Shown here: piece after piece, positions 1 to 64,000 of the stretch
Layout: every line of letters starts with the position of its first letter
How positions within the stretch are numbered: the stretch's first letter is position 1
DNA from: Bacteroidia bacterium
Lineage (GTDB): Bacteria; Bacteroidota; Bacteroidia; CAILMK01; JBBDIG01
Assembly: GCA_040880525.1 (NCBI GenBank)
Contig: JBBDIG010000033.1
Location: 1 to 64,000 of the forward strand
DNA: 64,000 nucleotides
Reading direction: 5' to 3'
Notes under the pieces: model-generated
Database searches by the model: none
The model's input: only the letters and a program-made list of their open reading frames with translations
Told to the model about the DNA's origin: nothing
Translations under genes and position numbers: made by a program

Positions 1-342
1 AGTGGAATTATAAAATCAAGCCTCATATTGTATAGATTATTTCGTTACCAGTCCTAAGAAATAATATCCTATATATTTTTAAATATTAACTGCATTTTAT
101 TGAAATATTTAGAATTGGTCCGTGCAGATGCTAATAATTAGTGAAGCTTAATAGCGTTTATTTATACCAAACCTAAGCTGTATTTCTTCCACGGCTTGCC
201 TGCCAAAAACAGGTGAAATATTTTTTTAAATAACCCAGGAATCCAGAAGGTGACCATTGCCAGAAATATCACATTTCTGGCAAACTAAAACAAAAAGCCC
301 CGCTCCAACCGGATAGGGGCTTTCAACTAATGCAGATAATTC
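1..342. other. AT-rich intergenic stretch at window edge
   Basis: I see no coding region in this stretch. It holds a perfect 9-bp inverted repeat (GCCAGAAAT at 259-267 and ATTTCTGGC at 273-281, 5-base loop), and then the terminator of the neighbouring minus-strand gene. The first 180 bases are AT-rich and without recognisable structure; they may be the flank of a gene outside the window. Confidence 0.5.
291..323 (-). terminator. Intrinsic terminator of the 0.3-1.7 kb gene
   Basis: AAAGCCCC (294-301) and GGGGCTTT (316-323) pair perfectly over a 14-base loop. Read on the minus strand, the hairpin follows the stop codon of the sorting-domain protein by about 20 bases and ends in a run of five T. 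This is the standard rho-independent form. Confidence 0.8.
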
Positions 343-1677
343 TTAGTTCCTGATAAACTTTGAGGTGGCAATGCCATCTTCACTGGCAATGTGTACCAGA
401 TAAATACCTGTTTTGAGATGCCCAACCGCGAGTCTTTTTTCATTCCTCGCCTGCAAAACGGGGCGGCCGGTGAGATCGGTAATTGTTACGGTAAAGTCAT
501 CATTCGTCAGGTCAAGGTTCAACAAATCGACAACCGGGTTTGGGTAAACTTTGAAGGAGGATTGAACCCTTTTTTGGGCGATACCTGATATGGGAGAATA
601 AAGGTAAAGTAATTTAACTACCCTGCTCCATTCACCATTATCAAATTCCCACAGCACCTCTGTATCAATGCTGTTATCGGCATTGTACTCATATTCATGC
701 TTGGTAGCCGCCAACGTATCCCATGCTGATATAAAATTAATATACTCCTCCTCAATATATGTCAACGGATTTCCATGTGCGTCATAGGAATATGTTTCGC
801 GGGATTCACCAATATAAGCGCTCCCATTCCAAACCTCAATAGTCTGCTCCAATGGATAATCTTCGTCATTGTAAGCCGCTGTAATCCTTGCATCCTTTTG
901 CCATTGGGAGCCATCCCAATAAACGCTTTCAGCAGATTCTAATAACAGGTTTTCCATATCCAGGCTACCTGTCCATTTGTGCCAGATAATATTAATAGTC
1001 TTCGTCTCTAACTCCCAGGATGACGAGGTTACGTCATAAACATAAACTTCTACTTCTTTCGGCTCATCATTACTGCCATAGGTGATTATATCCTTTTGAT
1101 TTGGAATGTAACTGGTTTGCCCTGCAAATTTACTTTGATGCTCTACCTCAATGGGCCTGTCATTATCATCATAAGTGTAAAGTGTTTTTGTGCCATTCAG
1201 CAATTCCCAACTTCCTGAATCTTCATCCCATAATTGGTAAAGTTCTTCCTCTAGTTCTCCGTTCGGGTTGTAAAATCTTTGAATTCTCAAGTTATTAACC
1301 CATCCCTGTCCCATATTTATCCGGGTGAGGGTCACCGATAATTTACCTGCTGAATTATAAATCAAAGTATCCTTAGATACGGGCTCAAATTTTCCTGCTG
1401 CAAAAACCCCGGTCTGGGTAGAGATGATTTCTCCGGCAGCATTGTACCAAAACCTGATATTCTGCATGGTATCAAATCCATTTCCAGTCGGGCTAAACAC
1501 AATGATTTCAAACGGGTCAGGGTTAGCTTTCTTGTTTTGCCGCTGCTTAGTTTCTGTCTGGCTGTCCTGCTTTCCGAGTTTTGTCAGGCCCATGAATCTG
1601 CTTCCCTGCTGTGCAATGCCGTCCGTAAAAAGCAGCAGACAGCAAATAGTTAAAATAACTTGTGTTGTCTTTTTCAT
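343..1677 (-). CDS. Secreted protein with type IX (type A) C-terminal sorting domain
   Basis: The reading frame can be extended to 1716, but the ATG at 1677 begins a standard signal peptide (MKKTTQVIL... ending near GIAQQ), so I chose it. The middle has repeated short motifs of aromatic, Asp and Gly residues (YNSAGK, YNPNGE, YNDEDY, YDAHGN, YNADNS) spaced about 35-50 residues apart, resembling YD-type or beta-strand repeats. The last ~75 residues carry a VYPNPV motif, a DLTGRPV strand and GIYLVHI, which is the type A sorting domain read by the type IX secretion system. The protein is therefore expected to be exported to the cell surface or medium. The function of the repeat domain is unknown. 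Confidence 0.85.
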   Translation of the reverse strand: MKKTTQVILTICCLLLFTDGIAQQGSRFMGLTKLGKQDSQTETKQRQNKKANPDPFEIIVFSPTGNGFDTMQNIRFWYNAAGEIISTQTGVFAAGKFEPVSKDTLIYNSAGKLSVTLTRINMGQGWVNNLRIQRFYNPNGELEEELYQLWDEDSGSWELLNGTKTLYTYDDNDRPIEVEHQSKFAGQTSYIPNQKDIITYGSNDEPKEVEVYVYDVTSSSWELETKTINIIWHKWTGSLDMENLLLESAESVYWDGSQWQKDARITAAYNDEDYPLEQTIEVWNGSAYIGESRETYSYDAHGNPLTYIEEEYINFISAWDTLAATKHEYEYNADNSIDTEVLWEFDNGEWSRVVKLLYLYSPISGIAQKRVQSSFKVYPNPVVDLLNLDLTNDDFTVTITDLTGRPVLQARNEKRLAVGHLKTGIYLVHIASEDGIATSKFIRN

Positions 1678-2099
1678 ATTTAGTTTTTTGAAAATTGAAA
1701 TAAAAAATTTATCCAAAGAGAACCTGGTTTAAGTTAATTGCCCCCCAGCCAACTTGTCAATCAGGTTTTGGTTTCATGGATACATTTATACTAAAGTGCG
1801 GCACTTTACCGAGATGGTTGGAAAGCAACCTCAGTTTTTTGTGTCTTTCCGGGCAGAGGCTGCAGAAAGCATAGAAGACACAAGAAGCCGTTTAATATAA
1901 CTCAGGAATAGTAGGCTCTTTTTATGGCCTATGGCCATTGCGGAAGTTTCTATTAATCTCAATGGCCATCATTTTTGTTGCGACAAACCCGTATAGCATC
2001 CACAACTGATTATTGCCGGTTAATCAGTTTAAACGACTGACGCATTCCCTATTGCCGCAGAATACCTACCCGGAACTGAAAATCTTGAGGGTGATACTG
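1678..2099. other. Intergenic region rich in palindromes
   Basis: No convincing gene. Four structures are visible. TAAAGTGC-g-GCACTTTA (1792-1808) is a perfect odd palindrome of operator type. A hairpin GGTTG/CAACC (1816-1830) is followed by six T on the plus strand (1835-1840). TTGTGTCTT (1839-1847) pairs with AAGACACAA (1875-1883). ATGGCC-TAT-GGCCAT lies at 1924-1938. The plus-strand hairpin plus T-run looks like a terminator, although no plus-strand gene precedes it. Confidence 0.5.
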
Positions 2100-2300
2100 T
2101 TAAATTGAAGTGTAGGGTAGGGATTTCTCATACAATATCTCCGGGTCAAAGTCTGCTTCATTGGCCCACTGAATGGTATCGAAGCTTACTCTAACTGTTT
2201 TGAAAAGAGATAGGTCTTTTTGTTCTTTGAATATTCCCATATTAAAATAAGGCGACACATCAAACAACCGTTTTTCACCATTATTAAAGGTGAGAAGCAA
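2100..2300 (-). CDS. DUF2442 domain protein, short or non-ATG start
   Basis: The translated segment LLLTFNNGEKRLFDVSPYF followed by KTVRVSFDTIQWANEADFDPEILYE matches the whole DUF2442 fold, a small family common beside toxin-antitoxin and DUF4160 genes; its role is not established. The frame stays open upstream to a stop at 2352-2354 but has no ATG; the only standard alternative start is TTG at 2298-2300, which would cut the first family strand. A GGAGG sequence lies at 2347-2351, directly after the korB stop codon, and would suit an unusual start such as ATT (2340-2342) or CTG (2334-2336). No DUF4160 partner is visible. The gene may be N-terminally decayed. Confidence 0.55.
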   Translation of the reverse strand: MLLTFNNGEKRLFDVSPYFNMGIFKEQKDLSLFKTVRVSFDTIQWANEADFDPEILYEKSLPYTSI

Positions 2301-2351
2301 TTGGTATTCTTCCTGGGTTGAACATCTATGATACAGGTAAATATATCCTCC

Positions 2352-3407
2352 TTACCTCACCTCCCAGGTCTCCCTTCCGCTCAGCAGTTTATCCAGGTTC
2401 GGTTCACCCAGTTTTTCTGTAGCTACAGATAATTGCGCTTGCACCGCATCTTCGTAACAGGGACGGTCAATGGCGTAGAAGACTCCAAAAGGGCGGGGGA
2501 GGTGGCCTTCCTGTTCGGGATTGTCAAACAGGCGGGCGAGTAGATGCGCTTTGTAGCCGTCCTGCTCATTGTGAATCCAAAGATCGTCAGCGGAGAATTC
2601 ACCTGTAGTCATGTCCACGACTTCAGGTTTACCGCTTTGCAGCCTGATTCCTTTGCTATGATTTTCCCCAAAAAGCAGCGGCTGGCCATGCTCCACGAAA
2701 ACGGTCTCCTGTTGCTTGGTGCCTTTGTCAGTAAAGATGAAGAAAGCGCCATCATTAAACACGTTGCAGTTCTGATAAATCTCCAGCATCGAGGTGCCTT
2801 TGTGTTCAGCGGTACGCTTCAACATGGCCTGGAGGTGCTTTGGATCCCGGTCCATTGAGCGGGCTACAAATGTTCCGTCAGCACCGAGCGAAAGGGCAGC
2901 GGGGTTGAAAGGATGGTCCAGCGCCCCCAGCGGACTGGACTTGGTGATCAGCCCTTCCTGCGAAGTAGGGGAGTACTGGCCTTTGGTGAGGCCATATATC
3001 TCGTTGTTGAACAGCAAAATATTCACATTCAGGTTGCGCCTCAGCAGATGGATGAAGTGGTTGCCGCCTATGGAAAGTGCATCGCCATCACCTGTAATAA
3101 TGTATACGTTAAGTTCCGGTCGCGTCATCTTCAGGCCGCTGGCTACGGCAGTTGCCCGCCCATGGATTGAGTGCATTCCGAAGGTATCCATGTAGTACGG
3201 AAAGCGGCTGGAGCATCCAATTCCGGAAATAAAGACGATGTCTTCGCGCTTTCCCGGTAGTTGGGGCAAAACTGTTTGAACTTGTTTTAATATAGAATAA
3301 TCGCCACAGCCCGGGCACCAGCGCACGTCCTGGTCAGTGACGAGATCTTTGCTGGTGAAAGTATCATTCAGCTTAGCGGCTATATCTTCAGTTATATGTT
3401 GGGACAT
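2352..3407 (-). CDS. korB: 2-oxoacid:ferredoxin oxidoreductase, beta subunit
   Basis: This is the thiamine-diphosphate subunit of the enzyme that oxidatively decarboxylates 2-oxoglutarate (or another 2-oxoacid) to the acyl-CoA with ferredoxin as acceptor. Visible signatures are WCPGCGDY at residues 30-37, the TPP/Mg motif GDGDALSIGGNH from residue 106, and NNEIYGLTKGQ from residue 134. The length of 351 residues fits the beta subunits that pair with a fused gamma-alpha subunit. It lies downstream of korA on the same strand, but a 247-bp spacer with palindromes separates them, where homologous pairs are usually nearly abutting. Substrate choice between 2-oxoglutarate and other 2-oxoacids cannot be settled from sequence alone. 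Confidence 0.92.
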   Translation of the reverse strand: MSQHITEDIAAKLNDTFTSKDLVTDQDVRWCPGCGDYSILKQVQTVLPQLPGKREDIVFISGIGCSSRFPYYMDTFGMHSIHGRATAVASGLKMTRPELNVYIITGDGDALSIGGNHFIHLLRRNLNVNILLFNNEIYGLTKGQYSPTSQEGLITKSSPLGALDHPFNPAALSLGADGTFVARSMDRDPKHLQAMLKRTAEHKGTSMLEIYQNCNVFNDGAFFIFTDKGTKQQETVFVEHGQPLLFGENHSKGIRLQSGKPEVVDMTTGEFSADDLWIHNEQDGYKAHLLARLFDNPEQEGHLPRPFGVFYAIDRPCYEDAVQAQLSVATEKLGEPNLDKLLSGRETWEVR

Positions 3408-3654
3408 GATGTTTTGCTTCTTTCAGGCTTTCGGGGGGTTAGGGAAATTGGGTGTCTCGGGGCAGCAACACCCCTCTTTATCCCCCTCGATGGGGGAGTA
3501 TTTTCGCTTGCGCGAAAATTTACCAGGATTTTGTGGAATGGCTCAATACTGCAAGTTTTAAATCGAACGCCATAGATTCCAATGTTATTGAGCGCAATGC
3601 TATTCCTTACGCTGATGAGCGCTACGTTTGGGTTATGGCTTGTCTTTATCATTC
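3408..3654. repeat. Palindrome-rich insertion between korA and korB
   Basis: The spacer contains tCCCCC/GGGGGa (3481-3497) and a perfect 8-bp hairpin ATTTTCGC (3500-3507) / GCGAAAAT (3512-3519), next to G-rich and C-rich tracts (3431-3475). This looks like a small non-coding repetitive element placed inside an operon. A short C/G hairpin of similar form lies at about 38,320-38,340, but the similarity is confined to the CCC-AAT-GGGGG core. Confidence 0.5.
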
Positions 3655-5502
3655 CTATTCTAACAACGAAAGCACTTTGTTTTTAACCTCATTTACATGA
3701 AAAGGAAGGCCCTGTATTTTCGTGAATCGAATGGCATCCACCAAAAATTTATTGCGGATAATGTTTACAAGCTGGCCATCATTTATTTCGGGCACAACAA
3801 TCATTTCATAGTTTGCCAGAATCTCTCCCAGGTTCTTTGGCAGCGGGTTCAGGTATGAGAGATGTGTGTGGGCAACGCTGTATCCTTCTTCATTGAGTTG
3901 TTGCACTGCCGTTTTCAGAGTTCCAAAAGTGGAACCCCAACCGAGGAGCAGCATCCTGCCTTTTGTCGGTCCTACTTCTATTTTTTGTTCAGGAATAAAA
4001 TCCGCGATGTTGGAAATTTTTTGTGCCCTGATCTTCACCATCTTTTCATGGTTTTCAGGATCATAAGAAATATCACCGGTTACGTCTTCCTTTTCCAGGC
4101 CGCCAATCCTGTGCTCCAGGCCCTTTGTGCCGGGAACCGCCCATTTCCTCACCAATAATTCATCCCGTTGGTAAGGAAAGTATTTCCCGTTGGTCCGGTC
4201 TTCCGGCTTTGCATACTGCAAAGGGATCGCTGGCAGTTCCGAAGCTTTAGGAAACTTCCACGGTTCCGCGCCATTTCCCAAATAGCCATCACTCAGAAAA
4301 AATACAGGCGTCATAAAACGGATCGCGATGCGGCAAGCTTCATAGACTGCGTTAAAGCAATCCGATGGGGAGCGGGGCGCAATAACCGGGACAGGCGCTT
4401 CACCGTTTCTGCCATACAGCGCCTGCATCAGGTCGGCCTGCTCAGTTTTGGTGGGCATTCCTGTTGAAGGCCCGGAGCGTTGCACATTCACCACCACTAG
4501 GGGAATTTCAAGCATCACTGCCAGCCCTATGGCCTCTGTTTTTAGCGCTATGCCCGGACCGGAGGATGCCGTAACGGCTAAACTTCCGCCATAGGAAGCG
4601 CCAATGGCAGAGCAAATTGCAGCTATTTCATCCTCGGCCTGGAAGGTCATTACGCCAAAATTTTTGTGGCGTGAAAGCACGTGAAGTATATCAGACGCGG
4701 GAGTAATAGGGTAGGAGCCGTAGAACAATTTTGCCTTGCTTATTTGCGAAGCCGCGATGAGGCCATAAGCTGTGGCCTGATTGCCGGTAATACCCCGGTA
4801 GGTGCCGCTGGGCATTTTGGCAGGTTTTACATCGTAGCGGCCATTGAAGATCTCAGCCGTTTCACCATAGTGGTAGCCGGCTTTTAATACGCTGATATTG
4901 GCCTCCTCTATAATGCTATTGTTTTTGAATTTTTGCTTTAGAAAATTTACCGTTTTTTCAGGATCACGGTTGTAAAGCCAGTAGAGCATCCCCAGCACAA
5001 ACATATTTTTGCTGCGGTCTGCTTCCTTTGTGCTCAGGGGTAATTCTTTCAGCGCCTCCCGAGTCAGCTTGGTAACGGGCAGGGTGTATAGGGCATATTC
5101 GCTGAGGCTGCCGTCTTTAATTGGATTTTCTCCATCCTCATATTGCGCCAGCCGCAAATTTTTCGCATCAAACCCATCCTCGTTGGCAATGATGATCCCG
5201 CCTTTTTTCAGGTTGCGGAGGTTGGCTTTGAGCGCAGCCGCATTCATCACCACCAGCACATCGCAAAAATCGCCTGGGGTGTGGATTGCATCGCTTCCAA
5301 AGTTTATCTGAAATCCTGAAACTCCCGCGATTGTTCCGGCAGGTGCGCGAATCTCAGCGGGATAATCAGGGAAAGTACCCAGATCGTTGCCCGCCATCGC
5401 GGTGGTATTGGTAAATTGGGTGCCTGTGAGCTGGATTCCATCTCCTGAATCTCCGGCAAAACGTATGACTATGCTTGATTTAACGGTGGTTTCAACTGCC
5501 AT
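3655..5502 (-). CDS. korA: 2-oxoacid:ferredoxin oxidoreductase, fused gamma-alpha subunit
   Basis: Partner of KorB. Residues 10-190 form the gamma domain (IRFAGDSGDGIQLTG), which takes part in CoA handling, and residues 235-610 form the alpha pyrimidine-binding domains with the hallmark YPITP at 264-268. The length of 615 residues is typical of this fused type. No ferredoxin-like 4Fe-4S subunit is encoded next to it, so the electron acceptor is encoded elsewhere. A TACCTTTG -7 element on the minus strand at 5537-5544 lies 35 bases upstream. Together with korB it replaces or complements the 2-oxoglutarate dehydrogenase complex in the citrate cycle (inference). Confidence 0.93.
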   Translation of the reverse strand: MAVETTVKSSIVIRFAGDSGDGIQLTGTQFTNTTAMAGNDLGTFPDYPAEIRAPAGTIAGVSGFQINFGSDAIHTPGDFCDVLVVMNAAALKANLRNLKKGGIIIANEDGFDAKNLRLAQYEDGENPIKDGSLSEYALYTLPVTKLTREALKELPLSTKEADRSKNMFVLGMLYWLYNRDPEKTVNFLKQKFKNNSIIEEANISVLKAGYHYGETAEIFNGRYDVKPAKMPSGTYRGITGNQATAYGLIAASQISKAKLFYGSYPITPASDILHVLSRHKNFGVMTFQAEDEIAAICSAIGASYGGSLAVTASSGPGIALKTEAIGLAVMLEIPLVVVNVQRSGPSTGMPTKTEQADLMQALYGRNGEAPVPVIAPRSPSDCFNAVYEACRIAIRFMTPVFFLSDGYLGNGAEPWKFPKASELPAIPLQYAKPEDRTNGKYFPYQRDELLVRKWAVPGTKGLEHRIGGLEKEDVTGDISYDPENHEKMVKIRAQKISNIADFIPEQKIEVGPTKGRMLLLGWGSTFGTLKTAVQQLNEEGYSVAHTHLSYLNPLPKNLGEILANYEMIVVPEINDGQLVNIIRNKFLVDAIRFTKIQGLPFHVNEVKNKVLSLLE

Positions 5503-5536
5503 AAATAATGGCCTTCCGTGGCCCTGAATTTTACCG

Positions 5537-5566
5537 CAAAGGTACCTAATTTATAATGATTATAAA
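5537..5566 (-). promoter_or_regulatory. Putative promoter of korA-korB
   Basis: On the minus strand, TACCTTTG (5544-5537) matches the Bacteroidota -7 consensus TAnnTTTG exactly. TTTA (5566-5563) lies 18 bases upstream, one base away from the -33 TTTG. Confidence 0.5.
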
Positions 5567-5653
5567 TAAGAAAGCTACTCTTGGATTTAAGATTTGCAAG
5601 GAATCCAAAAAGTTCTAAAAGAAGTGGAATTACTTTTCTGGTCCAAACCTGAA

Positions 5654-6322
5654 TTATAATAGTGCATACGTAAGTTTTATGTTTAAAGCAAAATGTCCTT
5701 TTATAGTTGGACCTTCATTGAGATCAACTACATTAAAAATCTGGAAATTTTCCCAAAAAACCATAGTGTTCGGTCTTGGTGTAATAATGTTATAATGGGT
5801 TCTGACCTTGCGGATGCCCAGGCCTACATACATTTCCCAACCAAAGCGTGATTTTGTGGATGGCAACAGCAATCCGTATTTCAGGGTATAACCTGCCACC
5901 TTACGATCAACTTCCGCTTCTTCATACCAGATTCGCTGTCCCTCTGCATCCAGGAAATTACCATTGACCATATTAAAGGACTGCCAAACGCCAAAACCTT
6001 CAAAAGCCAGGTAAAAGGGGATTCTGCTTCGGGGGGCAAAGATGTACCGGATCTCTTCCCTTATTTTAAAGAGATCCACATTTGAAGCGTTACCTACACT
6101 GTTGGCAAGCGGGGTTTTTATGCCCACGTTCACTTCAAGTCCCAGGCTTTCCGCTGGCCGGTATTCCAAGCCAAGATGATAGTTGGGCGTAACCAAATCC
6201 ACAAAGCTCAGCGGTGCGAATTTCAGAATTAATTGGGCGGGTTTTTTCTCCTCAAAGTTTTGTGCGGCAAGTGGCAAAGTCGAAAGAGCCGAGAAAAGGA
6301 TAAATGGTAATAAATACTTCAT
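5654..6322 (-). CDS. Outer-membrane beta-barrel-like protein, unknown role
   Basis: 222 residues with a signal peptide (MKYLLPFILFSALSTLPLAAQ). The rest alternates polar and hydrophobic residues in strand-like blocks (LGLEYRPAESLGLEVNVGI, FYLAFEGFGVW, WEMYVGLGIRKVRT) and ends with the strand HFALNIKLTYALL, as small DUF3575-like barrels do. It is probably a porin-like or structural outer-membrane protein. It stands alone, 58 bases downstream of the OmpA lipoprotein gene on the same strand, so the two may be cotranscribed. The family assignment is tentative. Confidence 0.7.
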   Translation of the reverse strand: MKYLLPFILFSALSTLPLAAQNFEEKKPAQLILKFAPLSFVDLVTPNYHLGLEYRPAESLGLEVNVGIKTPLANSVGNASNVDLFKIREEIRYIFAPRSRIPFYLAFEGFGVWQSFNMVNGNFLDAEGQRIWYEEAEVDRKVAGYTLKYGLLLPSTKSRFGWEMYVGLGIRKVRTHYNIITPRPNTMVFWENFQIFNVVDLNEGPTIKGHFALNIKLTYALL

Positions 6323-6380
6323 TCCTCAAAAGTAGCTTTTACCCTGAGATGTTAGCTACCTCAATAGGGTTGCCCGGTTA

Positions 6381-7268
6381 TTATCTGTCTGATGCCGCAG
6401 AGCCACTTCGCTGAATGAGTTCATAAAGCTGGTCAAGCTTGGGTTGCAGGATAATTTCGGTCCTTCGGTTTTTGGCGCGTCCTTCAGCAGTAGTGTTTGG
6501 AGCTACAGGATAATACTGGCCATGGCCAGCTGCAGTGATTCTTTTGGGGTCTACTCCGCTGCCTTCAAGAATACGAGTGATGGAAGTTGCTCGCTGTACG
6601 CTCAAATCCCAGTTATCCTCAAATTTTGGAGTTTTAATGGGAACCGTATCTGTATGGCCTTCTACGAGAATGTCAATGTCAGGATTCTTTTTCAGGACGT
6701 CCCCTAGTTTTTCCAGGGCCTCTTTGCCTTTTGGATCCACATTCGTTCTGCCGGATTGGAAAAGCAGCTTTTCTGAAAGTGATACGTATACGCGGCCATT
6801 CCGGTTTTCCACAGATAGTTCTTCGCTGTTAAAACCTGTCAGGGCATTTTGCACACGGTTCAGAAGTTCTGATGCTGCTCTCCGTTGCTGACTTATCATT
6901 TCCTGCAGCTCTTTCATCCTGGCTTCACGATCGGCCAGAGTTTGTTCCTTTGCATTGAGTTCCGCTTCCTTTTGCTTCAGTTCATTCAGCAATTCCACTT
7001 TTTCAGCAGATGATGTGGCCACATATCGCTCTACTTCATTCTGAAGCAAACGATATTTATCTCCCATTCCGGCCGTATCCTCTTCCAGCGCTGTAGCCCT
7101 GGCTTCAAGATTATCAATCCTTGCCAAATGTTCGGTTTCGCGCACCTCGCATTCGATTCTGGCGGCCTCCATTTCATTATATTTCTTTGTAGATACGCAA
7201 GAGGTGACAGAAATCATAAGCAACATCATAAAGATGCCCTGGAAAATTTTTTTGGAATAATGATTCAT
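6381..7268 (-). CDS. OmpA-family peptidoglycan-binding lipoprotein
   Basis: A lipobox (ISVTSC, Cys24) marks it as a lipoprotein. Residues ~30-140 are a heptad-rich coiled coil with many Glu, Lys and Leu. Residues ~165-285 form the OmpA C-terminal domain: LLFQSGRTNVDPKG, VEGHTDTVPI, RATSITRIL, AAGHGQYYPVAPN, KNRRTEIILQP. The conserved NRRTEI Arg that contacts diaminopimelate is present. The protein is expected to tether the outer membrane to peptidoglycan. Its length and coiled coil resemble the Bacteroidota OmpA/MotB-like lipoproteins rather than the 8-stranded-barrel OmpA. Confidence 0.88.
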   Translation of the reverse strand: MNHYSKKIFQGIFMMLLMISVTSCVSTKKYNEMEAARIECEVRETEHLARIDNLEARATALEEDTAGMGDKYRLLQNEVERYVATSSAEKVELLNELKQKEAELNAKEQTLADREARMKELQEMISQQRRAASELLNRVQNALTGFNSEELSVENRNGRVYVSLSEKLLFQSGRTNVDPKGKEALEKLGDVLKKNPDIDILVEGHTDTVPIKTPKFEDNWDLSVQRATSITRILEGSGVDPKRITAAGHGQYYPVAPNTTAEGRAKNRRTEIILQPKLDQLYELIQRSGSAASDR

Positions 7269-7350
7269 TTTTTTATTTTTTTGAATTGATGAAGGGATAA
7301 CATCTGTCAGGCTAAATGGATGTGTAAGGAGGCGAAATTTTAAGTTACAC

Positions 7351-8079
7351 TCATCCTTCAGTCATCAGCGGCAAGCGTATTTCGCTTTCTGAATTTGTGA
7401 GAAAGTTTTCATGTTTCATTGCTGCCACCTTATCTCTTATTTCAACAGAAGTAAGGCTTACCGTAGCAACAGGACCGCTTTTGTTTTTGAAAATCCCCCG
7501 GATCTCAGGATTGTCTCTCCCGAATAAATGAAATTTGCGAAGCGGGAATGGTTCCCCGGTTTTTTCCTTCAGCCAGTCGCTAAAGAGCGTGTGCCGGTGC
7601 TGTATGTCAGCAGGGTCGTACAGCATTTCAGATGACCAGATCTGCGGGCGTTCCGGATCTACCCAGCGCAAATGCTTTTGTGAGCCATCCCATTTTATTT
7701 CCGTGATATTGATTTTTGGCTTTGGTTCTACAATCACCAGCGTAAAAGGCTCAATACCTGATAATGGATAATCTGCATAAAAATGACAAGGACCGGGGAG
7801 CATGAATTGCTGAAGCACCACTAATCCCCGGCTCATGCGATAAGGGGGTTGATGGAGGTGCCTGCCGAAAGCTCCATTCAGCAAGCAAGCCAGCCTTCCC
7901 TGCTCAGAAATGGCAAGCCAGGTTCCGCCTCCGTCAGGGTCCTTTGGGTAGAGAAGCTTTTGCCCGGCCATTTCAATAATTCCAGGCGGCAGGGAGGGGG
8001 TACGCGCGTCTCCTTCATCCCGGTTGGAGGCAATCCGGTAGTTTCCGTTTTTTCCAGGAATATAAGTAAGCGTACACAT
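7351..8079 (-). CDS. NRDE-family (TANGO2-like) protein
   Basis: The frame opens at 8142, but the family begins with MCTLTY, so the ATG at 8079 is used: the Cys at position 2 is the conserved N-terminal Cys of this Ntn-hydrolase-like family. The signature NRDE follows at residues 19-22, then GGTWLAISEQGRLACLLN. The family is found from bacteria to human TANGO2, with proposed roles in haem or lipid metabolism that remain unsettled. It is transcribed divergently from the hypothetical gene at 8.2 kb. Confidence 0.85.
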   Translation of the reverse strand: MCTLTYIPGKNGNYRIASNRDEGDARTPSLPPGIIEMAGQKLLYPKDPDGGGTWLAISEQGRLACLLNGAFGRHLHQPPYRMSRGLVVLQQFMLPGPCHFYADYPLSGIEPFTLVIVEPKPKINITEIKWDGSQKHLRWVDPERPQIWSSEMLYDPADIQHRHTLFSDWLKEKTGEPFPLRKFHLFGRDNPEIRGIFKNKSGPVATVSLTSVEIRDKVAAMKHENFLTNSESEIRLPLMTEG

Positions 8080-8191
8080 GTTTACTAAAATTTGCGTCTT
8101 GACATATATTGAACAAAACCAGAGGCTAATCCTTCTCAACAAAATACAGAAAGATCGCCAATATTTGGATCAAATCTAAAATATTTACAGA

Positions 8192-8605
8192 ATGATGAGC
8201 AATATCAAAGAAGATAGAAATGTAGAAGTGTCGCGGTTGCAAAAGGGAGTGCGGGAATATTTGGGTTTGGGATCAGATGAGGTGATATTTGATTTTCAGC
8301 AGAAAGGGGAGCTTACCAGGCTTGATCTGGTTACGGTGAACCCGCGTCATAATCAGTCATTTTTGTTTCATACTGAAGAAGGCGTTGACAAGAAGGATGC
8401 GCTGGAAAAGATGATGCATTATATCAAAACCTACAGAGATAAAGAGAACTCATATACCATTCAATGGATGGCGCGTGGCAGCAATGAACTTCATACCTCC
8501 TATTTCCGGGCAAAAAATATTTATGATGCGCTGGATAAACTGAACTATGGCAGGGACATGACCTCCATTACAGTTTTCAGTGTGGTGCTGAATCCGGTAT
8601 CTTAG
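8192..8605 (+). CDS. Hypothetical protein, 137 residues
   Basis: No family recognised. The protein is soluble, with no signal peptide or membrane segment, and rich in charged residues. The C-terminal half has the form of a small alpha/beta domain (SYTIQWMARGSNELHTSYFRA, then a helix NIYDALDKLNYG and a strand SITVFSVVLNPVS). Either ATG of the initial Met-Met pair could be the start. Its stop codon overlaps that of the convergent gene by four bases (TTAG at 8602-8605). Confidence 0.7.
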   Translation: MMSNIKEDRNVEVSRLQKGVREYLGLGSDEVIFDFQQKGELTRLDLVTVNPRHNQSFLFHTEEGVDKKDALEKMMHYIKTYRDKENSYTIQWMARGSNELHTSYFRAKNIYDALDKLNYGRDMTSITVFSVVLNPVS

Positions 8606-9192
8606 AGCAGTTCCATTTCAAATTCTTCCCAGGTCGCGTCAGTGGGGCCGTTTGGCAATTGATTGATCCTGCGTGGCAATTCATCCTTCACTTCGCTCAC
8701 AAGCTGCGATCCAAAGGCTTTGCTGTCATCAGTATAAATGAAGATTCGATCAAGGAAATCTTCCCATACTTCCAGGAGATCACGTGTGTCAACCGGATCA
8801 AGATGATTGCGGGTTTTATGCTTAAGGTGCGTTAAAATTTCCGATATGATGGTCTCTTTATCGGGTGGACATATCCAGAGGATAGTGTAACTATCATCGA
8901 AAATATCTCTGTCGGTAACCTCATCATCGAGTTGTACAGGTGTATCATCAAAGTAGTAATCATCTTCATCCTCAGGAATAACATCACCGAACTTCATACG
9001 GAAGAGTTCAAGTTTCTCTTCATCCTCAGGATAATGTGGTGGGGGAATTTGCCTTTGAAGTTCTTCAACTGAATCTCCTTTCTTCAACCACTCATACGAC
9101 TCAATGCTTGTGTCGACATAGTAAGGTTCATTGAGATGGAGATTTTTGAACAGATAAAAGGATGGGAGTGATTCCTTTAAAATTTCGGTCAT
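8602..9192 (-). CDS. Hypothetical acidic protein, 196 residues
   Basis: Not recognised. It is strongly acidic, with a run of Asp and Glu around residues 70-105 (PEDEDDYYFDDTPVQLDDE), then a hydrophobic strand YTILWICPP and a helical C-terminal part. No signal peptide or membrane helix. It lies 45 bases downstream of the 9.2-9.9 kb gene on the same strand, so both probably form one transcript led by the candidate RNA element at 10.0 kb. Confidence 0.7.
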   Translation of the reverse strand: MTEILKESLPSFYLFKNLHLNEPYYVDTSIESYEWLKKGDSVEELQRQIPPPHYPEDEEKLELFRMKFGDVIPEDEDDYYFDDTPVQLDDEVTDRDIFDDSYTILWICPPDKETIISEILTHLKHKTRNHLDPVDTRDLLEVWEDFLDRIFIYTDDSKAFGSQLVSEVKDELPRRINQLPNGPTDATWEEFEMELL

Positions 9193-9237
9193 AGTTCTTG
9201 TACAAGGTGCTTCTGAAATTAGAGCCGGGAAATTATG

Positions 9238-9924
9238 CTACCGGTGCATTTTCGCAAAAAGTTCTGACATTTTTGTTGTAGAGACGAGAAGAGCACTTCT
9301 CAGGATTGTCATTTTCTTGTCATAATCCTCGTCTTTGGATTCCAGTGCCAGGTAGTCCAGTGCATTTAGCAGGATGACATGGGTGGTAAAGACATTTTTA
9401 AAACTTTCCATCATTGTCATTTCTCCCACAAGCAATTCCTTGAAGTTGTTACACTTCTGCGCAAGTTCAAGGTAAACATCAATAGGGGCGCTAAAGAGTG
9501 CTTTCTTATGATTGCCATTCAATTTGTTTTCAGGAACATCCTTTTTCCTGCTTTCAAAATGTTCCTGAAAATAATTGCGCAGGTCTTGTATAATCTTGTT
9601 CCGGTAAAATATGGGAAGGATTTTTTGGAGGTTTTGAATGTAGAAGGTGAGCATGCCTACATTCTTAATTTGTATTAACACGTTGTAGACGTTCGTATTT
9701 CCGCTGTCCAGCATGCTGTTCAGTTTCTTGTTTTGCAGCAACTCGGAGAGTGACACGGATTGGGTTCCAGGGAAGAACCGGTCTTGCAGATCAGGTAAAA
9801 AATCTTCAATGTCAAAATCCAGCGGTGTATCCAGGGAAACGTTTTCATACCGTTCTCCAAATTCCTTGATCAGCCACTGATGCATGTTCTCGAATACATC
9901 CCGGTCAATTTTAAGTTTTTCCAT
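9238..9924 (-). CDS. Hypothetical mostly helical protein, 228 residues
   Basis: Not recognised. The predicted composition is almost entirely helical and amphipathic, with Lys-rich and Asp-rich segments (LQNKKLNSMLDSGN, LALESKDEDYDKKMTILRSALL). No export signal. It is the first gene of a probable two-gene unit with the 8.6-9.2 kb gene. Its start lies about 60 bases downstream of the 3' end of the structured element at 9,983-10,126, which makes attenuation or leader control possible. Confidence 0.7.
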   Translation of the reverse strand: MEKLKIDRDVFENMHQWLIKEFGERYENVSLDTPLDFDIEDFLPDLQDRFFPGTQSVSLSELLQNKKLNSMLDSGNTNVYNVLIQIKNVGMLTFYIQNLQKILPIFYRNKIIQDLRNYFQEHFESRKKDVPENKLNGNHKKALFSAPIDVYLELAQKCNNFKELLVGEMTMMESFKNVFTTHVILLNALDYLALESKDEDYDKKMTILRSALLVSTTKMSELFAKMHR

Positions 9925-9982
9925 AACAGACGATTGGTTGATAACAGAACTTTAAAAGGAACGAAGAAACTAAATAAATCGG

Positions 9983-10126
9983 GTATGAAAAGAAAAAACC
10001 GGGAGTATTTCTTTTAAAAGAGGATCATCTTTTAAAGCGGCAGTTGATGAATAGGTGAATAACCTAATAAATACCCCCGGTTCTGTGGATTTTAGCCACG
10101 TATCCTGTCTGACAAATTTTCTAACG
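9983..10126 (-). ncRNA. Candidate structured RNA or leader with terminator
   Basis: On the minus strand, AACCGGGGGTATTT (10,082-10,069) pairs with AAATACTCCCGGTT (10,010-9,997) over 14 pairs. The one imperfect pair is G-U in minus-strand RNA but A-C in plus-strand RNA, which favours minus-strand transcription. Inside lie two hairpins: TTTAAAAGA/TCTTTTAAA (10,013-10,036, 9 bp) and TAGGT/ACCTA (10,052-10,066), giving a three-way junction. The outer stem is followed by a U-rich tract (TTTTTTCTTTTC, 9,998-9,987), as in an intrinsic terminator. A TTTG-N19-TAGATTTG promoter starts the unit. The RNA would be about 140 nt; it resembles no class known to me. Confidence 0.55.
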
Positions 10127-10132
10127 GATGAT

Positions 10133-10163
10133 CAAATCTAAAAAGAAAGCCTGAGAATTCAAA
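10133..10163 (-). promoter_or_regulatory. Near-ideal Bacteroidota promoter of the candidate RNA
   Basis: Read on the minus strand: TTTG (10,163-10,160), exactly 19 bases, then TAGATTTG (10,140-10,133). This matches the primary sigma factor consensus TTTG-N19-TAnnTTTG at every defined position. Transcription would start near 10,126. Confidence 0.65.
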
Positions 10164-10318
10164 CTGCATCGGTTAAGAAATGTAATCGGGAGAAACCGGG
10201 TTACGCAGAAGCAGTACTTTATCACTTTGAGGTATGCAACCTTCCGCTCAATTCAAACAATTAAACCCAAAAACCGCTTTCATGTTAGCAAGATCTAAAA
10301 GGGGGTAATGGAAGTAAA

Positions 10319-10753
10319 ATGAAGTGGAAGTATTATATACCGCATAATCTCCGAAAGGAAATCAGCACTTCCGAGGACATCTACATACTAGGTGAAAACA
10401 GCAAATCGGTGACATATTGGATTACCATTACGAGTATTGGATTTTTCGGAGGGCAGGATGAAGAGCTATTTCATCCTACACTTTTTCATCAGGTGATGAA
10501 AAATCTGAGCGATAGGGACTATTGGATTAATGGAACCGATATGTACATTAATGCCATGAGCTTTACCGAGTCTGAATTGCTGAAATGGCTGAAGCTCTGG
10601 CTAGAGAAAAAAGGGATGCCCTGCCAATCACTTCAGAAAGGTACATTACAGGAGTTCAGGAGAAAAAACAGGGCTATTGATGCTTTCGAGACTGCCTTTG
10701 AGAATATGGTGAATGAGTATTTCAAGGGAAATACTGCATCCAGCAATAGCTGA
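10319..10753 (+). CDS. Hypothetical protein, 144 residues
   Basis: Not recognised. The sequence is soluble and aromatic-rich in its first half (YYIPHNLRK, YWITITSIGFFGG, DYWINGTDMYINAMSF) and helical and basic in its second (LLKWLKLWLEKKGMPCQ). No signal peptide. It starts at ATG 10,319 behind a G-rich ribosome-binding region. It is divergent from the 9.2-9.9 kb gene and convergent with the TPR gene at 10.8 kb. Confidence 0.7.
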   Translation: MKWKYYIPHNLRKEISTSEDIYILGENSKSVTYWITITSIGFFGGQDEELFHPTLFHQVMKNLSDRDYWINGTDMYINAMSFTESELLKWLKLWLEKKGMPCQSLQKGTLQEFRRKNRAIDAFETAFENMVNEYFKGNTASSNS

Positions 10754-10776
10754 ATTTACACAGGTGCAGCCAAGTT

Positions 10777-11298
10777 TTAATTGCAGTGACGGGAAACTAG
10801 TGATGCTGCATCCGGATCTTCGAGTTCTGCGGCCATACGCCAGTTTTCACATGCCTTATTAAAATCTTTGCGGTAGCCATACAATACTCCGAGGTTATAA
10901 TAAGCCTTTGAGTTGTCTCCTGTATAAACAGTAGTCGCCTCAAAATCTGCTATTGCCTTATCGTAAAGTTCTTTCTTTTCATGCACCACTCCGCGATAGT
11001 AATAGGCCTGGTGGTTAGACGAATCCAGCTCAATGGCTTTGGTTAAATCATAGAGTGCCATATCAAGGCTTCCGCTTTTAGCGCGTGCCAATCCCCGGTA
11101 AAGATAGGCTTCAGCATAATCCGGTTTTTTATGAATGGCATTCGTAAAACTGGAAACAGCATCCTTGTAGTCTCCACGTTCAATGCTTTTGTTTCCCTTC
11201 GCCATCCAATCCTGCGGCTTCTGTGCTAAAGACTGGAAGTTCAGCGAGGTGAAAAGTACGGTGATCAGAATTGCGGTAATCGAATTTCTATTTTTCAT
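10777..11298 (-). CDS. Exported TPR protein, 173 residues
   Basis: A signal peptide (MKNRNSITAILITVLFTSLNFQSLAQ) precedes about four tetratricopeptide repeats (residues ~35-165) with the usual pattern A..YLYRGLA...G..D.A..DL.KAIELD. The repeats form a helical scaffold for protein-protein contacts, here in the periplasm. The next gene upstream (11.4-12.6 kb) codes for a longer protein of the same build; both end in a Cys near the C-terminus (SRHCN, LRLYCE), which suggests duplication and partial loss. Confidence 0.85.
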   Translation of the reverse strand: MKNRNSITAILITVLFTSLNFQSLAQKPQDWMAKGNKSIERGDYKDAVSSFTNAIHKKPDYAEAYLYRGLARAKSGSLDMALYDLTKAIELDSSNHQAYYYRGVVHEKKELYDKAIADFEATTVYTGDNSKAYYNLGVLYGYRKDFNKACENWRMAAELEDPDAASLVSRHCN

Positions 11299-11420
11299 GA
11301 CTTGAAGTATTTAAGTTTTCCGACTGCAATTTAAATCGAAAGCCAGTCAAGTCAAGGATTGTCGCGGTATGCCTGTCTTTTCTATCTGTAAGAAACCGGT
11401 ATTAAACCGCTATAAAAATA

Positions 11421-12641
11421 TTATTCACAATATAGCCTTAGCAGTTCAGAGGCTTCTTGCGTACCTAATTCTCTGGCTCTGCTGAAATTTTCACATGCTT
11501 CTTCAAGCTTTTTCTGGTTTAAAAGCGCATTTCCCCGGTTTAGAAATGCTGCGCCATCGTCAGGAGTAAGTTGAATCACACGCGTGAAATCTTTTTCTGC
11601 ATTTTCATAATCTTCCATGCTCAAATAGTTAATTCCGCGGTTGAAGATGGCCATAGAAAAGTCATTATCCTGGCGCAAGGCCTCGTTGAAATCATCCATA
11701 GCAAGGGCATAAGATTTCAAACGATTATATAGTGAACCTCTGTTATTATAAATCTCAGGATTAGTCGGATCCAGAGTGATAGCTTTATTGTAGTCTTCCA
11801 GGGCCATGTCATATTGGTTAATTTCTTCAAATGCGGCAGCTCGGTTAAAGTAGGCTTCAGCGTTCTTGTCGTCAATAGCAATAGCCTCGGTAAAACTTAC
11901 CACAGCTTCCTCATGTCGCCCCAGTTCGTATAGCACAATGCCAAGGCTGCTGAATGGCATGGGATCATTGGGTGTTGCCTTTGTAGCCATTTCAAAATCA
12001 TTCACGGCAAGTTCAAGTTTTCCCATCATGAAATAGGATAGTCCCCGGTTATAGTGAACGTCTTGTTCCGTGGTGTCGTGACGCAACGCTTTTGTAAAAT
12101 CAGATGCTGCCTTTTCATAGTATTCGAGGGCATAGTAACTGACCCCCCGGTGGTAGTAGGCTCTTCCGGCTGTAGAATCTATTTCCAAAGCGCGGTTAAA
12201 ATCATCAATGGCCGCCAAAGGATCTCTCAGAATGCTGAGCACATAACCTCGAACGATGTAAAGGTCAGGATCATCTTCACGGATATTTCCGGCAATCATC
12301 AGATCCGTCAGGGCTTTTTTGGGCTCCTTTTTTAGCAGGTAAACAGAAGAGCGGAGATAATAGGCATCATAATAATCATCCTCAAGATCCGAAGCTCGGG
12401 TCAGGTCTTCTTCCGCTTCGTCAAGCTGTCGCCAGATGTATCTTACCCGGCCCCGGTAATAGTAGGCTTCACCTTCTTCAGGCTCCATTTCAATAGCTGC
12501 CGTAAAATCTTCGAATGCTCCTTTGAAGTCCTGTTCTTCATATTTCTCGAGACCGGACTTCACCAGTTGTTTGTGGGATTGTGCATCAGCATAGCACCAT
12601 GCTCCACTCATTAATAATATCAGGATAATTCTTAGTGTCAT
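11421..12641 (-). CDS. Exported TPR protein with about eleven repeats
   Basis: The frame extends to 12,704, but the ATG at 12,641 starts a clear signal peptide (MTLRIILILLMSGAWCYADAQ). The remainder is an almost unbroken series of about eleven 34-residue TPR units (for example AYYYRGRVRYIWRQLDEAEEDL, AYYHRGVSYYALEYYEKAASDF, AIFNRGINYLSMEDYENAEKDF), giving a superhelix of some 380 residues without another domain. Such proteins act as periplasmic scaffolds in Bacteroidota; the partner is unknown. It sits 122 bases upstream of the shorter TPR gene on the same strand. Confidence 0.87.
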   Translation of the reverse strand: MTLRIILILLMSGAWCYADAQSHKQLVKSGLEKYEEQDFKGAFEDFTAAIEMEPEEGEAYYYRGRVRYIWRQLDEAEEDLTRASDLEDDYYDAYYLRSSVYLLKKEPKKALTDLMIAGNIREDDPDLYIVRGYVLSILRDPLAAIDDFNRALEIDSTAGRAYYHRGVSYYALEYYEKAASDFTKALRHDTTEQDVHYNRGLSYFMMGKLELAVNDFEMATKATPNDPMPFSSLGIVLYELGRHEEAVVSFTEAIAIDDKNAEAYFNRAAAFEEINQYDMALEDYNKAITLDPTNPEIYNNRGSLYNRLKSYALAMDDFNEALRQDNDFSMAIFNRGINYLSMEDYENAEKDFTRVIQLTPDDGAAFLNRGNALLNQKKLEEACENFSRARELGTQEASELLRLYCE

Positions 12642-12764
12642 TTCTTGAGTTTGGTTAAAACAGGTTGAATTTTTTGGCGGCATAGAATGAAAATTTCCGG
12701 CCATCTCATTTACTGCTCCTCAACCTGACGAAGCGGGTTTATCAAAGGTTGTTTACAAATCGGG

Positions 12765-13526
12765 TCAAAACCGGTAACCGAGTGAGTTTTTGAATTCATA
12801 GGTGTTTCCGGGTATTTCAGGGGGAGGGCGGCTGTCATAAACGTAATTGCCTTTCACACCAAACGTCAGGCGCCTGGTGATCTTAAAGGTAACAACGAGC
12901 TCAGAGGATACCCGGAAATCGTTAAAATGGGTGATCACAGGCTGATAATAAGTTATATGATCAATATTCACCTTATCCGTTATTTCGAGATCAAAGGATA
13001 CATACGAACTAAGCCGGTGGTTTCTTTCCAGAGGCAGCCCCTCAGTTAGTTCTTCGTATTCATACATGTATAATGTACCAATATGTAATGACACGGTATC
13101 ATTCTGCACAAATCTGAAGCGCGGGCCGGTCCCGGCCAGACCGCGCAAATCCAGCTTCTGTACCTGGTTATACTGTATCTGCGTGAAGGCTTCCCAGATG
13201 AGCCAGCGTTTGTGCTGATAATTGTATCGAAGATGCTGGAAGCCGTTATTGATCAGGTCGGTTGTGTTGGTTCTTATGATCGTCAGATCGCTCAACATTA
13301 AAATTTTACTTCTGCCTTTAAGATACTGAACCTGTATCTTGTTCCCGGTTTGAAGCACATCCGTTACCGTGTGCGTCCAGCTAAGATTAAGATCTATTGT
13401 TCCGGCCAAACCATCTTTGCCTTTATTCAGGCGTTGGCTTTCAATATTTACTACCTGGGCCATTAGGGTTCCGCTGAACAGGGAGAAGAGCGTAATAAAG
13501 TAAAAGAGACGTATCGTTTTTGCCAT
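12765..13526 (-). CDS. DUF481-type outer-membrane barrel protein
   Basis: The ATG at 13,526 gives the signal peptide MAKTIRLFYFITLFSLFSGTLMAQ; the frame's earlier extension to 13,607 is not needed. The mature part is a series of amphipathic strands typical of DUF481 (NIESQRLNKGKDGLAGTIDLNLSW, LINNGFQHLRYNYQ, TGPRFRF, RLSSYVSFDLEITDK, RRLTFGVKGNYVYD) and ends in a terminal Phe (SLGYRF), as expected for insertion by the Bam machinery. The function of DUF481 proteins is not settled; alkaline or salt response has been proposed. It is divergent from the BamA/TamA-like gene. Confidence 0.82.
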   Translation of the reverse strand: MAKTIRLFYFITLFSLFSGTLMAQVVNIESQRLNKGKDGLAGTIDLNLSWTHTVTDVLQTGNKIQVQYLKGRSKILMLSDLTIIRTNTTDLINNGFQHLRYNYQHKRWLIWEAFTQIQYNQVQKLDLRGLAGTGPRFRFVQNDTVSLHIGTLYMYEYEELTEGLPLERNHRLSSYVSFDLEITDKVNIDHITYYQPVITHFNDFRVSSELVVTFKITRRLTFGVKGNYVYDSRPPPEIPGNTYEFKNSLGYRF

Positions 13527-13644
13527 AAAGGATGCAAAAGAAAGGCGAACTAAATACAATACAAAAGGACTTTTGCTACCGGAAGGTGTATAAAATGCCG
13601 GAAACATCCCTTGTGATTTTTGTTATTTACTTATTAGAAGAAGG

Positions 13645-15579
13645 TTGACCCTAAAACACCCGATATCATATCTGCTGATTGCCATGATGGTAAACTGCAC
13701 CGCATGGGCGCAGGAAGGCAACGCTATGAAGACATTGCCGGTTGACACGCCTCCAATTCTGCCAGATCCAATGCCGTTGGATACACCTCCTTTTGGTCCT
13801 GAACCATTGCCACTTGATACACCTGCTTCAACATTGGAGGATAAGGTATTCAACAAGCTGGAAGATCTTGCAGAAAAGCCGAATATTTTAGGCAGGCTGG
13901 TCCGGTCAGTTTTGGTTACCCAAAACGTTTCTCATACAGGGGTGGCTGAGCAGGATACCTTCAAAACCAGTGATGAGCCTTACGAAAAATATAAGGGGCT
14001 TCCGATAAGAAGCGTAGAAGTAAAAGTGCTGGACGTTTTTGGGCCCACTCTGGAGAAACCGGATCAGGAGGCCCGAAGCATCCTTCAGAAAGCCGGAAAT
14101 TTTATTCACATAAAAACGAGGGAAAGGAAGGTGCGGGATTTCCTGCTGTTTGAAGAAGGTGATGCGGCTGACCCCATCAGCTTTGCTGAAAGCGAGAGAT
14201 TGTTGAGGTTAAATGAATTTGTATATGATGCCAGGGTGATCGTGGAAAATGCCGATTCATCAGGAGTGGATGTGGTCGTCCTGATCCAGGATACATGGTC
14301 TATAACCGGAGAAGGTGGTTATGACTTTAACCGGCATACTGGAGATCTGAAAGCCACGGACTTTAATTTTCTTGGATATGGACATTTGATAAATGGCGGT
14401 CTTTCTTACCTGAATCGCCAGGATTTAAACTGGATCTACAATGCGGAATATATTATGCCCAACATTCGCAGGAGCTATGTGAGCGGGCGGGGCTTCTTTT
14501 TAAGAGATGAACTGCAAACGATATATGGGTTCAACATTGACAGAGGTTTTTATTCTTACGAAACTAAATGGGCCGGGGGCCTCAGTGCATACTCGCGAAA
14601 GCACCTTGACCAATATCAGTTTGATACCGTTTACTTTGAGGGCGAGTCGGTGCTGAACGTACAGGATTTCTGGTTTGGCCACTCCCTTACGGCCGGAAAT
14701 GAGGAAAAACGCGATGAACGCCTGCTGCAGATTCTGGCAGCAAGAGTAATCAGGTCAGAGTACAACCAAAAACCGCAGCACTACGAAATTCCACCTGAAG
14801 CATACCAAAATTCCTGGTTCTATCTGGTTGGAGCAGGTTTTTCAAAGCGCAAGTTTTATCAGGATAATCATGTATTTGGATTTGGAAAAACGGAGGATGT
14901 ACCGGAAGGAAGTCTTATCTCGGTAGTTGCAGGATATGAAGATGGCAGTATAACCAATCGACTGTACGGTGGCTTTTCCGTTTCTGCAGCAAAATATAGC
15001 TCTGTGCTGGGCTATATACGCGGAGGCCTCAATGCCGGTTCATATTATAATGGCACGAAGTGGGACCAGGGAGTGATGCAGGCTGATTTCCTTTATTTTA
15101 CCAATATGCTCCCGGTCGGTAAATTTATGATACGCCAATATCTCTGGAACCGACTTACGCTGGGCCTTAACAGGAGAAGTGGAGAATGGATCTATGTGAA
15201 TGAAAATGACGGATTGCGGGGAATAAAAAAAGAAGAACTCCGGGGCACCCAAAAATTAACGATGAATTATGAAGCCAATATTTTTACACCGTGGGAATTT
15301 TTCGGCTTTCAGATGGCAGGTGTTGTTTTTGCGGACTTCGCCTGGATCGGCACTTCCGATAATTCTCTGCTCAGCAGAAGACTTTATCAAGGGTACGGTC
15401 TGGGTGTTCGATTTAAAAACGAACATCTCATTTTCAATACCATTCAAATATCAATAGCCTATTACCCCCAATTGGAGCAGCAAGAATTAAAGAATTTTCA
15501 TTTCCTCTCATCGCACCGGACTTTTTTCAGGTTCAATGATTTTATATATGGCCGCCCGGATGTTCTGGGCTTCCGCTAA
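13645..15579 (+). CDS. BamA/TamA-like outer-membrane protein with POTRA domain
   Basis: 644 residues. There is no upstream ATG before an in-frame stop; TTG at 13,645 gives a plausible signal peptide (MTLKHPISYLLIAMMVNCTAWAQ), whereas the ATG at 13,684 would leave only a stump. Residues ~25-60 are Pro-rich with repeated LPLDTPP-like units, a low-complexity linker. Residues ~100-210 form POTRA-like repeats (GLPIRSVEVKVLDVFGP, FLLFEEGDAADPISFAESERLLR), and residues ~215-644 a large barrel (GGYDFNRHTGDLKATDFNFLGYG). Role: assembly or translocation of other proteins, by analogy with the Omp85 family. Confidence 0.8.
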   Translation: MTLKHPISYLLIAMMVNCTAWAQEGNAMKTLPVDTPPILPDPMPLDTPPFGPEPLPLDTPASTLEDKVFNKLEDLAEKPNILGRLVRSVLVTQNVSHTGVAEQDTFKTSDEPYEKYKGLPIRSVEVKVLDVFGPTLEKPDQEARSILQKAGNFIHIKTRERKVRDFLLFEEGDAADPISFAESERLLRLNEFVYDARVIVENADSSGVDVVVLIQDTWSITGEGGYDFNRHTGDLKATDFNFLGYGHLINGGLSYLNRQDLNWIYNAEYIMPNIRRSYVSGRGFFLRDELQTIYGFNIDRGFYSYETKWAGGLSAYSRKHLDQYQFDTVYFEGESVLNVQDFWFGHSLTAGNEEKRDERLLQILAARVIRSEYNQKPQHYEIPPEAYQNSWFYLVGAGFSKRKFYQDNHVFGFGKTEDVPEGSLISVVAGYEDGSITNRLYGGFSVSAAKYSSVLGYIRGGLNAGSYYNGTKWDQGVMQADFLYFTNMLPVGKFMIRQYLWNRLTLGLNRRSGEWIYVNENDGLRGIKKEELRGTQKLTMNYEANIFTPWEFFGFQMAGVVFADFAWIGTSDNSLLSRRLYQGYGLGVRFKNEHLIFNTIQISIAYYPQLEQQELKNFHFLSSHRTFFRFNDFIYGRPDVLGFR

Positions 15580-15630
15580 AAAATCATGAAGTCTTGTAAC
15601 AGGCCACCAGCGCCATTTTAGCTCTGATTA

Positions 15631-15663
15631 TTTACTTGTATGAGCTTTGTTGCCTTATCTTTG
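15631..15663 (+). promoter_or_regulatory. Putative promoter of the desaturase gene
   Basis: TATCTTTG at 15,656-15,663 matches the -7 consensus. TTTA at 15,631-15,634 is a near match to the -33 TTTG with a 21-base spacer. The ATG follows 33 bases later. Confidence 0.45.
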
Positions 15664-15696
15664 CACAACCGCTAAACAAAATCTGAAATAATACTA

Positions 15697-16461
15697 ATGT
15701 TAGCAATCATCCTCTTTTTCATAGGTCACTGGTACCTGTCTCTCTTTACCCAAACTTTCTTTCATCATCGCTATTCCGCCCACCGGCAGTTTACAATGTC
15801 CCGCACGTGGGAAAGAATATTCTTTATCCTGAGCTATGTCTTTCAGGGATCATCTTATCTCAGCCCCTATGCCTATGGCGTGCTGCACAGGTATCACCAT
15901 GCCTATGCTGATACAGATAAGGATCCGCACTCGCCAAAATATTCAAAGAATCTGATGGATATGATGTGGCAGACAAAGGATAAATACAACGACATATTTA
16001 ATGGCCGTGCTGACATTGAAGATCGTTTCAAAGGAAACCTTCCTCAGTGGACGGCCCTTGACAGACTTGCCGACTCCTGGTTCAGCCGAATTGGCTGGGC
16101 CGTATTTTACATTGCCTTTTACGTGGAATTTGTGCCTGCCGGTATGTGGTATCTTTATCTTCTGCTCCCCATCCATTTCGTGATGGGACCTTTTCATGGG
16201 GCAATTATCAACTGGTTTGCTCATAAGTGGGGCTACGTAAGCCATAAAGTAAGCGATACCTCAAAAAACCTCCTCTTCTTCGATTTCCTGATGCTTGGAG
16301 AGAGTTATCATAATAACCATCACCGTCACCCGATGAGTCCCAACTTTGGTATCCGCTGGCATGAGTTTGATCCCATTTACCCGGTAATTAAGATTTTTAA
16401 TGCTTTGGGTATAATCGTATTAAAAAAACCGGTGCAGGAAAGATTGCGGAAAGCGGCCTGA
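15697..16461 (+). CDS. Membrane acyl-lipid / acyl-CoA desaturase
   Basis: 254 residues with four hydrophobic segments and the three histidine boxes that bind the di-iron centre: HRYSAH at 24-29, HRYHH at 64-68 and HNNHH at 205-209. This identifies the fatty-acid desaturase family close to stearoyl-CoA delta-9 desaturases. It would introduce a double bond into membrane acyl chains, using oxygen and an electron donor not encoded here. It has its own promoter and ends at a bidirectional terminator shared with the convergent gene. Confidence 0.9.
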   Translation: MLAIILFFIGHWYLSLFTQTFFHHRYSAHRQFTMSRTWERIFFILSYVFQGSSYLSPYAYGVLHRYHHAYADTDKDPHSPKYSKNLMDMMWQTKDKYNDIFNGRADIEDRFKGNLPQWTALDRLADSWFSRIGWAVFYIAFYVEFVPAGMWYLYLLLPIHFVMGPFHGAIINWFAHKWGYVSHKVSDTSKNLLFFDFLMLGESYHNNHHRHPMSPNFGIRWHEFDPIYPVIKIFNALGIIVLKKPVQERLRKAA

Positions 16462-16485
16462 TTCCGGAATTTAAAATCAGACATA

Positions 16486-16525
16486 AAAAACGCCCTGACA
16501 GCTTACTTGCTGTCAGGGTGTTTTA
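16486..16525. terminator. Bidirectional intrinsic terminator
   Basis: CGCCCTGACAGC (16,491-16,502) pairs with GCTGTCAGGGTG (16,509-16,520) with one wobble or mismatch, loop of six. T-rich tracts flank it on both strands (TTTTAGTTTT on plus, a run of six T on minus), so it can end both the desaturase and the convergent dehydrogenase transcripts. Confidence 0.85.
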
Positions 16526-16540
16526 GTTTTAGCTGATGTA

Positions 16541-17728
16541 TTATTTGTTATTTCCTTCGTAAACGATCCTGTAAATTGCATCGGCCTTATCATCTGAAAT
16601 CAGGATAGCGCCATCAGGCATTTGGATAATGTCTACAGGCCGGCCCCAGTCTTTGCCCTCATTTAGCCAGCCTTCCGCGAAAGGCTCATATTCCGTGGCC
16701 CGGTTTCCATCCAGCGTTACCATCATTATACGATAGCCTATGGGAGTGGACCTGTTCCAGGAACCATGTTCAGCAATCAGGATCTTATTCCTGTATTCCT
16801 CCGGAAACATTTTACCCGTGTAGAATTTCATCCCGAGTGCCGCGACATGCGGCCCCAGATTTTGGACAGGAGGAGTAAATTCATTGCAGTTACGCTGATC
16901 TCCAAATTCCGGATCAGGAATATCGGTGCCATGACAAAACGGATATCCAAAGTGCATCCCTTTTTCAGGAGCGTGATTCAGTTTGTCCGGGGGAATGTTG
17001 TCGCCCATCATGTCGCGGCCATTATCTGTAAACCACAGTTCCTTTGTCTCCGGGTGCCAGGCAAACCCCACGGTGTTCCGTATTCCTTCAGCATAAATTT
17101 CCGGTTCAGGATTATTCACATCCAAGCGTGTAATGCTGGCGAATATTGGATCTTCAGAAAGGCAAATATTGCATGGAGCGCCCACTGGCACATACAGCAT
17201 TCCATCAGGTCCAAAAGCAATATATTTCCAGCCGTGGTGTGTTTTATCAGGATAATCGCTGAATACCGTTTCTGGTTTCGGTTCATTTCTGTAGGTATTG
17301 GTTATGGCGGGAAACTGCAATATCCGGTCAATCAGCGCTACATATAGATTGCCATCTTTCAGCGCCACTCCATTGGGAGAGTTTAACCCACTGGCGATGA
17401 CGACCACTTCGTCAGCAACAAAATCACCATCGGCATCCGGCAGGGCGTAAACCTTGCCTGCACTACGCGATCCTACATACACGGTTCCATCATCGCCTCT
17501 CACCATGGACCGGGCATTCTCCACATCCTGGGCAAAAAGCGTTATCCGGAAGCCTTCGGGAAGCTTGATATCGTCAAGTGGCAGGTCCGTCTGAATTTCC
17601 CGGGAAGGTGTTTGTCTTGTAGCGGTAGTATCATTATTATCCGTGCTTTTATCCCCATTATTATTCTTACAGCTAAAAACAAAAAACAGGGGTACGAGAA
17701 ATGAAATCAGCAGAATTTGATTTTTCAT
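16541..17728 (-). CDS. PQQ-dependent sugar dehydrogenase-like lipoprotein
   Basis: Lipobox FVFSC (Cys20) followed by an Asn/Thr-rich linker. Residues ~50-390 are a six-bladed propeller of the soluble glucose/sorbosone dehydrogenase family: LPEGFRITLFAQDVENARSM, GTVYVGSRSAGKVYAL, KYIAFGPDGMLYVPVG, GIRNTVGFAWHPETKELWFTDNGRD, LIAEHGSWNRSTPIGYR, GRPVDIIQMPDGAILISDD. Family members oxidise sugars with pyrroloquinoline quinone in the periplasm. PQQ synthesis genes are not visible here, so the cofactor would come from elsewhere or the protein may bind another ligand. Confidence 0.87.
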   Translation of the reverse strand: MKNQILLISFLVPLFFVFSCKNNNGDKSTDNNDTTATRQTPSREIQTDLPLDDIKLPEGFRITLFAQDVENARSMVRGDDGTVYVGSRSAGKVYALPDADGDFVADEVVVIASGLNSPNGVALKDGNLYVALIDRILQFPAITNTYRNEPKPETVFSDYPDKTHHGWKYIAFGPDGMLYVPVGAPCNICLSEDPIFASITRLDVNNPEPEIYAEGIRNTVGFAWHPETKELWFTDNGRDMMGDNIPPDKLNHAPEKGMHFGYPFCHGTDIPDPEFGDQRNCNEFTPPVQNLGPHVAALGMKFYTGKMFPEEYRNKILIAEHGSWNRSTPIGYRIMMVTLDGNRATEYEPFAEGWLNEGKDWGRPVDIIQMPDGAILISDDKADAIYRIVYEGNNK

Positions 17729-17798
17729 AGGATTATGAAGAATTTAATGCTTAAAGTTGAATGTTCAATAATTTAAATGCCGGCAAATTTTTAATTTT

Positions 17799-18479
17799 AT
17801 GATGCTATCCATTGAAAAAAGGATATTATATGAAGACAATCACCTGATCGCTGTAAACAAGCTTCCTGGCGAACTTTCGCAGGGTGATCATACTGGCGAT
17901 GTACCTCTGGGAGAATTAATCAAGGCATTTTTAAAGGAGAAATATAAAAAGCCCGGAAATGTTTATTGCGGAGTGCCGCACCGGCTGGACCGGCCGGTAA
18001 GTGGAGTGATGTTATTTGCCAAAACTGACAAAGCCCTGATCCGACTGACAGCGGCATTCAGAACCCGCGAAATGGAAAAAACTTATTGGGCACTGGTGAG
18101 CCATAAACCTGAGCAGTTCTCAGCAGAGCTGGTTCACTGGCTTTTAAAGGATCCGGAAAAAAACAAAACAAAAGCCTTTACTATTGAAAAACAAGGATCA
18201 GTAAAGGCCGTGTTGGAGTACAAACTGGTGATGCACCAAAAGAATTATTATTTACTTGAAGTCAAGCCTCATACAGGCCGTCCGCACCAGATAAGGGTAC
18301 AACTCGCAAGCATCAGTTGTCCCATCGTGGGAGACGTAAAATATGGCCATGCAGGAAAAAGCACCGGTTCCATCTATCTGCATGCCCGTTCGATCAGGTT
18401 CATACATCCGGTGAAAAAGGAGCCGCTGGAGATTGTTGCTCCCTTGCCGTCAGATCCCGTCTGGAATCAGTTCAGGTAA
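17799..18479 (+). CDS. RluA-family pseudouridine synthase
   Basis: Converts uridine to pseudouridine in rRNA or tRNA. The catalytic motif HRLDRPVSG is at residues 61-69 with the nucleophilic Asp64, and the downstream PHTGRPHQIRVQLA and CPIVGDVKYG motifs are present. At 226 residues it lacks the N-terminal S4 domain of RluC/RluD, as in the short RluA-like group; the exact RNA target cannot be predicted. It overlaps nothing and converges with the L,D-transpeptidase-like gene at 22 bases. Confidence 0.9.
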   Translation: MMLSIEKRILYEDNHLIAVNKLPGELSQGDHTGDVPLGELIKAFLKEKYKKPGNVYCGVPHRLDRPVSGVMLFAKTDKALIRLTAAFRTREMEKTYWALVSHKPEQFSAELVHWLLKDPEKNKTKAFTIEKQGSVKAVLEYKLVMHQKNYYLLEVKPHTGRPHQIRVQLASISCPIVGDVKYGHAGKSTGSIYLHARSIRFIHPVKKEPLEIVAPLPSDPVWNQFR

Positions 18480-18500
18480 ATCGGGAAATGTGGAGAGTTA

Positions 18501-19310
18501 TTACAGAGAAGCTATTGTTGAGAAGAAATCAACCGCAACTTGCGTATTGAAATACACGCAACTCTTTTCATAACTTGTATTAGGATAGTGAATATAAATC
18601 ACAGTACCTTCTGAGAGCGTTTTGATGACCTCTTCATGGCCGAGTTCAGGAATAGAGGGACAACCGAGGCTGCGGCCCAGGCGGCCTGTTTTCGCGCCAA
18701 AAGAAGGGTTTGCATAATTGGCACTGTGCATCACGATAGCCCGCGCCCGCGCCTTATCGTTGTATCCGGCATCCATACCGTCAAGGCGAAGCGAAAGGCC
18801 ATGTTTTCCGGTATAAGTTTCTCCGGTTACGTAAAATCCGAGGCTGCTCTGGTAGCTGTTCGGTTTGTTTGAAAACTGCTTCGCATACAAATTACCGGAG
18901 TTCCGCCCATGCGCTACAACACTGTTAAAAAGAAGCTTTTTGTTTTTAATATCAATTGAAAACATTCGCTCATTCAGGGATGATTGCTCAAAATCAATAA
19001 TTGTGAGAATATCTTTCTCAGAGGACTTGGATCCTTTTTTAAGGTTATAGAATCCTGTCAATGCCTTTTCGAAAACTTCATATTTTAGCGTGGTTCCGAT
19101 CAAACCTGCTTCCGCATAAAGGGATTTGGCATGGCTGATAAAATTTTGTTTCGCAACTTCGGCAGCTTCAGTTGATGTTACATCGGCCGTTTCAGCATTT
19201 ACGGCCTTAGAAGCTTCAAACTGAAGGGGCAAAAGAAAAATGAAGAGAAAGGAAATTGAAAAAAAGGTGCTGCCAGAGAAGAGAGAGGAAATTTTGCTGT
19301 ATTTAAACAT
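18501..19310 (-). CDS. Murein L,D-transpeptidase catalytic-domain protein (YkuD_2 type)
   Basis: Exported (N-terminal hydrophobic segment residues 7-30). The catalytic region shows HSANYANPS at 195-203 and GRSLGCPSIP at 212-221, with Cys217 as expected nucleophile and His195 as partner; NSVVAHGRNSGN at 129-140 is also family-typical. This group is related to enzymes that form 3-3 crosslinks or attach proteins to diaminopimelate. An Ala/Glu/Thr-rich segment (35-60) links the signal to the domain. Substrate is inferred only from family. Confidence 0.85.
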   Translation of the reverse strand: MFKYSKISSLFSGSTFFSISFLFIFLLPLQFEASKAVNAETADVTSTEAAEVAKQNFISHAKSLYAEAGLIGTTLKYEVFEKALTGFYNLKKGSKSSEKDILTIIDFEQSSLNERMFSIDIKNKKLLFNSVVAHGRNSGNLYAKQFSNKPNSYQSSLGFYVTGETYTGKHGLSLRLDGMDAGYNDKARARAIVMHSANYANPSFGAKTGRLGRSLGCPSIPELGHEEVIKTLSEGTVIYIHYPNTSYEKSCVYFNTQVAVDFFSTIASL

Positions 19311-19466
19311 ACGTTGAGTTTTAAAACGGAAAGAAATTGATGATTGCCAAGGTTGATTATCTTCTTTAAACCCAAATTTTAAGCCACCCAGGCCATTTTT
19401 TCTGCTTTAGAACTTAGTTTATGAAAAATACAAGTTTATCCGTAAGTTTATATACGTAAGTGTTTT

Positions 19467-20522
19467 ATGAAAAAATATGACTACATAATCATCGGGCAGG
19501 GAATAGCCGGAAGCTGGCTCGCCAGATCCCTACTGAAGATGGGAAAATCCGTGCTTGTAGTGGATAAAAATGTTCCGGTCTCCTCCTCCGGAATCTCTGC
19601 CGGCATCATCAATCCCGTTACAGGCAAGAATTTCGTGAAGACCTGGAAGGCCACGGAGTTGCTCTCTTACGCCCGGATGGCCTATGAGCAATTCGAGAAG
19701 GAGGCCGGAATCAGGGTTTTCCGGGAATTACAGATTTACCGTCTTTTTAAGAATGAAGCACACCGCGCACAATGGCTTGCCAAGTATGATATTGAAGAAC
19801 TTGGAGAATTTGTTATCAACAAAGACTTAAGCCTTTACAATACGCAACTATACAATCCTCATGGTGGATTTTTGATGAAAGGCGCTGTGCTAAGTACAAA
19901 TTTATTTCTTGAATACCTGCGAAATGAATGGAGGGAAAAAGGAATTTTGACTGAGACAAATTTTGAATACAAGGAGTTAAAGACGGAAGAACCGGAAATC
20001 CAATGGCGTGATATCTTGGCCTCGAAAGTTGTTTTTGCCGAAGGGTGGCACGCGCTTAAGAACCCTTATTTCTCCTGGCTGCCGTTCAATGCGGTAAAGG
20101 GCGAGTTGCTCACAATTAAAGCTCCGAAGCTGCGAATTGAAATGCTGGTAAATCGTGGAATTTTCCTGCTGCCGCTGGGTGAGGACATTTACCGGGTGGG
20201 CGCCACTTATACATGGGATCAACTTGACGCAGTGCCATCAGCCCAGGCCAGAACGTATTTAGAACAGGAAATAGGTAAACTTATTCAAACTCCTTTTCAG
20301 ATCCTGGATCACCAGGCGGGTGTGCGGCCTGCCACGCATGACAGGCGGCCGTTCCTGGGCAGGCATCCCATTCATCGCAATATGTTTATTTTTAATGGAA
20401 TGGGAACGAAGGGCATTTCTCTGGCTCCTTATTTTGCACATCAGATGGCGGATTACCTGGAGCGGGATCAGGGTTTGGACCCTGAAGCAGACATCCAGCG
20501 TTTCCGCCAGTTGTGTAAATAA
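19467..20522 (+). CDS. FAD-dependent oxidoreductase (DAO family)
   Basis: N-terminal dinucleotide-binding motif GQGIAG (residues 10-15) in YDYIIIGQGIAGSWLARSL, then VLVVDK, SSSGISAGIINPVTG, and C-terminal DRRPFLGRHP with GTKGISLAPYFAHQMADYL. This is the D-amino-acid oxidase / glycine oxidase fold, close to the oxidase half of MnmC and to thiamine-type glycine oxidases, but no partner domain is present. It probably oxidises a small amine with FAD; the substrate is unknown. It is a single-gene unit. Confidence 0.82.
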   Translation: MKKYDYIIIGQGIAGSWLARSLLKMGKSVLVVDKNVPVSSSGISAGIINPVTGKNFVKTWKATELLSYARMAYEQFEKEAGIRVFRELQIYRLFKNEAHRAQWLAKYDIEELGEFVINKDLSLYNTQLYNPHGGFLMKGAVLSTNLFLEYLRNEWREKGILTETNFEYKELKTEEPEIQWRDILASKVVFAEGWHALKNPYFSWLPFNAVKGELLTIKAPKLRIEMLVNRGIFLLPLGEDIYRVGATYTWDQLDAVPSAQARTYLEQEIGKLIQTPFQILDHQAGVRPATHDRRPFLGRHPIHRNMFIFNGMGTKGISLAPYFAHQMADYLERDQGLDPEADIQRFRQLCK

Positions 20523-20556
20523 TTTTTGGATTGGTCAATGAAAGAGTATTTTCTTG

Positions 20557-21003
20557 TCAGTAATTGGTGATTTCAATGAGGGCTCCGGATTTATTCACCC
20601 GGTAAGCCTTGAGCGGATATTCAGCCGGTCCTTCCATTACGCTTCCATCCGTCCTGAAGCGAGATGTGCAGCAGGCAGTAAAAGTAGTATCGCCATATTG
20701 GCCACACCGCATGAAAATTCCGGATTCGTCCAACACTACTTTTGCGCAGCCTTCATTGATGTGATGGGTGCAAGCCTGGTCAAAAGCCACGTATTCATCA
20801 GTAAAAGTGTGGATGAGAATAATACCCCGGTAACCACCCGGAATATAAACGGCACTTCCAAGAATGTTGATGTCAGTATAGTTAGGATCGTTTGTGGTGA
20901 TCCTCACCTCAACAGGCACATTGGGGATAATTTGCTGTCTGTCCCGCTTTTCACAAGCCATAAGGACAAGTAACGGAAACAGAAGAATGATCAGTTTTTT
21001 CAT
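20557..21003 (-). CDS. Rieske-fold lipoprotein with altered metal ligands
   Basis: Lipobox LMAC (Cys17), so anchored in the envelope. The region from residue 68 to 135 has the Rieske fold order: AFDQACTHH (Cys78, His80), then ACCTSRFRTDGSVMEGPAEYPL. The second ligand loop of canonical Rieske proteins (C-P-x-H-G-S-x-F) is here T-A-C-C-T-S-R-F, so neither usual ligand is in place although two adjacent Cys (111, 112) are. It may bind the cluster differently or have lost it. Similar lipoproteins occur widely in Bacteroidota; role unknown. Confidence 0.7.
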   Translation of the reverse strand: MKKLIILLFPLLVLMACEKRDRQQIIPNVPVEVRITTNDPNYTDINILGSAVYIPGGYRGIILIHTFTDEYVAFDQACTHHINEGCAKVVLDESGIFMRCGQYGDTTFTACCTSRFRTDGSVMEGPAEYPLKAYRVNKSGALIEITNY

Positions 21004-21070
21004 GCTGTGGCATTATCATAAATCATGCAAGGCCCCATTTTATATCAATAGCCTCAACCGCTGATTTCTC

Positions 21071-21078
21071 TAATTTTG
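21071..21078 (+). promoter_or_regulatory. Putative -7 element of mpl
   Basis: TAATTTTG matches TAnnTTTG and lies 20 bases upstream of the mpl ATG. I find no good -33 element. Confidence 0.35.
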
Positions 21079-21098
21079 AACCCTATTCAATCCTGTTT

Positions 21099-22454
21099 AT
21101 GAAAGTCCACTTTATCGCCATTGGCGGAAGCATTATGCACAATCTGGCCATAGCCCTGAAAAATCAGGGAGATGAGGTTACCGGATCAGATGATGAAATA
21201 TTTGAACCTGCTAAAGGAAAGCTCAGGGAAAAAGGGCTTTTGCCTGAAAATACCGGTTGGGATCCTGGGCGGCTTAATTCCGGCCTTGATGCCGTTATCC
21301 TCGGAATGCACGCTAAACCGGATAATCCGGAATTGAAGCGCGCATTGGATCTTGGCTTGCCGGTGTATTCTTTCCCTGAATTTATTGCGAACAGAACGCA
21401 GCAACAGAAGCGGGTTGTGATTGCCGGAAGTCATGGCAAAACCACCATTACGAGCATGATCATGCATGTTCTTTCGCAACAGGGAATGGCATTCGACTAT
21501 GTAGTCGGGGCACCTGTTCCCGGATTTGAACTCAGTTTGAAGCTCAGCAATGCTCCGGTCATCATCATTGAAGGTGATGAATATCTTTCAAGCCCAGTGG
21601 ATAAAAGGCCGAAGTTTCTGTGGTATCAACCCCACATTGCATTGCTGAGTGGAATTGCATGGGATCATATCAATGTCTTTCCAACTTATGCCGTCTATCT
21701 GCAGGCGTTTTATGATTTCCTTGCGCAGCGCAAAAAGGAAGATGTAGTGATTTACAATGCCCTTGACGAAGAAGTAAGAGAACTGCTGGGAAGGGAGGAA
21801 TGGCCTTTTTCCAGTTTTCCCTACCAGTTGCCGTCCTACCGCGTGAGTGGGAATGTTGCCATTTTGCAGCGGCCTGAAGGCGATATTCCTGTCAGGATAT
21901 TTGGTCAGCACAACTTAACGAATATGGAAGGAGCAAAACTGGTATGCAGCCAGCTAAATGTAGAGGAAGCTGATTTTTACCAGGCAATGAAATCCTTTGA
22001 AGGTGCGGGCAAAAGATTGGATAAAATAGCGGAAGGACCCGATGGCGTGATTTTCAGGGATTTTGCCCATTCACCCTCCAAGGTAAAGGCAACCGTGGAG
22101 GCTGTAAGGGAGCAATATCCTGATCGCCAGTTGGTGGCTTGCCTGGAGCTTCATACGTTCAGCAGTCTTAATAAGAACTTTCTTCCATTATATAAAGACT
22201 CACTGGCACCGGCTGATGTTCCGTGCGTGTTGCTGCATCCTCATGTGGTGGAGTTAAAGCGCCTTGAGAAAATTTCAGAAGAAGAAATTAAATCATTTTT
22301 TAATCGGCCCGACCTGCATTTTTTCTCAGATGCAGAGAATATGCTGCAGTTTCTGCTTTCATTAAAATGGAGCCCGTCAGTCCTGTTGCTGATGAGTTCC
22401 GGAAATTTTGACGGAATGGATCTGGAGGAATTAAAGAAGATTGTTGCAGCATGA
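21099..22454 (+). CDS. mpl: UDP-MurNAc:L-Ala-gamma-D-Glu-meso-DAP ligase
   Basis: Mur-ligase superfamily enzyme that recycles the murein tripeptide by attaching it to UDP-N-acetylmuramate in the cytosol. Seen: N-terminal nucleotide-binding HFIAIGGSIMHNLA, the ATP loop GSHGKTT at 110-116, IIEGDEYLSSPVDKRPKF, HINVFPTY, GQHNLTNMEGA and DFAHSPSKV. SIMHNLA and DEYDT-like DEYLSS are typical of Mpl rather than MurC. The length of 451 matches the family. It implies a meso-diaminopimelate peptidoglycan. Confidence 0.92.
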   Translation: MKVHFIAIGGSIMHNLAIALKNQGDEVTGSDDEIFEPAKGKLREKGLLPENTGWDPGRLNSGLDAVILGMHAKPDNPELKRALDLGLPVYSFPEFIANRTQQQKRVVIAGSHGKTTITSMIMHVLSQQGMAFDYVVGAPVPGFELSLKLSNAPVIIIEGDEYLSSPVDKRPKFLWYQPHIALLSGIAWDHINVFPTYAVYLQAFYDFLAQRKKEDVVIYNALDEEVRELLGREEWPFSSFPYQLPSYRVSGNVAILQRPEGDIPVRIFGQHNLTNMEGAKLVCSQLNVEEADFYQAMKSFEGAGKRLDKIAEGPDGVIFRDFAHSPSKVKATVEAVREQYPDRQLVACLELHTFSSLNKNFLPLYKDSLAPADVPCVLLHPHVVELKRLEKISEEEIKSFFNRPDLHFFSDAENMLQFLLSLKWSPSVLLLMSSGNFDGMDLEELKKIVAA

Positions 22455-22506
22455 TCCTGACCTGTAAGGGATAGCGACCGCCAAAAGGCTTCCTCCGCAT
22501 CTATTG

Positions 22507-22536
22507 TTTACCTGAGCCGCGTATTGTATATTTTTG
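22507..22536 (+). promoter_or_regulatory. Putative promoter of the exonuclease gene
   Basis: TATTTTTG at 22,529-22,536 fits TAnnTTTG; TTTA at 22,507-22,510 stands 18 bases upstream. The upstream-most TTG that could start the next gene (22,534) lies inside this box and so would not be transcribed. Confidence 0.5.
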
Positions 22537-22554
22537 CAAAAAAATAATAAGGAT

Positions 22555-23331
22555 TTGAGCCTGGATTTAAAAAAGTCAATCGTATTTTTTGATATTGAAG
22601 CTACCGGTTTAAACGTGAGCAAAGACCGCATTGTGGAAATCAGTTTTTTGAAGCTGGAGCCAAACATTGAAGATTATGAATGCCGGTCGTATCGCATTAA
22701 TCCGGAGATGCCCATTCCTGCTGATTCCACTAAAATTCATGGAATTACTGATGAGGATGTGAAGGATAAGCCCACCTTTAAGCAGGTAGCAAAAGAGATC
22801 AACCAGTATTTCGGAAATTCGGATCTCAGCGGCTTCAATGTGCTGCGTTTCGATTTGCCCATGCTCGTGGAGGAATTCCTGCGGGCGGGCATGGACTTCC
22901 AGTTCAGTGACCGGAAGGTGATTGATGTGCAGAAAATATTTCACACCATGGAAAAGCGGACGCTCACAGCAGCTTACCAGTTTTACTGCGGTAAAGAGCT
23001 GGAACAGGCCCACACTTCAGAAGCAGATACACGGGCAACTTATGAAGTGCTTTGCGCGCAACTTGAACGGTATAAAGAACTTCAGAATAATGTTGACCAT
23101 CTCTATAATTTCCTGGGCTCACCCGGAAAAACGATGGTGGACCTGGCCGGTCGCCTCGTGCGGAATAAACAAGGCGTAGAGGTCTTTAACTTCGGCAAAC
23201 ATAATGGCCGCCCAGTGGAAGAGGTATTTCGCAAGGAGCCATCTTATTATAACTGGATGATGGAACGGGATTTTCCTCAGCACACAAAGCAGAAAATCAC
23301 CGAGATCCGTCTTCGCATGAAGAATTCCTGA
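22555..23331 (+). CDS. 3'-5' exonuclease, DnaQ/exonuclease X type
   Basis: DEDDh exonuclease: IVFFDIEATG (Asp and Glu of motif I at residues 13 and 15 counted from TTG 22,555), then GFNVLRFDLPMLVEEF (motif II) and HTSEADTRATYEVL (motif III, His and Asp). The C-terminal FGKHNGRPVEEVFRKEPSYYNWMM is a small domain shared with exonuclease X-like proteins. I chose TTG 22,555 (MSLDLKKSIVFFDI) because the earlier TTG at 22,534 falls in the -7 promoter box and no ATG precedes motif I. It likely degrades or proofreads DNA ends. The stop is five bases from the mtaB start. Confidence 0.88.
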   Translation: MSLDLKKSIVFFDIEATGLNVSKDRIVEISFLKLEPNIEDYECRSYRINPEMPIPADSTKIHGITDEDVKDKPTFKQVAKEINQYFGNSDLSGFNVLRFDLPMLVEEFLRAGMDFQFSDRKVIDVQKIFHTMEKRTLTAAYQFYCGKELEQAHTSEADTRATYEVLCAQLERYKELQNNVDHLYNFLGSPGKTMVDLAGRLVRNKQGVEVFNFGKHNGRPVEEVFRKEPSYYNWMMERDFPQHTKQKITEIRLRMKNS

Positions 23332-23335
23332 TCCG

Positions 23336-24670
23336 ATGACAGGTATGAATCAACAGCCTTCCGCAGCATTCTATACGCTCGGCTGCAAGCTCAACTATTC
23401 TGAGACTTCGGCCATTGCACGCCAGTTCAGCAACAGCGGCTACCAGATCCATCAATTCGATGAAGCGGCTGATGTATACGTCATCAATACCTGCTCAGTT
23501 ACTGATAATGCCGATAAGAAATGCAGGCAGATAGTGCGGAAGGCGCTCAGGATCAATCCTGATGCTAAGGTGGTGGTGATAGGATGCTATGCTCAGTTGA
23601 AGCCACAGGAAATTTCCGCGATTCCCGGTGTCAACCTGGTTCTGGGTGCCAATGAAAAATTTAATATTCTTAATTATTTAGATAAAGATATTCTTGAAGA
23701 GGGGAGCCGAATATTTACCTGCCATATTAAGGAAACAGATGAATTTGTTAGTGCATATTCATTTGGAGATCGCACCCGCTCTTTTCTTAAAGTGCAGGAT
23801 GGTTGTAACTATTTCTGCTCATTCTGTACCATTCCGCTGGCGAGAGGTAGAAGCCGCAGCGGATATATTGATAACATCCTCCACGCTACTAAGGAGATTG
23901 CAAGGCAGGGCGTGAAGGAAGTGGTACTGACCGGGGTGAATATTGGCGATTTTGGCAATGATCAAAATGAAAATTTCCTTGATCTGATAAAATCGCTGGA
24001 CCAGGTAGAAGGCATAAACCGTTATCGCATCAGTTCTATTGAACCCAACCTGCTGAGCAACGAGATCATTGATTTTGTGGCCGCTTCGCAAAGATTTGTG
24101 CCCCATTTTCACATTCCTCTCCAATCGGGTGCTGACAAAATTCTGAAGGCCATGCGCAGACGGTATCTTTCTGATTTATACGTAGAGCGGGTGCAGCGCA
24201 TTAAAGAAGCAATGCCTGACTGCTGCATTGGAGTGGACGTAATCGTGGGATTTCCGGGGGAGGATGAAAATGATTTCCGGAAAACTTACGACCTCCTGCA
24301 TCAACTGGACGTGAGCTACCTGCATGTATTTACATATAGCGAGCGGCCAAATACAACCGCACTGCGCTTGCCCGATCCTGTACCGCTGGATGTTCGCACT
24401 GAAAGGCGAAAAATGCTCACATCACTTTCTCATAAAAAGCGGAGGAAATTTTATACAGAAAATGCTGGAAAGATTAAAGAGGTGCTGTGGGAAGAAAAGG
24501 AGCACGAGGGGAGAATTTATGGTTTTACCCAAAACTATGTGAAAGTCAATGCGCCTTTTGATGCCGCCAAAGTGAACCAGGTGCAACAGGTATTGCTTGG
24601 AGGCATCAGCAACGATGGCAGCGTAGCCTGCTCAGAACTAATTCCGGAAACGCTGGAAAAGAACTTTTAA
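23336..24670 (+). CDS. mtaB: tRNA t6A37 methylthiotransferase
   Basis: Radical-SAM enzyme that adds a methylthio group to N6-threonylcarbamoyladenosine 37 of tRNA. The N-terminal cluster cysteines are Cys17 (TLGCKLNYSE), Cys53 (NTCSVT) and Cys84 (IGCYAQ). The radical-SAM triad is Cys157, Cys161, Cys164 (CNYFCSFC). ARGRSRS and a C-terminal TRAM-like domain (EEKEHEGRIYGFTQNYVKVNAPFD) complete the family. The KLNYSE and ARGRSR variants favour MtaB over MiaB or RimO. An alternative ATG lies four codons downstream. It is probably cotranscribed with the exonuclease gene. Confidence 0.92.
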   Translation: MTGMNQQPSAAFYTLGCKLNYSETSAIARQFSNSGYQIHQFDEAADVYVINTCSVTDNADKKCRQIVRKALRINPDAKVVVIGCYAQLKPQEISAIPGVNLVLGANEKFNILNYLDKDILEEGSRIFTCHIKETDEFVSAYSFGDRTRSFLKVQDGCNYFCSFCTIPLARGRSRSGYIDNILHATKEIARQGVKEVVLTGVNIGDFGNDQNENFLDLIKSLDQVEGINRYRISSIEPNLLSNEIIDFVAASQRFVPHFHIPLQSGADKILKAMRRRYLSDLYVERVQRIKEAMPDCCIGVDVIVGFPGEDENDFRKTYDLLHQLDVSYLHVFTYSERPNTTALRLPDPVPLDVRTERRKMLTSLSHKKRRKFYTENAGKIKEVLWEEKEHEGRIYGFTQNYVKVNAPFDAAKVNQVQQVLLGGISNDGSVACSELIPETLEKNF

Positions 24671-24852
24671 GCAGGGCTGATGATGGTTCCGTTCCTGATC
24701 AGGTCATAATTTTCTACTTCATAATCCTCATAATCAGCCTTTTTTGAGGATTTTTCTTTTTGCAGCATTACAAGGGTAACAACAACTGCTATACCTACCA
24801 ATGCAGCAACCAATGGGAAAAATGGCGTTTTAGAATCCTGGTTTAGTGACAT
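24667..24852 (-). CDS. Small single-span membrane protein, 61 residues
   Basis: One hydrophobic segment (FFPLVAALVGIAVVVTLVML, residues 11-30) then a charged acidic tail (KKADYEDYEVENYDL). No family recognised. The ATG at 24,852 and a coherent membrane segment argue for a real gene; the stop overlaps the mtaB stop by four bases in convergent orientation. Confidence 0.55.
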   Translation of the reverse strand: MSLNQDSKTPFFPLVAALVGIAVVVTLVMLQKEKSSKKADYEDYEVENYDLIRNGTIISPA

Positions 24853-25077
24853 TTTCGTTTCTCTGCTTTTAATTACCGCGAAAAGTTTAATTTTTTTCCT
24901 GTTTTGGGGATCCTGACAAATAATTTATCCGTCAAACTTAATACAAATCTTTAGCGCCAAAAATAATCTCTTTGTTTCAGATCATGTTTCAGCCAATACT
25001 TCTTGTAATAACAGGTATCCCTAAAAAGTTCAACTTCGCCTGAAGTTGGTTTCTTTGCAGCCAAACCAACGGTCTCT

Positions 25078-26658
25078 ATGCATCCCGGAATTATATTATC
25101 CATACTCGGGGGATATTTCCTCTTCCTTGTTTTAATCTCTTATTTCACAGCCCGGAAAGCTACTGACAATGCCACATTTTTTGTGGCTAATAAAAATGCA
25201 CCCTGGTATCTCGTGGCTTTCGGAATGATTGGCGCGAGCCTTAGTGGTGTGACTTTTATTTCTCTTCCCGGTTGGGTAGGGTCCACGCAATTCAGCTACT
25301 TTCAGGTGGTGCTGGGATATATGGTGGGATATTTTGTGATCGCAACGGTTTTAATGCCGCTCTATTACCGCCTCAATCTCACCACCATTTACACCTATCT
25401 GGAAACACGATTCGGCAAGGTTTCTCATAAAACGGGATCATTCTTTTTCCTTTTATCGCGCACCATCGGTTCGGCATTCCGGCTATACCTGGTGGCAGTG
25501 GTTTTCCAGGTTTTTATTTTTGATAAATGGGGAATGCCTTTCTGGGTTTCCGTCTTTGTTTCGCTGATGCTCATCCTGGTCTATACTTTTAGAGGTGGCA
25601 TCAAAACCATTATCTGGACGGATACGCTGCAAACGCTCTTTATGTTGCTAGCGCTGATCACCACTATTATCTATGTTGTTAATACCCTGGACCTGGGATT
25701 TTTTGAGATAACCCGCGAGATCAGCCAGAGCAACCTTTCCCGGATATTTTTCTTTGATGACTGGCGCAGCCCACAATACTTCTACAAGCAATTCATCAGT
25801 GGTGCTTTTATCGCCATTGTAATGACTGGCCTGGACCAGGACATGATGCAGAAAAACCTCACCTGCCGGTCGTTGCGGGATGCGCAGAAGAACATGTTCA
25901 CCTTCAGCATTACGTTGCTGCCGGTAAACCTGTTATTCCTGGGATTGGGTGTTCTCCTCCTCATGTTTGCCAGCGCTAACAACATTCCCCTGCCGGAAAG
26001 AACAGATTATATCTATCCTTCACTGGCGATGGATCATTTGCCGGCTTTCGCAGGAATCGTTTTTCTGCTGGGACTTACGGCTGCGGCATACTCCAGTGCT
26101 GACAGTGCGCTTGCTGCTTTAACCACTTCTATTTGCGTGGATTTTCTCGGTTTTAAATCTGAAGAGGTAAAGCCTGGCATTAATAACGATCCTGCAATGG
26201 TTACACCAGCCACCGGAACGCGCAGGGTACGTTCATTAATTCATATCGGAATTACGGTTTTGCTCTTTTTTGTCATCATGATATTCCACAGACTTAATGA
26301 TGAAAGCGTAATCAATGCAATATTCAAAATAGCCGGATACACCTATGGGCCGCTCCTCGGACTATTTGTAATGGGAATTTTTACAAAGAAAAAAGTGAGA
26401 GATCGCTGGGTGGTGCTGGTATGCTTTTTATCGCCAATCCTTACGTTTATTATCTCTCTTGCCTCTGAGGGTGAACTGGGCGCGTTATTCATGGATTATT
26501 CCGCAGAGCTTGGCCAAACCATTGATATTTTTGCAGCCTATATTTTCCAGGGATACCGGTTCAGTTTTGAATTGTTGCTGATTAACGGGCTTTTAACATT
26601 CATTGGATTACTCTTAATTTCGAAGCCTTCACCGAAAAATACTGTCTCAACTCAATAA
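25078..26658 (+). CDS. Sodium:solute symporter family protein
   Basis: 526 residues with about 13 membrane helices. Family features are FFVANKNAPWYLVAFGMIGASLSGVTFISLPGWV (helices 1-2), TYLETRFG, TGLDQDMMQKNLTCRSLRDAQKNM and the cytoplasmic helix 8 region LTAAAYSSADSALAALTTS that holds sodium-site serines. It belongs to the SSS group common in Bacteroidota (SLC5-like, uncharacterised substrates). It probably imports a sugar, amino acid or organic acid with sodium. The next gene starts 11 bases downstream. Confidence 0.87.
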   Translation: MHPGIILSILGGYFLFLVLISYFTARKATDNATFFVANKNAPWYLVAFGMIGASLSGVTFISLPGWVGSTQFSYFQVVLGYMVGYFVIATVLMPLYYRLNLTTIYTYLETRFGKVSHKTGSFFFLLSRTIGSAFRLYLVAVVFQVFIFDKWGMPFWVSVFVSLMLILVYTFRGGIKTIIWTDTLQTLFMLLALITTIIYVVNTLDLGFFEITREISQSNLSRIFFFDDWRSPQYFYKQFISGAFIAIVMTGLDQDMMQKNLTCRSLRDAQKNMFTFSITLLPVNLLFLGLGVLLLMFASANNIPLPERTDYIYPSLAMDHLPAFAGIVFLLGLTAAAYSSADSALAALTTSICVDFLGFKSEEVKPGINNDPAMVTPATGTRRVRSLIHIGITVLLFFVIMIFHRLNDESVINAIFKIAGYTYGPLLGLFVMGIFTKKKVRDRWVVLVCFLSPILTFIISLASEGELGALFMDYSAELGQTIDIFAAYIFQGYRFSFELLLINGLLTFIGLLLISKPSPKNTVSTQ

Positions 26659-26668
26659 AATATTCAGA

Positions 26669-27403
26669 ATGAAGTCATTGCTTTTTCTTTTCCTTATGAT
26701 TTTGTTTGCCCTCCCTTCTTTTGCTCAAAAAAAGAAAAAGAAGAGGCAGGCAGAAGAAGCGCAACAGGAGCAACAATTAGTTGAACCAAAATCGGCCAAA
26801 GACAGTATTGACCTCAAGGTTTTTGACCTTGCTGTGGAGCATGGCGATTATCAGACAGCCATTCATGCGCTTTATTACATTATGGCGAAAGACCCGGAGG
26901 AGTCCTATCTGGATTCACTGGCTACGCTTTACTACATCAACGGATCTTATGTGCAGGCGATTATTGTGGGCAGGAAGCATCTGGATAAACATCCTGTAGA
27001 TACCGGGATGCTGGAACTCGTGGCAACCGCAGAGCAGGAGGTAGGGCGGCTGAAAGAATCGTTGGCACTTTATGAAAAGCTGCATCTACTTACAGGTAGC
27101 CCTTATTACCAGTATCAGGTGGCGGTGTTGCAGTACAACCTGAAAAGATATGGCGAGGGCATGAGCACCGTTCAGAAAATTTTACAGGATCCTGCTTCGC
27201 GAAATGAGCAGGTACAAATTCAGATTTCACAGAGCGAAGCGCAGAATGTACCACTTCAGGCGGCTTCTTATAATCTTGCCGGTATTATCATGATGGATCT
27301 GAAGGAGAAAGAAAAAGCACTTGAGAATTTTGAAAATGCTATTCGGATTTTTCCGGAATTTGTGCTTGCCCGTAAAAGCCTGGAGACCCTGAAGAAGCAA
27401 TAG
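26669..27403 (+). CDS. Exported TPR protein downstream of the symporter
   Basis: Signal peptide (MKSLLFLFLMILFALPSFAQ), then a Lys-rich patch (KKKKKRQAEEAQQEQQ) and four to five degenerate TPR units (for example YQTAIHALYYIMAKDPEESYLDSLATLYYINGS, AASYNLAGIIMMDLKEKEKALENFENAI). No enzymatic domain. The 11-bp gap to the symporter gene implies a common transcript. Its role is probably in envelope protein complexes. Confidence 0.8.
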   Translation: MKSLLFLFLMILFALPSFAQKKKKKRQAEEAQQEQQLVEPKSAKDSIDLKVFDLAVEHGDYQTAIHALYYIMAKDPEESYLDSLATLYYINGSYVQAIIVGRKHLDKHPVDTGMLELVATAEQEVGRLKESLALYEKLHLLTGSPYYQYQVAVLQYNLKRYGEGMSTVQKILQDPASRNEQVQIQISQSEAQNVPLQAASYNLAGIIMMDLKEKEKALENFENAIRIFPEFVLARKSLETLKKQ

Positions 27404-27523
27404 AAGTTGCTTTATTTTCATTCTTTACCATTCCTGCCGTTTTATCAGATCTGAGCTTTTTTTATCAACAAATTCCCTGACCTGATAATTATTTTGATGA
27501 AGCGGTAATTTTATAAGGTACTT

Positions 27524-27841
27524 ATGAAGCGATATTTCTATCAAAACGTCCAGGAAAAACTGATCATGCGGGATTTCCTCGCCATAGACCGGACCATCCT
27601 GGCAAATGAGAGAACTTTGCTGGCCTACGTTTCACTCGCTCTTACGCTGATCATTTCCGGGATTTCATTCCTTGAATTTTTTGACAAAGCCACTGCGCAT
27701 TTACTTGCCTATATCTTCCTTCCTTCATCCCTTTTTGTGCTTGCTATAGGAATTAGGAAATATCTGAGAATGCGCAAGGCCTTGTACAGAATATTGAAGA
27801 GCAGGAATATTCCTACTGATGAATTAAGAGAAATGGACTAA
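27524..27841 (+). CDS. DUF202 membrane protein
   Basis: The core LAIDRTILANERTLLAYVSLALTLIISGISF is the DUF202 signature (YidH-like), followed by a second hydrophobic helix (LLAYIFLPSSLFVLAIGI) and a basic end. The start could be the ATG at 27,524 or the internal ATG 14 codons on (27,566), which would begin with MRDFLAIDRT as in many relatives. Function unknown. Confidence 0.75.
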   Translation: MKRYFYQNVQEKLIMRDFLAIDRTILANERTLLAYVSLALTLIISGISFLEFFDKATAHLLAYIFLPSSLFVLAIGIRKYLRMRKALYRILKSRNIPTDELREMD

Positions 27842-27866
27842 CTTTTAAAAGCTCACTGTAATTCTT

Positions 27867-29690
27867 TTGATAACACACATTTTGCCGGGCGTTTCATTAG
27901 TAAATGGAATCCCTGATGACTGGCAGATATATCTGATGATCTTCTTTATCGTGGCGGCCGTGGTATTTTACATCACAGAATGGTTGCCGGTAGAGCTTGT
28001 GGCTATTGTATTAACGCTATTGCTCGTACTGCTGGGCATTATCACTCCGGCACAGGGAATCTCCGGTTTTGGCAATAAGGCCACGGTAACGGTAGCATCC
28101 ATGTTCGTGATCAGTGCCGCGCTGTATAAAACAGGGGCGCTGAATCTTTTTGGGGATATTCTGGCCCGCCAGGGAAAGATCAGCGATAAAAGGCTGCTGC
28201 TTTTCATCATTATCATTAGCGGTGCAATTTCTCCATTTATCAACAACACAGCGGTAGTGGCTATCTTTATTCCGATCGTTATGGGTATTGCCAGCGACCT
28301 GAACCGTAGTCCGTCAAAACTCCTGATTCCCCTCTCCTTTGCTTCGCTCTTTGGAGGCGCCTGTACCCTCATCGGTACTTCCACGAATATCCTGGCCGAT
28401 TCTCTTTCAGAAAAGTATGGCGGAGGTTCCATCGGCATTTTTGATTTTGCACCGCTCGGCCTGATATTTTTTGCCACCGGAGGAACGTATCTCTATTTCT
28501 GGGGGGCAGACAGGCTTCCTGCCAGGAGAAGCGCTGAAGGCGTGGCTGAAACGATCGGGTTAGGCCAATATATTACACGCATCCTTATCCCCGAAGATTC
28601 CGACCTGGCAGGCCAGCCTCTCCTTGAATCCAAACTAATGACGCGCACCAACCTCGAAATTCTGTCGCTGGAGCGGGATGGAAAAACCATCCAGAATTTT
28701 ACGCCTGAATTCCTGGTGGATCAGGGGGATATTCTTACGATCAGGTGCAGCCTTAAACGTCTGAAGGATATAATTAAAGTTTCAGGGATACACTTGATGA
28801 AAGGCGAGGGTTTTGAAGAAATAGAAGGAAGCACTGATCATTTGCTGGCAGAGGTGATGATTCCTCCGGGGTCCCGGCTGGAAGGGAAACCGGTTACGCA
28901 GTCAGTGCTTGGGCGCAATATCGAAGGCAGCATCCTGGCCCTTCGTGACCGGCACCGGCAAAGCCTTTGGCCCCTTGAAAAAAGTAAACTTCAGGCCGGT
29001 GATATCGTATTGTTGGGTACACACCAGAATACCACAGAGCTGATCAGCAAAAGCAAGGAAATAGTGTTGGTTTCGCGTCATGAGTTTCCACAGTTACAAA
29101 GGGTGAAGGCGGCCATTGCAATTGGTATTTCAATAATAATGGTCACATTGGCTACACTGAATATCCTGCCTATCCATGTGGGGGCGGTCACAGCCGTGGT
29201 GGTGATGGTCCTGTTCCGCTGCATCAATATGAAGGAATTTTATGAAGCCATTGACTGGAAAATCATTTTTCTCCTGGCGGGGCTGCTGCCTTTTGGCATC
29301 GCCATAGCCACCACTGGTACTTCTGATCTCCTGGCTCAGCTCCTTACCGGTTCCCTGGGAGGATTTCCACCCATCGTTTTGCTTTCCCTGATTTATCTTA
29401 TCACCACCATACTCACCGAGGTGATAAGCAATACCGGTACAGTAGTGATCTTAATTCCAATAGCTTTTGCAACTGCGCTTGCGCTGGAGGTAAATCCCAA
29501 ACCTTTTGTGATGGCGATAGCCTATGCGGCTTCGGCAAGTTTTCTGACGCCAATCGGGTATCAAACCAATACAATGATCTACACTACCGGGAACTATAAA
29601 TTTGCTGATTATTTTAAAGTAGGATTTCCACTTTCAATATTATTCTGGCTGCTGGCCACTTTCCTGCTGCCGGTATTTTTCCCTTTTTAA
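27867..29690 (+). CDS. SLC13-type permease with two TrkA-C domains
   Basis: 607 residues. Helices flank a central soluble part that carries two TrkA-C (RCK_C) domains (LIPEDSDLAGQPLLESKLMTRTNLEILSL and MIPPGSRLEGKPVTQSVLGRNIEGSILAL). Transport-domain motifs include SPFINNTAVVAIFIPI and a mirrored LTEVISNTGTVVILIPIAFA, the SNT/NNT loops that bind anion and sodium in the DASS family. It likely imports sulfate, dicarboxylates or similar anions. The start is uncertain: TTG at 27,867 gives the longest form, while ATG at 27,936 would begin just inside the first helix. Confidence 0.85.
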   Translation: MITHILPGVSLVNGIPDDWQIYLMIFFIVAAVVFYITEWLPVELVAIVLTLLLVLLGIITPAQGISGFGNKATVTVASMFVISAALYKTGALNLFGDILARQGKISDKRLLLFIIIISGAISPFINNTAVVAIFIPIVMGIASDLNRSPSKLLIPLSFASLFGGACTLIGTSTNILADSLSEKYGGGSIGIFDFAPLGLIFFATGGTYLYFWGADRLPARRSAEGVAETIGLGQYITRILIPEDSDLAGQPLLESKLMTRTNLEILSLERDGKTIQNFTPEFLVDQGDILTIRCSLKRLKDIIKVSGIHLMKGEGFEEIEGSTDHLLAEVMIPPGSRLEGKPVTQSVLGRNIEGSILALRDRHRQSLWPLEKSKLQAGDIVLLGTHQNTTELISKSKEIVLVSRHEFPQLQRVKAAIAIGISIIMVTLATLNILPIHVGAVTAVVVMVLFRCINMKEFYEAIDWKIIFLLAGLLPFGIAIATTGTSDLLAQLLTGSLGGFPPIVLLSLIYLITTILTEVISNTGTVVILIPIAFATALALEVNPKPFVMAIAYAASASFLTPIGYQTNTMIYTTGNYKFADYFKVGFPLSILFWLLATFLLPVFFPF

Positions 29691-29726
29691 TATCCCTGCG
29701 AAATGCACCGGAATTTTATGATGGTG

Positions 29727-30416
29727 TTATTCCGGGTCAGTAAGCATCGCCACCAGAATTTTCTGCTCCACCTTCTCCAATGGATGCGGAGTATTTGGCA
29801 GCACCTGCAGTTCTCCTTTTGGCAGGTTGCGGTAGGCCCATACCGTTTCCTCCAGCGAAACCATTTTATCACGGTCGCCTACAGCTACGCGCACCGGGAT
29901 CTGCACTTTTTGTAAGAGCGCCTCATCTATCAGCTTTTTCTTGCCCAGATGCAGCATCATTTCAGCGGTTTTTTCCAGCAGCGGCTCCCAGTTTTCACCG
30001 TGCATCTTTTGCAGCCATTCAGCATACTGCGGCACTTTTTCGCGGATTTTTCCGGCATTGAGCATTGCCGCTTCTTTGGCTGAGGTCTCTTCCGTCCAGT
30101 CGAATTTGGTGGCCAGGGTGGTAATATCTGCAAACGTTTCCGGTTCCCTGCTTTCCAGCCACAGTGCAATATACCCGCCCATGCTATATCCGAAAATATG
30201 AGGCTTTACCAATTCATTCTCACGTATATAATTCTTCAGGGCTGCGGCCATCGTCTCAATCCGGAGCGGTGCGTTTATTTCAGCGCCTTTTCCATGTCCC
30301 GGTAAATCCAGCATGTGCAATTGAAAATGCGGCTCAAGCAATGGCTGGAGTGACTGGAACTGGGCTTTGGAACCCAATGCGCCATGCAGCAATATAAGGG
30401 GAGCGTTTTCTTCCAT
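29727..30416 (-). CDS. Alpha/beta hydrolase
   Basis: LILLHGALGSKAQFQSL forms the oxyanion strand, GYSMGG the nucleophile elbow (Ser77), VAVGDRDKMVS the acid strand, and NTPHPLEKV supplies the catalytic His. The family resembles small BioH / esterase hydrolases. The substrate is not predictable. It is 35 bases downstream of the rhodanese gene on the same strand, so the two probably form a short operon. Confidence 0.85.
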   Translation of the reverse strand: MEENAPLILLHGALGSKAQFQSLQPLLEPHFQLHMLDLPGHGKGAEINAPLRIETMAAALKNYIRENELVKPHIFGYSMGGYIALWLESREPETFADITTLATKFDWTEETSAKEAAMLNAGKIREKVPQYAEWLQKMHGENWEPLLEKTAEMMLHLGKKKLIDEALLQKVQIPVRVAVGDRDKMVSLEETVWAYRNLPKGELQVLPNTPHPLEKVEQKILVAMLTDPE

Positions 30417-30451
30417 TGTTATTTTCTAAATTAATTATTATTTAATGATTT

Positions 30452-30772
30452 TTAATAAACCGGCATATTTGGATCCACCTCTTCAGCCCAGGCATGGATG
30501 CCACCTTTCAGATTGAGGAACGCTACCTCCGGCCGCTGCTTTTCTAAAAATGCTGTCGCGGCCTTGCTGCGATTGCCGTGGTGGCAATACATTACCACAG
30601 GTTTTTCTCCCTTAATTTCATCTACTGATGTCATCAGTTTGCTCATCGGGATCAGCCTGCTGGACGCAAGATGGCATATCTCATATTCGTGGGACTCGCG
30701 CACGTCAATTATTTCAAACTCCTGTCCCTGGTCCATTTGTTCCTTCAATTGGGTTGCGGTAATGTTTTTCAT
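30452..30772 (-). CDS. Single-domain rhodanese-like protein
   Basis: 106 residues with the rhodanese fold: EIIDVRESHEYEICHL, then the active-site loop VVMYCHHGNRSKAA with Cys63 as persulfide carrier. Single-domain rhodaneses of this kind (GlpE-like) move sulfane sulfur. It precedes the alpha/beta hydrolase gene. Confidence 0.88.
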   Translation of the reverse strand: MKNITATQLKEQMDQGQEFEIIDVRESHEYEICHLASSRLIPMSKLMTSVDEIKGEKPVVMYCHHGNRSKAATAFLEKQRPEVAFLNLKGGIHAWAEEVDPNMPVY

Positions 30773-31039
30773 TTTGAATTAGTTTTAAAATTTAATCATG
30801 GATTTTGAGTGTAACGTTAAAGCGGATGGCTGGTTTGGCCGGTTGCACAAATTTTTTGCTAATGCTATTATTTATGCTCATATAAAAGGATAAAGTGCGA
30901 AAATCTGCACATGAATGTTCAAAACCTTCCATTTCAGGATTTTTTAAACCTATACAATCCTGTCCTTGTTGAAGAAACTATTCTTTCGCTCAATTAAGAT
31001 TTGAGTGGTTATTTTTCATTTAATCAAAATTGTTTTCTC

Positions 31040-32086
31040 ATGGCGGAATCAAATAAAAATTCAAAAGAAATTATTCTCGTAACGGGAGGTAGCGGACTAA
31101 TCGGGACAAAATTAATTGACCGGCTGGCTGACCGGTTTCAGTGTATTGGGCTGGACAAAGTCGGTAATCCTTTTCCAAATAAAAAATCCGAAAACATCAA
31201 TTTTGATATTACTTCTGAAAAAAGCATCCGGGCCGGATTAGAGAGAATTCAATATGCTTACAGCAGCAAAATCGCTTCGGTAGTTCACCTGGCAGCTTAC
31301 TATGATTTTTCAGGTGAACCCAGCCCGCTGTATGAGGAGGTGACGGTAAAAGGCACTGAAAAACTATTGGATGCGCTGCAGGAAATGGATGTACAACAAT
31401 TTATATTTTCGAGCACTAACCTGGTATATAAAGCGGCTGAACCCGGAGAAAAAATTAATGAAAACTGGCCGCTAAATGCTAGCTGGAACTACCCGGAATC
31501 GAAAGTGAAAACCGAAAAACTGATCCGCCAGAAACGCGGAAGAATACCTGCCGTGATGCTGCGCCTGGCCGGAGCCTATGATGAGGAGGGAAATTCCATC
31601 CCAATATCTCATCAGGTGCAACGGATTTATGAAAAGGAACTCACCAGTTATTTTTATCCGGGCGACCTGCTTCATGGCAATGCTTTTCTCCATCTGGATG
31701 ATATGGTTGATGCGATTATTAGAACCATTGATCACAGGGATTCTCTTCCGGAAGAAATTGCCATTAACATAAGCGAATCGAAAACCTACAGCTATGGCGA
31801 ACTGCAGGATAAAATTGGGGAACTGATCCACGGAGAAGAATGGCATACAATGGAAATTCCAAAACCACTGGCTAAGATCGGTGCTTGGTTGCAGGAACAG
31901 GTTAGCGATCCGTTTATTAAACCCTGGATGGTAGACAGGGCCGATGATCACTATGAAATGGACATCAGCCGGGCCAAGGAGAAACTGGACTGGGAGCCCC
32001 GCCACGACCTTAAATCTACTTTGCCAAAGATGATCAAAAATTTAAAACTTGATCCTGAAAAATGGTATGAAAAAAATGATTTATAA
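31040..32086 (+). CDS. NAD-dependent epimerase/dehydratase
   Basis: The frame opens at TTG 31,001, but ATG 31,040 (MAESNKNSKEIILVTGG) is preferred. Extended short-chain dehydrogenase: GGSGLIGTKLIDRL is the nucleotide-binding loop, SSTNLVYKA and WNYPESKVKTE supply the active-site Ser and YxxxK. It is similar to nucleotide-sugar epimerases, though the exact substrate is not evident. It heads the block of VKOR-like, SPW and AI-2E genes, 106 bases from the first of them, which suggests a shared stress or envelope function (inference). Confidence 0.82.
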   Translation: MAESNKNSKEIILVTGGSGLIGTKLIDRLADRFQCIGLDKVGNPFPNKKSENINFDITSEKSIRAGLERIQYAYSSKIASVVHLAAYYDFSGEPSPLYEEVTVKGTEKLLDALQEMDVQQFIFSSTNLVYKAAEPGEKINENWPLNASWNYPESKVKTEKLIRQKRGRIPAVMLRLAGAYDEEGNSIPISHQVQRIYEKELTSYFYPGDLLHGNAFLHLDDMVDAIIRTIDHRDSLPEEIAINISESKTYSYGELQDKIGELIHGEEWHTMEIPKPLAKIGAWLQEQVSDPFIKPWMVDRADDHYEMDISRAKEKLDWEPRHDLKSTLPKMIKNLKLDPEKWYEKNDL

Positions 32087-32192
32087 TTTGAAGCTACTAT
32101 TGATCATTAAATTTTAAAACTAAAATGGCCGATAGATTTTATGAAATTTTATTCATGTATTTTAATTCTGCTAAAAGAGCAGTATTTAAATA

Positions 32193-32756
32193 ATGAAACA
32201 CGAAAAAAGAAATATTCCACCCGGGTGGGACTATAACCCATCTAGATGGGGAGAGCGGATCCCAATTGTTATCCTGGCTTTAGGAGGAACAGGGATTGCT
32301 GTCTATCTTTCACTTTATCAATTGAATATTCTCTCTAATGTGTGGGAACCTTTTTTTGGTAAGGGAAGCGAAATTATTCTCAATTCCTCGGTTTCTCATA
32401 TTCTGCCCATACCTGATGCGGCACTGGGCGCATTTGCTTATTTATTGGACGTAGTAACGGGCGTGATTGGTGGCCAAAGACGCTGGCGCACAATGCCCTG
32501 GATGGTAGTGGTATTTGGCCTTGCTGTCGGGCCGCTGGGATTTATAAGCATCCTCCTGGTTATTCTGCAACCAGTGCTGCTGGATGCCTGGTGTACCCTG
32601 TGTCTGGCTTCGGCAGTGGTTTCTATCGCCATGATAGGTCCTGCTATGGACGAGATGCTGGCAAGCCTGCAATATTTGAAGCGGGTGAAAGATTCCGGTG
32701 CTTCAGTCTGGAAGGCTTTTCTGGGTAGTGAAAGTGAACGTAAAAAAATAACCTGA
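32193..32756 (+). CDS. VKOR-family membrane protein lacking the loop cysteine
   Basis: Four hydrophobic helices; the last ends in WCTLCLAS, with the CxxC active-site pair at Cys134 and Cys137. This pattern fits the vitamin K epoxide reductase family, which re-oxidises disulfide carriers at the membrane with quinone. In bacterial VKORs the first extracytoplasmic loop has a C-S-S-V motif before the helix; here the matching position reads NSSVSHILPIPDAALGAFAY, so that Cys is Asn. The only cysteines left are the CxxC. The gene is one base from the next (SPW), so they are translationally coupled. Confidence 0.72.
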   Translation: MKHEKRNIPPGWDYNPSRWGERIPIVILALGGTGIAVYLSLYQLNILSNVWEPFFGKGSEIILNSSVSHILPIPDAALGAFAYLLDVVTGVIGGQRRWRTMPWMVVVFGLAVGPLGFISILLVILQPVLLDAWCTLCLASAVVSIAMIGPAMDEMLASLQYLKRVKDSGASVWKAFLGSESERKKIT

Positions 32757-32757
32757 T

Positions 32758-33138
32758 ATGTGGGCACACGCAATAAATGCAATTCTCGGAGTGTGGCTGA
32801 TGGCCTCGCCTGAAGTTTTAGGTTTTGGAAATCCTGTTGCTGATAACGCGCACATTATAGGGCCTGTGATCGTTACTTTTGCCGTTGTGGCGTGGTGGGA
32901 ATGTACGCGCGTGGTGGGCAAATATAATCTTGCCTTGGGCGCATGGCTTCTCATTGCGCCCTGGATTTTAGGATATGACCATAATTTCGCCATTGTAAAT
33001 GACATGGCGACCGGAGCTTTGGTAATCGCTTTTTCGCTCGTCAAAGGCAAGATCAAACATAGTTACGGTGGAGGATGGTCAGCCCTTTGGCAAAAGGATA
33101 CATTGCACCATCGTGAAGCGCGTAAACAAGTAGAATGA
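32758..33138 (+). CDS. SPW-repeat membrane protein
   Basis: 126 residues with two copies of the SPW repeat: NAILGVWLMASPEVLGFG (residues 6-23) and LALGAWLLIAPWILGYD (residues ~57-73), each with the next helix. SPW proteins are small four-helix membrane proteins of unknown function, often found with VKOR-like genes. The start follows the previous stop by one base and the next gene begins four bases after its stop, a tightly packed operon. Confidence 0.85.
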   Translation: MWAHAINAILGVWLMASPEVLGFGNPVADNAHIIGPVIVTFAVVAWWECTRVVGKYNLALGAWLLIAPWILGYDHNFAIVNDMATGALVIAFSLVKGKIKHSYGGGWSALWQKDTLHHREARKQVE

Positions 33139-33142
33139 CTAA

Positions 33143-34345
33143 ATGGAAGAAAGCACCGAAAAACAATCCATGCAGAAGGTTAAGAATATTCTGCTATATA
33201 CCACCCTCTTTATATTAGGATCATATTTTCTTTTTGATGGCCTTGCTGTCGCCAAAGGTTTTTTAATTCCGGTGAGCATTGCCGTATTGCTTTCGCTGCT
33301 GATGCTGCCGCTATGCCGGTGGCTTGAGGGCAAAGGAATAAGCCGGGGTTGGGCCGTGCTTGTGTGCGATTTGTGCATTCTTCTGGCTATTATGGGTTTG
33401 TTCTTTCTGGTATCGGCCCAGATAAAAAATATAGTGGATGACTGGCCGCAGCTAAAAAAACAAGTGCAGCCAAAAATGGAAAGAATGCAGCAGTTTTTTG
33501 AAGATAAAACGGGACTGGATGCTGATCCTCATATTCAAAGTTTCATGGAGCAGGTACCGTTTTCGACTCAGTCGGTACCCGAAGGAGAAACACAGGCCGG
33601 GGACCAGGCCAAAAGCCGTGACACAGAGAATGAAGTAACAACCCTGGCTAAGTCAGCCATCGGTCTGTTTGGAATATTTGCCGCTACGCTGCTTGTATTG
33701 GTGTATGTCTTTTTCTTTATGTATTTCAGGCGAAAATTCCGGAAATTCATCCTGATGGCGGTGCCAGCGTCAGGCCGCGAAAAGGCTGAGGATACCCTTA
33801 GAAAAACCTCTACCGTGGCCATGAATTACCTGGTGGGCAAAGGTGTTCTCATTATTTTTCTTGCGGCCTTATATGGCATTGGGCTTAGCATTGTAGGGAT
33901 TGAATATGCGTTGCTCATATCCATTATTGCGGCCCTTTTATCCCTTATCCCCTACATTGGAAACGTCATTGGAGGCGGCATGGCCATGCTTCTGGGCCTG
34001 GTTACTGGTGGCGGCTTTGAAGCCGCAATCGGAGTGTTGATCGTCTTTTCAATTATCCAGTTTATTGAAAGCTATATCCTGGAGCCGTTCGTGGTGGGCC
34101 ATAAAGTAGATTTGAATCCTGCTTTTACCATCATCGTGGTAGTGCTTGGCGGAGCCGTTTGGGGCGTGGCAGGTATGGTAGTCGCCATTCCCTATCTTGC
34201 TATTCTTAAAGTGGTAATGGACCACATTGAGCCGCTGAAACCCTACGGCTACCTGATAGGAGAGGAGGAAGATGAAAAAAATGGGGGATGGCTTGATAAG
34301 TTTGAGAATTGGTTCGATAAAAAGGTGGTGAGCCGTTTCCGGTAA
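33143..34345 (+). CDS. AI-2E-family transporter
   Basis: 400 residues with the AI-2E (UPF0118) helix pattern: an N-terminal pair of helices, an amphipathic segment with Lys and Gln (KNIVDDWPQLKKQVQPKMERM), then LLSLIPYIGNVIGGGMAMLLGLVTGG and the conserved SYILEPFVVGHKVDLNPAFTIIVVVLGGAVWGVAGMVVAIP. Members export small molecules or act as Na+/H+ antiporters; TqsA exports autoinducer 2 in Escherichia coli. Which applies here is open. Confidence 0.87.
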   Translation: MEESTEKQSMQKVKNILLYTTLFILGSYFLFDGLAVAKGFLIPVSIAVLLSLLMLPLCRWLEGKGISRGWAVLVCDLCILLAIMGLFFLVSAQIKNIVDDWPQLKKQVQPKMERMQQFFEDKTGLDADPHIQSFMEQVPFSTQSVPEGETQAGDQAKSRDTENEVTTLAKSAIGLFGIFAATLLVLVYVFFFMYFRRKFRKFILMAVPASGREKAEDTLRKTSTVAMNYLVGKGVLIIFLAALYGIGLSIVGIEYALLISIIAALLSLIPYIGNVIGGGMAMLLGLVTGGGFEAAIGVLIVFSIIQFIESYILEPFVVGHKVDLNPAFTIIVVVLGGAVWGVAGMVVAIPYLAILKVVMDHIEPLKPYGYLIGEEEDEKNGGWLDKFENWFDKKVVSRFR

Positions 34346-34375
34346 TACATCGGATCCGCTGAATAAACGGTTTGG

Positions 34376-34612
34376 TCAGCAGCGGGAGCTGATCTGTAAA
34401 TCGGCCACAACGCCTTGCTCAGCAAGCTTTTCCCGGAGATTAACTTCCAGCGCCTTCACCATTTCTGCACAGGCCGCAGATTCCACTTTCGCTTTTAGCT
34501 TTTCCTTATTCATGATCATTCCTGCCAGCATTCCTACCAGCATTCCTTTTTCATTTTTTACAACTTCCTGTGCATTTAATATTTCAAAACTTATTGTTAT
34601 TACAGGCATCAT
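34376..34612 (-). CDS. Hypothetical small protein, 78 residues
   Basis: Starts with a Met-Met pair at 34,612 and ends in SSRC. Composition is a plausible small globular protein with a central helix (LKAKVESAACAEMVKALEVNLREKLAEQG). No family recognised. It is convergent with the AI-2E gene at 31 bases. It could be genuine, but the support is only a clean frame and sensible composition. Confidence 0.4.
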   Translation of the reverse strand: MMPVITISFEILNAQEVVKNEKGMLVGMLAGMIMNKEKLKAKVESAACAEMVKALEVNLREKLAEQGVVADLQISSRC

Positions 34613-34707
34613 TAGTTTTTTTAATTATTACATGTAACCTCAAACGATTTCAATGGTTTAAGAAATTGTTTGAAATGGGTGAACTCAAAATAGACGGTAA
34701 AAGTTAA

Positions 34708-34715
34708 TATTTTTG
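34708..34715 (+). promoter_or_regulatory. Putative -7 element before the methyltransferase remnant
   Basis: TATTTTTG matches TAnnTTTG. It stands 18 bases before an ATG (34,733) that opens a 31-residue frame, which overlaps the methyltransferase remnant in another frame. No -33 element is seen. Confidence 0.3.
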
Positions 34716-34731
34716 CATTAAATGTTAATGA

Positions 34732-34987
34732 TATGAACAGGAGGACAATCAACAAATTAAGGGCAGGCATTTTCGAAAAAATTCCCAGGGGGAGAACATC
34801 TACCAAACCAAACAACCGGAAGAAGTGAGTTGGTATGAACCAAGACCAGAAACGTCACTTAACTTTATTAATCAGTTCCACTTACCAAAAACAGCCAGGA
34901 TTATTGATCACAATTGACCACAGAACGCCCTTTGACACTATTCAAAATTTTGTGTTTTGTAGTTTTAAAAGATTACCATCCAAATAA
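34732..34987 (+). pseudogene. Class I SAM methyltransferase pseudogene with internal deletion
   Basis: The frame 34,792-34,914 reads ENIYQTKQPEEVSWYEPR followed by PETSLNFINQFHLPKTARIID, the start of a class I methyltransferase family of Bacteroidota whose next residues should be the GGG SAM loop. Instead, a stop follows. Immediately after, in the next frame (34,904-34,987), LITIDHRTPFDTIQNFVFCS and FKRLPSK appear, which is the family's C-terminus. The middle of the gene, roughly 130 codons by family length, is missing and the frame changed. The N-terminal frame has no ATG. The remnant lies directly before doxX. Confidence 0.7.
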
Positions 34988-34993
34988 ATAAAT

Positions 34994-35422
34994 ATGTTTC
35001 AAAAAATAATCGGTTCAGATTACTCAAAAACAACCATCCTTATTCGTTTAATGGTGGGGGCGGTGTTCCTTTCAGAAGGCATTCAGAAATTCCTCTTCCC
35101 TGCCATTCGCGGGGCAGGCCGATTTGAAAAAATAGGATTGCCAGAACCTGAATTCTTAGGCTCTTTCGTAGGAGGTTTTGAAATCTTGTGCGGGGCGTTG
35201 GTTTTAATCGGTTTGCTCACAAGGCTTGCCAGTATTCCTTTAATTATCATTATGCTTGTTGCCATTGCCACAACCAAGACAGATGTCTTGGCCAATCAGG
35301 GATTTTGGGAAATGATGCACGGAAGCAGGACGGACTGGGCTATGCTGCTCGGTAGCATTTTTCTACTGATAAAAGGTGGTGGTATGTTTTCACTGGATTG
35401 GTTTATTCTAAATAAAAAATAG
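34994..35422 (+). CDS. DoxX-family membrane protein
   Basis: 142 residues, four helices: ILIRLMVGAVFLSEGIQKFLFP (helix 1 with the family LSEGIQKF motif), EFLGSFVGGFEILCGALVLIGL, LIIIMLVAIATTK and DWAMLLGSIFLLI. DoxX proteins are small integral membrane proteins linked to respiration or redox stress, with limited functional data. Its last codon overlaps the GTG start of the next gene (TAGTG), so translation is coupled. A decayed paralogue lies at 49.4-49.9 kb. Confidence 0.87.
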   Translation: MFQKIIGSDYSKTTILIRLMVGAVFLSEGIQKFLFPAIRGAGRFEKIGLPEPEFLGSFVGGFEILCGALVLIGLLTRLASIPLIIIMLVAIATTKTDVLANQGFWEMMHGSRTDWAMLLGSIFLLIKGGGMFSLDWFILNKK

Positions 35423-36693
35423 TGACAGGTAAACAACCACTTGTAAAGGAACTTTTAAGGGCGCTTACATTAAAAGATGCTGTGGGCGTTGGGCTGGGTG
35501 CAATAGTCGGTGCAGGGATTTTTGTTGTTACAGGGGTCGCAGCGGGTGTTTCAGGGCCTGCTTTTATTGTAGGCCTTGCAATAGCAGGTATTATTGCTGC
35601 ATTTAACGGTTTAAGTTCTGCTCAATTGGCAGCCATCTATCCCCATTCTGGCGGCACTTATGAATATGGATACCGGTTAATCAATCCTGTTTTTGGTTTT
35701 TCTGCCGGCTGGATGTTTTTAATCAGTAAGCTATCTGCGGCAGGTGTCGTGGCCATCGGTTTTGGCAGTTATTTCTATCAATTAGTCCCGGTTTCCTCAC
35801 CTTTAATAATTTCTGTAGTTGCGGTTATCTTTCTTACCGCTGCCAACTATTTTGGTATTAAGAAAGCGGGGAAATTAAATCTTATAATTGTATCTATTAC
35901 GCTTCTTTCACTGGTCTATCTGGTATTTAGCGGAATTCCGGCTGTTAAGGCCGAAAACTTTAGGTCCTTTGCGCCTTTTGGTTTATCAGGAATTGCCGAA
36001 GCCTCAGCATTATTGTTTTTTGCATTTACAGGTTATGCAAGAATTGCAACATTGGCAGAGGAGGTTAAGGAACCTGAAAAGACTATTCCTAAGGCAGTTA
36101 TAATTACAATAGTATCAGCGATAATTCTTTATGCTGTGGTATCTGTTGTTGCGGTGGGTGTAATTGGGACAGCAAGCATGGCAGACAGCAAATCGCCTTT
36201 GCAGGTAGTTGCTGATGCTTTGACTACACCTGCTATAAGAACGGTTGTCACTATTGGCGCTTCTACAGCAATGTTGGGTGTTTTATTGAGCCAGATTTTA
36301 GGGATTAGCCGGATGATGCTGGCAATGGGCAGACGGCACGACCTACCACCGGTCTTTCAGGCAATCCACCGCAATTACCGGGTTCCGCATTTAGGGATTA
36401 TCATCACAGGTGTTGTTATCCTGCTCCTTACAATCTTGGGAACCTTTGAATTTATTGTTAGGGCCGCCACCTTTACAATTTTGCTTTATTACAGTATCAC
36501 CAATATTTCTGCCCTGCGACAACCCCGAAAAGAGCAAATATATGGCAGGGTAATTCCGGTTGTGGGGCTTATAGGATGTTTGAGTATGTCCGTTTCATTA
36601 CCCTTAAATGTCATAGCCTCAGGTATTGGGCTTTTAATAGCAGGATTTATATTGCGTTTTTTGATGCATACAATCTACGCTAAAAAAGAGTAA
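35422..36693 (+). CDS. APC-family amino-acid permease
   Basis: 423 residues, about 12 helices. The start is GTG at 35,422, in the overlap with doxX. LKDAVGVGLGAIVGAGIFVVTG is the helix 1 unwound segment of the amino acid-polyamine-organocation family; FAFTGYARIATLAEEVKEPEKTIPKA is the conserved helix 6 and loop. Likely imports an amino acid. The substrate cannot be told. Confidence 0.88.
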   Translation: MTGKQPLVKELLRALTLKDAVGVGLGAIVGAGIFVVTGVAAGVSGPAFIVGLAIAGIIAAFNGLSSAQLAAIYPHSGGTYEYGYRLINPVFGFSAGWMFLISKLSAAGVVAIGFGSYFYQLVPVSSPLIISVVAVIFLTAANYFGIKKAGKLNLIIVSITLLSLVYLVFSGIPAVKAENFRSFAPFGLSGIAEASALLFFAFTGYARIATLAEEVKEPEKTIPKAVIITIVSAIILYAVVSVVAVGVIGTASMADSKSPLQVVADALTTPAIRTVVTIGASTAMLGVLLSQILGISRMMLAMGRRHDLPPVFQAIHRNYRVPHLGIIITGVVILLLTILGTFEFIVRAATFTILLYYSITNISALRQPRKEQIYGRVIPVVGLIGCLSMSVSLPLNVIASGIGLLIAGFILRFLMHTIYAKKE

Positions 36694-36799
36694 AGTCCGC
36701 CCATAATCACTATTATGTTTACCCCATAGCCCACAGTTTAACCGTAGGAATAGTAATCGAATTTACGTCCAACCATTTTTAATGATTTTGAAAAAATAA

Positions 36800-38146
36800 T
36801 TATGAACCGGTATAATTAAAAGGGGTGATTTGCAGCAATTCCTGTTTAATGGTTTCGTCTACTTTCAGGGTATCAATAAATTCATGGATGCGCTCCTTAG
36901 TTATTTTGTCACCGGTGCGGGTCAGAGATTTCAGGGCCTCGTACGGTTTGTCGTAGCCCTCGCGCCTCAGGATGGTTTGAATAGCTTCCGCTACCACGGC
37001 CCAGTTGGCTTCAAGGTCAGCGTTGATTTTTTCGTGGTGTACGGTGAGTTTCCCCAGGCCCTTCAGCAGCGATTTCCAGGCGATAAGGCCATGGGAAAGC
37101 GGGACGCCAATATTGCGCGTAACAGTACTGTCAGTAAGATCGCGTTGCAGGCGGCTAACCGGCAGCTTCCGGGCAAGAAACTCAAGTAGTGAATTGGCCA
37201 GCCCCAGGTTTCCTTCTGCGTTCTCAAAATCTATGGGATTTACCTTGTGCGGCATGGCAGACGAGCCTACCTCGGTTTCCTTAATTTGTTGCTTAAAATA
37301 ATCCTGCGACACATACAGCCACATATCCTGAGAGAAATCCATCAGGATAACATTCAGCCGCTTCAGATTGTCGAAAATAGCCGCCATATTATCATAGTGC
37401 TCAATTTGGGTGGTGGTCGGCTGCCGCCTGAGTCCAAGCTTTTCGCGGGCAAATTTTTCCGCAAAAGCCGGCCAGTCTGTTTCCGGGTAAGCCACCGTAT
37501 GGGCATTGAAATTCCCGGTGGCGCCCCCCATTTTACAGCAATGTGGCAGCGTTTGCAGCAATGACAACTGTTCTGAAAGCCGCTCAGCAAATACCGCTAT
37601 TTCCTTTCCCAGGCGCGTAGGGCTTGCAGGCTGGCCATGCGTTCGCGCCAGCATCGGGATGTTTTTCCATTCTTCAGCCAGTTCTTTGAGTTTTGCAAGC
37701 AATTCATTTTGCAATACCGGGATGAGGACATTTTCCAGGGCCTCTTTTAACATCATCGGAATGGCCGTATTATTTACGTCCTGCGAAGTGAGCCCAAAAT
37801 GAATGAATTCGCTGCATGAGCTTAAATCTTCTGCTGCGAATTTTTCTTTGAGGAAATATTCCACAGCTTTAACATCATGATTTGTGATGGCTTCGATTTC
37901 CTTAATACGTTCGGCATCAGCCGTTGAAAAACTGCGATACATATTTCTAAGTACCTCAAATTTATCTTTCGGAAAATATTGAAGTTGCCGGAGCGGCATT
38001 TCGCAAAGTGCAATAAAATATTCTACCTCCACCCGCAGCCGGTAGCGGATCAGGGCCTGCTCTGAGAAAAAAGGAGCAAGTGGCTCTGCCTTGCTGCGGT
38101 AGCGGCCATCAATCGGTGAAATCGCATTTAATTCAGTTAACGGCAT
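36800..38146 (-). CDS. purB: Adenylosuccinate lyase
   Basis: Two steps of purine synthesis: cleavage of SAICAR and of adenylosuccinate, each releasing fumarate. The fumarase/aspartase signature SSAMPHKVNPIDFENAEGN is present, together with SSCSEFIHFGLTSQDVNNTAIP and TRTHGQPASPTRLGKE. The length of 448 and the MPLTELNAISPIDGRYRSK start match the Escherichia coli type. It stands alone on the minus strand. Confidence 0.95.
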   Translation of the reverse strand: MPLTELNAISPIDGRYRSKAEPLAPFFSEQALIRYRLRVEVEYFIALCEMPLRQLQYFPKDKFEVLRNMYRSFSTADAERIKEIEAITNHDVKAVEYFLKEKFAAEDLSSCSEFIHFGLTSQDVNNTAIPMMLKEALENVLIPVLQNELLAKLKELAEEWKNIPMLARTHGQPASPTRLGKEIAVFAERLSEQLSLLQTLPHCCKMGGATGNFNAHTVAYPETDWPAFAEKFAREKLGLRRQPTTTQIEHYDNMAAIFDNLKRLNVILMDFSQDMWLYVSQDYFKQQIKETEVGSSAMPHKVNPIDFENAEGNLGLANSLLEFLARKLPVSRLQRDLTDSTVTRNIGVPLSHGLIAWKSLLKGLGKLTVHHEKINADLEANWAVVAEAIQTILRREGYDKPYEALKSLTRTGDKITKERIHEFIDTLKVDETIKQELLQITPFNYTGS

Positions 38147-38468
38147 TTTTTAGCGTTAAAATGTTAAAATTTTAAATAAGAAAAACGTTTCCTTTTTTTG
38201 ACCTGATGACGATTGCAGCAGCACAATAAATTTCCCGCCTCAGGTATGTCGTTGCTTATTTTTCAGCAAAAATAGAAAATGCGGAGATGTATGATCAGAA
38301 TAAAAACAGGAGCCCCGGCCCCTAAATCTCCCAATGGGGGACTTGTTCAATGCCCTGCTCCATGATAGAACCAAACATTTACCCGAAATATGCCGTGATA
38401 ATTTGGGATTACCGTTTAAATTTAAAGGAAGGAAATTTCAGAATGTCCGTAACCAGTGAATCAGCACC
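38147..38468. other. Intergenic stretch with a C/G hairpin
   Basis: 322 bases between purB and the AsmA gene without a credible gene. It contains the segment CCCCTAAATCTCCCAATGGGGGA (about 38,320-38,342) with a short CCC-aat-GGG hairpin, of a kind scattered in Bacteroidota intergenic DNA and weakly like the korA-korB spacer hairpin. The rest shows nothing distinct. Confidence 0.4.
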
Positions 38469-41381
38469 TTATTTAAACACATTTTTCAGCTTCTTCTTCG
38501 CCTCTTCTTTGGCTTTTTCTTCAGCCTCTTTGCGTTTTCTTTCAGCTTCCTCACGCGCCTTTTGTTCGGCTTCGCGCTTCTTGCGTTCCAGTTCCTCTTT
38601 TTGCTTGTCCAGTTCCTGACGCGCTTTGTCTTCGGCTTCCTGTTTTTTGTCGCCAATTACGTCCTCCACTTTCTCCTTTACGGTTTCGGTAACGTTTTCA
38701 ATCAGTCCTTTACCGGTTTGGCTGAGGTCAAGGGATATTTGCGGATTGTCCGTTGTGCCGGTCATTTTTGCAATCACCTTCACCTTATCTCCGGATGAAA
38801 GTTTTACATCGCTGCCCAAAGCCTGCGTCAGCAACTGGTTGGCCTGGGCCTTCATTTCGCCAGCGGGAACGTCCATTGCAATATTATAGGCCAGTGTTTT
38901 GTCAATTCCGCTGGAGCCTGTGATTTCAAAATCCGTTTCTTCAACATCAAAAGTGATGGGCTCTTTCAGTGAAAAACGGCCATTGCTGATCTCATAAGAA
39001 GGCTTGATGCCGGTAAGCACAAGTTGTTTGTATTTTGGCATATTGAGCTTTTTTGCCAGCCGCTGGAGCGGGACGAAATTTTCGATCACCGCTCTTTCTA
39101 TTTCGAGCTTTCCATCGCTTGTCAGTGTAGACCAGTCCGGCATAAAATCCTTGCCCAGCACGGAGTTGAAACTCACCTGCCCGTCAAAATTTCCCGTTAA
39201 GTTTTCAGCAATCGGCAGAAATTCTCTGACCGTGGCGAAAGTCTTGAAAGCCTCGCCTATGCCAATATTTTCCAGCATCATATCAAATGAAACGTCCGCC
39301 TGCTCAGAAGTAGGCGTGGCATAGCTTCCGCTGGCCAGAAAGCTTCCGCCAAGCGTATTCATCCGCATATCCACCAATTGCGCTCTTTTATTTTTTATAA
39401 TGATAATACCCGCCACATTTTCCATTACCATATCCTGAAAGAGTACTTTTTTCATAAAAGCATCAAGCGTGAAATCAATGTAGCCTGGAATCTCAAAGAG
39501 CTCATAAGTCGCTGTATCCGCCCCTGCAGTTTCAGTGGTGGCGGCTGTTCCTCCTTCTTCTTCCTCCATCCACGGGTTCAGGTCAATCAGGTCAGAGCGC
39601 AGCCGCATGGTGCCGGTTACCATTCCCTGGTTCAGTCCCACATTTCCCTCAATGTCACGCAAGTCAATGTGCTGAAATACGACCTGCTTCATGCTTGCCT
39701 CAAGATTGAAATTAATATTCCGGGGAATCTCAAATTCTTCGCTTTGACCGACATCTTCGGCAGTCTGATTTCTTGCTGTTTGCTCAGTGGCAGTGGTTTC
39801 ACCAGTTTCTTCCTCCTCAATCCAGGGGTTAAGGTTCAGGTAGTTCGATTGCACATTCAGGGAGCCGGTGAGTGTTTTATCCTGAAACAGGTAAGCGATA
39901 AGATTGTCCAGGCGTCCGCTGGCGCTAATGTCGCTTTTGCCGGAAGTGGCCTTCATATCGCGCAGTTCTGCGTGCTGTGGCGAAAAGATGAGTTGCATAT
40001 TGCTCATGCCTATTCGCTCCGGCATATCGTCAGAAGAATATGCAAGATTGCTGACCCGGATTTCTCCACTTGCATTAAACTGTTCGTACTGCTCATTTTC
40101 GAGGCTGCTCATGCGGCCTTTTATCTCCAGGTCAGCCATCACATCTCCTGAGAGTTCGGTGTTTTCTTCCAGCTTCACAAAACTGTTGACGGCTCCCAGC
40201 GCAATATTGCCTTTTGCAGCAGCATCAAGGTAAAGATCTCCCATGGGTTCACGAACGAGGATGCGGGCATCAAACGGCTGCCCGGCCATTTCTGCATGGA
40301 TCTGCTGCACGTTTATCACCATATCTTCCAGGCCCGGAGAACTGCTTTTAACCGATGCATTTACCTGCACGTCTCTCACTGCCTGCGGAAGATCAGGATA
40401 TTGGAACATTCCGTCTTTCACGTTCATTTCAATATCGAAAGCCGGATAGGATTGCTCATTATATGTTCCGTTTACCTGGCCGCTGAAGGACATTAATCCT
40501 TCGGCTTTCAAATCGTCAAAGTCCTTCTGATAAATGGTGGGAATTAATGACAACAGGCTCTTGAAAGTAGCGTCTTTGGTGGCAAAGCTGATGTCCATGT
40601 CAATATCTTCGGCAGGCATGGCGAGCCAGCCATTAAAGCTAAGTGGCAGGTCGTTGAGACGCAATTCATTTTCTTCGAAGTCGAAGCGCAATGAATCAAG
40701 GTTGATGCGCATGGCGGCATTGAGTTCCGTTTTGACATCATCCAGGTAAGCAATGCCTTCATAAATGAATTGCGTTTTTTCAGCGGTGAGTTCAGTTTTC
40801 AGGTTTACGATGGTTTCGGTAAAGTCGCCACTGCCGGAGTTGTCCAGGCCAAAGAGGCCCATTTTCATTCCCAGGGAACGGTCGTCATACACGATGGTGG
40901 CTTTGTTTATTTCCCAGTGTTTCAGGGTAAATTTCATAGTGCCTTCAGCCGGGATGGTATCGGCTGCCGCGGCTTCCTCATCGGTTTTGGCAATGTCCCA
41001 ATTGGATTTGCCGCTGGGCAGCACTTTGGCATATATGATCGGGTTATCCAGCGTAAAGGAGTTGAGCTCCATATTATCACTGAAAACACTCATAATGTCC
41101 AGGCTTAACTGCAGTTGTTTGGTTTTCAAAAGCGTATCTCCGGCAAATGAATCTATATTGGCTACGTACAGGTCATCCATCGTGAGGGTTATATCCGGGA
41201 ACCGCCTGAACAGGCTGAGACCAATATCATTATCGAATTCCACCACTGCATTCAGGTTTTTGTTTGCCTCCTTTTTTACAATGGCCACAATTTTATCTTT
41301 AAATAAAAACGGAATAGCGATGGCTGCTGCCACCAATACAAAAAGCACAATTCCGGTGATGAGTACTATTTTTTTTAACAT
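38469..41381 (-). CDS. Large AsmA-family protein
   Basis: 970 residues with an N-terminal membrane anchor (IVLITGIVLFVLVAAAIAIPFLF). The body repeats a bridge-like domain of strands typical of AsmA/TamB relatives (NAVVEFDNDIGLSLFRRFPDITLTM, LDNPIIYAKVLPSGKSNWDI, the DUF3971-like stretches, EPITFDVEETDFEITGSSGIDKTLAYNIAMDVP). Two inner segments are near-duplicates: one near residues 510-560 and one near 590-640, each with LNPWIEEEE/LNPWMEEEE and NFNLEASMKQVVFQ/DFTLDAFMKKVLFQ. The last ~80 residues are a long Lys/Glu coiled coil. Role: outer-membrane biogenesis or phospholipid transport by analogy with AsmA. Confidence 0.85.
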   Translation of the reverse strand: MLKKIVLITGIVLFVLVAAAIAIPFLFKDKIVAIVKKEANKNLNAVVEFDNDIGLSLFRRFPDITLTMDDLYVANIDSFAGDTLLKTKQLQLSLDIMSVFSDNMELNSFTLDNPIIYAKVLPSGKSNWDIAKTDEEAAAADTIPAEGTMKFTLKHWEINKATIVYDDRSLGMKMGLFGLDNSGSGDFTETIVNLKTELTAEKTQFIYEGIAYLDDVKTELNAAMRINLDSLRFDFEENELRLNDLPLSFNGWLAMPAEDIDMDISFATKDATFKSLLSLIPTIYQKDFDDLKAEGLMSFSGQVNGTYNEQSYPAFDIEMNVKDGMFQYPDLPQAVRDVQVNASVKSSSPGLEDMVINVQQIHAEMAGQPFDARILVREPMGDLYLDAAAKGNIALGAVNSFVKLEENTELSGDVMADLEIKGRMSSLENEQYEQFNASGEIRVSNLAYSSDDMPERIGMSNMQLIFSPQHAELRDMKATSGKSDISASGRLDNLIAYLFQDKTLTGSLNVQSNYLNLNPWIEEEETGETTATEQTARNQTAEDVGQSEEFEIPRNINFNLEASMKQVVFQHIDLRDIEGNVGLNQGMVTGTMRLRSDLIDLNPWMEEEEGGTAATTETAGADTATYELFEIPGYIDFTLDAFMKKVLFQDMVMENVAGIIIIKNKRAQLVDMRMNTLGGSFLASGSYATPTSEQADVSFDMMLENIGIGEAFKTFATVREFLPIAENLTGNFDGQVSFNSVLGKDFMPDWSTLTSDGKLEIERAVIENFVPLQRLAKKLNMPKYKQLVLTGIKPSYEISNGRFSLKEPITFDVEETDFEITGSSGIDKTLAYNIAMDVPAGEMKAQANQLLTQALGSDVKLSSGDKVKVIAKMTGTTDNPQISLDLSQTGKGLIENVTETVKEKVEDVIGDKKQEAEDKARQELDKQKEELERKKREAEQKAREEAERKRKEAEEKAKEEAKKKLKNVFK

Positions 41382-41574
41382 AAAGTTTTAGTTTATTTAA
41401 TTACTGCTAAAAGATTTTTTAGGAATGTAATGTTTTAACCTAATGAATTTTTCAATTTAAATTAAAGAAATAAATGCTCGCAGAGCCTAATGCCGCTCAT
41501 AGGCAATTTTCAGCCCTTTTCTATAACAGCAGGAAAGGCATTCAGTTCTACCTGATTGAGTTTTCGATTTTAAA

Positions 41575-42066
41575 TTAAAGCTGTTTTATAAAAAAAGTTT
41601 CGCACCTGTGATGGCCGGTATTTCCAAGCGGTCCGATTATTTTCTCAAATCCTGCCGCTTGATAGAGCTTGTTGGCCTGCACCATGTGGGATAGGGTTTC
41701 GAGATAGCAACGTTTGTACCCCAGTTCTTTTGCAGCTTGCAGCGATTTGTGCAATAATGCTTTGCCGAGTCCCATCCCCCTGATTTCCTTGAGCAGGTAC
41801 ATTTTCTTTAGCTCGCAGATGTCAGGTTCTGCGCCTGCCAGCGGGCCTATACCCGCACCGCCCGAAAGCAAACCGTCAACTTCAGTAATAAAATAGGCGG
41901 CCCTTCCTGCGCTGTATGCCTCATACATGTTATTAACCTCCGCGTCCATTATTGAGAACCCTTCGCCCACGGCTCCGAACTCTGTCATAACTTTCCGGAT
42001 AACGGTCGCCATAGCAGCATTATCAGTCTTGCGAATAGGACGGATGAGTGGTGGTGTAGTTGCCAT
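41575..42066 (-). CDS. GNAT-family acetyltransferase
   Basis: 163 residues: ELKKMYLLKEIRGMGLGKALLHKSLQAAKELGYKRCYLET holds the acetyl-CoA loop (R-G-M-G-L-G-K) of the Gcn5-related family, with LYQAAGFEKI following. The acceptor is unknown. It lies 23 bases downstream of accA on the same strand and may share its transcript. Confidence 0.9.
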   Translation of the reverse strand: MATTPPLIRPIRKTDNAAMATVIRKVMTEFGAVGEGFSIMDAEVNNMYEAYSAGRAAYFITEVDGLLSGGAGIGPLAGAEPDICELKKMYLLKEIRGMGLGKALLHKSLQAAKELGYKRCYLETLSHMVQANKLYQAAGFEKIIGPLGNTGHHRCETFFIKQL

Positions 42067-42089
42067 GATGAAAGGTGAGGAAATGAAGT

Positions 42090-43046
42090 TTACTTTTCCT
42101 GATAAACACCCATTGCTGCGAATTTATTGATCCGCTGCTCTATCCTTTTTTCAGGATTTAATTTACCAACTTCCCGAAGATGCTTTTTGAGTTCGGCTTT
42201 AAGGGTGGAATACATTGTTGCGGGGTCATTATGCGCTCCGCCCAAAGGTTCCTTTATTATGCCGTCAATGAGTTTTTGTCCGAGCATTTTGTCAGCCGTA
42301 AGTTGCAGGGCTTCTGCCGCCTGTTCTTTATAATCCCAGCTTCGCCAAAGAATGGAAGAGCAGGATTCAGGCGAGATTACGGAGTACCAGGTATATTCCA
42401 GCATCAGTACGCGGTCTCCCACGCCAATACCGAGCGCTCCGCCAGAGGCACCTTCGCCAATAATGACGCAGATCACTGGTACTTTCAGCATGGTCATTTC
42501 GCGCAGGTTGCGGGCGATGGCTTCACCCTGGCCGCGCTCTTCAGCCTCCAGCCCCGGAGAGGCTCCGGGCGTGTCAATGAGCGTAATTATCGGTTTATTG
42601 AATTTCTCTGCCAGCTTCATCAGCCGCAGCGCTTTGCGGTAGCCTTCAGGGTTTGCCATTCCAAAATTGCGGAACTGGCGCATTTTAGTATTCTTTCCTT
42701 TTTGCTGTCCTATGAACATTACCGATTGTCCGTCAAGGTCAGCGAAGCCGCCTACCATAGCATGGTCGTCCGCTACATTCCGGTCTCCATGCAGCTCTAC
42801 GAAGCGGGTGGTGAGGTGCTCAATGTAATCCAGTGTGTATGGGCGTTCGGGGTGCCGCGAAACCTGCACTTTGTTCCATCCGCTAAGGTTGCTGTAAAGT
42901 TCCTGTTTCAGGACGTTTATCTTCTTTTCAAGGTCAGCAATGGTTTTATCGCTGAATCCTTTTTTGCCCTCGGCCAGTGATGCTTTCGCCACCACCAGTT
43001 GCTCCTCAAGATCCTTTACAGGTTTTTCAAATTCTAATACATGCAT
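42090..43046 (-). CDS. accA: Acetyl-CoA carboxylase carboxyltransferase, alpha subunit
   Basis: Transfers CO2 from carboxybiotin to acetyl-CoA in the first step of fatty-acid synthesis. Seen: the N-terminal [45 protein letters not shown], the oxyanion region [21 protein letters not shown], and [32 protein letters not shown]. The length of 318 residues is standard. The beta subunit accD is not in this window. Confidence 0.96.
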
Positions 43047-43100
43047 TGAATAATGCTTTGGGTTGTTCCGGTAAAATAAAGGTGTATGAGCAAATAAGGT

Positions 43101-44270
43101 TTACTCCACCCAGTCAGCTATAAACACATTTGTGTTGCGTGTGCCTCCATTATTTCTGTTTGAACTGAAAACCAGCTTTTTTCCATCAAATGAAAACATC
43201 GGGAAAGCATCGAAAGTGGGATCATAGGTAATTTGTTTCAGACCCTTGCCATCCGTTTTGACCATAAAAAGATTGAACTGGAAACCGATATCGCTTGCAT
43301 GATTGGAAGAAAAAATAATTTTCTTACCAGACGGATGGAAGAAAGGAGCCCAGTTGGCTTTGCCCAGATCGGTTACCTGCTTCATGTTGCTGCCGTCCAC
43401 ATTACAGACGAAGATCTCCATTGCAGTAGGAGCCACCAGGCCATTTATCAGATAATCCTTGTACTTTTTTATTTCGGCTTCGGTTTTTGGCCGCGAAGCC
43501 CTGAATACCAGTTTTTTTCCGTCAGGTGAGAAAAATGCGCCTCCATCATATCCTAACTCTTCGGTTATCTGTTGCATGTTGGAGCCGTCAATATTCATTG
43601 TATAAAGTTCGAGATCACCGGATCTGTCAGAGGTAAAAACGATCTTATCTCCTTTGGGTGAAACGGTTGCTTCTGCATCATAGCCTTTCCTGTCCGTCAA
43701 CCGGTTCACGATTTCCCCTTTCAGATTCGCCACATAAATATCATAGTCCGGATAGATGGGCCAGAGATAATCGCCTCCCGGAGTGCGTTCCGGCTCTTTT
43801 GGGCAGAGGTCGCTCCCGGAACGTGTTGAGGCGTAGAGAATGAGCGTATCGCCCGGCAGGAAATAAGAGCAGGTGGTGCGGCCTTTCCCATCGCTCAGCA
43901 TTTGCGGACGGCCGCTGCGCATATCCTCCTCCGAAAGCGGAAAATAGAATATCTGGTCGCACTGAACGTCCCATCCCTTATAGTTGCTTTGGAATACGAG
44001 ACTTTGGTTATCAAAACTAAAATAGGCTTCAGCATTGTCTCCTCCGAAGGTGAGCTGCCGCAGGTTTGCCAGGTGTTCTTCTTCCGGATAGGCGAGGGTT
44101 GGGGTTGCCGTCATTTCTCCGAGAATATCGCTCAGGGAATCTGCAAGATCATCCACCGTCTTATCCTGGGCCTGCCTTTCTTCGGCTCTGCCGGCCTTTT
44201 TCTTTCCCCCGCACGAAGTTAATACAATGAACATCAGAGCTATTACGCTCCATAAACCAATAAATTGCAT
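43101..44270 (-). CDS. TolB-like propeller lipoprotein
   Basis: The start is taken as ATG 44,270 (MQFIGLWSVIALMFIVLTSC, lipobox Cys20); the earlier TTG at 44,288 falls inside the predicted -7 box at 44,286-44,293. The mature part is a WD40-like (PD40) propeller: GDNAEAYFSFDNQSLVFQSN, ATVSPKGDKIVFTSDRSGDLELYTMN, GGAFFSPDGKKLVFRASRP, NWAPFFHPSGKKIIFSSNHAS, DAFPMFSFDGKKLVFSSNRN. It resembles TolB and the propeller lipoproteins of Bacteroidota. Its partner is unknown. Confidence 0.85.
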   Translation of the reverse strand: MQFIGLWSVIALMFIVLTSCGGKKKAGRAEERQAQDKTVDDLADSLSDILGEMTATPTLAYPEEEHLANLRQLTFGGDNAEAYFSFDNQSLVFQSNYKGWDVQCDQIFYFPLSEEDMRSGRPQMLSDGKGRTTCSYFLPGDTLILYASTRSGSDLCPKEPERTPGGDYLWPIYPDYDIYVANLKGEIVNRLTDRKGYDAEATVSPKGDKIVFTSDRSGDLELYTMNIDGSNMQQITEELGYDGGAFFSPDGKKLVFRASRPKTEAEIKKYKDYLINGLVAPTAMEIFVCNVDGSNMKQVTDLGKANWAPFFHPSGKKIIFSSNHASDIGFQFNLFMVKTDGKGLKQITYDPTFDAFPMFSFDGKKLVFSSNRNNGGTRNTNVFIADWVE

Positions 44271-44285
44271 AGCCTTAATTTGGCG

Positions 44286-44293
44286 CAAAAGTA
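44286..44293 (-). promoter_or_regulatory. Putative -7 element of the TolB-like gene
   Basis: TACTTTTG on the minus strand (44,293-44,286) matches TAnnTTTG. It overlaps the upstream TTG, which argues for the ATG at 44,270 as start. No good -33 element is visible. Confidence 0.45.
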
Positions 44294-44337
44294 AATTATT
44301 TCCCTCCTAATCTTCCGTTATTGATTTGACGGGTGAA

Positions 44338-46320
44338 TCAGGAGGCCTCCATTGCCTGCATTTTCGCTGGCTTCTCGGTGAGCGCGCTGATCATCCCCAG
44401 GCGTTGTTCTGCACTTTGGAGAATGTTGCCCAGCATTCCGCTGTAAGAGAGGCCATGGAGTTTAGCCATTTTGTTCAGGTGGCCATCCCAGCACCAACCG
44501 GGATTGGGGTTGGCTTCCAGAAGTTTGGGTGTGCCGTTGCCGTCAATCCTCCAGTCGAAGCGGGAATAGTCGCGGCATTCAAGGCGTTCGGCAAGTTTGA
44601 GGCATGCTTCTTCAAGAAACTTCCGGGTTTCTTCCTGCAGTTCAGCCGGCACTGACTTCAGGTTCCAATAGGGCGACTGCGGATCCCATTTGGCTTCATA
44701 GCCGCAGATCCTGGGAAGCTCCTCCGGCAGGGCAGAATAATCCTCTTCTATTATCGGGAGGATGGTGTAGCTCTCAGGTGTATTCCCGATAATGCCCACG
44801 CTCAGGTCTTTTCCGATCAGAAATTCTTCTACCAGAATAGGCTTTTCCATTCCAATCCGTTCCCGAACCTGATTTATCGCAAAGATCAGTTCACGTGCAT
44901 TATTGGCTACGCTGTTCTGCGTAATTCCAATACTTGAATCACCAAAATTCGGTTTCACAATAACCGGAAAATTAAAGGGAAGCTCAAAGGTCTGATCTTC
45001 GGGCCTGATGAAAAATGCATCGGGGACGGGAATGCCCATTTCTTTGGCGATACCGCGAACCAGCGACTTATCATAGCAATAGGCCAGGCATTGCGGATTG
45101 CTTCCGCTATATGGAATCCCCAGCATCTCAAGCAGGGAAGGCACGTGCAGTTCTTTACGGGCATCGTTGGCAAATCCTTCATCGCACAGGTTGAATACGT
45201 AATCAACTTTGTCTTTTATTTTCACCAGGTCCTGATACATTGTATCGTGGTTGTTCAGGAAACTAAACTGGTATCCCGGCAACTTCGCCAGGGCTTCCTT
45301 CAGTTGGTTGATGGTGTGGTTATCGTCCTCATCCCAGATGCCTTCAGGCTTTACAGGATCTATCTTGGTGGGATCGCCCATGAGCACTGCCACGTGCTTT
45401 TTGCCTTTTGCAGCTTTCTTTGAAACAGGGGTCCATTCCTTCTTTATTTCAGCGGTAACGATGTGGCGGCTGGCCATCATTCCCAGGTCCTGGTTTCGCT
45501 GGCTGTTAGGTGAAATTTCCCCGTGTACGATCACATTACCAAAACCGATTTTTGACAACAGCTTTTCCATTGCTTCCTCGGTATAGAGCCGCTCTGCGTA
45601 AAACCGGTCATCAATCACGCCCTTGTCTACATGGGTGATCACTTCACGGCTCACGAGGCGGTCTCCATCGGCTGATAGCGAGCGCTCCCGAGCTACGAAG
45701 TAGTTCTTGTCAATCCACTCCCATGATCTGGCCTGGAAATTATCTTTCAGATGCTGGCCGTTGGCCACATCCACCAGCAGCTTTCCATCGGGCTTCAGGA
45801 TACGGGCAATCTCGCGCAATATCTTCTGGTCCTCTTTCGGGTTCTCGAAATAGCCGAAGCTGTTGCCGAGGATCATTACCACGTCAAAACTATCAGTCGG
45901 AAAAGGAAGTTTACGGGCATCGCCTTCACGGAATTTCACAGGCAGGTTTTCCTTCTTTACTGAAGCTTTTGCCCGCTGAATGAGGTAACGGGAGCGGTCC
46001 ATGCCTTCGATGTTGGTATAGCCGCGCCTGGCAAATTCCAGGGCATGGCGTCCCTGACCGCAGGCTAAGTCCAGCATGTGTGCATCTTTCGGAATATTGA
46101 GCGTCTTTTCAAAGAGGTCAATTTCTTCCCGCGTAATGTTGATGTCATCCACTACATCAGCGTCAGTCTTTAAATATAGCGAATTGAAGATGCGCCTCCA
46201 CCAGTCGCTCTCTACATATTGTTCCAGATTCTCTACCGGTCCCAGGAATTTACGCTGGGGCTTCACTTTCTTTTGTTGGCCTTGCAGAGGCTTTGCAGGT
46301 TTTACCTTTTGGTTTGTCAT
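44338..46320 (-). CDS. Fusion of class I methyltransferase and D-Ala-D-Ala ligase-like ATP-grasp
   Basis: 660 residues. Residues 1-29 are Lys-rich. Residues ~36-292 form a SAM methyltransferase (MLDLACGQGRHALEFARRGY at 82-101, GDARKLPFPTDSFDVVMILGNSFGYF). A basic linker (293-308) leads to an ATP-grasp enzyme (309-650) with KHVAVLMGDPTK, SLLEMLGIPYSGSNP, FPVIVKPNFGDSSIGI, PILVEEFLIGKDLSVGI and the metal-binding end KLLEANPNPGWCWDGHLNKMA in place of the ligase E-x-N-x-x-P. The ligase would join two carboxyl/amine substrates with ATP; the methyltransferase may modify the product. Neither substrate is known. It stands alone beside the repeat cluster. Confidence 0.82.
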   Translation of the reverse strand: MTNQKVKPAKPLQGQQKKVKPQRKFLGPVENLEQYVESDWWRRIFNSLYLKTDADVVDDINITREEIDLFEKTLNIPKDAHMLDLACGQGRHALEFARRGYTNIEGMDRSRYLIQRAKASVKKENLPVKFREGDARKLPFPTDSFDVVMILGNSFGYFENPKEDQKILREIARILKPDGKLLVDVANGQHLKDNFQARSWEWIDKNYFVARERSLSADGDRLVSREVITHVDKGVIDDRFYAERLYTEEAMEKLLSKIGFGNVIVHGEISPNSQRNQDLGMMASRHIVTAEIKKEWTPVSKKAAKGKKHVAVLMGDPTKIDPVKPEGIWDEDDNHTINQLKEALAKLPGYQFSFLNNHDTMYQDLVKIKDKVDYVFNLCDEGFANDARKELHVPSLLEMLGIPYSGSNPQCLAYCYDKSLVRGIAKEMGIPVPDAFFIRPEDQTFELPFNFPVIVKPNFGDSSIGITQNSVANNARELIFAINQVRERIGMEKPILVEEFLIGKDLSVGIIGNTPESYTILPIIEEDYSALPEELPRICGYEAKWDPQSPYWNLKSVPAELQEETRKFLEEACLKLAERLECRDYSRFDWRIDGNGTPKLLEANPNPGWCWDGHLNKMAKLHGLSYSGMLGNILQSAEQRLGMISALTEKPAKMQAMEAS

Positions 46321-46404
46321 AGTATGCTTTAAAAAATGTGCGCGAAATTATGTTTAAAGCGAATATGAAAGGCAATTTGTTTTGAGGGTCATGCCGGAGG
46401 CCGG

Positions 46405-46442
46405 CAGGTTTCTGAAGGCGTTTGCCTCTGCCTCCTGAAAGA
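46405..46442 (+). pseudogene. Degenerate 3' end of gliding-motility C-terminal domain
   Basis: The stretch GTTTCTGAAGGCGTTTGCC and what follows resembles the intact end at 47,643-47,678 (GTTCCTGAAGGCGTTTACC). It would read SEGVCLCLLK instead of PEGVYLYLLK. There is no upstream part, so it is a remnant. A hairpin TGCCGG/CCGGCA lies just before it (46,392-46,406). Confidence 0.5.
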
Positions 46443-46444
46443 TT

Positions 46445-46552
46445 GTTTTTAAAACCATTTCAATGGTTTGGGTCTTTGTTTGATCGCTATTCCCACGGTT
46501 AAAACCGTGGGCTACGGATGCGACTATTATTTGGCGTTGTGATCGCCATTGG
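46445..46552. repeat. Direct repeat, left copy
   Basis: Contains AAACCATT-tc-AATGGTTT (46,452-46,469) and CCCACGGTT-aa-AACCGTGGG (46,492-46,511). The same order, spacing and flanking words (TGATCGC, GATCGCCATTGG) recur at 47,844-47,951. Confidence 0.65.
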
Positions 46553-46587
46553 ACGAAAATATTGGCCGGGACGGAACAGGTGCTTCA
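46549..46587 (+). pseudogene. Short sorting-domain fragment before element copy 1
   Basis: Encodes DENIGRDGTGAS, the end of the same segment found at 47,139-47,178, 47,385-47,418 and 47,604-47,630 (GENEGWDGTVAS, GENIGWDGTV). The element begins directly after it, as in the other units. Confidence 0.55.
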
Positions 46588-46697
46588 TGTAGGTCCGATT
46601 TGTTATCGGACCATTCCGCGACAGCGGAATATCAGGGCCGGGTAGGAGAGCTGTGTCATCCAGCCATGGTAGCCCGTTGCCGGGCCTGTCCCAATCA
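46588..46697. repeat. TGTAGGTCC element, copy 1 (right end truncated)
   Basis: Begins TGTAGGTCC with hairpins GTCCGAT/ATCGGAC and ATTCCGC-gaca-GCGGAAT. The copy lacks the last ~13 bases and the terminal inverted repeat, and continues directly into copy 2, giving a 110-bp tandem step. Confidence 0.75.
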
Positions 46698-46819
46698 TGT
46701 AGGTCCGATTTGTTATCGGACAATTCCGCGACAGCGGAATATCAGGGCTGGGTACGAGAGCTGTGTCATTCAACCATGGTAGCCCGTTCCGGCTTGTCCC
46801 AATGCAATTGGGACCTACA
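46698..46819. repeat. TGTAGGTCC element, copy 2 (complete)
   Basis: 122 bp with TGTAGGTCC at the left end and GGACCTACA at the right end. Inner hairpins are GTCCGAT/ATCGGAC, ATTCCGC/GCGGAAT and GTCCCAAT-gca-ATTGGGAC. No open frame is apparent, so it would be a non-autonomous element. Confidence 0.8.
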
Positions 46820-46961
46820 TTAACCGACTGATATGGCTTATGCCTTTAAAGTGTTTTATACCGTTCGTGGCTGTGGTTCGCTAATTTGGTTTGAACCTGG
46901 ACTAACATCTTGACCTACGTGATAAATGAGGGCAATACAGTATATTTGACAATAGCTTAAC

Positions 46962-47064
46962 CGCACGCGTTACGCTTTGCTAAACGCGCGCTAACGTGGT
47001 GAGGATAATACACTAAATTTGGTATGCTAAAGCGCACGCGTTGTTAAACGAAACGCGCGCTATC
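46962..47064. repeat. Two copies of a CGCGTT/AACGCG palindrome
   Basis: GCACGCGTT..AACGCGCGC occurs at 46,963-46,991 and again at 47,033-47,060, each with 9-11 bases between the arms. The second copy ends where a sorting-domain fragment begins. The sequence is G+C-rich and unlike its surroundings. Confidence 0.6.
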
Positions 47065-47067
47065 TGA

Positions 47068-47178
47068 GGGCTTTCCAGCCGGATAAGTCCGGCCACGGGC
47101 CAACTCTCGATCTACAACCGCTGTGGCGAACCCAACTGGAAAGGCGAGAATTAAAACCGGAACGGAACAGTTGCCTCA
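47068..47178 (+). pseudogene. Sorting-domain fragment B
   Basis: Reads ATGQLSIYNRCGEPNWKGEN, then an in-frame TAA, then NRNGTVAS. It belongs to the gliding-motility-associated C-terminal domain (consensus -IYNRWGE- ... -WDGT-) of type IX secretion cargo. The element copy 3 starts at the same place as in the other units. Confidence 0.65.
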
Positions 47179-47301
47179 TGTAGGTCCGATTTATTATCGG
47201 ACAATTCCGCGACAGCGGAATATCAGAGCCGGGTAGGAGAGCTGTGTCATTCAGCCGTAGTAGCCCGTTCCTGGCTTGTCCCAATGCAATTGGGACCTAC
47301 A
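47179..47301. repeat. TGTAGGTCC element, copy 3
   Basis: 123 bp, TGTAGGTCC ... GGACCTACA. It carries the same inner hairpins as copy 2, with single-base differences (TTATTATCGG instead of TTGTTATCGG; CCGTAG instead of CCATGG). Confidence 0.8.
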
Positions 47302-47306
47302 TTAAT

Positions 47307-47418
47307 TCGGCTTTCCAGTAGGATAAGTCCGGCCACGGGCCAACTCTCGATCTACAACCGCTGTGGCGAAACCATCTGGAAAGGAGAAAATGAAGGATGG
47401 GACGGAACAGTGGCTTCA
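47307..47418 (+). pseudogene. Sorting-domain fragment C
   Basis: Reads ISPATGQLSIYNRCGETIWK and GENEGWDGTVAS without an internal stop, then runs into the element. With copy 3 it forms a 240-bp unit that is repeated with fragment C plus copy 4. Confidence 0.65.
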
Positions 47419-47542
47419 TGTAGGTCCGATTTATTATCGGACAATTCCGCGACAGCGGAATATCAGGGCCGGGTACGAGATCTGTGTCATTCAGCCGTAG
47501 TAGCCCGTTGCCGGGCTTGTCCCAATGTAATTGGGACCTACA
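47419..47542. repeat. TGTAGGTCC element, copy 4
   Basis: 124 bp. TGTAGGTCC at 47,419 and GGACCTACA at 47,534-47,542. AGCCCG-ttgc-CGGGCT is a perfect hairpin in this copy. It is nearly identical to copy 3. Confidence 0.8.
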
Positions 47543-47547
47543 TTAAT

Positions 47548-47681
47548 TCGGCTTTCCAGCCGGATAAGTCCACAACCGCTGTGGCGAAACCATCTGGAAA
47601 GGAGAAAATATTGGTTGGGATGGAACAGTCATAGGTGAGCCGGTTCCTGAAGGCGTTTACCTGTATTTGTTAAAGCAATAG
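47548..47681 (+). pseudogene. Sorting-domain fragment D with intact C-terminus
   Basis: Compared with fragment C, 23 bases are missing after GATAAGTCC, which shifts the frame. No element is inserted, so the coding end is complete: NRCGETIWKGENIGWDGTVI then GEPVPEGVYLYLLKQ and stop at 47,679-47,681. This shows what the interrupted copies once encoded: the C-terminus of a gliding-motility-type cargo protein whose main part is absent. Confidence 0.7.
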
Positions 47682-47777
47682 ACGATACTGCCGCTCCCCA
47701 TTATTTTAAAGGGAATGTGAGGTGGTGAGGTAGTTCTAACTTTTGTGGTTGGATGTAATCAATTCTTGCAGTCACCG

Positions 47778-47820
47778 CAGGCGGGACGCCTGGGGATAGT
47801 TCACACTCGCCAGAGGCGAG
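47778..47820. repeat. Pair of perfect hairpins
   Basis: CAGGCG-gga-CGCCTG (47,778-47,792) and CTCGCC-aga-GGCGAG (47,806-47,820). They resemble a REP-like pair, inside the enclosed array and just left of the right-hand direct repeat. Confidence 0.6.
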
Positions 47821-47843
47821 CGAGAGCGGTGGTTAGCTGCCAG

Positions 47844-47951
47844 TTTTTAAAACCATTGAAATGGTTAGGGGTGTATGTTTTGATCGCCTTTCCCACGGTT
47901 GAAAACGTGGGCTATGGGTAGTGATTGTGATTGGGTTGCGATCGCTATTGG
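47844..47951. repeat. Direct repeat, right copy
   Basis: AACCATT-ga-AATGGTT (47,851-47,866), then CCCACG/CGTGGG (47,892-47,911) and GATCGCTATTGG, in the same order as in 46,445-46,552. A degenerate third relative, AGCCCACG..TTCTTGGGG, follows at 47,976-47,999. Confidence 0.65.
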
Positions 47952-48111
47952 TTAAATGGCTTTATTAATAAACATAGCCCACGAATTTAATTCTTGGGGC
48001 AAGAGGTTAAACCAAGGAGATGGAAGGGTTTTAACTATTTCCCCTCGTTATAATTGAACGCTTTTTAGTTTTCAGCGTTTCTTAATATTTTAACAGGAAA
48101 AATCATAAACT

Positions 48112-48267
48112 ATGAGCGGCTGCCTGTATATTGTTGCCATTATTCTTGTCATCGGCTGGATACTCGGTTTTTTCTATGGCGATGTAGGAGACCTGATCCA
48201 CATATTGCTGGTGCTGGCAATCATAGCCGTTCTTATTAGAATCATTGGTGGCAGGAGAATTTTATAA
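48112..48267 (+). CDS. lmo0937-type small membrane protein, 51 residues
   Basis: ATG at 48,112 gives MSGCLYIVAIILVIGWILGF, then FYGDVGDLIHILLVLAIIAV and LIRIIGGRRIL. Two hydrophobic helices separated by a Gly-Asp turn and ending in RR is the pattern of the lmo0937/DUF5670 family, small membrane proteins often induced by stress and of unknown function. The length is typical. It lies directly after the repeat cluster, and no RBS stands out beyond ACAGGAA (48,093-48,099). Confidence 0.75.
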   Translation: MSGCLYIVAIILVIGWILGFFYGDVGDLIHILLVLAIIAVLIRIIGGRRIL

Positions 48268-48464
48268 CCATCATTCTTTAAATTACAGGATTTTAATATT
48301 CCCAATCCCGATTTATTTCATAAATTATTTAAAAATTAATCTTTTAATAATTGATCCGATTTTATTCAAAATTATTAAAAAGGGACGTTTGACAATGCTT
48401 CAATTTAAAAAGCACATTTTGCTCTTTATGTGCTTGAAACCATAACTATCCATTTCTTTCACCG

Positions 48465-49061
48465 TTATTTGGCTTTTCTCAGGGGAATGAGTTTGCGCCA
48501 GAAAATATCCGGGTTGTTTTTCGTGATGTTCACAGGGTCGGATACTTCCTGAAGGTCTTCCAGGGTATAAAATACATGCGGATGTTCCTGGCGCAGGAGC
48601 GCTATGATCTGTGGCAAATTCCTGCGTTTTACAACAGAGAATAAAATGCTGATCTTGCCTTCATTTCCCATTCCGTCAATTACGTTTACCCTCAGCCCCA
48701 GTTTCTTGAGATCTCCGGCAAGGGGCGAAGAAGTTTCTGGCGTAATGATACGAATGATCATTTGACCCAGGGCCAGTTTCTGCTCTATGCGCAGGCCGAT
48801 GTAATTTCCTACGGCAAATCCTGCCGCCCAGGAAATGTATGCCAGCGGACTGGTGAGATGCTGCATCAGTTGGCTGATAGCGATAATCCAGATCAGCACT
48901 TCGAAAAATCCCAGGAAGGGCGCTAATTTCTTGTCGCCCCGCGAAATGAAAACGATGCGTAATGTTCCGAGCGATACATCCAGCAAGCGCGCACAGAAGA
49001 TAAGCAACGGAATGATTACCCACCGCACTATTTCCGGGTTCAGATATTCTGCAAAATTCAT
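48465..49061 (-). CDS. UPF0316 family membrane protein
   Basis: 198 residues: three to four helices in the first half (IIPLLIFCARLLDVSLGTLRIVFISRG, LAPFLGFFEVLIWIIAISQ, ISWAAGFAVGNYIGLRIEQKLALG), then a soluble DUF2179-like domain (GMGNEGKISILFSVVKRRNLPQIIALLRQEHPHVFYTLEDLQEVSD). This is the DUF5698+DUF2179 layout of UPF0316 proteins, whose function is unknown. A TACCTTTG -7 element lies 19 bases upstream (49,080-49,087, minus). Confidence 0.88.
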   Translation of the reverse strand: MNFAEYLNPEIVRWVIIPLLIFCARLLDVSLGTLRIVFISRGDKKLAPFLGFFEVLIWIIAISQLMQHLTSPLAYISWAAGFAVGNYIGLRIEQKLALGQMIIRIITPETSSPLAGDLKKLGLRVNVIDGMGNEGKISILFSVVKRRNLPQIIALLRQEHPHVFYTLEDLQEVSDPVNITKNNPDIFWRKLIPLRKAK

Positions 49062-49395
49062 ATCAGGCTATTTTTGGTTCAAAGGTAGAAGGGATGCAGA
49101 ATATTTTAGACACAAAGGCACGAAGAGCACTAAGGTTCACTAATTTTTTTTGGGTTTTAATTTAAGATAGACACGAAGGCGCGAGGGCACAAAGATTTTG
49201 TTTTTTCAGACACGGAGGTGCGAGAGTATTATGTTTCTCAACGTTTTGATTTTTATTCGGTTACAATACTTTATTTCTTAAATATTGTAAATGGTTTTAT
49301 TACATTTTAATATTTAAATAAGCATAATTGACGGCTTTGTATAGGCCTGTGTTGAAGCTGAGGGCATTGTCAGCTAATGGCCTGTCGGTATAAAA
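49062..49395. other. Intergenic region with three imperfect repeats
   Basis: Three copies of a short word of the form (A)GACACnnAGGnnCGAG occur at 49,107-49,130 (TAGACACAAAGGCACGAAG), 49,168-49,191 (TAGACACGAAGGCGCGAGG) and 49,207-49,224 (CAGACACGGAGGTGCGAG), about 61 and 39 bases apart. This word is common between genes in Bacteroidota. The rest is AT-rich with no gene. Confidence 0.5.
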
Positions 49396-49440
49396 ATGCG
49401 CTTTTGGAATTTGCTTTTTCTTTGTTCCATTAATTTAATT

Positions 49441-49925
49441 ATGCAACTATTGGGAAGGAGAACCTTTTTTGATACAAAACCGAACCCGCTTTATATTCTT
49501 ATCAGGATTATGACGGGCACCATATTTCTCTCGGAAGGCATTCAAAAGTTTCTTTATCCTGACTGGCTCGGCTCCGGACGGTTTGAGGGTATGGGTTTTC
49601 TTGCACCTGAATTTTTTGTCGGTTTCGTTGGGTCATTTGAAATTGTCTCAGGAATTCTCCTTCTGATAGGTTTGGCGACCTATGCAGCCGCATTGGTGAT
49701 GCTAATGCTATTCTCATCACCAAATTACCCTTAGCTTTTGGTGAGAACTTTGGCCCCTTCACTTTACGATCTCTGAATACCTACGGCTTCTGGAGCATGG
49801 CGCACGAAATGCGAACTGATTTTGCCATGTGGCTTGGCAGCCTGTTCTTGTTATTAAGCGAGCAGGAAAATGGTCAGTGGATCTGGCCATCAGCCGAGGC
49901 CCGAAACCTTGAAAATTCCCGGTAA
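49441..49925 (+). pseudogene. DoxX-family gene broken by a frameshift
   Basis: The first part reads LIRIMTGTIFLSEGIQKFLY and FEIVSGILLLIGLATYAAAL and is homologous to DoxX at 35.0 kb. Near 49,700-49,710 the homologous frame changes: after VMLML, the continuation AILITKLPLAFGENFGPFTL, then YGFWSMAHEMRTDFAMWLGS and LFLLLSEQENG, lies in another frame and runs to TAA at 49,923-49,925. The first frame stops at 49,732-49,734. Either a real mutation or a sequencing error would explain this. An ATG at 49,396 is an alternative start. Confidence 0.7.
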
Positions 49926-50390
49926 GGATTGGAGTGGGCAGATCAGTCTCTGGCAATTTGCTGCTTTCTCATTTGAAAGAATAAAGTATTACTTCCCTTG
50001 CCCGCTAGGCATCGTGTTTCTTTTCGGGAAGTTGGCGCATTACAAAGCTTTTACTATTCTAAAACCCATACAGTTGGTAAGAGCGAAAATTCTACTCTAT
50101 GAAAGGGCTGTGATTACATGTGCAATTAGCAGAGAATAATTTGACGCGATCAGGAAGAACTGCCGGATCTAATTTATAAATGCCTGAAAATCAATAAAGG
50201 CATTGCAGGATGTCTTACATTATCCTGCAGCAGCATCCTGTATTTTTTCTTCACAATCCTGAAATTATTAAGATTCGCAACGCATTAGGCGTTTGTAAGA
50301 ATCTGAACGAAACGGGCAGGATTGAAGCAAGGACTGAACATAAGTTTGCCTCCACAAATGGTGATGCTTATGGCAGATTCTACTACGATA
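49926..50390. other. Gap between the DoxX remnant and a DUF7793-like gene
   Basis: About 465 bases in which I recognise no gene or repeat. A plus-strand frame runs to 50,139 but has no sensible composition. Confidence 0.4.
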
Positions 50391-50810
50391 ATGCGCGATG
50401 TTTCATTTTCAATGGAGAATGGCATTCTGATCGGAAATTTCCGTGATGACATGATCCTGAACCTTGAAACAGCCATTAACGAAGTAGGCGTAAATCTGAC
50501 AACATCAGCCGGACTTTATCATCCATTTCTTCTGGAACTGAGCAGCGTGAGGTCTTTTACGCACGAGGCGATTCAGTACCTGCTTTTCAGCGCTGGAGTT
50601 AAATATTTTAGTGCTGTAGCTATTGTGGCCGGCCCGATTTGGGCGCGTTTATTCCTGAAGATCATTAAAACTCTGCAAAGTCCGGCCATGCCTGTAAAGC
50701 TTTTTAATAATCGTTCCGAGGCGCTGGATTGGCTGAAAAACCTTGACTCGCAGCAGGATAGTCTTTACAGCGATCAGTTTGATGGGAGAAGTGAAATTCA
50801 AAGTGTTTAA
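50391..50810 (+). CDS. DUF7793-like (STAS/SpoIIAA-fold) protein
   Basis: ATG 50,391 gives MRDVSFSMENGILIGNFRDD followed by MILNLETAINEVGVNL, YHPFLLELSSVRSFTHEAIQYL and a C-terminal MPVKLFNNRSEALDWLKNL. The pattern of a short strand with NG-I-L, a helix with an acidic residue, a central strand and a final helix fits the small STAS-like domain of the DUF7793 group. Frames opening earlier (TTG 50,322; ATG 50,358 or 50,364) add only a low-complexity Met-rich stretch, so I chose the later ATG. Function unknown. Confidence 0.6.
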   Translation: MRDVSFSMENGILIGNFRDDMILNLETAINEVGVNLTTSAGLYHPFLLELSSVRSFTHEAIQYLLFSAGVKYFSAVAIVAGPIWARLFLKIIKTLQSPAMPVKLFNNRSEALDWLKNLDSQQDSLYSDQFDGRSEIQSV

Positions 50811-51263
50811 AATACCCTGTATTCAGGGAGTACGTAAGCAATATTTCTATTAAATTTGTTAAACCAATTAAAGTCTGAAGACGTGACGAACGTAAATACA
50901 AAGCATCAATTGGAACGGGTTTTCAAAGTGCAGAAAGGAGCAGTAACTATTGCCATCAAAGATTCTTATGGCGATGCAGTAGAGGTGGGACTTAAATATG
51001 ACTCATTTCAGATCATAACTTCTCAGCGCAAGGTGGAGCGAAACCACAATAAAGCCTGCGGGCCTTTCGGCTTCCGCTATTTTGCCTGAAGCCAGGTTAC
51101 TTATAAGCGGCACATAGCTTCTTTGAGGCGCTACAAAGATCACAGCTAAATTTTTTTCCTGCGAACATTTTCTTGTACCGGTTATTTCTTTAGAATCGGA
51201 TGAATGGCCCAATATCCGCGCTGCGATGGGCAATTCTTCCATAAAAAGAAATTTAAGGCCAAT
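50811..51263. other. Gap before the YkvA gene
   Basis: About 450 bases. A plus-strand frame from TTG 50,856 to 51,089 and a minus-strand frame from ATG 51,242 to 51,003 are open but overlap each other and match nothing I know. Neither is called. Confidence 0.4.
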
Positions 51264-51818
51264 ATGTCAAAATACAACGGCACAGGATCCAACGGCACTC
51301 CAACACATGTTGTAGGAAATGCCAGGAAAAGGATAGCGGAAGTAACCGGGATGGTTACTGGTAAAGCCAATGAACTCAAGGATTTTATTACGGAAGTGGC
51401 GAAAGATGAGGAGAAGCGGGAAAAGATCCTGAACTCTCCTTTTGTATCGCAAGCGATGAATACAGCAGCAACGGTAGCCACCAGCAGGAATCGCACGCTC
51501 AGGCTCATTCACCGGACCTACCGGAAACTCTCGGAAAAGAGCCATTACAGCGAGCTATGGAGCAATATCTCAGAAAGCACAAAGGTCATGGCGCGCATGG
51601 TCCGTTCCTACGTTTCGGGTAAATACACGCATGTACCCTGGCAGGTGATCCTCAAGGCAACCGGAGCGATGATTTATCTGGTGTGGATCATAGATTTTAT
51701 ACCTGACTTTATTCCTGTGGCAGGTTTGCTTGATGATGCCGTGGTCCTGCTCTGGGTATTTTCGCTCATCTCTGAAGAACTTGAGCGATTCCGGATCTGG
51801 GAGCGGACGCAGGATTAG
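51264..51818 (+). CDS. YkvA-family (DUF1232) protein
   Basis: The start is ATG 51,264 (MSKYNGTGSNGT), the frame to 51,204 being unneeded. The hallmark is IIDFIPDFIPVAGLLDDAVVLLWV near the C-terminus, the membrane-associated core of DUF1232, here preceded by a basic helical region and the phrase VTGMVTGKANELKDFITEVAKDEEKREK. The family is linked to membranes but its function is not established. Its stop overlaps the cmk stop by four bases. Confidence 0.82.
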   Translation: MSKYNGTGSNGTPTHVVGNARKRIAEVTGMVTGKANELKDFITEVAKDEEKREKILNSPFVSQAMNTAATVATSRNRTLRLIHRTYRKLSEKSHYSELWSNISESTKVMARMVRSYVSGKYTHVPWQVILKATGAMIYLVWIIDFIPDFIPVAGLLDDAVVLLWVFSLISEELERFRIWERTQD

Positions 51819-52513
51819 CTTTTGGTCAGCGCCTTCTTTTCTTTTCTATCCTTTACAAGAGCCAACGCTAACTCTAGTTGCTGTTCACGGCTGAGATCGG
51901 TATTGTTTATTACGACAGCATCGTCAGCCTGCCTCAACGGACTTTCTTCGCGGTGGCTGTCAATATAGTCTCTCGAAAGAAGATTTCGCTGCACCTCTTC
52001 TTCAGTTATCTTTTGTCCTCGATCCAGCAGTTCCTGATATCTCCGGTTGATACGCACTTCTTCGTCAGCCATCATAAATAACTTTAGTTCAGCATCAGGG
52101 AAAACTACAGTACCAATGTCGCGGCCATCCATCACAATCCCTTTTTTTGCTCCCATCTGTTGTTGTTGCTTTACCATAGCATCCCGCACGGGCTTCAGCG
52201 CACTCACCGGACTTACGTTCCTCGTTACCTCCATTTGCCTGATCTCATCTTCTACAATTTTCCCGTTCAGGCAGATAAGCTGGTTTTCCGAGCCTTCCTC
52301 TCTGCGGAATTCAATTGAGATTTTGGACAAAGCCGCAACTACGGCATCAGTATCATGGATGTTAATCTTGTTTCGTAAAAAAAAGAGCGTAATGGCGCGG
52401 TACATGGCACCGGTATCAATGTAAGTATATCCTAATTCCAGTGCGAGTTCTCTGGCGAGCGTACTTTTTCCACATGATGAATATCCGTCAATAGCGATGG
52501 TAATCTTGTTCAT
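51815..52513 (-). CDS. cmk: (d)CMP kinase
   Basis: Phosphorylates CMP and dCMP with ATP for nucleotide synthesis. Walker A IDGYSSCGKSTLARELA (residues 8-24), YIDTGAMYRAIT substrate site, MDGRDIGTVVFPDAELKLFM, and RRYQELLDRG. The length of 232 is typical. A TATCTTTG -7 box (52,544-52,537) with TTTA 19 bases upstream lies before the gene on the minus strand. Confidence 0.95.
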   Translation of the reverse strand: MNKITIAIDGYSSCGKSTLARELALELGYTYIDTGAMYRAITLFFLRNKINIHDTDAVVAALSKISIEFRREEGSENQLICLNGKIVEDEIRQMEVTRNVSPVSALKPVRDAMVKQQQQMGAKKGIVMDGRDIGTVVFPDAELKLFMMADEEVRINRRYQELLDRGQKITEEEVQRNLLSRDYIDSHREESPLRQADDAVVINNTDLSREQQLELALALVKDRKEKKALTKS

Positions 52514-52536
52514 AAAGCTAAAATATTTTAGGGAGG

Positions 52537-52567
52537 CAAAGATAGCTCAGATCAGGAGGGTGCTAAA
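52537..52567 (-). promoter_or_regulatory. Putative promoter of cmk
   Basis: On the minus strand, TTTA (52,567-52,564), 19 bases, then TATCTTTG (52,544-52,537), matching the -7 consensus fully and the -33 in three of four bases. It overlaps the space after the helicase-nuclease stop, which reads in the same direction. Confidence 0.5.
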
Positions 52568-52577
52568 GAAATCAGCG

Positions 52578-55500
52578 CTAAACCTCCACGATATCCCCGC
52601 CTGTATAAAGAAGGAATTTCTTTACATTGAGAAATCCCATCTCCATGAGAATTTCTGCGTATTCGCGCACCTGCTGCTTGTCTGCGGCTTTTGGTTCTCC
52701 GGTTTTGAAATCAATGACAGTTGCCTTATTTCCGCTGAATATTACCCGGTCAGGGCGCAGGAGCTTTCCTGAAGGCAGGAGAATTCCCGCTTCAGGTTTC
52801 ACGTCTGCGGATTCAGAAAACCATTCCCGCACCTGCGGAATATTGAAAATGCCGGCCAGCAGTTCCTCCAGCCGCCCTGCTTCGTCCAATCCAATTATGC
52901 CTTCCAGCCGCATTTTTTCCAGCACTTCATCCAGGCGGTTCCATTGTGGAAGCCGGGATAAGACATTGTGAACCAGGATTCCCCAATCTATCTTTTCCTG
53001 CTTTTCAGGATCCCATCTTTCGTGCGAGCGGCTTAATATGGCGAGCCGATGGTGCCAGTCCTCAGAAGGAAAAGAGGCAATCGTGCGAAAATTAACATCT
53101 GAAGGAGCGGCTTCAGCAGTTTTCATACGGGGCGTTTCGGCCAGCGCAGGTTTATGCACCACTTCCTCAACCGGAGGATCATTATCAAAAGCCACTTGTT
53201 GCAGCAGCCCCGCCAAATTGCTGATCCGGGTGGGAGTTTTTGGTTGATAGTAGGTAAAGACATAGAGCCGCTCCTCTGGCCGGGTAAGCGCCACATATAG
53301 CAAGTTAATGCTGTCCAGCAGCTTCATTCTTTGCTCATCTTCATATTCTTTATCAAAAATGGTGGAGGCCAGGCTGCCCGTGGCTGAAACCGGAAATTTT
53401 CCCAGCGTTGCGAAAGGAGCGTCTTCGGTTTCAACCCAGAGCATTTCATCGCGCCCTTCGTTAAACGACCATGTGGCAAACGGCAGAATGACAACCGGAA
53501 ACTGCAGTCCCTTGGAACGGTGAATGGTCAGCACACGAATGGCGTCAAGGCCTTCCGGAAGAATGACCGAATACTTGCCGTCTTCCCACCACTCAAGGAA
53601 ATCTCCGATACCTGGAATATTTTCTTGCGTATAATTCAGTACCACATCAAGGAAACGCTGCAGGTAAGCATCTGCCTTCTTATTTAATTCAAATAGCCTC
53701 ACCAGTTCTTCCACCAGATCAAAGAGGTTCAGCTTCTGCAACCGAGGAAGTGCCTGAATAAAATCCCGTGGCATTGCGGTAAAGAACTGCTCTGGCTGTA
53801 ACATATTCGTGATTTCATCCCTGCCACTTTCTTCTTTGTTTAAGTAATGCTGATAAAAGAAAAGTGCCTCAGCTTTATAGAGGTCTTCGGCAGGCGAATG
53901 GAAATATCTGAGCAGACTGAAAAGCAGGCGCGTCACTGGCGCTCTTTCCAGATAGAGCGATTCCTGGCTGATGACGCTGATGCCCTCCTGAAACAGCCAT
54001 CCGGTAATAAGGCTTCCCTCGCTTTTCCTCCTCACGAGGATGGCAATGTCAGAAAATTGAAATCCGCCCCTTAATAATTCATCAATCCGGGCAAGCAGCT
54101 CTTCGCGTACTTTTTCTTCTAATTCTGCCTTTACTGGCCGAGATTCCTGGCGGATAAACGTGACATCCACGCCTCCGCCTTTTTTGCAGTTTTCAGGAAT
54201 GAGTTGCGCGGCATCCTTATATACCCGGTGCAGGAGCTCGTTCTCATCTACATTAAAAAGAGAAATGACTTTTTCGAAAAGTTCATTGTTAAAAGTTATG
54301 ATCTCGCGGCAACTGCGGAAATTCTGTTGAAGGTTCTCCTGCCTTGTACTTCCGGGAAAATCTACTTCAGCTAACTGCCTGTCAATCAAATTCACCTCGC
54401 CTCCCCGCCAGCGATATATGGACTGCTTGGGATCGCCCACTACTAAGGAACTGTGGCCTTCAGCCAGCGCATTTTCTAGCAGCGGAAAGAGGTTGAACCA
54501 TTGCAGCCCGGAGGTATCCTGAAATTCATCCACAAGGAAGTGGCGATACTTTATGCCTGCCCGTGAATACACAAAGGGTACATGTTCCCGCATGATATGC
54601 TCTGCCAATATTTTATTAAAATCTGAAATGAAGATGATATTGTTTTCCTGCCGGTAATCTCTCAGCAGTTCCTGCACCTGCTCCAGTACGCCATGCGTAT
54701 AAATGGTTTTGAGTATTTCAATGCAGGTGGCGTAGCTGCGGGCATTTTTCTCAGTAAAGTCAAGCAAGCCACATAGAATGGGGAGGAGTTCCCGCTCGGC
54801 AAACGAAAGAATCGCCTCCCGGTTGGGCGTTTTTTTAGATACCCAACTTTCCATATTCTCCCGGCAATTGAGAATTCTGAGGCCCGGTTCCAGCGCATTA
54901 CCCCGGCCATTTTTGATTTTAGCAAAATATCCGGCAATACCCCCTGCACCATGTGCAAAGTCGGCAACCGCATAGCCGGCTGACGACATGCGGTCAGTGG
55001 CTTGCCTGCCCCAGTTGTGCATGGAATCCTCATATTCCGAAGCCAGTTCTCGTATCACCGAAATAAAGCCTGCCAGTTCGCCCGGCTTCATAAATTTATA
55101 GCCAGTGGCGCGTTCCTTTTCAGCTTCGCTAATGCTATTGAGCAGGTCTGCGCGGATATTCCAGCTTCTGGAATTAAGGATCTTTTCCCAAATATAGTTG
55201 AGCAGCAAAGAGCGATACTCTTCATCCTTGCCGGCCTTGTCCAGCAATGTTGCAATCACGTGATCATACACAGGCTTCTGGTCCATCACCACCTCGAAAT
55301 TATAGGGAAGGTCCAATTCTTTCCCGAACGAACTCAACAGGCTATGAAAAAAGCTGTCAATCGTACTGATGGCAAATGCACTGTAATCGAACAGAATATT
55401 GCGAAGCACAGGACCGGCATTGGCAATGTCTTTTTCTGTTAATCCCTCCTTTAGCAACTGTTCCTTTAGTTCCGGATTTGTGTTATCGCGCAATTTTACC

Positions 55501-55670
55501 AGAAAACTGATGATCCGTTCTTTCATCTCCGCAGCAGCGGCATTGGTAAAAGTTACCGCCAAAACATGCCGGAAGAGATAAGGCTCAGGTAATACGTGTT
55601 TCAGGTATTCTTTGGCCAGCGTATAGGTTTTGCCAGAGCCGGCTGAGGATCGGTACAGGGTTATTTGCAT
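52578..55670 (-). CDS. AddA-like UvrD helicase-nuclease
   Basis: 1030 residues. Helicase motifs: Walker A SSAGSGKTYTLAKEYL (residues ~8-23), AVTFTNAAAAEMKERI, DEFQDTSGLQWFNL (Walker B), GDPKQSIYRWRGGEVNL, VLTIHRSKGLQFPVVILP and NLLYVALTRPEERLYVF. The C-terminus holds a RecB-type nuclease: DWGILVHNVLSRL, PDRVIFSGNKATVIDFKTG. This is the AddA (RexA) type of double-strand-break processing enzyme that works with AddB. No addB is adjacent; the next gene on the right, folC, is divergent. It may therefore act with a distant partner. Confidence 0.88.
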   Translation of the reverse strand: MQITLYRSSAGSGKTYTLAKEYLKHVLPEPYLFRHVLAVTFTNAAAAEMKERIISFLVKLRDNTNPELKEQLLKEGLTEKDIANAGPVLRNILFDYSAFAISTIDSFFHSLLSSFGKELDLPYNFEVVMDQKPVYDHVIATLLDKAGKDEEYRSLLLNYIWEKILNSRSWNIRADLLNSISEAEKERATGYKFMKPGELAGFISVIRELASEYEDSMHNWGRQATDRMSSAGYAVADFAHGAGGIAGYFAKIKNGRGNALEPGLRILNCRENMESWVSKKTPNREAILSFAERELLPILCGLLDFTEKNARSYATCIEILKTIYTHGVLEQVQELLRDYRQENNIIFISDFNKILAEHIMREHVPFVYSRAGIKYRHFLVDEFQDTSGLQWFNLFPLLENALAEGHSSLVVGDPKQSIYRWRGGEVNLIDRQLAEVDFPGSTRQENLQQNFRSCREIITFNNELFEKVISLFNVDENELLHRVYKDAAQLIPENCKKGGGVDVTFIRQESRPVKAELEEKVREELLARIDELLRGGFQFSDIAILVRRKSEGSLITGWLFQEGISVISQESLYLERAPVTRLLFSLLRYFHSPAEDLYKAEALFFYQHYLNKEESGRDEITNMLQPEQFFTAMPRDFIQALPRLQKLNLFDLVEELVRLFELNKKADAYLQRFLDVVLNYTQENIPGIGDFLEWWEDGKYSVILPEGLDAIRVLTIHRSKGLQFPVVILPFATWSFNEGRDEMLWVETEDAPFATLGKFPVSATGSLASTIFDKEYEDEQRMKLLDSINLLYVALTRPEERLYVFTYYQPKTPTRISNLAGLLQQVAFDNDPPVEEVVHKPALAETPRMKTAEAAPSDVNFRTIASFPSEDWHHRLAILSRSHERWDPEKQEKIDWGILVHNVLSRLPQWNRLDEVLEKMRLEGIIGLDEAGRLEELLAGIFNIPQVREWFSESADVKPEAGILLPSGKLLRPDRVIFSGNKATVIDFKTGEPKAADKQQVREYAEILMEMGFLNVKKFLLYTGGDIVEV

Positions 55671-55750
55671 TTAAACCGGAGTTTAAAAATTTTCAGGCTG
55701 TAAAAGTAAAAAGACTGCAAATGCCATCCTGCAGATGACCAAATCCCGTC

Positions 55751-55758
55751 TACTTTTG
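55751..55758 (+). promoter_or_regulatory. Putative -7 element of folC
   Basis: TACTTTTG matches TAnnTTTG, 21 bases before the ATG at 55,780. No -33 element is evident. Confidence 0.4.
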
Positions 55759-55779
55759 CTGAATTGAATTTGCATTTGC

Positions 55780-57066
55780 ATGGATTATCCTCAAACCCTC
55801 GAATTTCTATACAACCGGTTGCCTATGTTTCAGCGGGTTGGAGCGCAGGCATTTAAAAAGGACCTGACCAATACTTTGAAACTTTGCGAAGCCCTTGATT
55901 CTCCGCAAAGGAAATTCCGGTCTGTGCATGTTGCAGGAACCAATGGAAAGGGTTCGGTGAGCCACAGCCTTGCTGCTATATTTCAACAGGCAGGGTATAA
56001 AACCGGTCTCTACACTTCTCCGCATCTTGTTGATTTTCGGGAACGAATTCGGGTTGACGGACAGATGATACCGGAACCGGTGGTGGTGGAGTTCGTGAAG
56101 CGGATGCTCCCGGCCATTGAAGAGTTGAAACCTTCTTTTTTTGAAATGACCGTGGCCCTTGCGTTCGACTTTTTTGCGCAGCAGCAGGTGGACATTGCAA
56201 TAGTGGAAACGGGCATGGGAGGGAAGTTCGATTCTACCAATGTCATTACCCCGGAGTTGTCAGTGATTACCAATATTTCGATGGATCACCAACAGTTTTT
56301 GGGAAATACAGAAGCGGAAATTGCCGGTGAAAAGGCAGGGATTATCAAGTCAAAAGTGCCGGTGGTAATTGGCAGGGCACAGCGGGAAACAAAACCGGTT
56401 TTCCGTGCAAAAGCCGCTGAAATGGAAGCTTCGATTCATTTTGCCGAAAAACATTATCAGTTGGAAACGGAAAGCAATGATCTGCATCAGCAGGTGCTGC
56501 AAGTGAGGAAATCAGGAATTTTTCAGAAATCCCTGAAAACGGATCTCACAGGCGAATATCAGGTTGAGAATTTAGCTACAGTACTAACCGCAGTGGAAGT
56601 TTTAAAGAAGCTGGGGTTTAACCTTTCGGAGGAACATGTGGAGCAAGCTATGGCAAATGTTAAAAGCAAAACCGGCTTGCGCGGACGTTTTGAGATTTTG
56701 CAGGAAAAGCCAATGGCTGTTTGTGACGTGGCCCACAACAAGGCAGGCCTGGAGAAAGTCCTTCAGCAGGTGAGTACACTGTCTTTCAGAAAATTGCATT
56801 TTGTGCTGGGGATGGTGTCGGATAAGGATATTGCAAGTGTGCTAAGTATATTGCCGGCTGATGCACGCTACTACTTCTGCAAACCGGATCTTCCGCGCGG
56901 CCTGAGCGCAGATGTGCTGGCTGAAAGGGCCTCCGCAGCAGAATTGCGAGGGGAAGTATTCGCTTCAGTTGTCGAAGCATATCATCAAGCGCTCATCAAT
57001 GCAGCCGAGGAAGACCTGGTGCTGGTTTCCGGAAGCGCATTTGTGGTTGCCGAAGTATTGCAGTAA
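55780..57066 (+). CDS. folC: Folylpolyglutamate / dihydrofolate synthase
   Basis: Adds glutamate to dihydropteroate and to folates, in the cytosol. Mur-ligase-type nucleotide loop VHVAGTNGKGSVSHSLA, SPHLVDFRERIRVDGQ, VETGMGGKFDSTNVI, GEKAGIIKSKVPVVIG and the C-terminal CDVAHNKAGLEKVLQQ. The length of 428 is typical of the bifunctional family. Confidence 0.93.
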   Translation: MDYPQTLEFLYNRLPMFQRVGAQAFKKDLTNTLKLCEALDSPQRKFRSVHVAGTNGKGSVSHSLAAIFQQAGYKTGLYTSPHLVDFRERIRVDGQMIPEPVVVEFVKRMLPAIEELKPSFFEMTVALAFDFFAQQQVDIAIVETGMGGKFDSTNVITPELSVITNISMDHQQFLGNTEAEIAGEKAGIIKSKVPVVIGRAQRETKPVFRAKAAEMEASIHFAEKHYQLETESNDLHQQVLQVRKSGIFQKSLKTDLTGEYQVENLATVLTAVEVLKKLGFNLSEEHVEQAMANVKSKTGLRGRFEILQEKPMAVCDVAHNKAGLEKVLQQVSTLSFRKLHFVLGMVSDKDIASVLSILPADARYYFCKPDLPRGLSADVLAERASAAELRGEVFASVVEAYHQALINAAEEDLVLVSGSAFVVAEVLQ

Positions 57067-57212
57067 ACGAAAAGGTATTTCTGAAATACACTAGAATGGT
57101 ACGATGGGTTCTCAAAGAATTACCACGAAGTGTCTGAACCTCCGGTCTTTTTTCAGAAATATATAATCTTACTACCTTCGATATTATTCCCAAAAAAATA
57201 AACTTTGAAACT

Positions 57213-59372
57213 ATGCCTACTTTAAATGATGCACCGGAAAAACTTCAGGCAATTTTTGGTTTTAGTGAATTCCGGGGCAGGCAGAAGGAAATTATAACGC
57301 ATGTGCTGAATGGGCAGGATGGACTCGTGCTGATGCCAACCGGAGGCGGGAAGTCTCTGTGCTACCAGCTTCCGGCTGTTATGTTTGGCGGGCTTACGGT
57401 GGTGATATCGCCATTGATTGCACTGATGAAGGACCAAGTGGATGCACTTCGGCTGAACGGCATAAGGGCAGCATTCCTGAATTCCACATTAACGTTGAGT
57501 CAGCAACAAAAGGTAATGCAGTACCTCCGCCAGGGCGATTTTAAGCTGCTGTACATTGCGCCCGAAAAGCTTTTTGCTGATGGCGGCTCTTTCCTCAGGT
57601 TTCTTTCCGAATTGAATATATCGCTCTTTGCTATTGACGAGGCTCATTGTATTTCGCAATGGGGCCATGATTTCCGGCCTGAATACCGGCAGCTTTCAGA
57701 ATTAAAAAAACAGTTTCCGAAGGTCCCGGTGATTGCACTTACGGCTACTGCTGACGACATTACCCGGAAAGACATTCTTGACAAGCTGGAACTAAAGCAG
57801 CCGAAAATGTTCGTCTCAAGTTTTAACCGACCAAACATCCACTACTTTGTGGAGGCAAAGGTTCAGCAGGACGGAAAAATGCGGGCTTTTCTGGAACGTC
57901 ATAAAAACGATTCCGGCATAATTTACTGCCTTAGCCGAAACAGCACGGAAACGCTTGCGGCCGACCTTCAGGATGAAGGTTTCAGCGCGCTGCCCTACCA
58001 TGCAGGATTGGACCGTGAAGTGCGGGAGCGGCACCAGGAAATGTTTCAGCGTGATGAGGTGCTGATCATCGTGGCCACCATTGCATTTGGGATGGGAATT
58101 GACAAAAGCAATGTTCGTTACGTGATTCATGCTGATCTGCCAAAAAATATTGAAGGCTATTATCAGGAAACCGGCAGGGCGGGGCGCGATGGCCTCAAGA
58201 GCGAAGTCCTTCTGTTTTATTCGGGAGCCGATGTAATGAAACTGAAGCGATTCGCCACCGTGGAAGACAACCTCCAGCAAACGGAAATAATGCTGCGCAA
58301 ACTCGACCAGATGTCGGCCTACTGCCAGTCTTTTACCTGCCGCAGAAAGTTCTTGTTGAATTATTTTAATGAGGAACATCCGGACGAATGCGGTTCCTGT
58401 GATATCTGCCTGCGTGAAACTGAGAAGTTCGATGGGACGGTCATCGCGCAAAAAGCCCTCTCGGCAGTGGCACGGCTGGAGGAGCGGTTTGGGATCGGCT
58501 ATGTTATCCTCTTCCTGCGCGGTTCGGGCAGCCAAAAGATTTGGGAACGCCACAAAAAACTGCAAACTTTTGGGGTGGGAAAAGACATTGCTGATAAAGA
58601 CTGGAAGCGATATTTCCATGAGCTGGTTTCACTTGGCTATTTACAACAGCATCAGCAAGATACCTACAACATTATCAAGCTCACAGAGAGAAGCTGGGAA
58701 GTGCTGAAAGGCAGGAAAAAAGTGAAGCTCACCCAATCAGAGACGATGGCCGAGGCAGTATCAGCACAGGAGCAATACGATGAAGAACTTTTCCGGCAGT
58801 TGCGGGATTTGAGGAAGGAACTGGCCGCTGAAGCGGGCGTTCCGGCCTACGTGGTGCTTAACGACAGCACCCTCGCAGAAATGGCCACCTACTACCCACA
58901 GGAAACTCAGCAACTGGAAGCGATCACCGGCTTTAGCGTCAACAAGGTCAATAAATACGGAGCAGCTTTTCTGAAGGTGATGCGAGCGTATTGCGCTGAA
59001 AAAAACATACAGCCACGGGAGCGCAGGCTGAAAGTAAAAGTACGCAGAAAAAGGCAGGCTGCATCCAATGGTGAAAGCACAGCCGCCATTAGCTACCGGC
59101 TGTTTACTGCGGGCAAATCCATAGCGCAGATTGCTGCGGAACGCGAACTAAGGGATACCACCATTTTTGGCCATTTGGCACAGGCAGTAGAAGAGGGATT
59201 GCTGGACGTGGACGCACTTGTCCCGAAAGAAAAGATAGATATCATTGAGAAGGCCCTCCTTGAACATGGACAGGAGCGGATGGCCCCGGTGAAAGAGGCT
59301 TTGGGCGATGATTTTAGCTATGGTGAGATAAGGGCAGTGGCAAGCTGGCTGGTGGGGAAGGCCAAAGTTTAA
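57213..59372 (+). CDS. recQ: RecQ-family DNA helicase
   Basis: Unwinds DNA in 3'-5' direction in repair and recombination. [18 protein letters not shown] (Walker A), [17 protein letters not shown] (motif II), [17 protein letters not shown] and [19 protein letters not shown]; then the zinc cysteines [17 protein letters not shown]; an HRDC-like region ([20 protein letters not shown]); and a C-terminal HTH_40-like segment ([22 protein letters not shown]). The length of 719 fits Bacteroidota RecQ. It lies 146 bases after folC. Confidence 0.93.
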
Positions 59373-59634
59373 ACCTTACCCTATGGAGCAGGGCGGGCGC
59401 GGTTAAAAGGAAATTCCAGCATAACATTTTGGGTACCTTTCCATTAAAATACCAGTAGAATCATAAAAGATGGAATACCTATTTTTTTATATATGAAATA
59501 TCATCAATTAAACATTAGGAGATGGGATAAACACAATGATTTGGATAAGGATTATTCCGAGTACATTTTATTGCGTAAATTTCGATTTCTCTTTAAAAAT
59601 TATAATTTTACGTTTTAACAAAAAAATAAAAATT

Positions 59635-61422
59635 ATGATTAGTGCAAATCTACAGGGACTAATTAGGGTAACATCAATTTTAATTTTTTGCCTGGCTTTT
59701 ACTGGTTCAGGCTACTCTCAAAACATACTGTGGGAGAAAAATTATGGGGGTAGCTCTTCCGAAAATATCAAGTTCATACAACAGACACCGGATGGCGGAT
59801 ACATTGCAGCAGGGGAATCTGCATCCAACGATATAGATGTTTCAAGGAATTATGGTTCGAATGATTATTGGGTAGTGAAGCTCGACAGCTCCCTGACCAT
59901 CGAATGGGAACAAAATTACGGTGGTAGCAACAATGATATCGTTGGTTCGTTGACGCAATCCAGTGATGGAGGTTATGTAATTGCCGGGGAATCAAGGTCT
60001 AGTAGCCATGATGTTTCAGGGAATTTTGGATTTTCAGACTATTGGGTCATAAAAATCGACTCCTCGGGATCCATTCAATGGGAGCAAAACTACGGAGGCA
60101 GTTTTTTTGATCACGCGGCCGATATACAATTAACTAATGACGGAGGCTATGTGGTAGCAGGTAATTCCAGGTCCTCCTCAGACGATGTCTCAAATAATTA
60201 CGGAAACAGGGACTATTGGGTCGTAAAATTGGATAGCGTTGGGGGCATTGACTGGGAGCAAAATTATGGAGGCAGTGGGGAAGACCATGCAGAATCTATC
60301 ATTCAGGCTATTGACGGAGGCTATGTAGTGGCTGGATGGACTTCGTCCAGTGATACAAATGTTTCGGCAAACTACGGACAAACTGATTATTGGATCGCAA
60401 AGCTGGATAGTTCAGGGAATCTGGAATGGGAGCAGAACTACGGGGGCAGTCAATCCGAAATTGCTTACGAAATCCGTCAAACGATGGACGGAGGCTATAT
60501 AATGGCTGGACATTCAATATCATCCGATAATGATGTTTCGGGAAACCACGGGAATTTTGATTATTGGGTAGTGAAAATAAGTGACTCGGGAATTATTGAA
60601 TGGGAGCAAAATTATGGGGGATTTGATATAGATAATCTTCATTCGGTTGCGCAGTCAGCAGATGGAGGTTATATATTGGCCGGGCGTTCTTCTTCCAATA
60701 GTAATGATGTTTCCGGAAATTACGGGGGCAGCGATATTTGGATCGTTAAACTGGATGATGCCGGCTCCATCCAATGGGAAAAGAATTATGGTGGATCTGA
60801 TGATGATGAAGCCTATTCAATTCAGCAAACAATAGAAGGGAATTATATAGTTGCAGGAAGGTCCAGGTCCGATGACTTTGACGTATCAGGGAATAATGGT
60901 ACCAGGGATATATGGGTATTCATTCTGGAAGATACAACAACCGGTTGTACCATAGATACTTCCGTAAGCCAGAATAACAATATGCTTACAGCAAATGCAT
61001 CCGGAGCAACATATCAGTGGGTGGATTGCGAGCTGGACTATAATCCTATCACCGGAGAAAATAATCAATCCTTTACGGCTCCTGCAAATGGGGAATATGC
61101 AGTAATAATAACTGATAGCACATGTACCGATACTTCCGCATGCTTTACCATAACCGGGGTAGGTATTGAAGATGGCGCCAACTCCCTGGGAATAACAGTT
61201 TATCCAAACCCTACCGAGGGTAAGATCACCGTAGATCATAACGCTGAACAAGGTCAGGTGGAAATCAGGATAACGAATTCTTTGGGTCAGGTTGTCAGTG
61301 AAAATATATTCGTGAGCCCCGGTATATATGATATCGAATTAGCAGGACAAAGTGGAATATATTTCATTCATATTTCAAATGAAAAAAGTGAGAGAACAAC
61401 AATAAAGGTTTTTAAGCAGTAA
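59635..61422 (+). CDS. Secreted protein with seven 58-residue repeats and type IX sorting domain
   Basis: ATG 59,635 opens a signal peptide (MISANLQGLIRVTSILIFCL). From 59,731 to ~60,945, seven repeats of exactly 174 bp start at 59,731, 59,905, 60,079, 60,253, 60,427, 60,601 and 60,775, each of the form WE(K/Q)NYGG..(D)GGY..AG.S.S...DVS.N.G..DYWV.KLD. This is most simply a seven-bladed propeller. A Cys-containing segment (CTIDTSVSQNNNMLTANASG) follows, then the type A sorting domain (VYPNPTEG, NSLGQVVSE, GIYFIHIS). It should be exported to the surface; its ligand is unknown. Confidence 0.87.
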   Translation: MISANLQGLIRVTSILIFCLAFTGSGYSQNILWEKNYGGSSSENIKFIQQTPDGGYIAAGESASNDIDVSRNYGSNDYWVVKLDSSLTIEWEQNYGGSNNDIVGSLTQSSDGGYVIAGESRSSSHDVSGNFGFSDYWVIKIDSSGSIQWEQNYGGSFFDHAADIQLTNDGGYVVAGNSRSSSDDVSNNYGNRDYWVVKLDSVGGIDWEQNYGGSGEDHAESIIQAIDGGYVVAGWTSSSDTNVSANYGQTDYWIAKLDSSGNLEWEQNYGGSQSEIAYEIRQTMDGGYIMAGHSISSDNDVSGNHGNFDYWVVKISDSGIIEWEQNYGGFDIDNLHSVAQSADGGYILAGRSSSNSNDVSGNYGGSDIWIVKLDDAGSIQWEKNYGGSDDDEAYSIQQTIEGNYIVAGRSRSDDFDVSGNNGTRDIWVFILEDTTTGCTIDTSVSQNNNMLTANASGATYQWVDCELDYNPITGENNQSFTAPANGEYAVIITDSTCTDTSACFTITGVGIEDGANSLGITVYPNPTEGKITVDHNAEQGQVEIRITNSLGQVVSENIFVSPGIYDIELAGQSGIYFIHISNEKSERTTIKVFKQ

Positions 61423-62074
61423 GATACTTATCCTCATTTATCTTATCTCAGCCGGGGCCAGGTTCACCACAAACTTCGGCAAAATGCCTCGAAACATAGT
61501 CGTCACCGGGCATAGCCGGGCGACTGAGGGGGGGGCGATGGCAATGCCATTAAAAAAGTGATGATTAACCGCCAGTGATGAAGATTATTTCTTCTGTCAT
61601 TCCTGCGAAGGCAGGAATCTCCTACGCTGGGAGAGTGCTTAATCTGGGGCAAAAGTCCGGTACGCTGGTCGGGGGATTCCGGACATTTCGTGAAAAACGA
61701 AATTCCGGAATGACAATGTGTGTGAGGTCGTTTTCTCATTTCTTGTCATTCCTGCGAAGGCAGGAATCTCCTGCGCCAAGAGACTTTGCACGGGAAACAA
61801 AACGTCCGGCTATTCAAGTGGGGAATGACGGTGTGGTGGGAATGACAATATCATTGAATGGCAGATTCTTCAGGGCCTATGAATTTGTTGTTCAAAGCGG
61901 CTACTCCACTACACAAGCCTGCGGTGATGTACCAGGCCGTCAACAGCGATCCTGACGGAATAATTATTTGCCTAAATTATAAATCAAAAAAATGGAATTA
62001 AATGCTGAATGCTTAAATATTGGTAATTTTGATCAATCATTTAATTAAATCATTTACATTTTAATATTATTTTA
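61423..62074. other. Intergenic region with REP-like repeats
   Basis: 650 bases between two type IX cargo genes. TCATTCCTGCGAAGGCAGGA (hairpin ATTCCTGC-gaa-GCAGGAAT) occurs at about 61,597-61,621 and again at 61,745-61,769. Between them, CATTTCGTGAAAAACGAAAT and GATTCCGGAC/ATTCCGGAAT form further hairpins. A plus-strand frame across them (61,575-61,955) is not a gene: it just reads the repeats. The rest is AT-rich. Confidence 0.55.
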
Positions 62075-63490
62075 ATGAAACATTTAATAACTGTTTTCCT
62101 GAGCCTGACGATCTTATATACAGCAAACACCCAGTCAGTGATTTTTGAGAAGTCGTATGACTTCGGGGATTTGATTTTCTGTACCTCTATAATTGGGACT
62201 GATGATGGGGGATTTCTGATAACCGGGGACAGACGGAAGCCTGATCAGACTTTCACGAATATCCTGATAAAAACTGAGGAGCATGGTGACACCCTCTGGA
62301 CTAAGGAACTTAAATACTATTCTGAATTCTATACAAGCAAAATTATCAAAGCTCAGGATGGCTCCTACACATTTTGTGGAACGATCAGGAAAACCCACTC
62401 ATCATCAGAAGATGTATATGTGGCGAATTTTGACCAGGATGGAAACCTGAACTGGGACAATGCGTTTTCAATAGGTTTTGGAACGTTCATGGGTATGGGC
62501 ATACGTGAATTAAAAGCTGGTGGGTATATCCTCTCCGTGGGTTCACCACCTGTTACTCCGGGCTCAGCGGATGCTGGTTTTCTGGTTAAACTGAACGCTG
62601 CCGGAGACACTCTCTGGACCCGCAGGTTCGATGCTATTCCACCTAAAAATTACTTTTTACCGGTTGATGTAGTTGAAACCAGCGATGGAGGATTCGTAAT
62701 GGGAGGTAGCAGCGGTCAGGCCTTGCGTCTGATCAAAACCAACAGTAATGGAAAATTGCAATGGAACAAACATTATGATCATATAAGTGCAGATGCTGCT
62801 TCAATCGTGGAAGACAGCAACGGGGATCTGATTATCTGTTCCGTAACCGATTCCATTGATACCACGGGTAATGATATTTATTTGTTTCGTGTTAATAACG
62901 AGGGTGAAATGATATGGAATAAAATAATTGGAGATTCCGGGGATGATTATGGATTTAAAATTATACAAGATGCCAAAGACAACGGATTTATAATAACCGG
63001 GATGCGTACGCCTGATACTTCAACTGCTTCATATATTTATTTTGCAAAATTAGATGGAGGTGGCAATATTAAATGTGAAAATACCTTCGGGCCGCCAAAT
63101 TCATTAGGGTTTGATATTACACCAACTTCTGATGGGAATTTGATGATAATCGGTTTTAAGAATTTATTTTCAGTTCCTGATGTAAATAAAATATTTATAG
63201 CAAAGATTTCCAATTGCGAAATTTCACGAATGGAAGAAAGGCAGAGATTCAATACCCTGGACATTTTTCCAAATCCTGTAGCTGAAAACATGCAAGTGAA
63301 CCTTCCGGAGGGCAATGGCAATTTAAAGCTAGAAATATCAGATGCCAGGGGAAAAGTTTTAAAAGTGCAGGAATTAAATTCTTCAAATTCCACTGTTTCA
63401 ATACGGAATTTGCCGGAGGGTATTTATTTCCTCAAAGCGCATACACGCAAAGGTGAAGTGTTTACCAACAAGATAGTGATCCGGAAATAA
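62075..63490 (+). CDS. Secreted beta-repeat protein with type IX sorting domain
   Basis: Signal peptide MKHLITVFLSLTILYTANTQS. The body (residues ~22-385) has about seven degenerate DGG-centred repeats (TDDGGFLITGDRRKP, LKAGGYILSVGSPP, SDGGFVMGGSSGQ, DNGFIITGMRTP, SDGNLMIIGFKN) and is distantly like the 59.6 kb protein, in less regular form. The last ~80 residues carry IFPNPVAENMQVNLPEGNG, ISDARGKVLK and GIYFLKAHTRKGEVFTNKIV, the type A sorting domain. It probably forms a propeller on the cell surface; its role is unknown. Confidence 0.85.
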   Translation: MKHLITVFLSLTILYTANTQSVIFEKSYDFGDLIFCTSIIGTDDGGFLITGDRRKPDQTFTNILIKTEEHGDTLWTKELKYYSEFYTSKIIKAQDGSYTFCGTIRKTHSSSEDVYVANFDQDGNLNWDNAFSIGFGTFMGMGIRELKAGGYILSVGSPPVTPGSADAGFLVKLNAAGDTLWTRRFDAIPPKNYFLPVDVVETSDGGFVMGGSSGQALRLIKTNSNGKLQWNKHYDHISADAASIVEDSNGDLIICSVTDSIDTTGNDIYLFRVNNEGEMIWNKIIGDSGDDYGFKIIQDAKDNGFIITGMRTPDTSTASYIYFAKLDGGGNIKCENTFGPPNSLGFDITPTSDGNLMIIGFKNLFSVPDVNKIFIAKISNCEISRMEERQRFNTLDIFPNPVAENMQVNLPEGNGNLKLEISDARGKVLKVQELNSSNSTVSIRNLPEGIYFLKAHTRKGEVFTNKIVIRK

Positions 63491-63545
63491 GGAATTAAAA
63501 AAAGGACCGGAATTTTTATTTTAATAAACAGAAAAAACAAATGCG

Positions 63546-64000
63546 CTAAAAGAGCCACCTGACGCTCATCCTACCGGTATGCACCGTTTTTGAATCCTCA
63601 GATTTCCTGCCTTCGTAATTCAGGCTCATATCAAGACTTTCGCCAAGCCTGCGGTTGTAGAGTACGTTCCAGGTGGCATTGTTCCCGGGCAGCAGTCCCT
63701 GCAACATTTCCGCTCCCACCTGGCTATTGGGTATTCCGTTAAAATTAATACGGATGTAGCTGATTCGTACATTCAGGCTGCTCTTGGTCACTACATTCCA
63801 CGTTACCTCGTTCTCCACCTCGTGGCGGATAAACTGCTCTGGCCCCAGGAGGTTTTCCTGATCGCTGTAACGATACGTGAGCGATTCGCGGAATGCACCT
63901 GACGGCTGAAGGGTAAACTTACTTTCCACATTCTGTCCCTCAATCTTGTACTGGCCTTCCGGGGCAAAGTCCGATTCGAAGGAACGCAGGTCCTGCGATA
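63546..64000 (-). CDS. C-terminal part of a barrel-like outer-membrane protein (5' end outside the window)
   Basis: The frame is open from the stop at 63,546 to the window end, so the gene begins beyond 64,000; an internal GTG at 63,929 is not its start. The visible ~150 residues are regular amphipathic strands: KFTLQPSGAFRESLTYRYSD, EVTWNVVTKSSLNVRISYIR, NATWNVLYNRRLGESLDMSLNYEG, ending in VHTGRMSVRWLF. The C-terminal Phe and the strand pattern fit an outer-membrane barrel or surface protein; no family is named with confidence. Confidence 0.7.
   Translation of the reverse strand, partial: SQDLRSFESDFAPEGQYKIEGQNVESKFTLQPSGAFRESLTYRYSDQENLLGPEQFIRHEVENEVTWNVVTKSSLNVRISYIRINFNGIPNSQVGAEMLQGLLPGNNATWNVLYNRRLGESLDMSLNYEGRKSEDSKTVHTGRMSVRWLF

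Follow-up and report, generated by a model that had tools for sequence, protein, structure and literature searches.

A minus-strand RNA of about 140 nt, with its own promoter and a strong intrinsic terminator, is very probably encoded ahead of the genes p228 and p196 in the 64,000-nt stretch of DNA analysed here (the window). The co-occurrence of a promoter, a structured stem and a U-tract, noted in an earlier sequence-only reading, was confirmed. The most economical explanation, which we favour tentatively and at somewhat less than an even chance, is that the short, intrinsically terminated RNA also serves as the 5' leader of p228-p196; an independent sRNA comes close behind and is almost equally likely. 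The leader reading is supported because promoter and stem point in the same direction and the stem lies far beyond chance expectation, and because p228 is on the same strand, about 70 bases away, with no near-consensus promoter site between it and the terminator. It is weakened by the lack of an antiterminator fold above chance, of a leader peptide and of a homologue for covariation analysis. The features concerned are as follows.

8602-9192, minus strand: p196, second gene downstream of the RNA (196 aa), with distant homologues in one other family.
9238-9924, minus strand: p228, first gene downstream (228 aa), without known family or convincing homologue.
9986-10129, minus strand: putative short RNA of about 140 nt, delimited by promoter, terminator and folds.
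9987-9998, minus strand: U-tract TTTTTTCTTTTC, completing the intrinsic-terminator shape.
9995-10010, minus strand: 3' arm of the outer stem, from the predicted fold.
10013-10036, minus strand: predicted inner hairpin P3, UUUAAAAGA-UGAUCC-UCUUUUAAA, 9 bp.
10037-10051, minus strand: unpaired linker UUCAUCAACUGCCGC between P2 and P3, part of which pairs weakly with the 5' arm (10079-10073).
10052-10066, minus strand: predicted inner hairpin P2, UAGGU-UAUUC-ACCUA, 5 bp.
10069-10084, minus strand: 5' arm of the outer stem, 14 pairs with one G-U or 16 with two.
10133-10163, minus strand: sigma-ABfr-type promoter, TTTG (10163-10160), 19-base spacer and TAGATTTG (10140-10133).
10319-10753, plus strand: p144, divergent neighbour (144 aa), with a genuine coding signal and without family.
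10777-11298: TPR gene, convergent with p144 and about 24 bases from it.

The string TTTG-N19-TAGATTTG is an exact match to the Bacteroidota housekeeping promoter consensus, and the letters, coordinates and strand originally given for it are correct. Taken without its position, the string is not significant and proves little, occurring once in the window against 2.06 occurrences expected by chance. Within 464 kb of the same genome, 7 of the 14 full matches are intergenic and face a gene start, in a class of DNA that makes up only about 8% of strand-bases. The rate of the full string in such DNA is about 9e-5 per base, and a chance match at most 100 bases from the stem is, by a post hoc estimate, about a 1% event. 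The match at 10163-10133 gains weight because it occupies just this intergenic position facing a gene start. In Flavobacterium psychrophilum the -7 box lies at -12 to -5 (PMC9723704), which places the predicted start of the RNA near 10129-10128 on the minus strand and gives it a length of about 140 nt.

The 14-pair arms of the outer stem (10082-10069 with 10010-9997) contain a single G-U pair, with TTTTTTCTTTT next; the helix extends to 16 pairs (10084-9995) if two G-U pairs are counted. It closes a branched 58-nt loop that holds the two hairpins, giving a three-way junction combined with a terminator. The minus-strand fold of 9986-10086 has a free energy of -30.7 kcal/mol and a z-score of -5.71, equalled by none of 200 shuffles, compared with a z-score of -3.26 for the plus strand, which favours the minus strand for the RNA. 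The stem, both hairpins and the U-rich tract had thus been placed and spelled accurately, and the argument for direction drawn from the imperfect pair (G-U in minus-strand RNA, A-C on the plus strand) is upheld, in agreement with the fold z-scores. P3 (10013-10036) is itself made of two near-identical self-complementary blocks, CTTTAAAAG and CTTTTAAAAG.

Stems of this class, with 14 or more pairs (no more than one of them G-U and five or more G-C) and a loop of more than about 30 nt, arise in first-order Markov sequence at an average of 0.025 per 64 kb; the window contains exactly one. A large-loop stem followed by a T-tail, of which the window has one, appeared in 0 of 80 random 64-kb sequences. 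No other large-loop stem of at least 13 bp in 464 kb of this genome has a comparable T-rich tail. Stem-plus-T-run terminators are used elsewhere in this genome with short loops, and the loops of the remaining long, strongly T-tailed stems in the 464 kb measure 3-18 bases. Among the T-tailed hairpins listed in divergent intergenic regions, no other has an outer helix of more than 9 pairs; one of them (L041) has an inner 13-bp short-loop hairpin. The large-loop branched terminator at 9986-10084 is mildly unusual relative to its own genome. At 16487-16524, a convergent intergenic region holds a strong intrinsic terminator of the ordinary kind (16 bp, 6-base loop). Further along the window, a repeat-rich intergenic stretch (46320-48465) carries, at 46587-47560, several copies of a self-folding unit of about 125 bases (ATGTAGGTCCGATTTNTTATCGGACAA ... 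TTGTCCCAATGCAATTGGGACCTACAT); three copies form inverted-repeat pairs, and a comparison with 400 kb of this genome gave no match to the unit.

The best coding score falls in the gene's own frame for each of p228, p196, p144, p137 and the TPR gene, so the interval 9925-10318 is genuinely intergenic and divergent. As real genes diverge on both sides of it, no neighbouring same-strand gene upstream accounts for the terminator. Searches of Pfam, NCBIfam, PADLOC and PHROGs gave no convincing match for p228, p196 or p144, and single-sequence AlphaFold models of p228 and p196 (pLDDT 48-51) were too poor to serve as structure-search queries. No consensus promoter within 2 mismatches occurs between the terminator and the start of p228. 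Because p144 likewise has no such site, the missing second promoter is a weak argument. An mRNA of p228 starting near 10128 would carry a 5' leader of some 204 nt, which is structured-leader-like and far longer than the reported 5' UTR medians, 24 and 32 nt (PMC9723704).

According to the leader reading, RNA polymerase would start near 10128 on the minus strand from a housekeeping-type promoter, and the resulting RNA of about 140 nt would mostly end at the long branched intrinsic terminator, at about 9990. Polymerases reading through this terminator would produce the mRNA of p228-p196, and the terminator would thereby limit its amount. Transcription, termination, co-transcription with p228 and control by read-through are all steps that we infer from the arrangement of the DNA.

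In folds of the growing transcript, the 5' arm (10079-10073) at first pairs with the linker (10044-10038), at -7.6 kcal/mol, a transient interaction that precedes synthesis of the 3' arm. This competitor is matched by 24% of shuffles of the inner sequence and so offers no positive evidence for an antiterminator; no mutually exclusive antiterminator fold above chance was found when folding was compared with shuffled inner sequences. A protein or a ribosome might still make the switch at the stem. The frames of the leader contain no leader peptide with diagnostic codons over the terminator; the sole ATG frame is a four-codon MILF-stop at 10028, accompanied by three short GTG/TTG frames. A stop-free frame of about 50 codons (9973-10131, minus strand) runs through the RNA without an ATG, GTG or TTG start and is probably due to chance. 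Rfam yielded nothing at gathering thresholds for 9983-10163, and merely spurious matches, such as a microRNA stem, at E-values up to 10, which bears out the initial impression that no known class is represented. Of the interpretation offered at that stage, the sequence gives good support to a structured minus-strand RNA that has a promoter and a terminator; ligand sensing is unsupported, and no ligand class is indicated. It is improbable that the RNA is a lineage-restricted leader whose sensing domain, the two hairpins and the single-stranded linker, sits inside the terminator stem, with binding deciding stem closure and hence transcription of p228-p196. If the loop did sense something, it would constitute a new regulatory leader.

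Relatives of the RNA were sought among genomes of which the nearest belong to the same order, with none closer. The RNA is single-copy, with no other copies in its genome. An Infernal model built from the single sequence returned only weak, generic matches across the order and 295 genomes of the class. The best match within the order (L043, E 7e-5) is flanked on one side by the 3' end of the gene for a sigma-54-type regulator and on the other by a thioredoxin-like gene; it was rejected as a homologue, as no comparable unit occurs there and it reads as the regulator gene's own terminator. The other inspected matches were rejected as short generic terminators or poor matches. For p228, no convincing homologue was found in 395 class genomes, GTDB 220, plasmids or viral contigs, and across 300-400 class genomes the RNA, p228 and p144 had no convincing relatives. 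Ten genomes from a single other family of the class carry p196 homologues with 25-31% identity, and in several of these genomes the p196 homologue stands immediately before a TIGR02757-like gene (the two tested were both TIGR02757); a functional link between this protein of unknown function and TIGR02757 is possible. Neither a p228 homologue nor the RNA was detected beside the p196 homologues of that family. In a synteny search anchored on a conserved gene nearby, that of a 2-oxoacid oxidoreductase (closest match 68%), tblastn detected none of the genes neighbouring the RNA at the corresponding loci. No homologous locus for covariation was found in the order or class genomes.

The strongest competitor to the leader reading, credible although held with less confidence, is an independent intergenic, trans-acting sRNA whose seed would lie in the linker or the 5' segment, with p228-p196 using a less canonical promoter of their own. 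Possession of both promoter and terminator is the hallmark of the intergenic sRNAs of Bacteroides thetaiotaomicron (PMC7366714), and a strong terminator without a switching fold fits such an RNA well. However, p228 follows on the same strand after only about 70 bases, and the terminator loop is much larger than those of the genome's other strong terminators. We consider it unlikely that the stem serves to halt spurious minus-strand transcripts, such as those running on from the TPR gene antisense to p144, next to a promoter match arising by chance. The convergence of these two genes and the expected number of promoter strings per window are compatible with this idea, but the rate of the string, which makes a chance match just ahead of the stem about a 1% event, argues against it, as does the distance of nearly 700 bases between the TPR gene and the stem.

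Still less probable is a DNA-level inverted repeat, such as an operator or a mobile-element remnant, with no role as RNA. The stem does fold on the plus strand too, yet the genome has a single copy, no direct repeats are visible at the stem ends, and the wobble pair and T-tract favour a minus-strand RNA. An integron attC site was considered and dropped on inspection of the sequence, as the motifs at the ends are wrong for one. That the RNA is this lineage's own divergent 6S RNA is very improbable. In its favour, neither RF00013 nor RF01685 has a match anywhere in the genome, 9983-10163 included; this means little, as RF01685 reaches its cut-off in none of the control genomes. Moreover, the predicted three-way junction with a terminator differs from a rod with a central bubble, and 6S RNA is normally conserved, whereas this RNA has no relatives even within the order.

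Type III toxin-antitoxin loci follow the order promoter, RNA, terminator and toxin gene, and part of this order (promoter, short RNA, terminator, gene) recurs here. Unlike in those loci, no tandem RNA repeats are seen, and no ToxN/CptN/TenpN-type toxin lies downstream: p228 has no toxin family match in Pfam, NCBIfam or PADLOC, and p196, as a candidate type III toxin, has no convincing family match.

Closer parallels exist within the Bacteroidota. The sRNAs of B. thetaiotaomicron include 49 high-confidence intergenic ones with a start site and a terminator, 27 of them strain-specific, and also UTR-derived ones (PMC7366714). These intergenic and 5' UTR-derived sRNAs share with the RNA predicted here a sigma-ABfr promoter, a Rho-independent terminator, a length within 30-500 nt (here a predicted one) and often a strain-specific distribution. 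The RNA described here has an exact sigma-ABfr promoter match at its 5' end and a stem with a T-tract, predictive of a Rho-independent terminator, at its 3' end; it differs in that its terminator stem encloses a branched 58-nt loop and in being a prediction from sequence. The 64 structured 5' leaders of F. psychrophilum (PMC9723704) resemble it in RNA structure, in the length of the 5' leader and in the TAnnTTTG promoter, whereas here there is no leader peptide, no known ligand class and a pair of downstream genes of unknown function. Since transcriptome studies of Bacteroidota regularly describe terminated, strain-specific sRNAs as well as structured leaders, the RNA is of a known kind, an ordinary but orphan candidate. 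Collectively, it represents a sound candidate RNA gene from a poorly sampled Bacteroidota lineage, recognised from its DNA; transcriptome work on the phylum has yielded many such candidates, and this orphan is one more of them.
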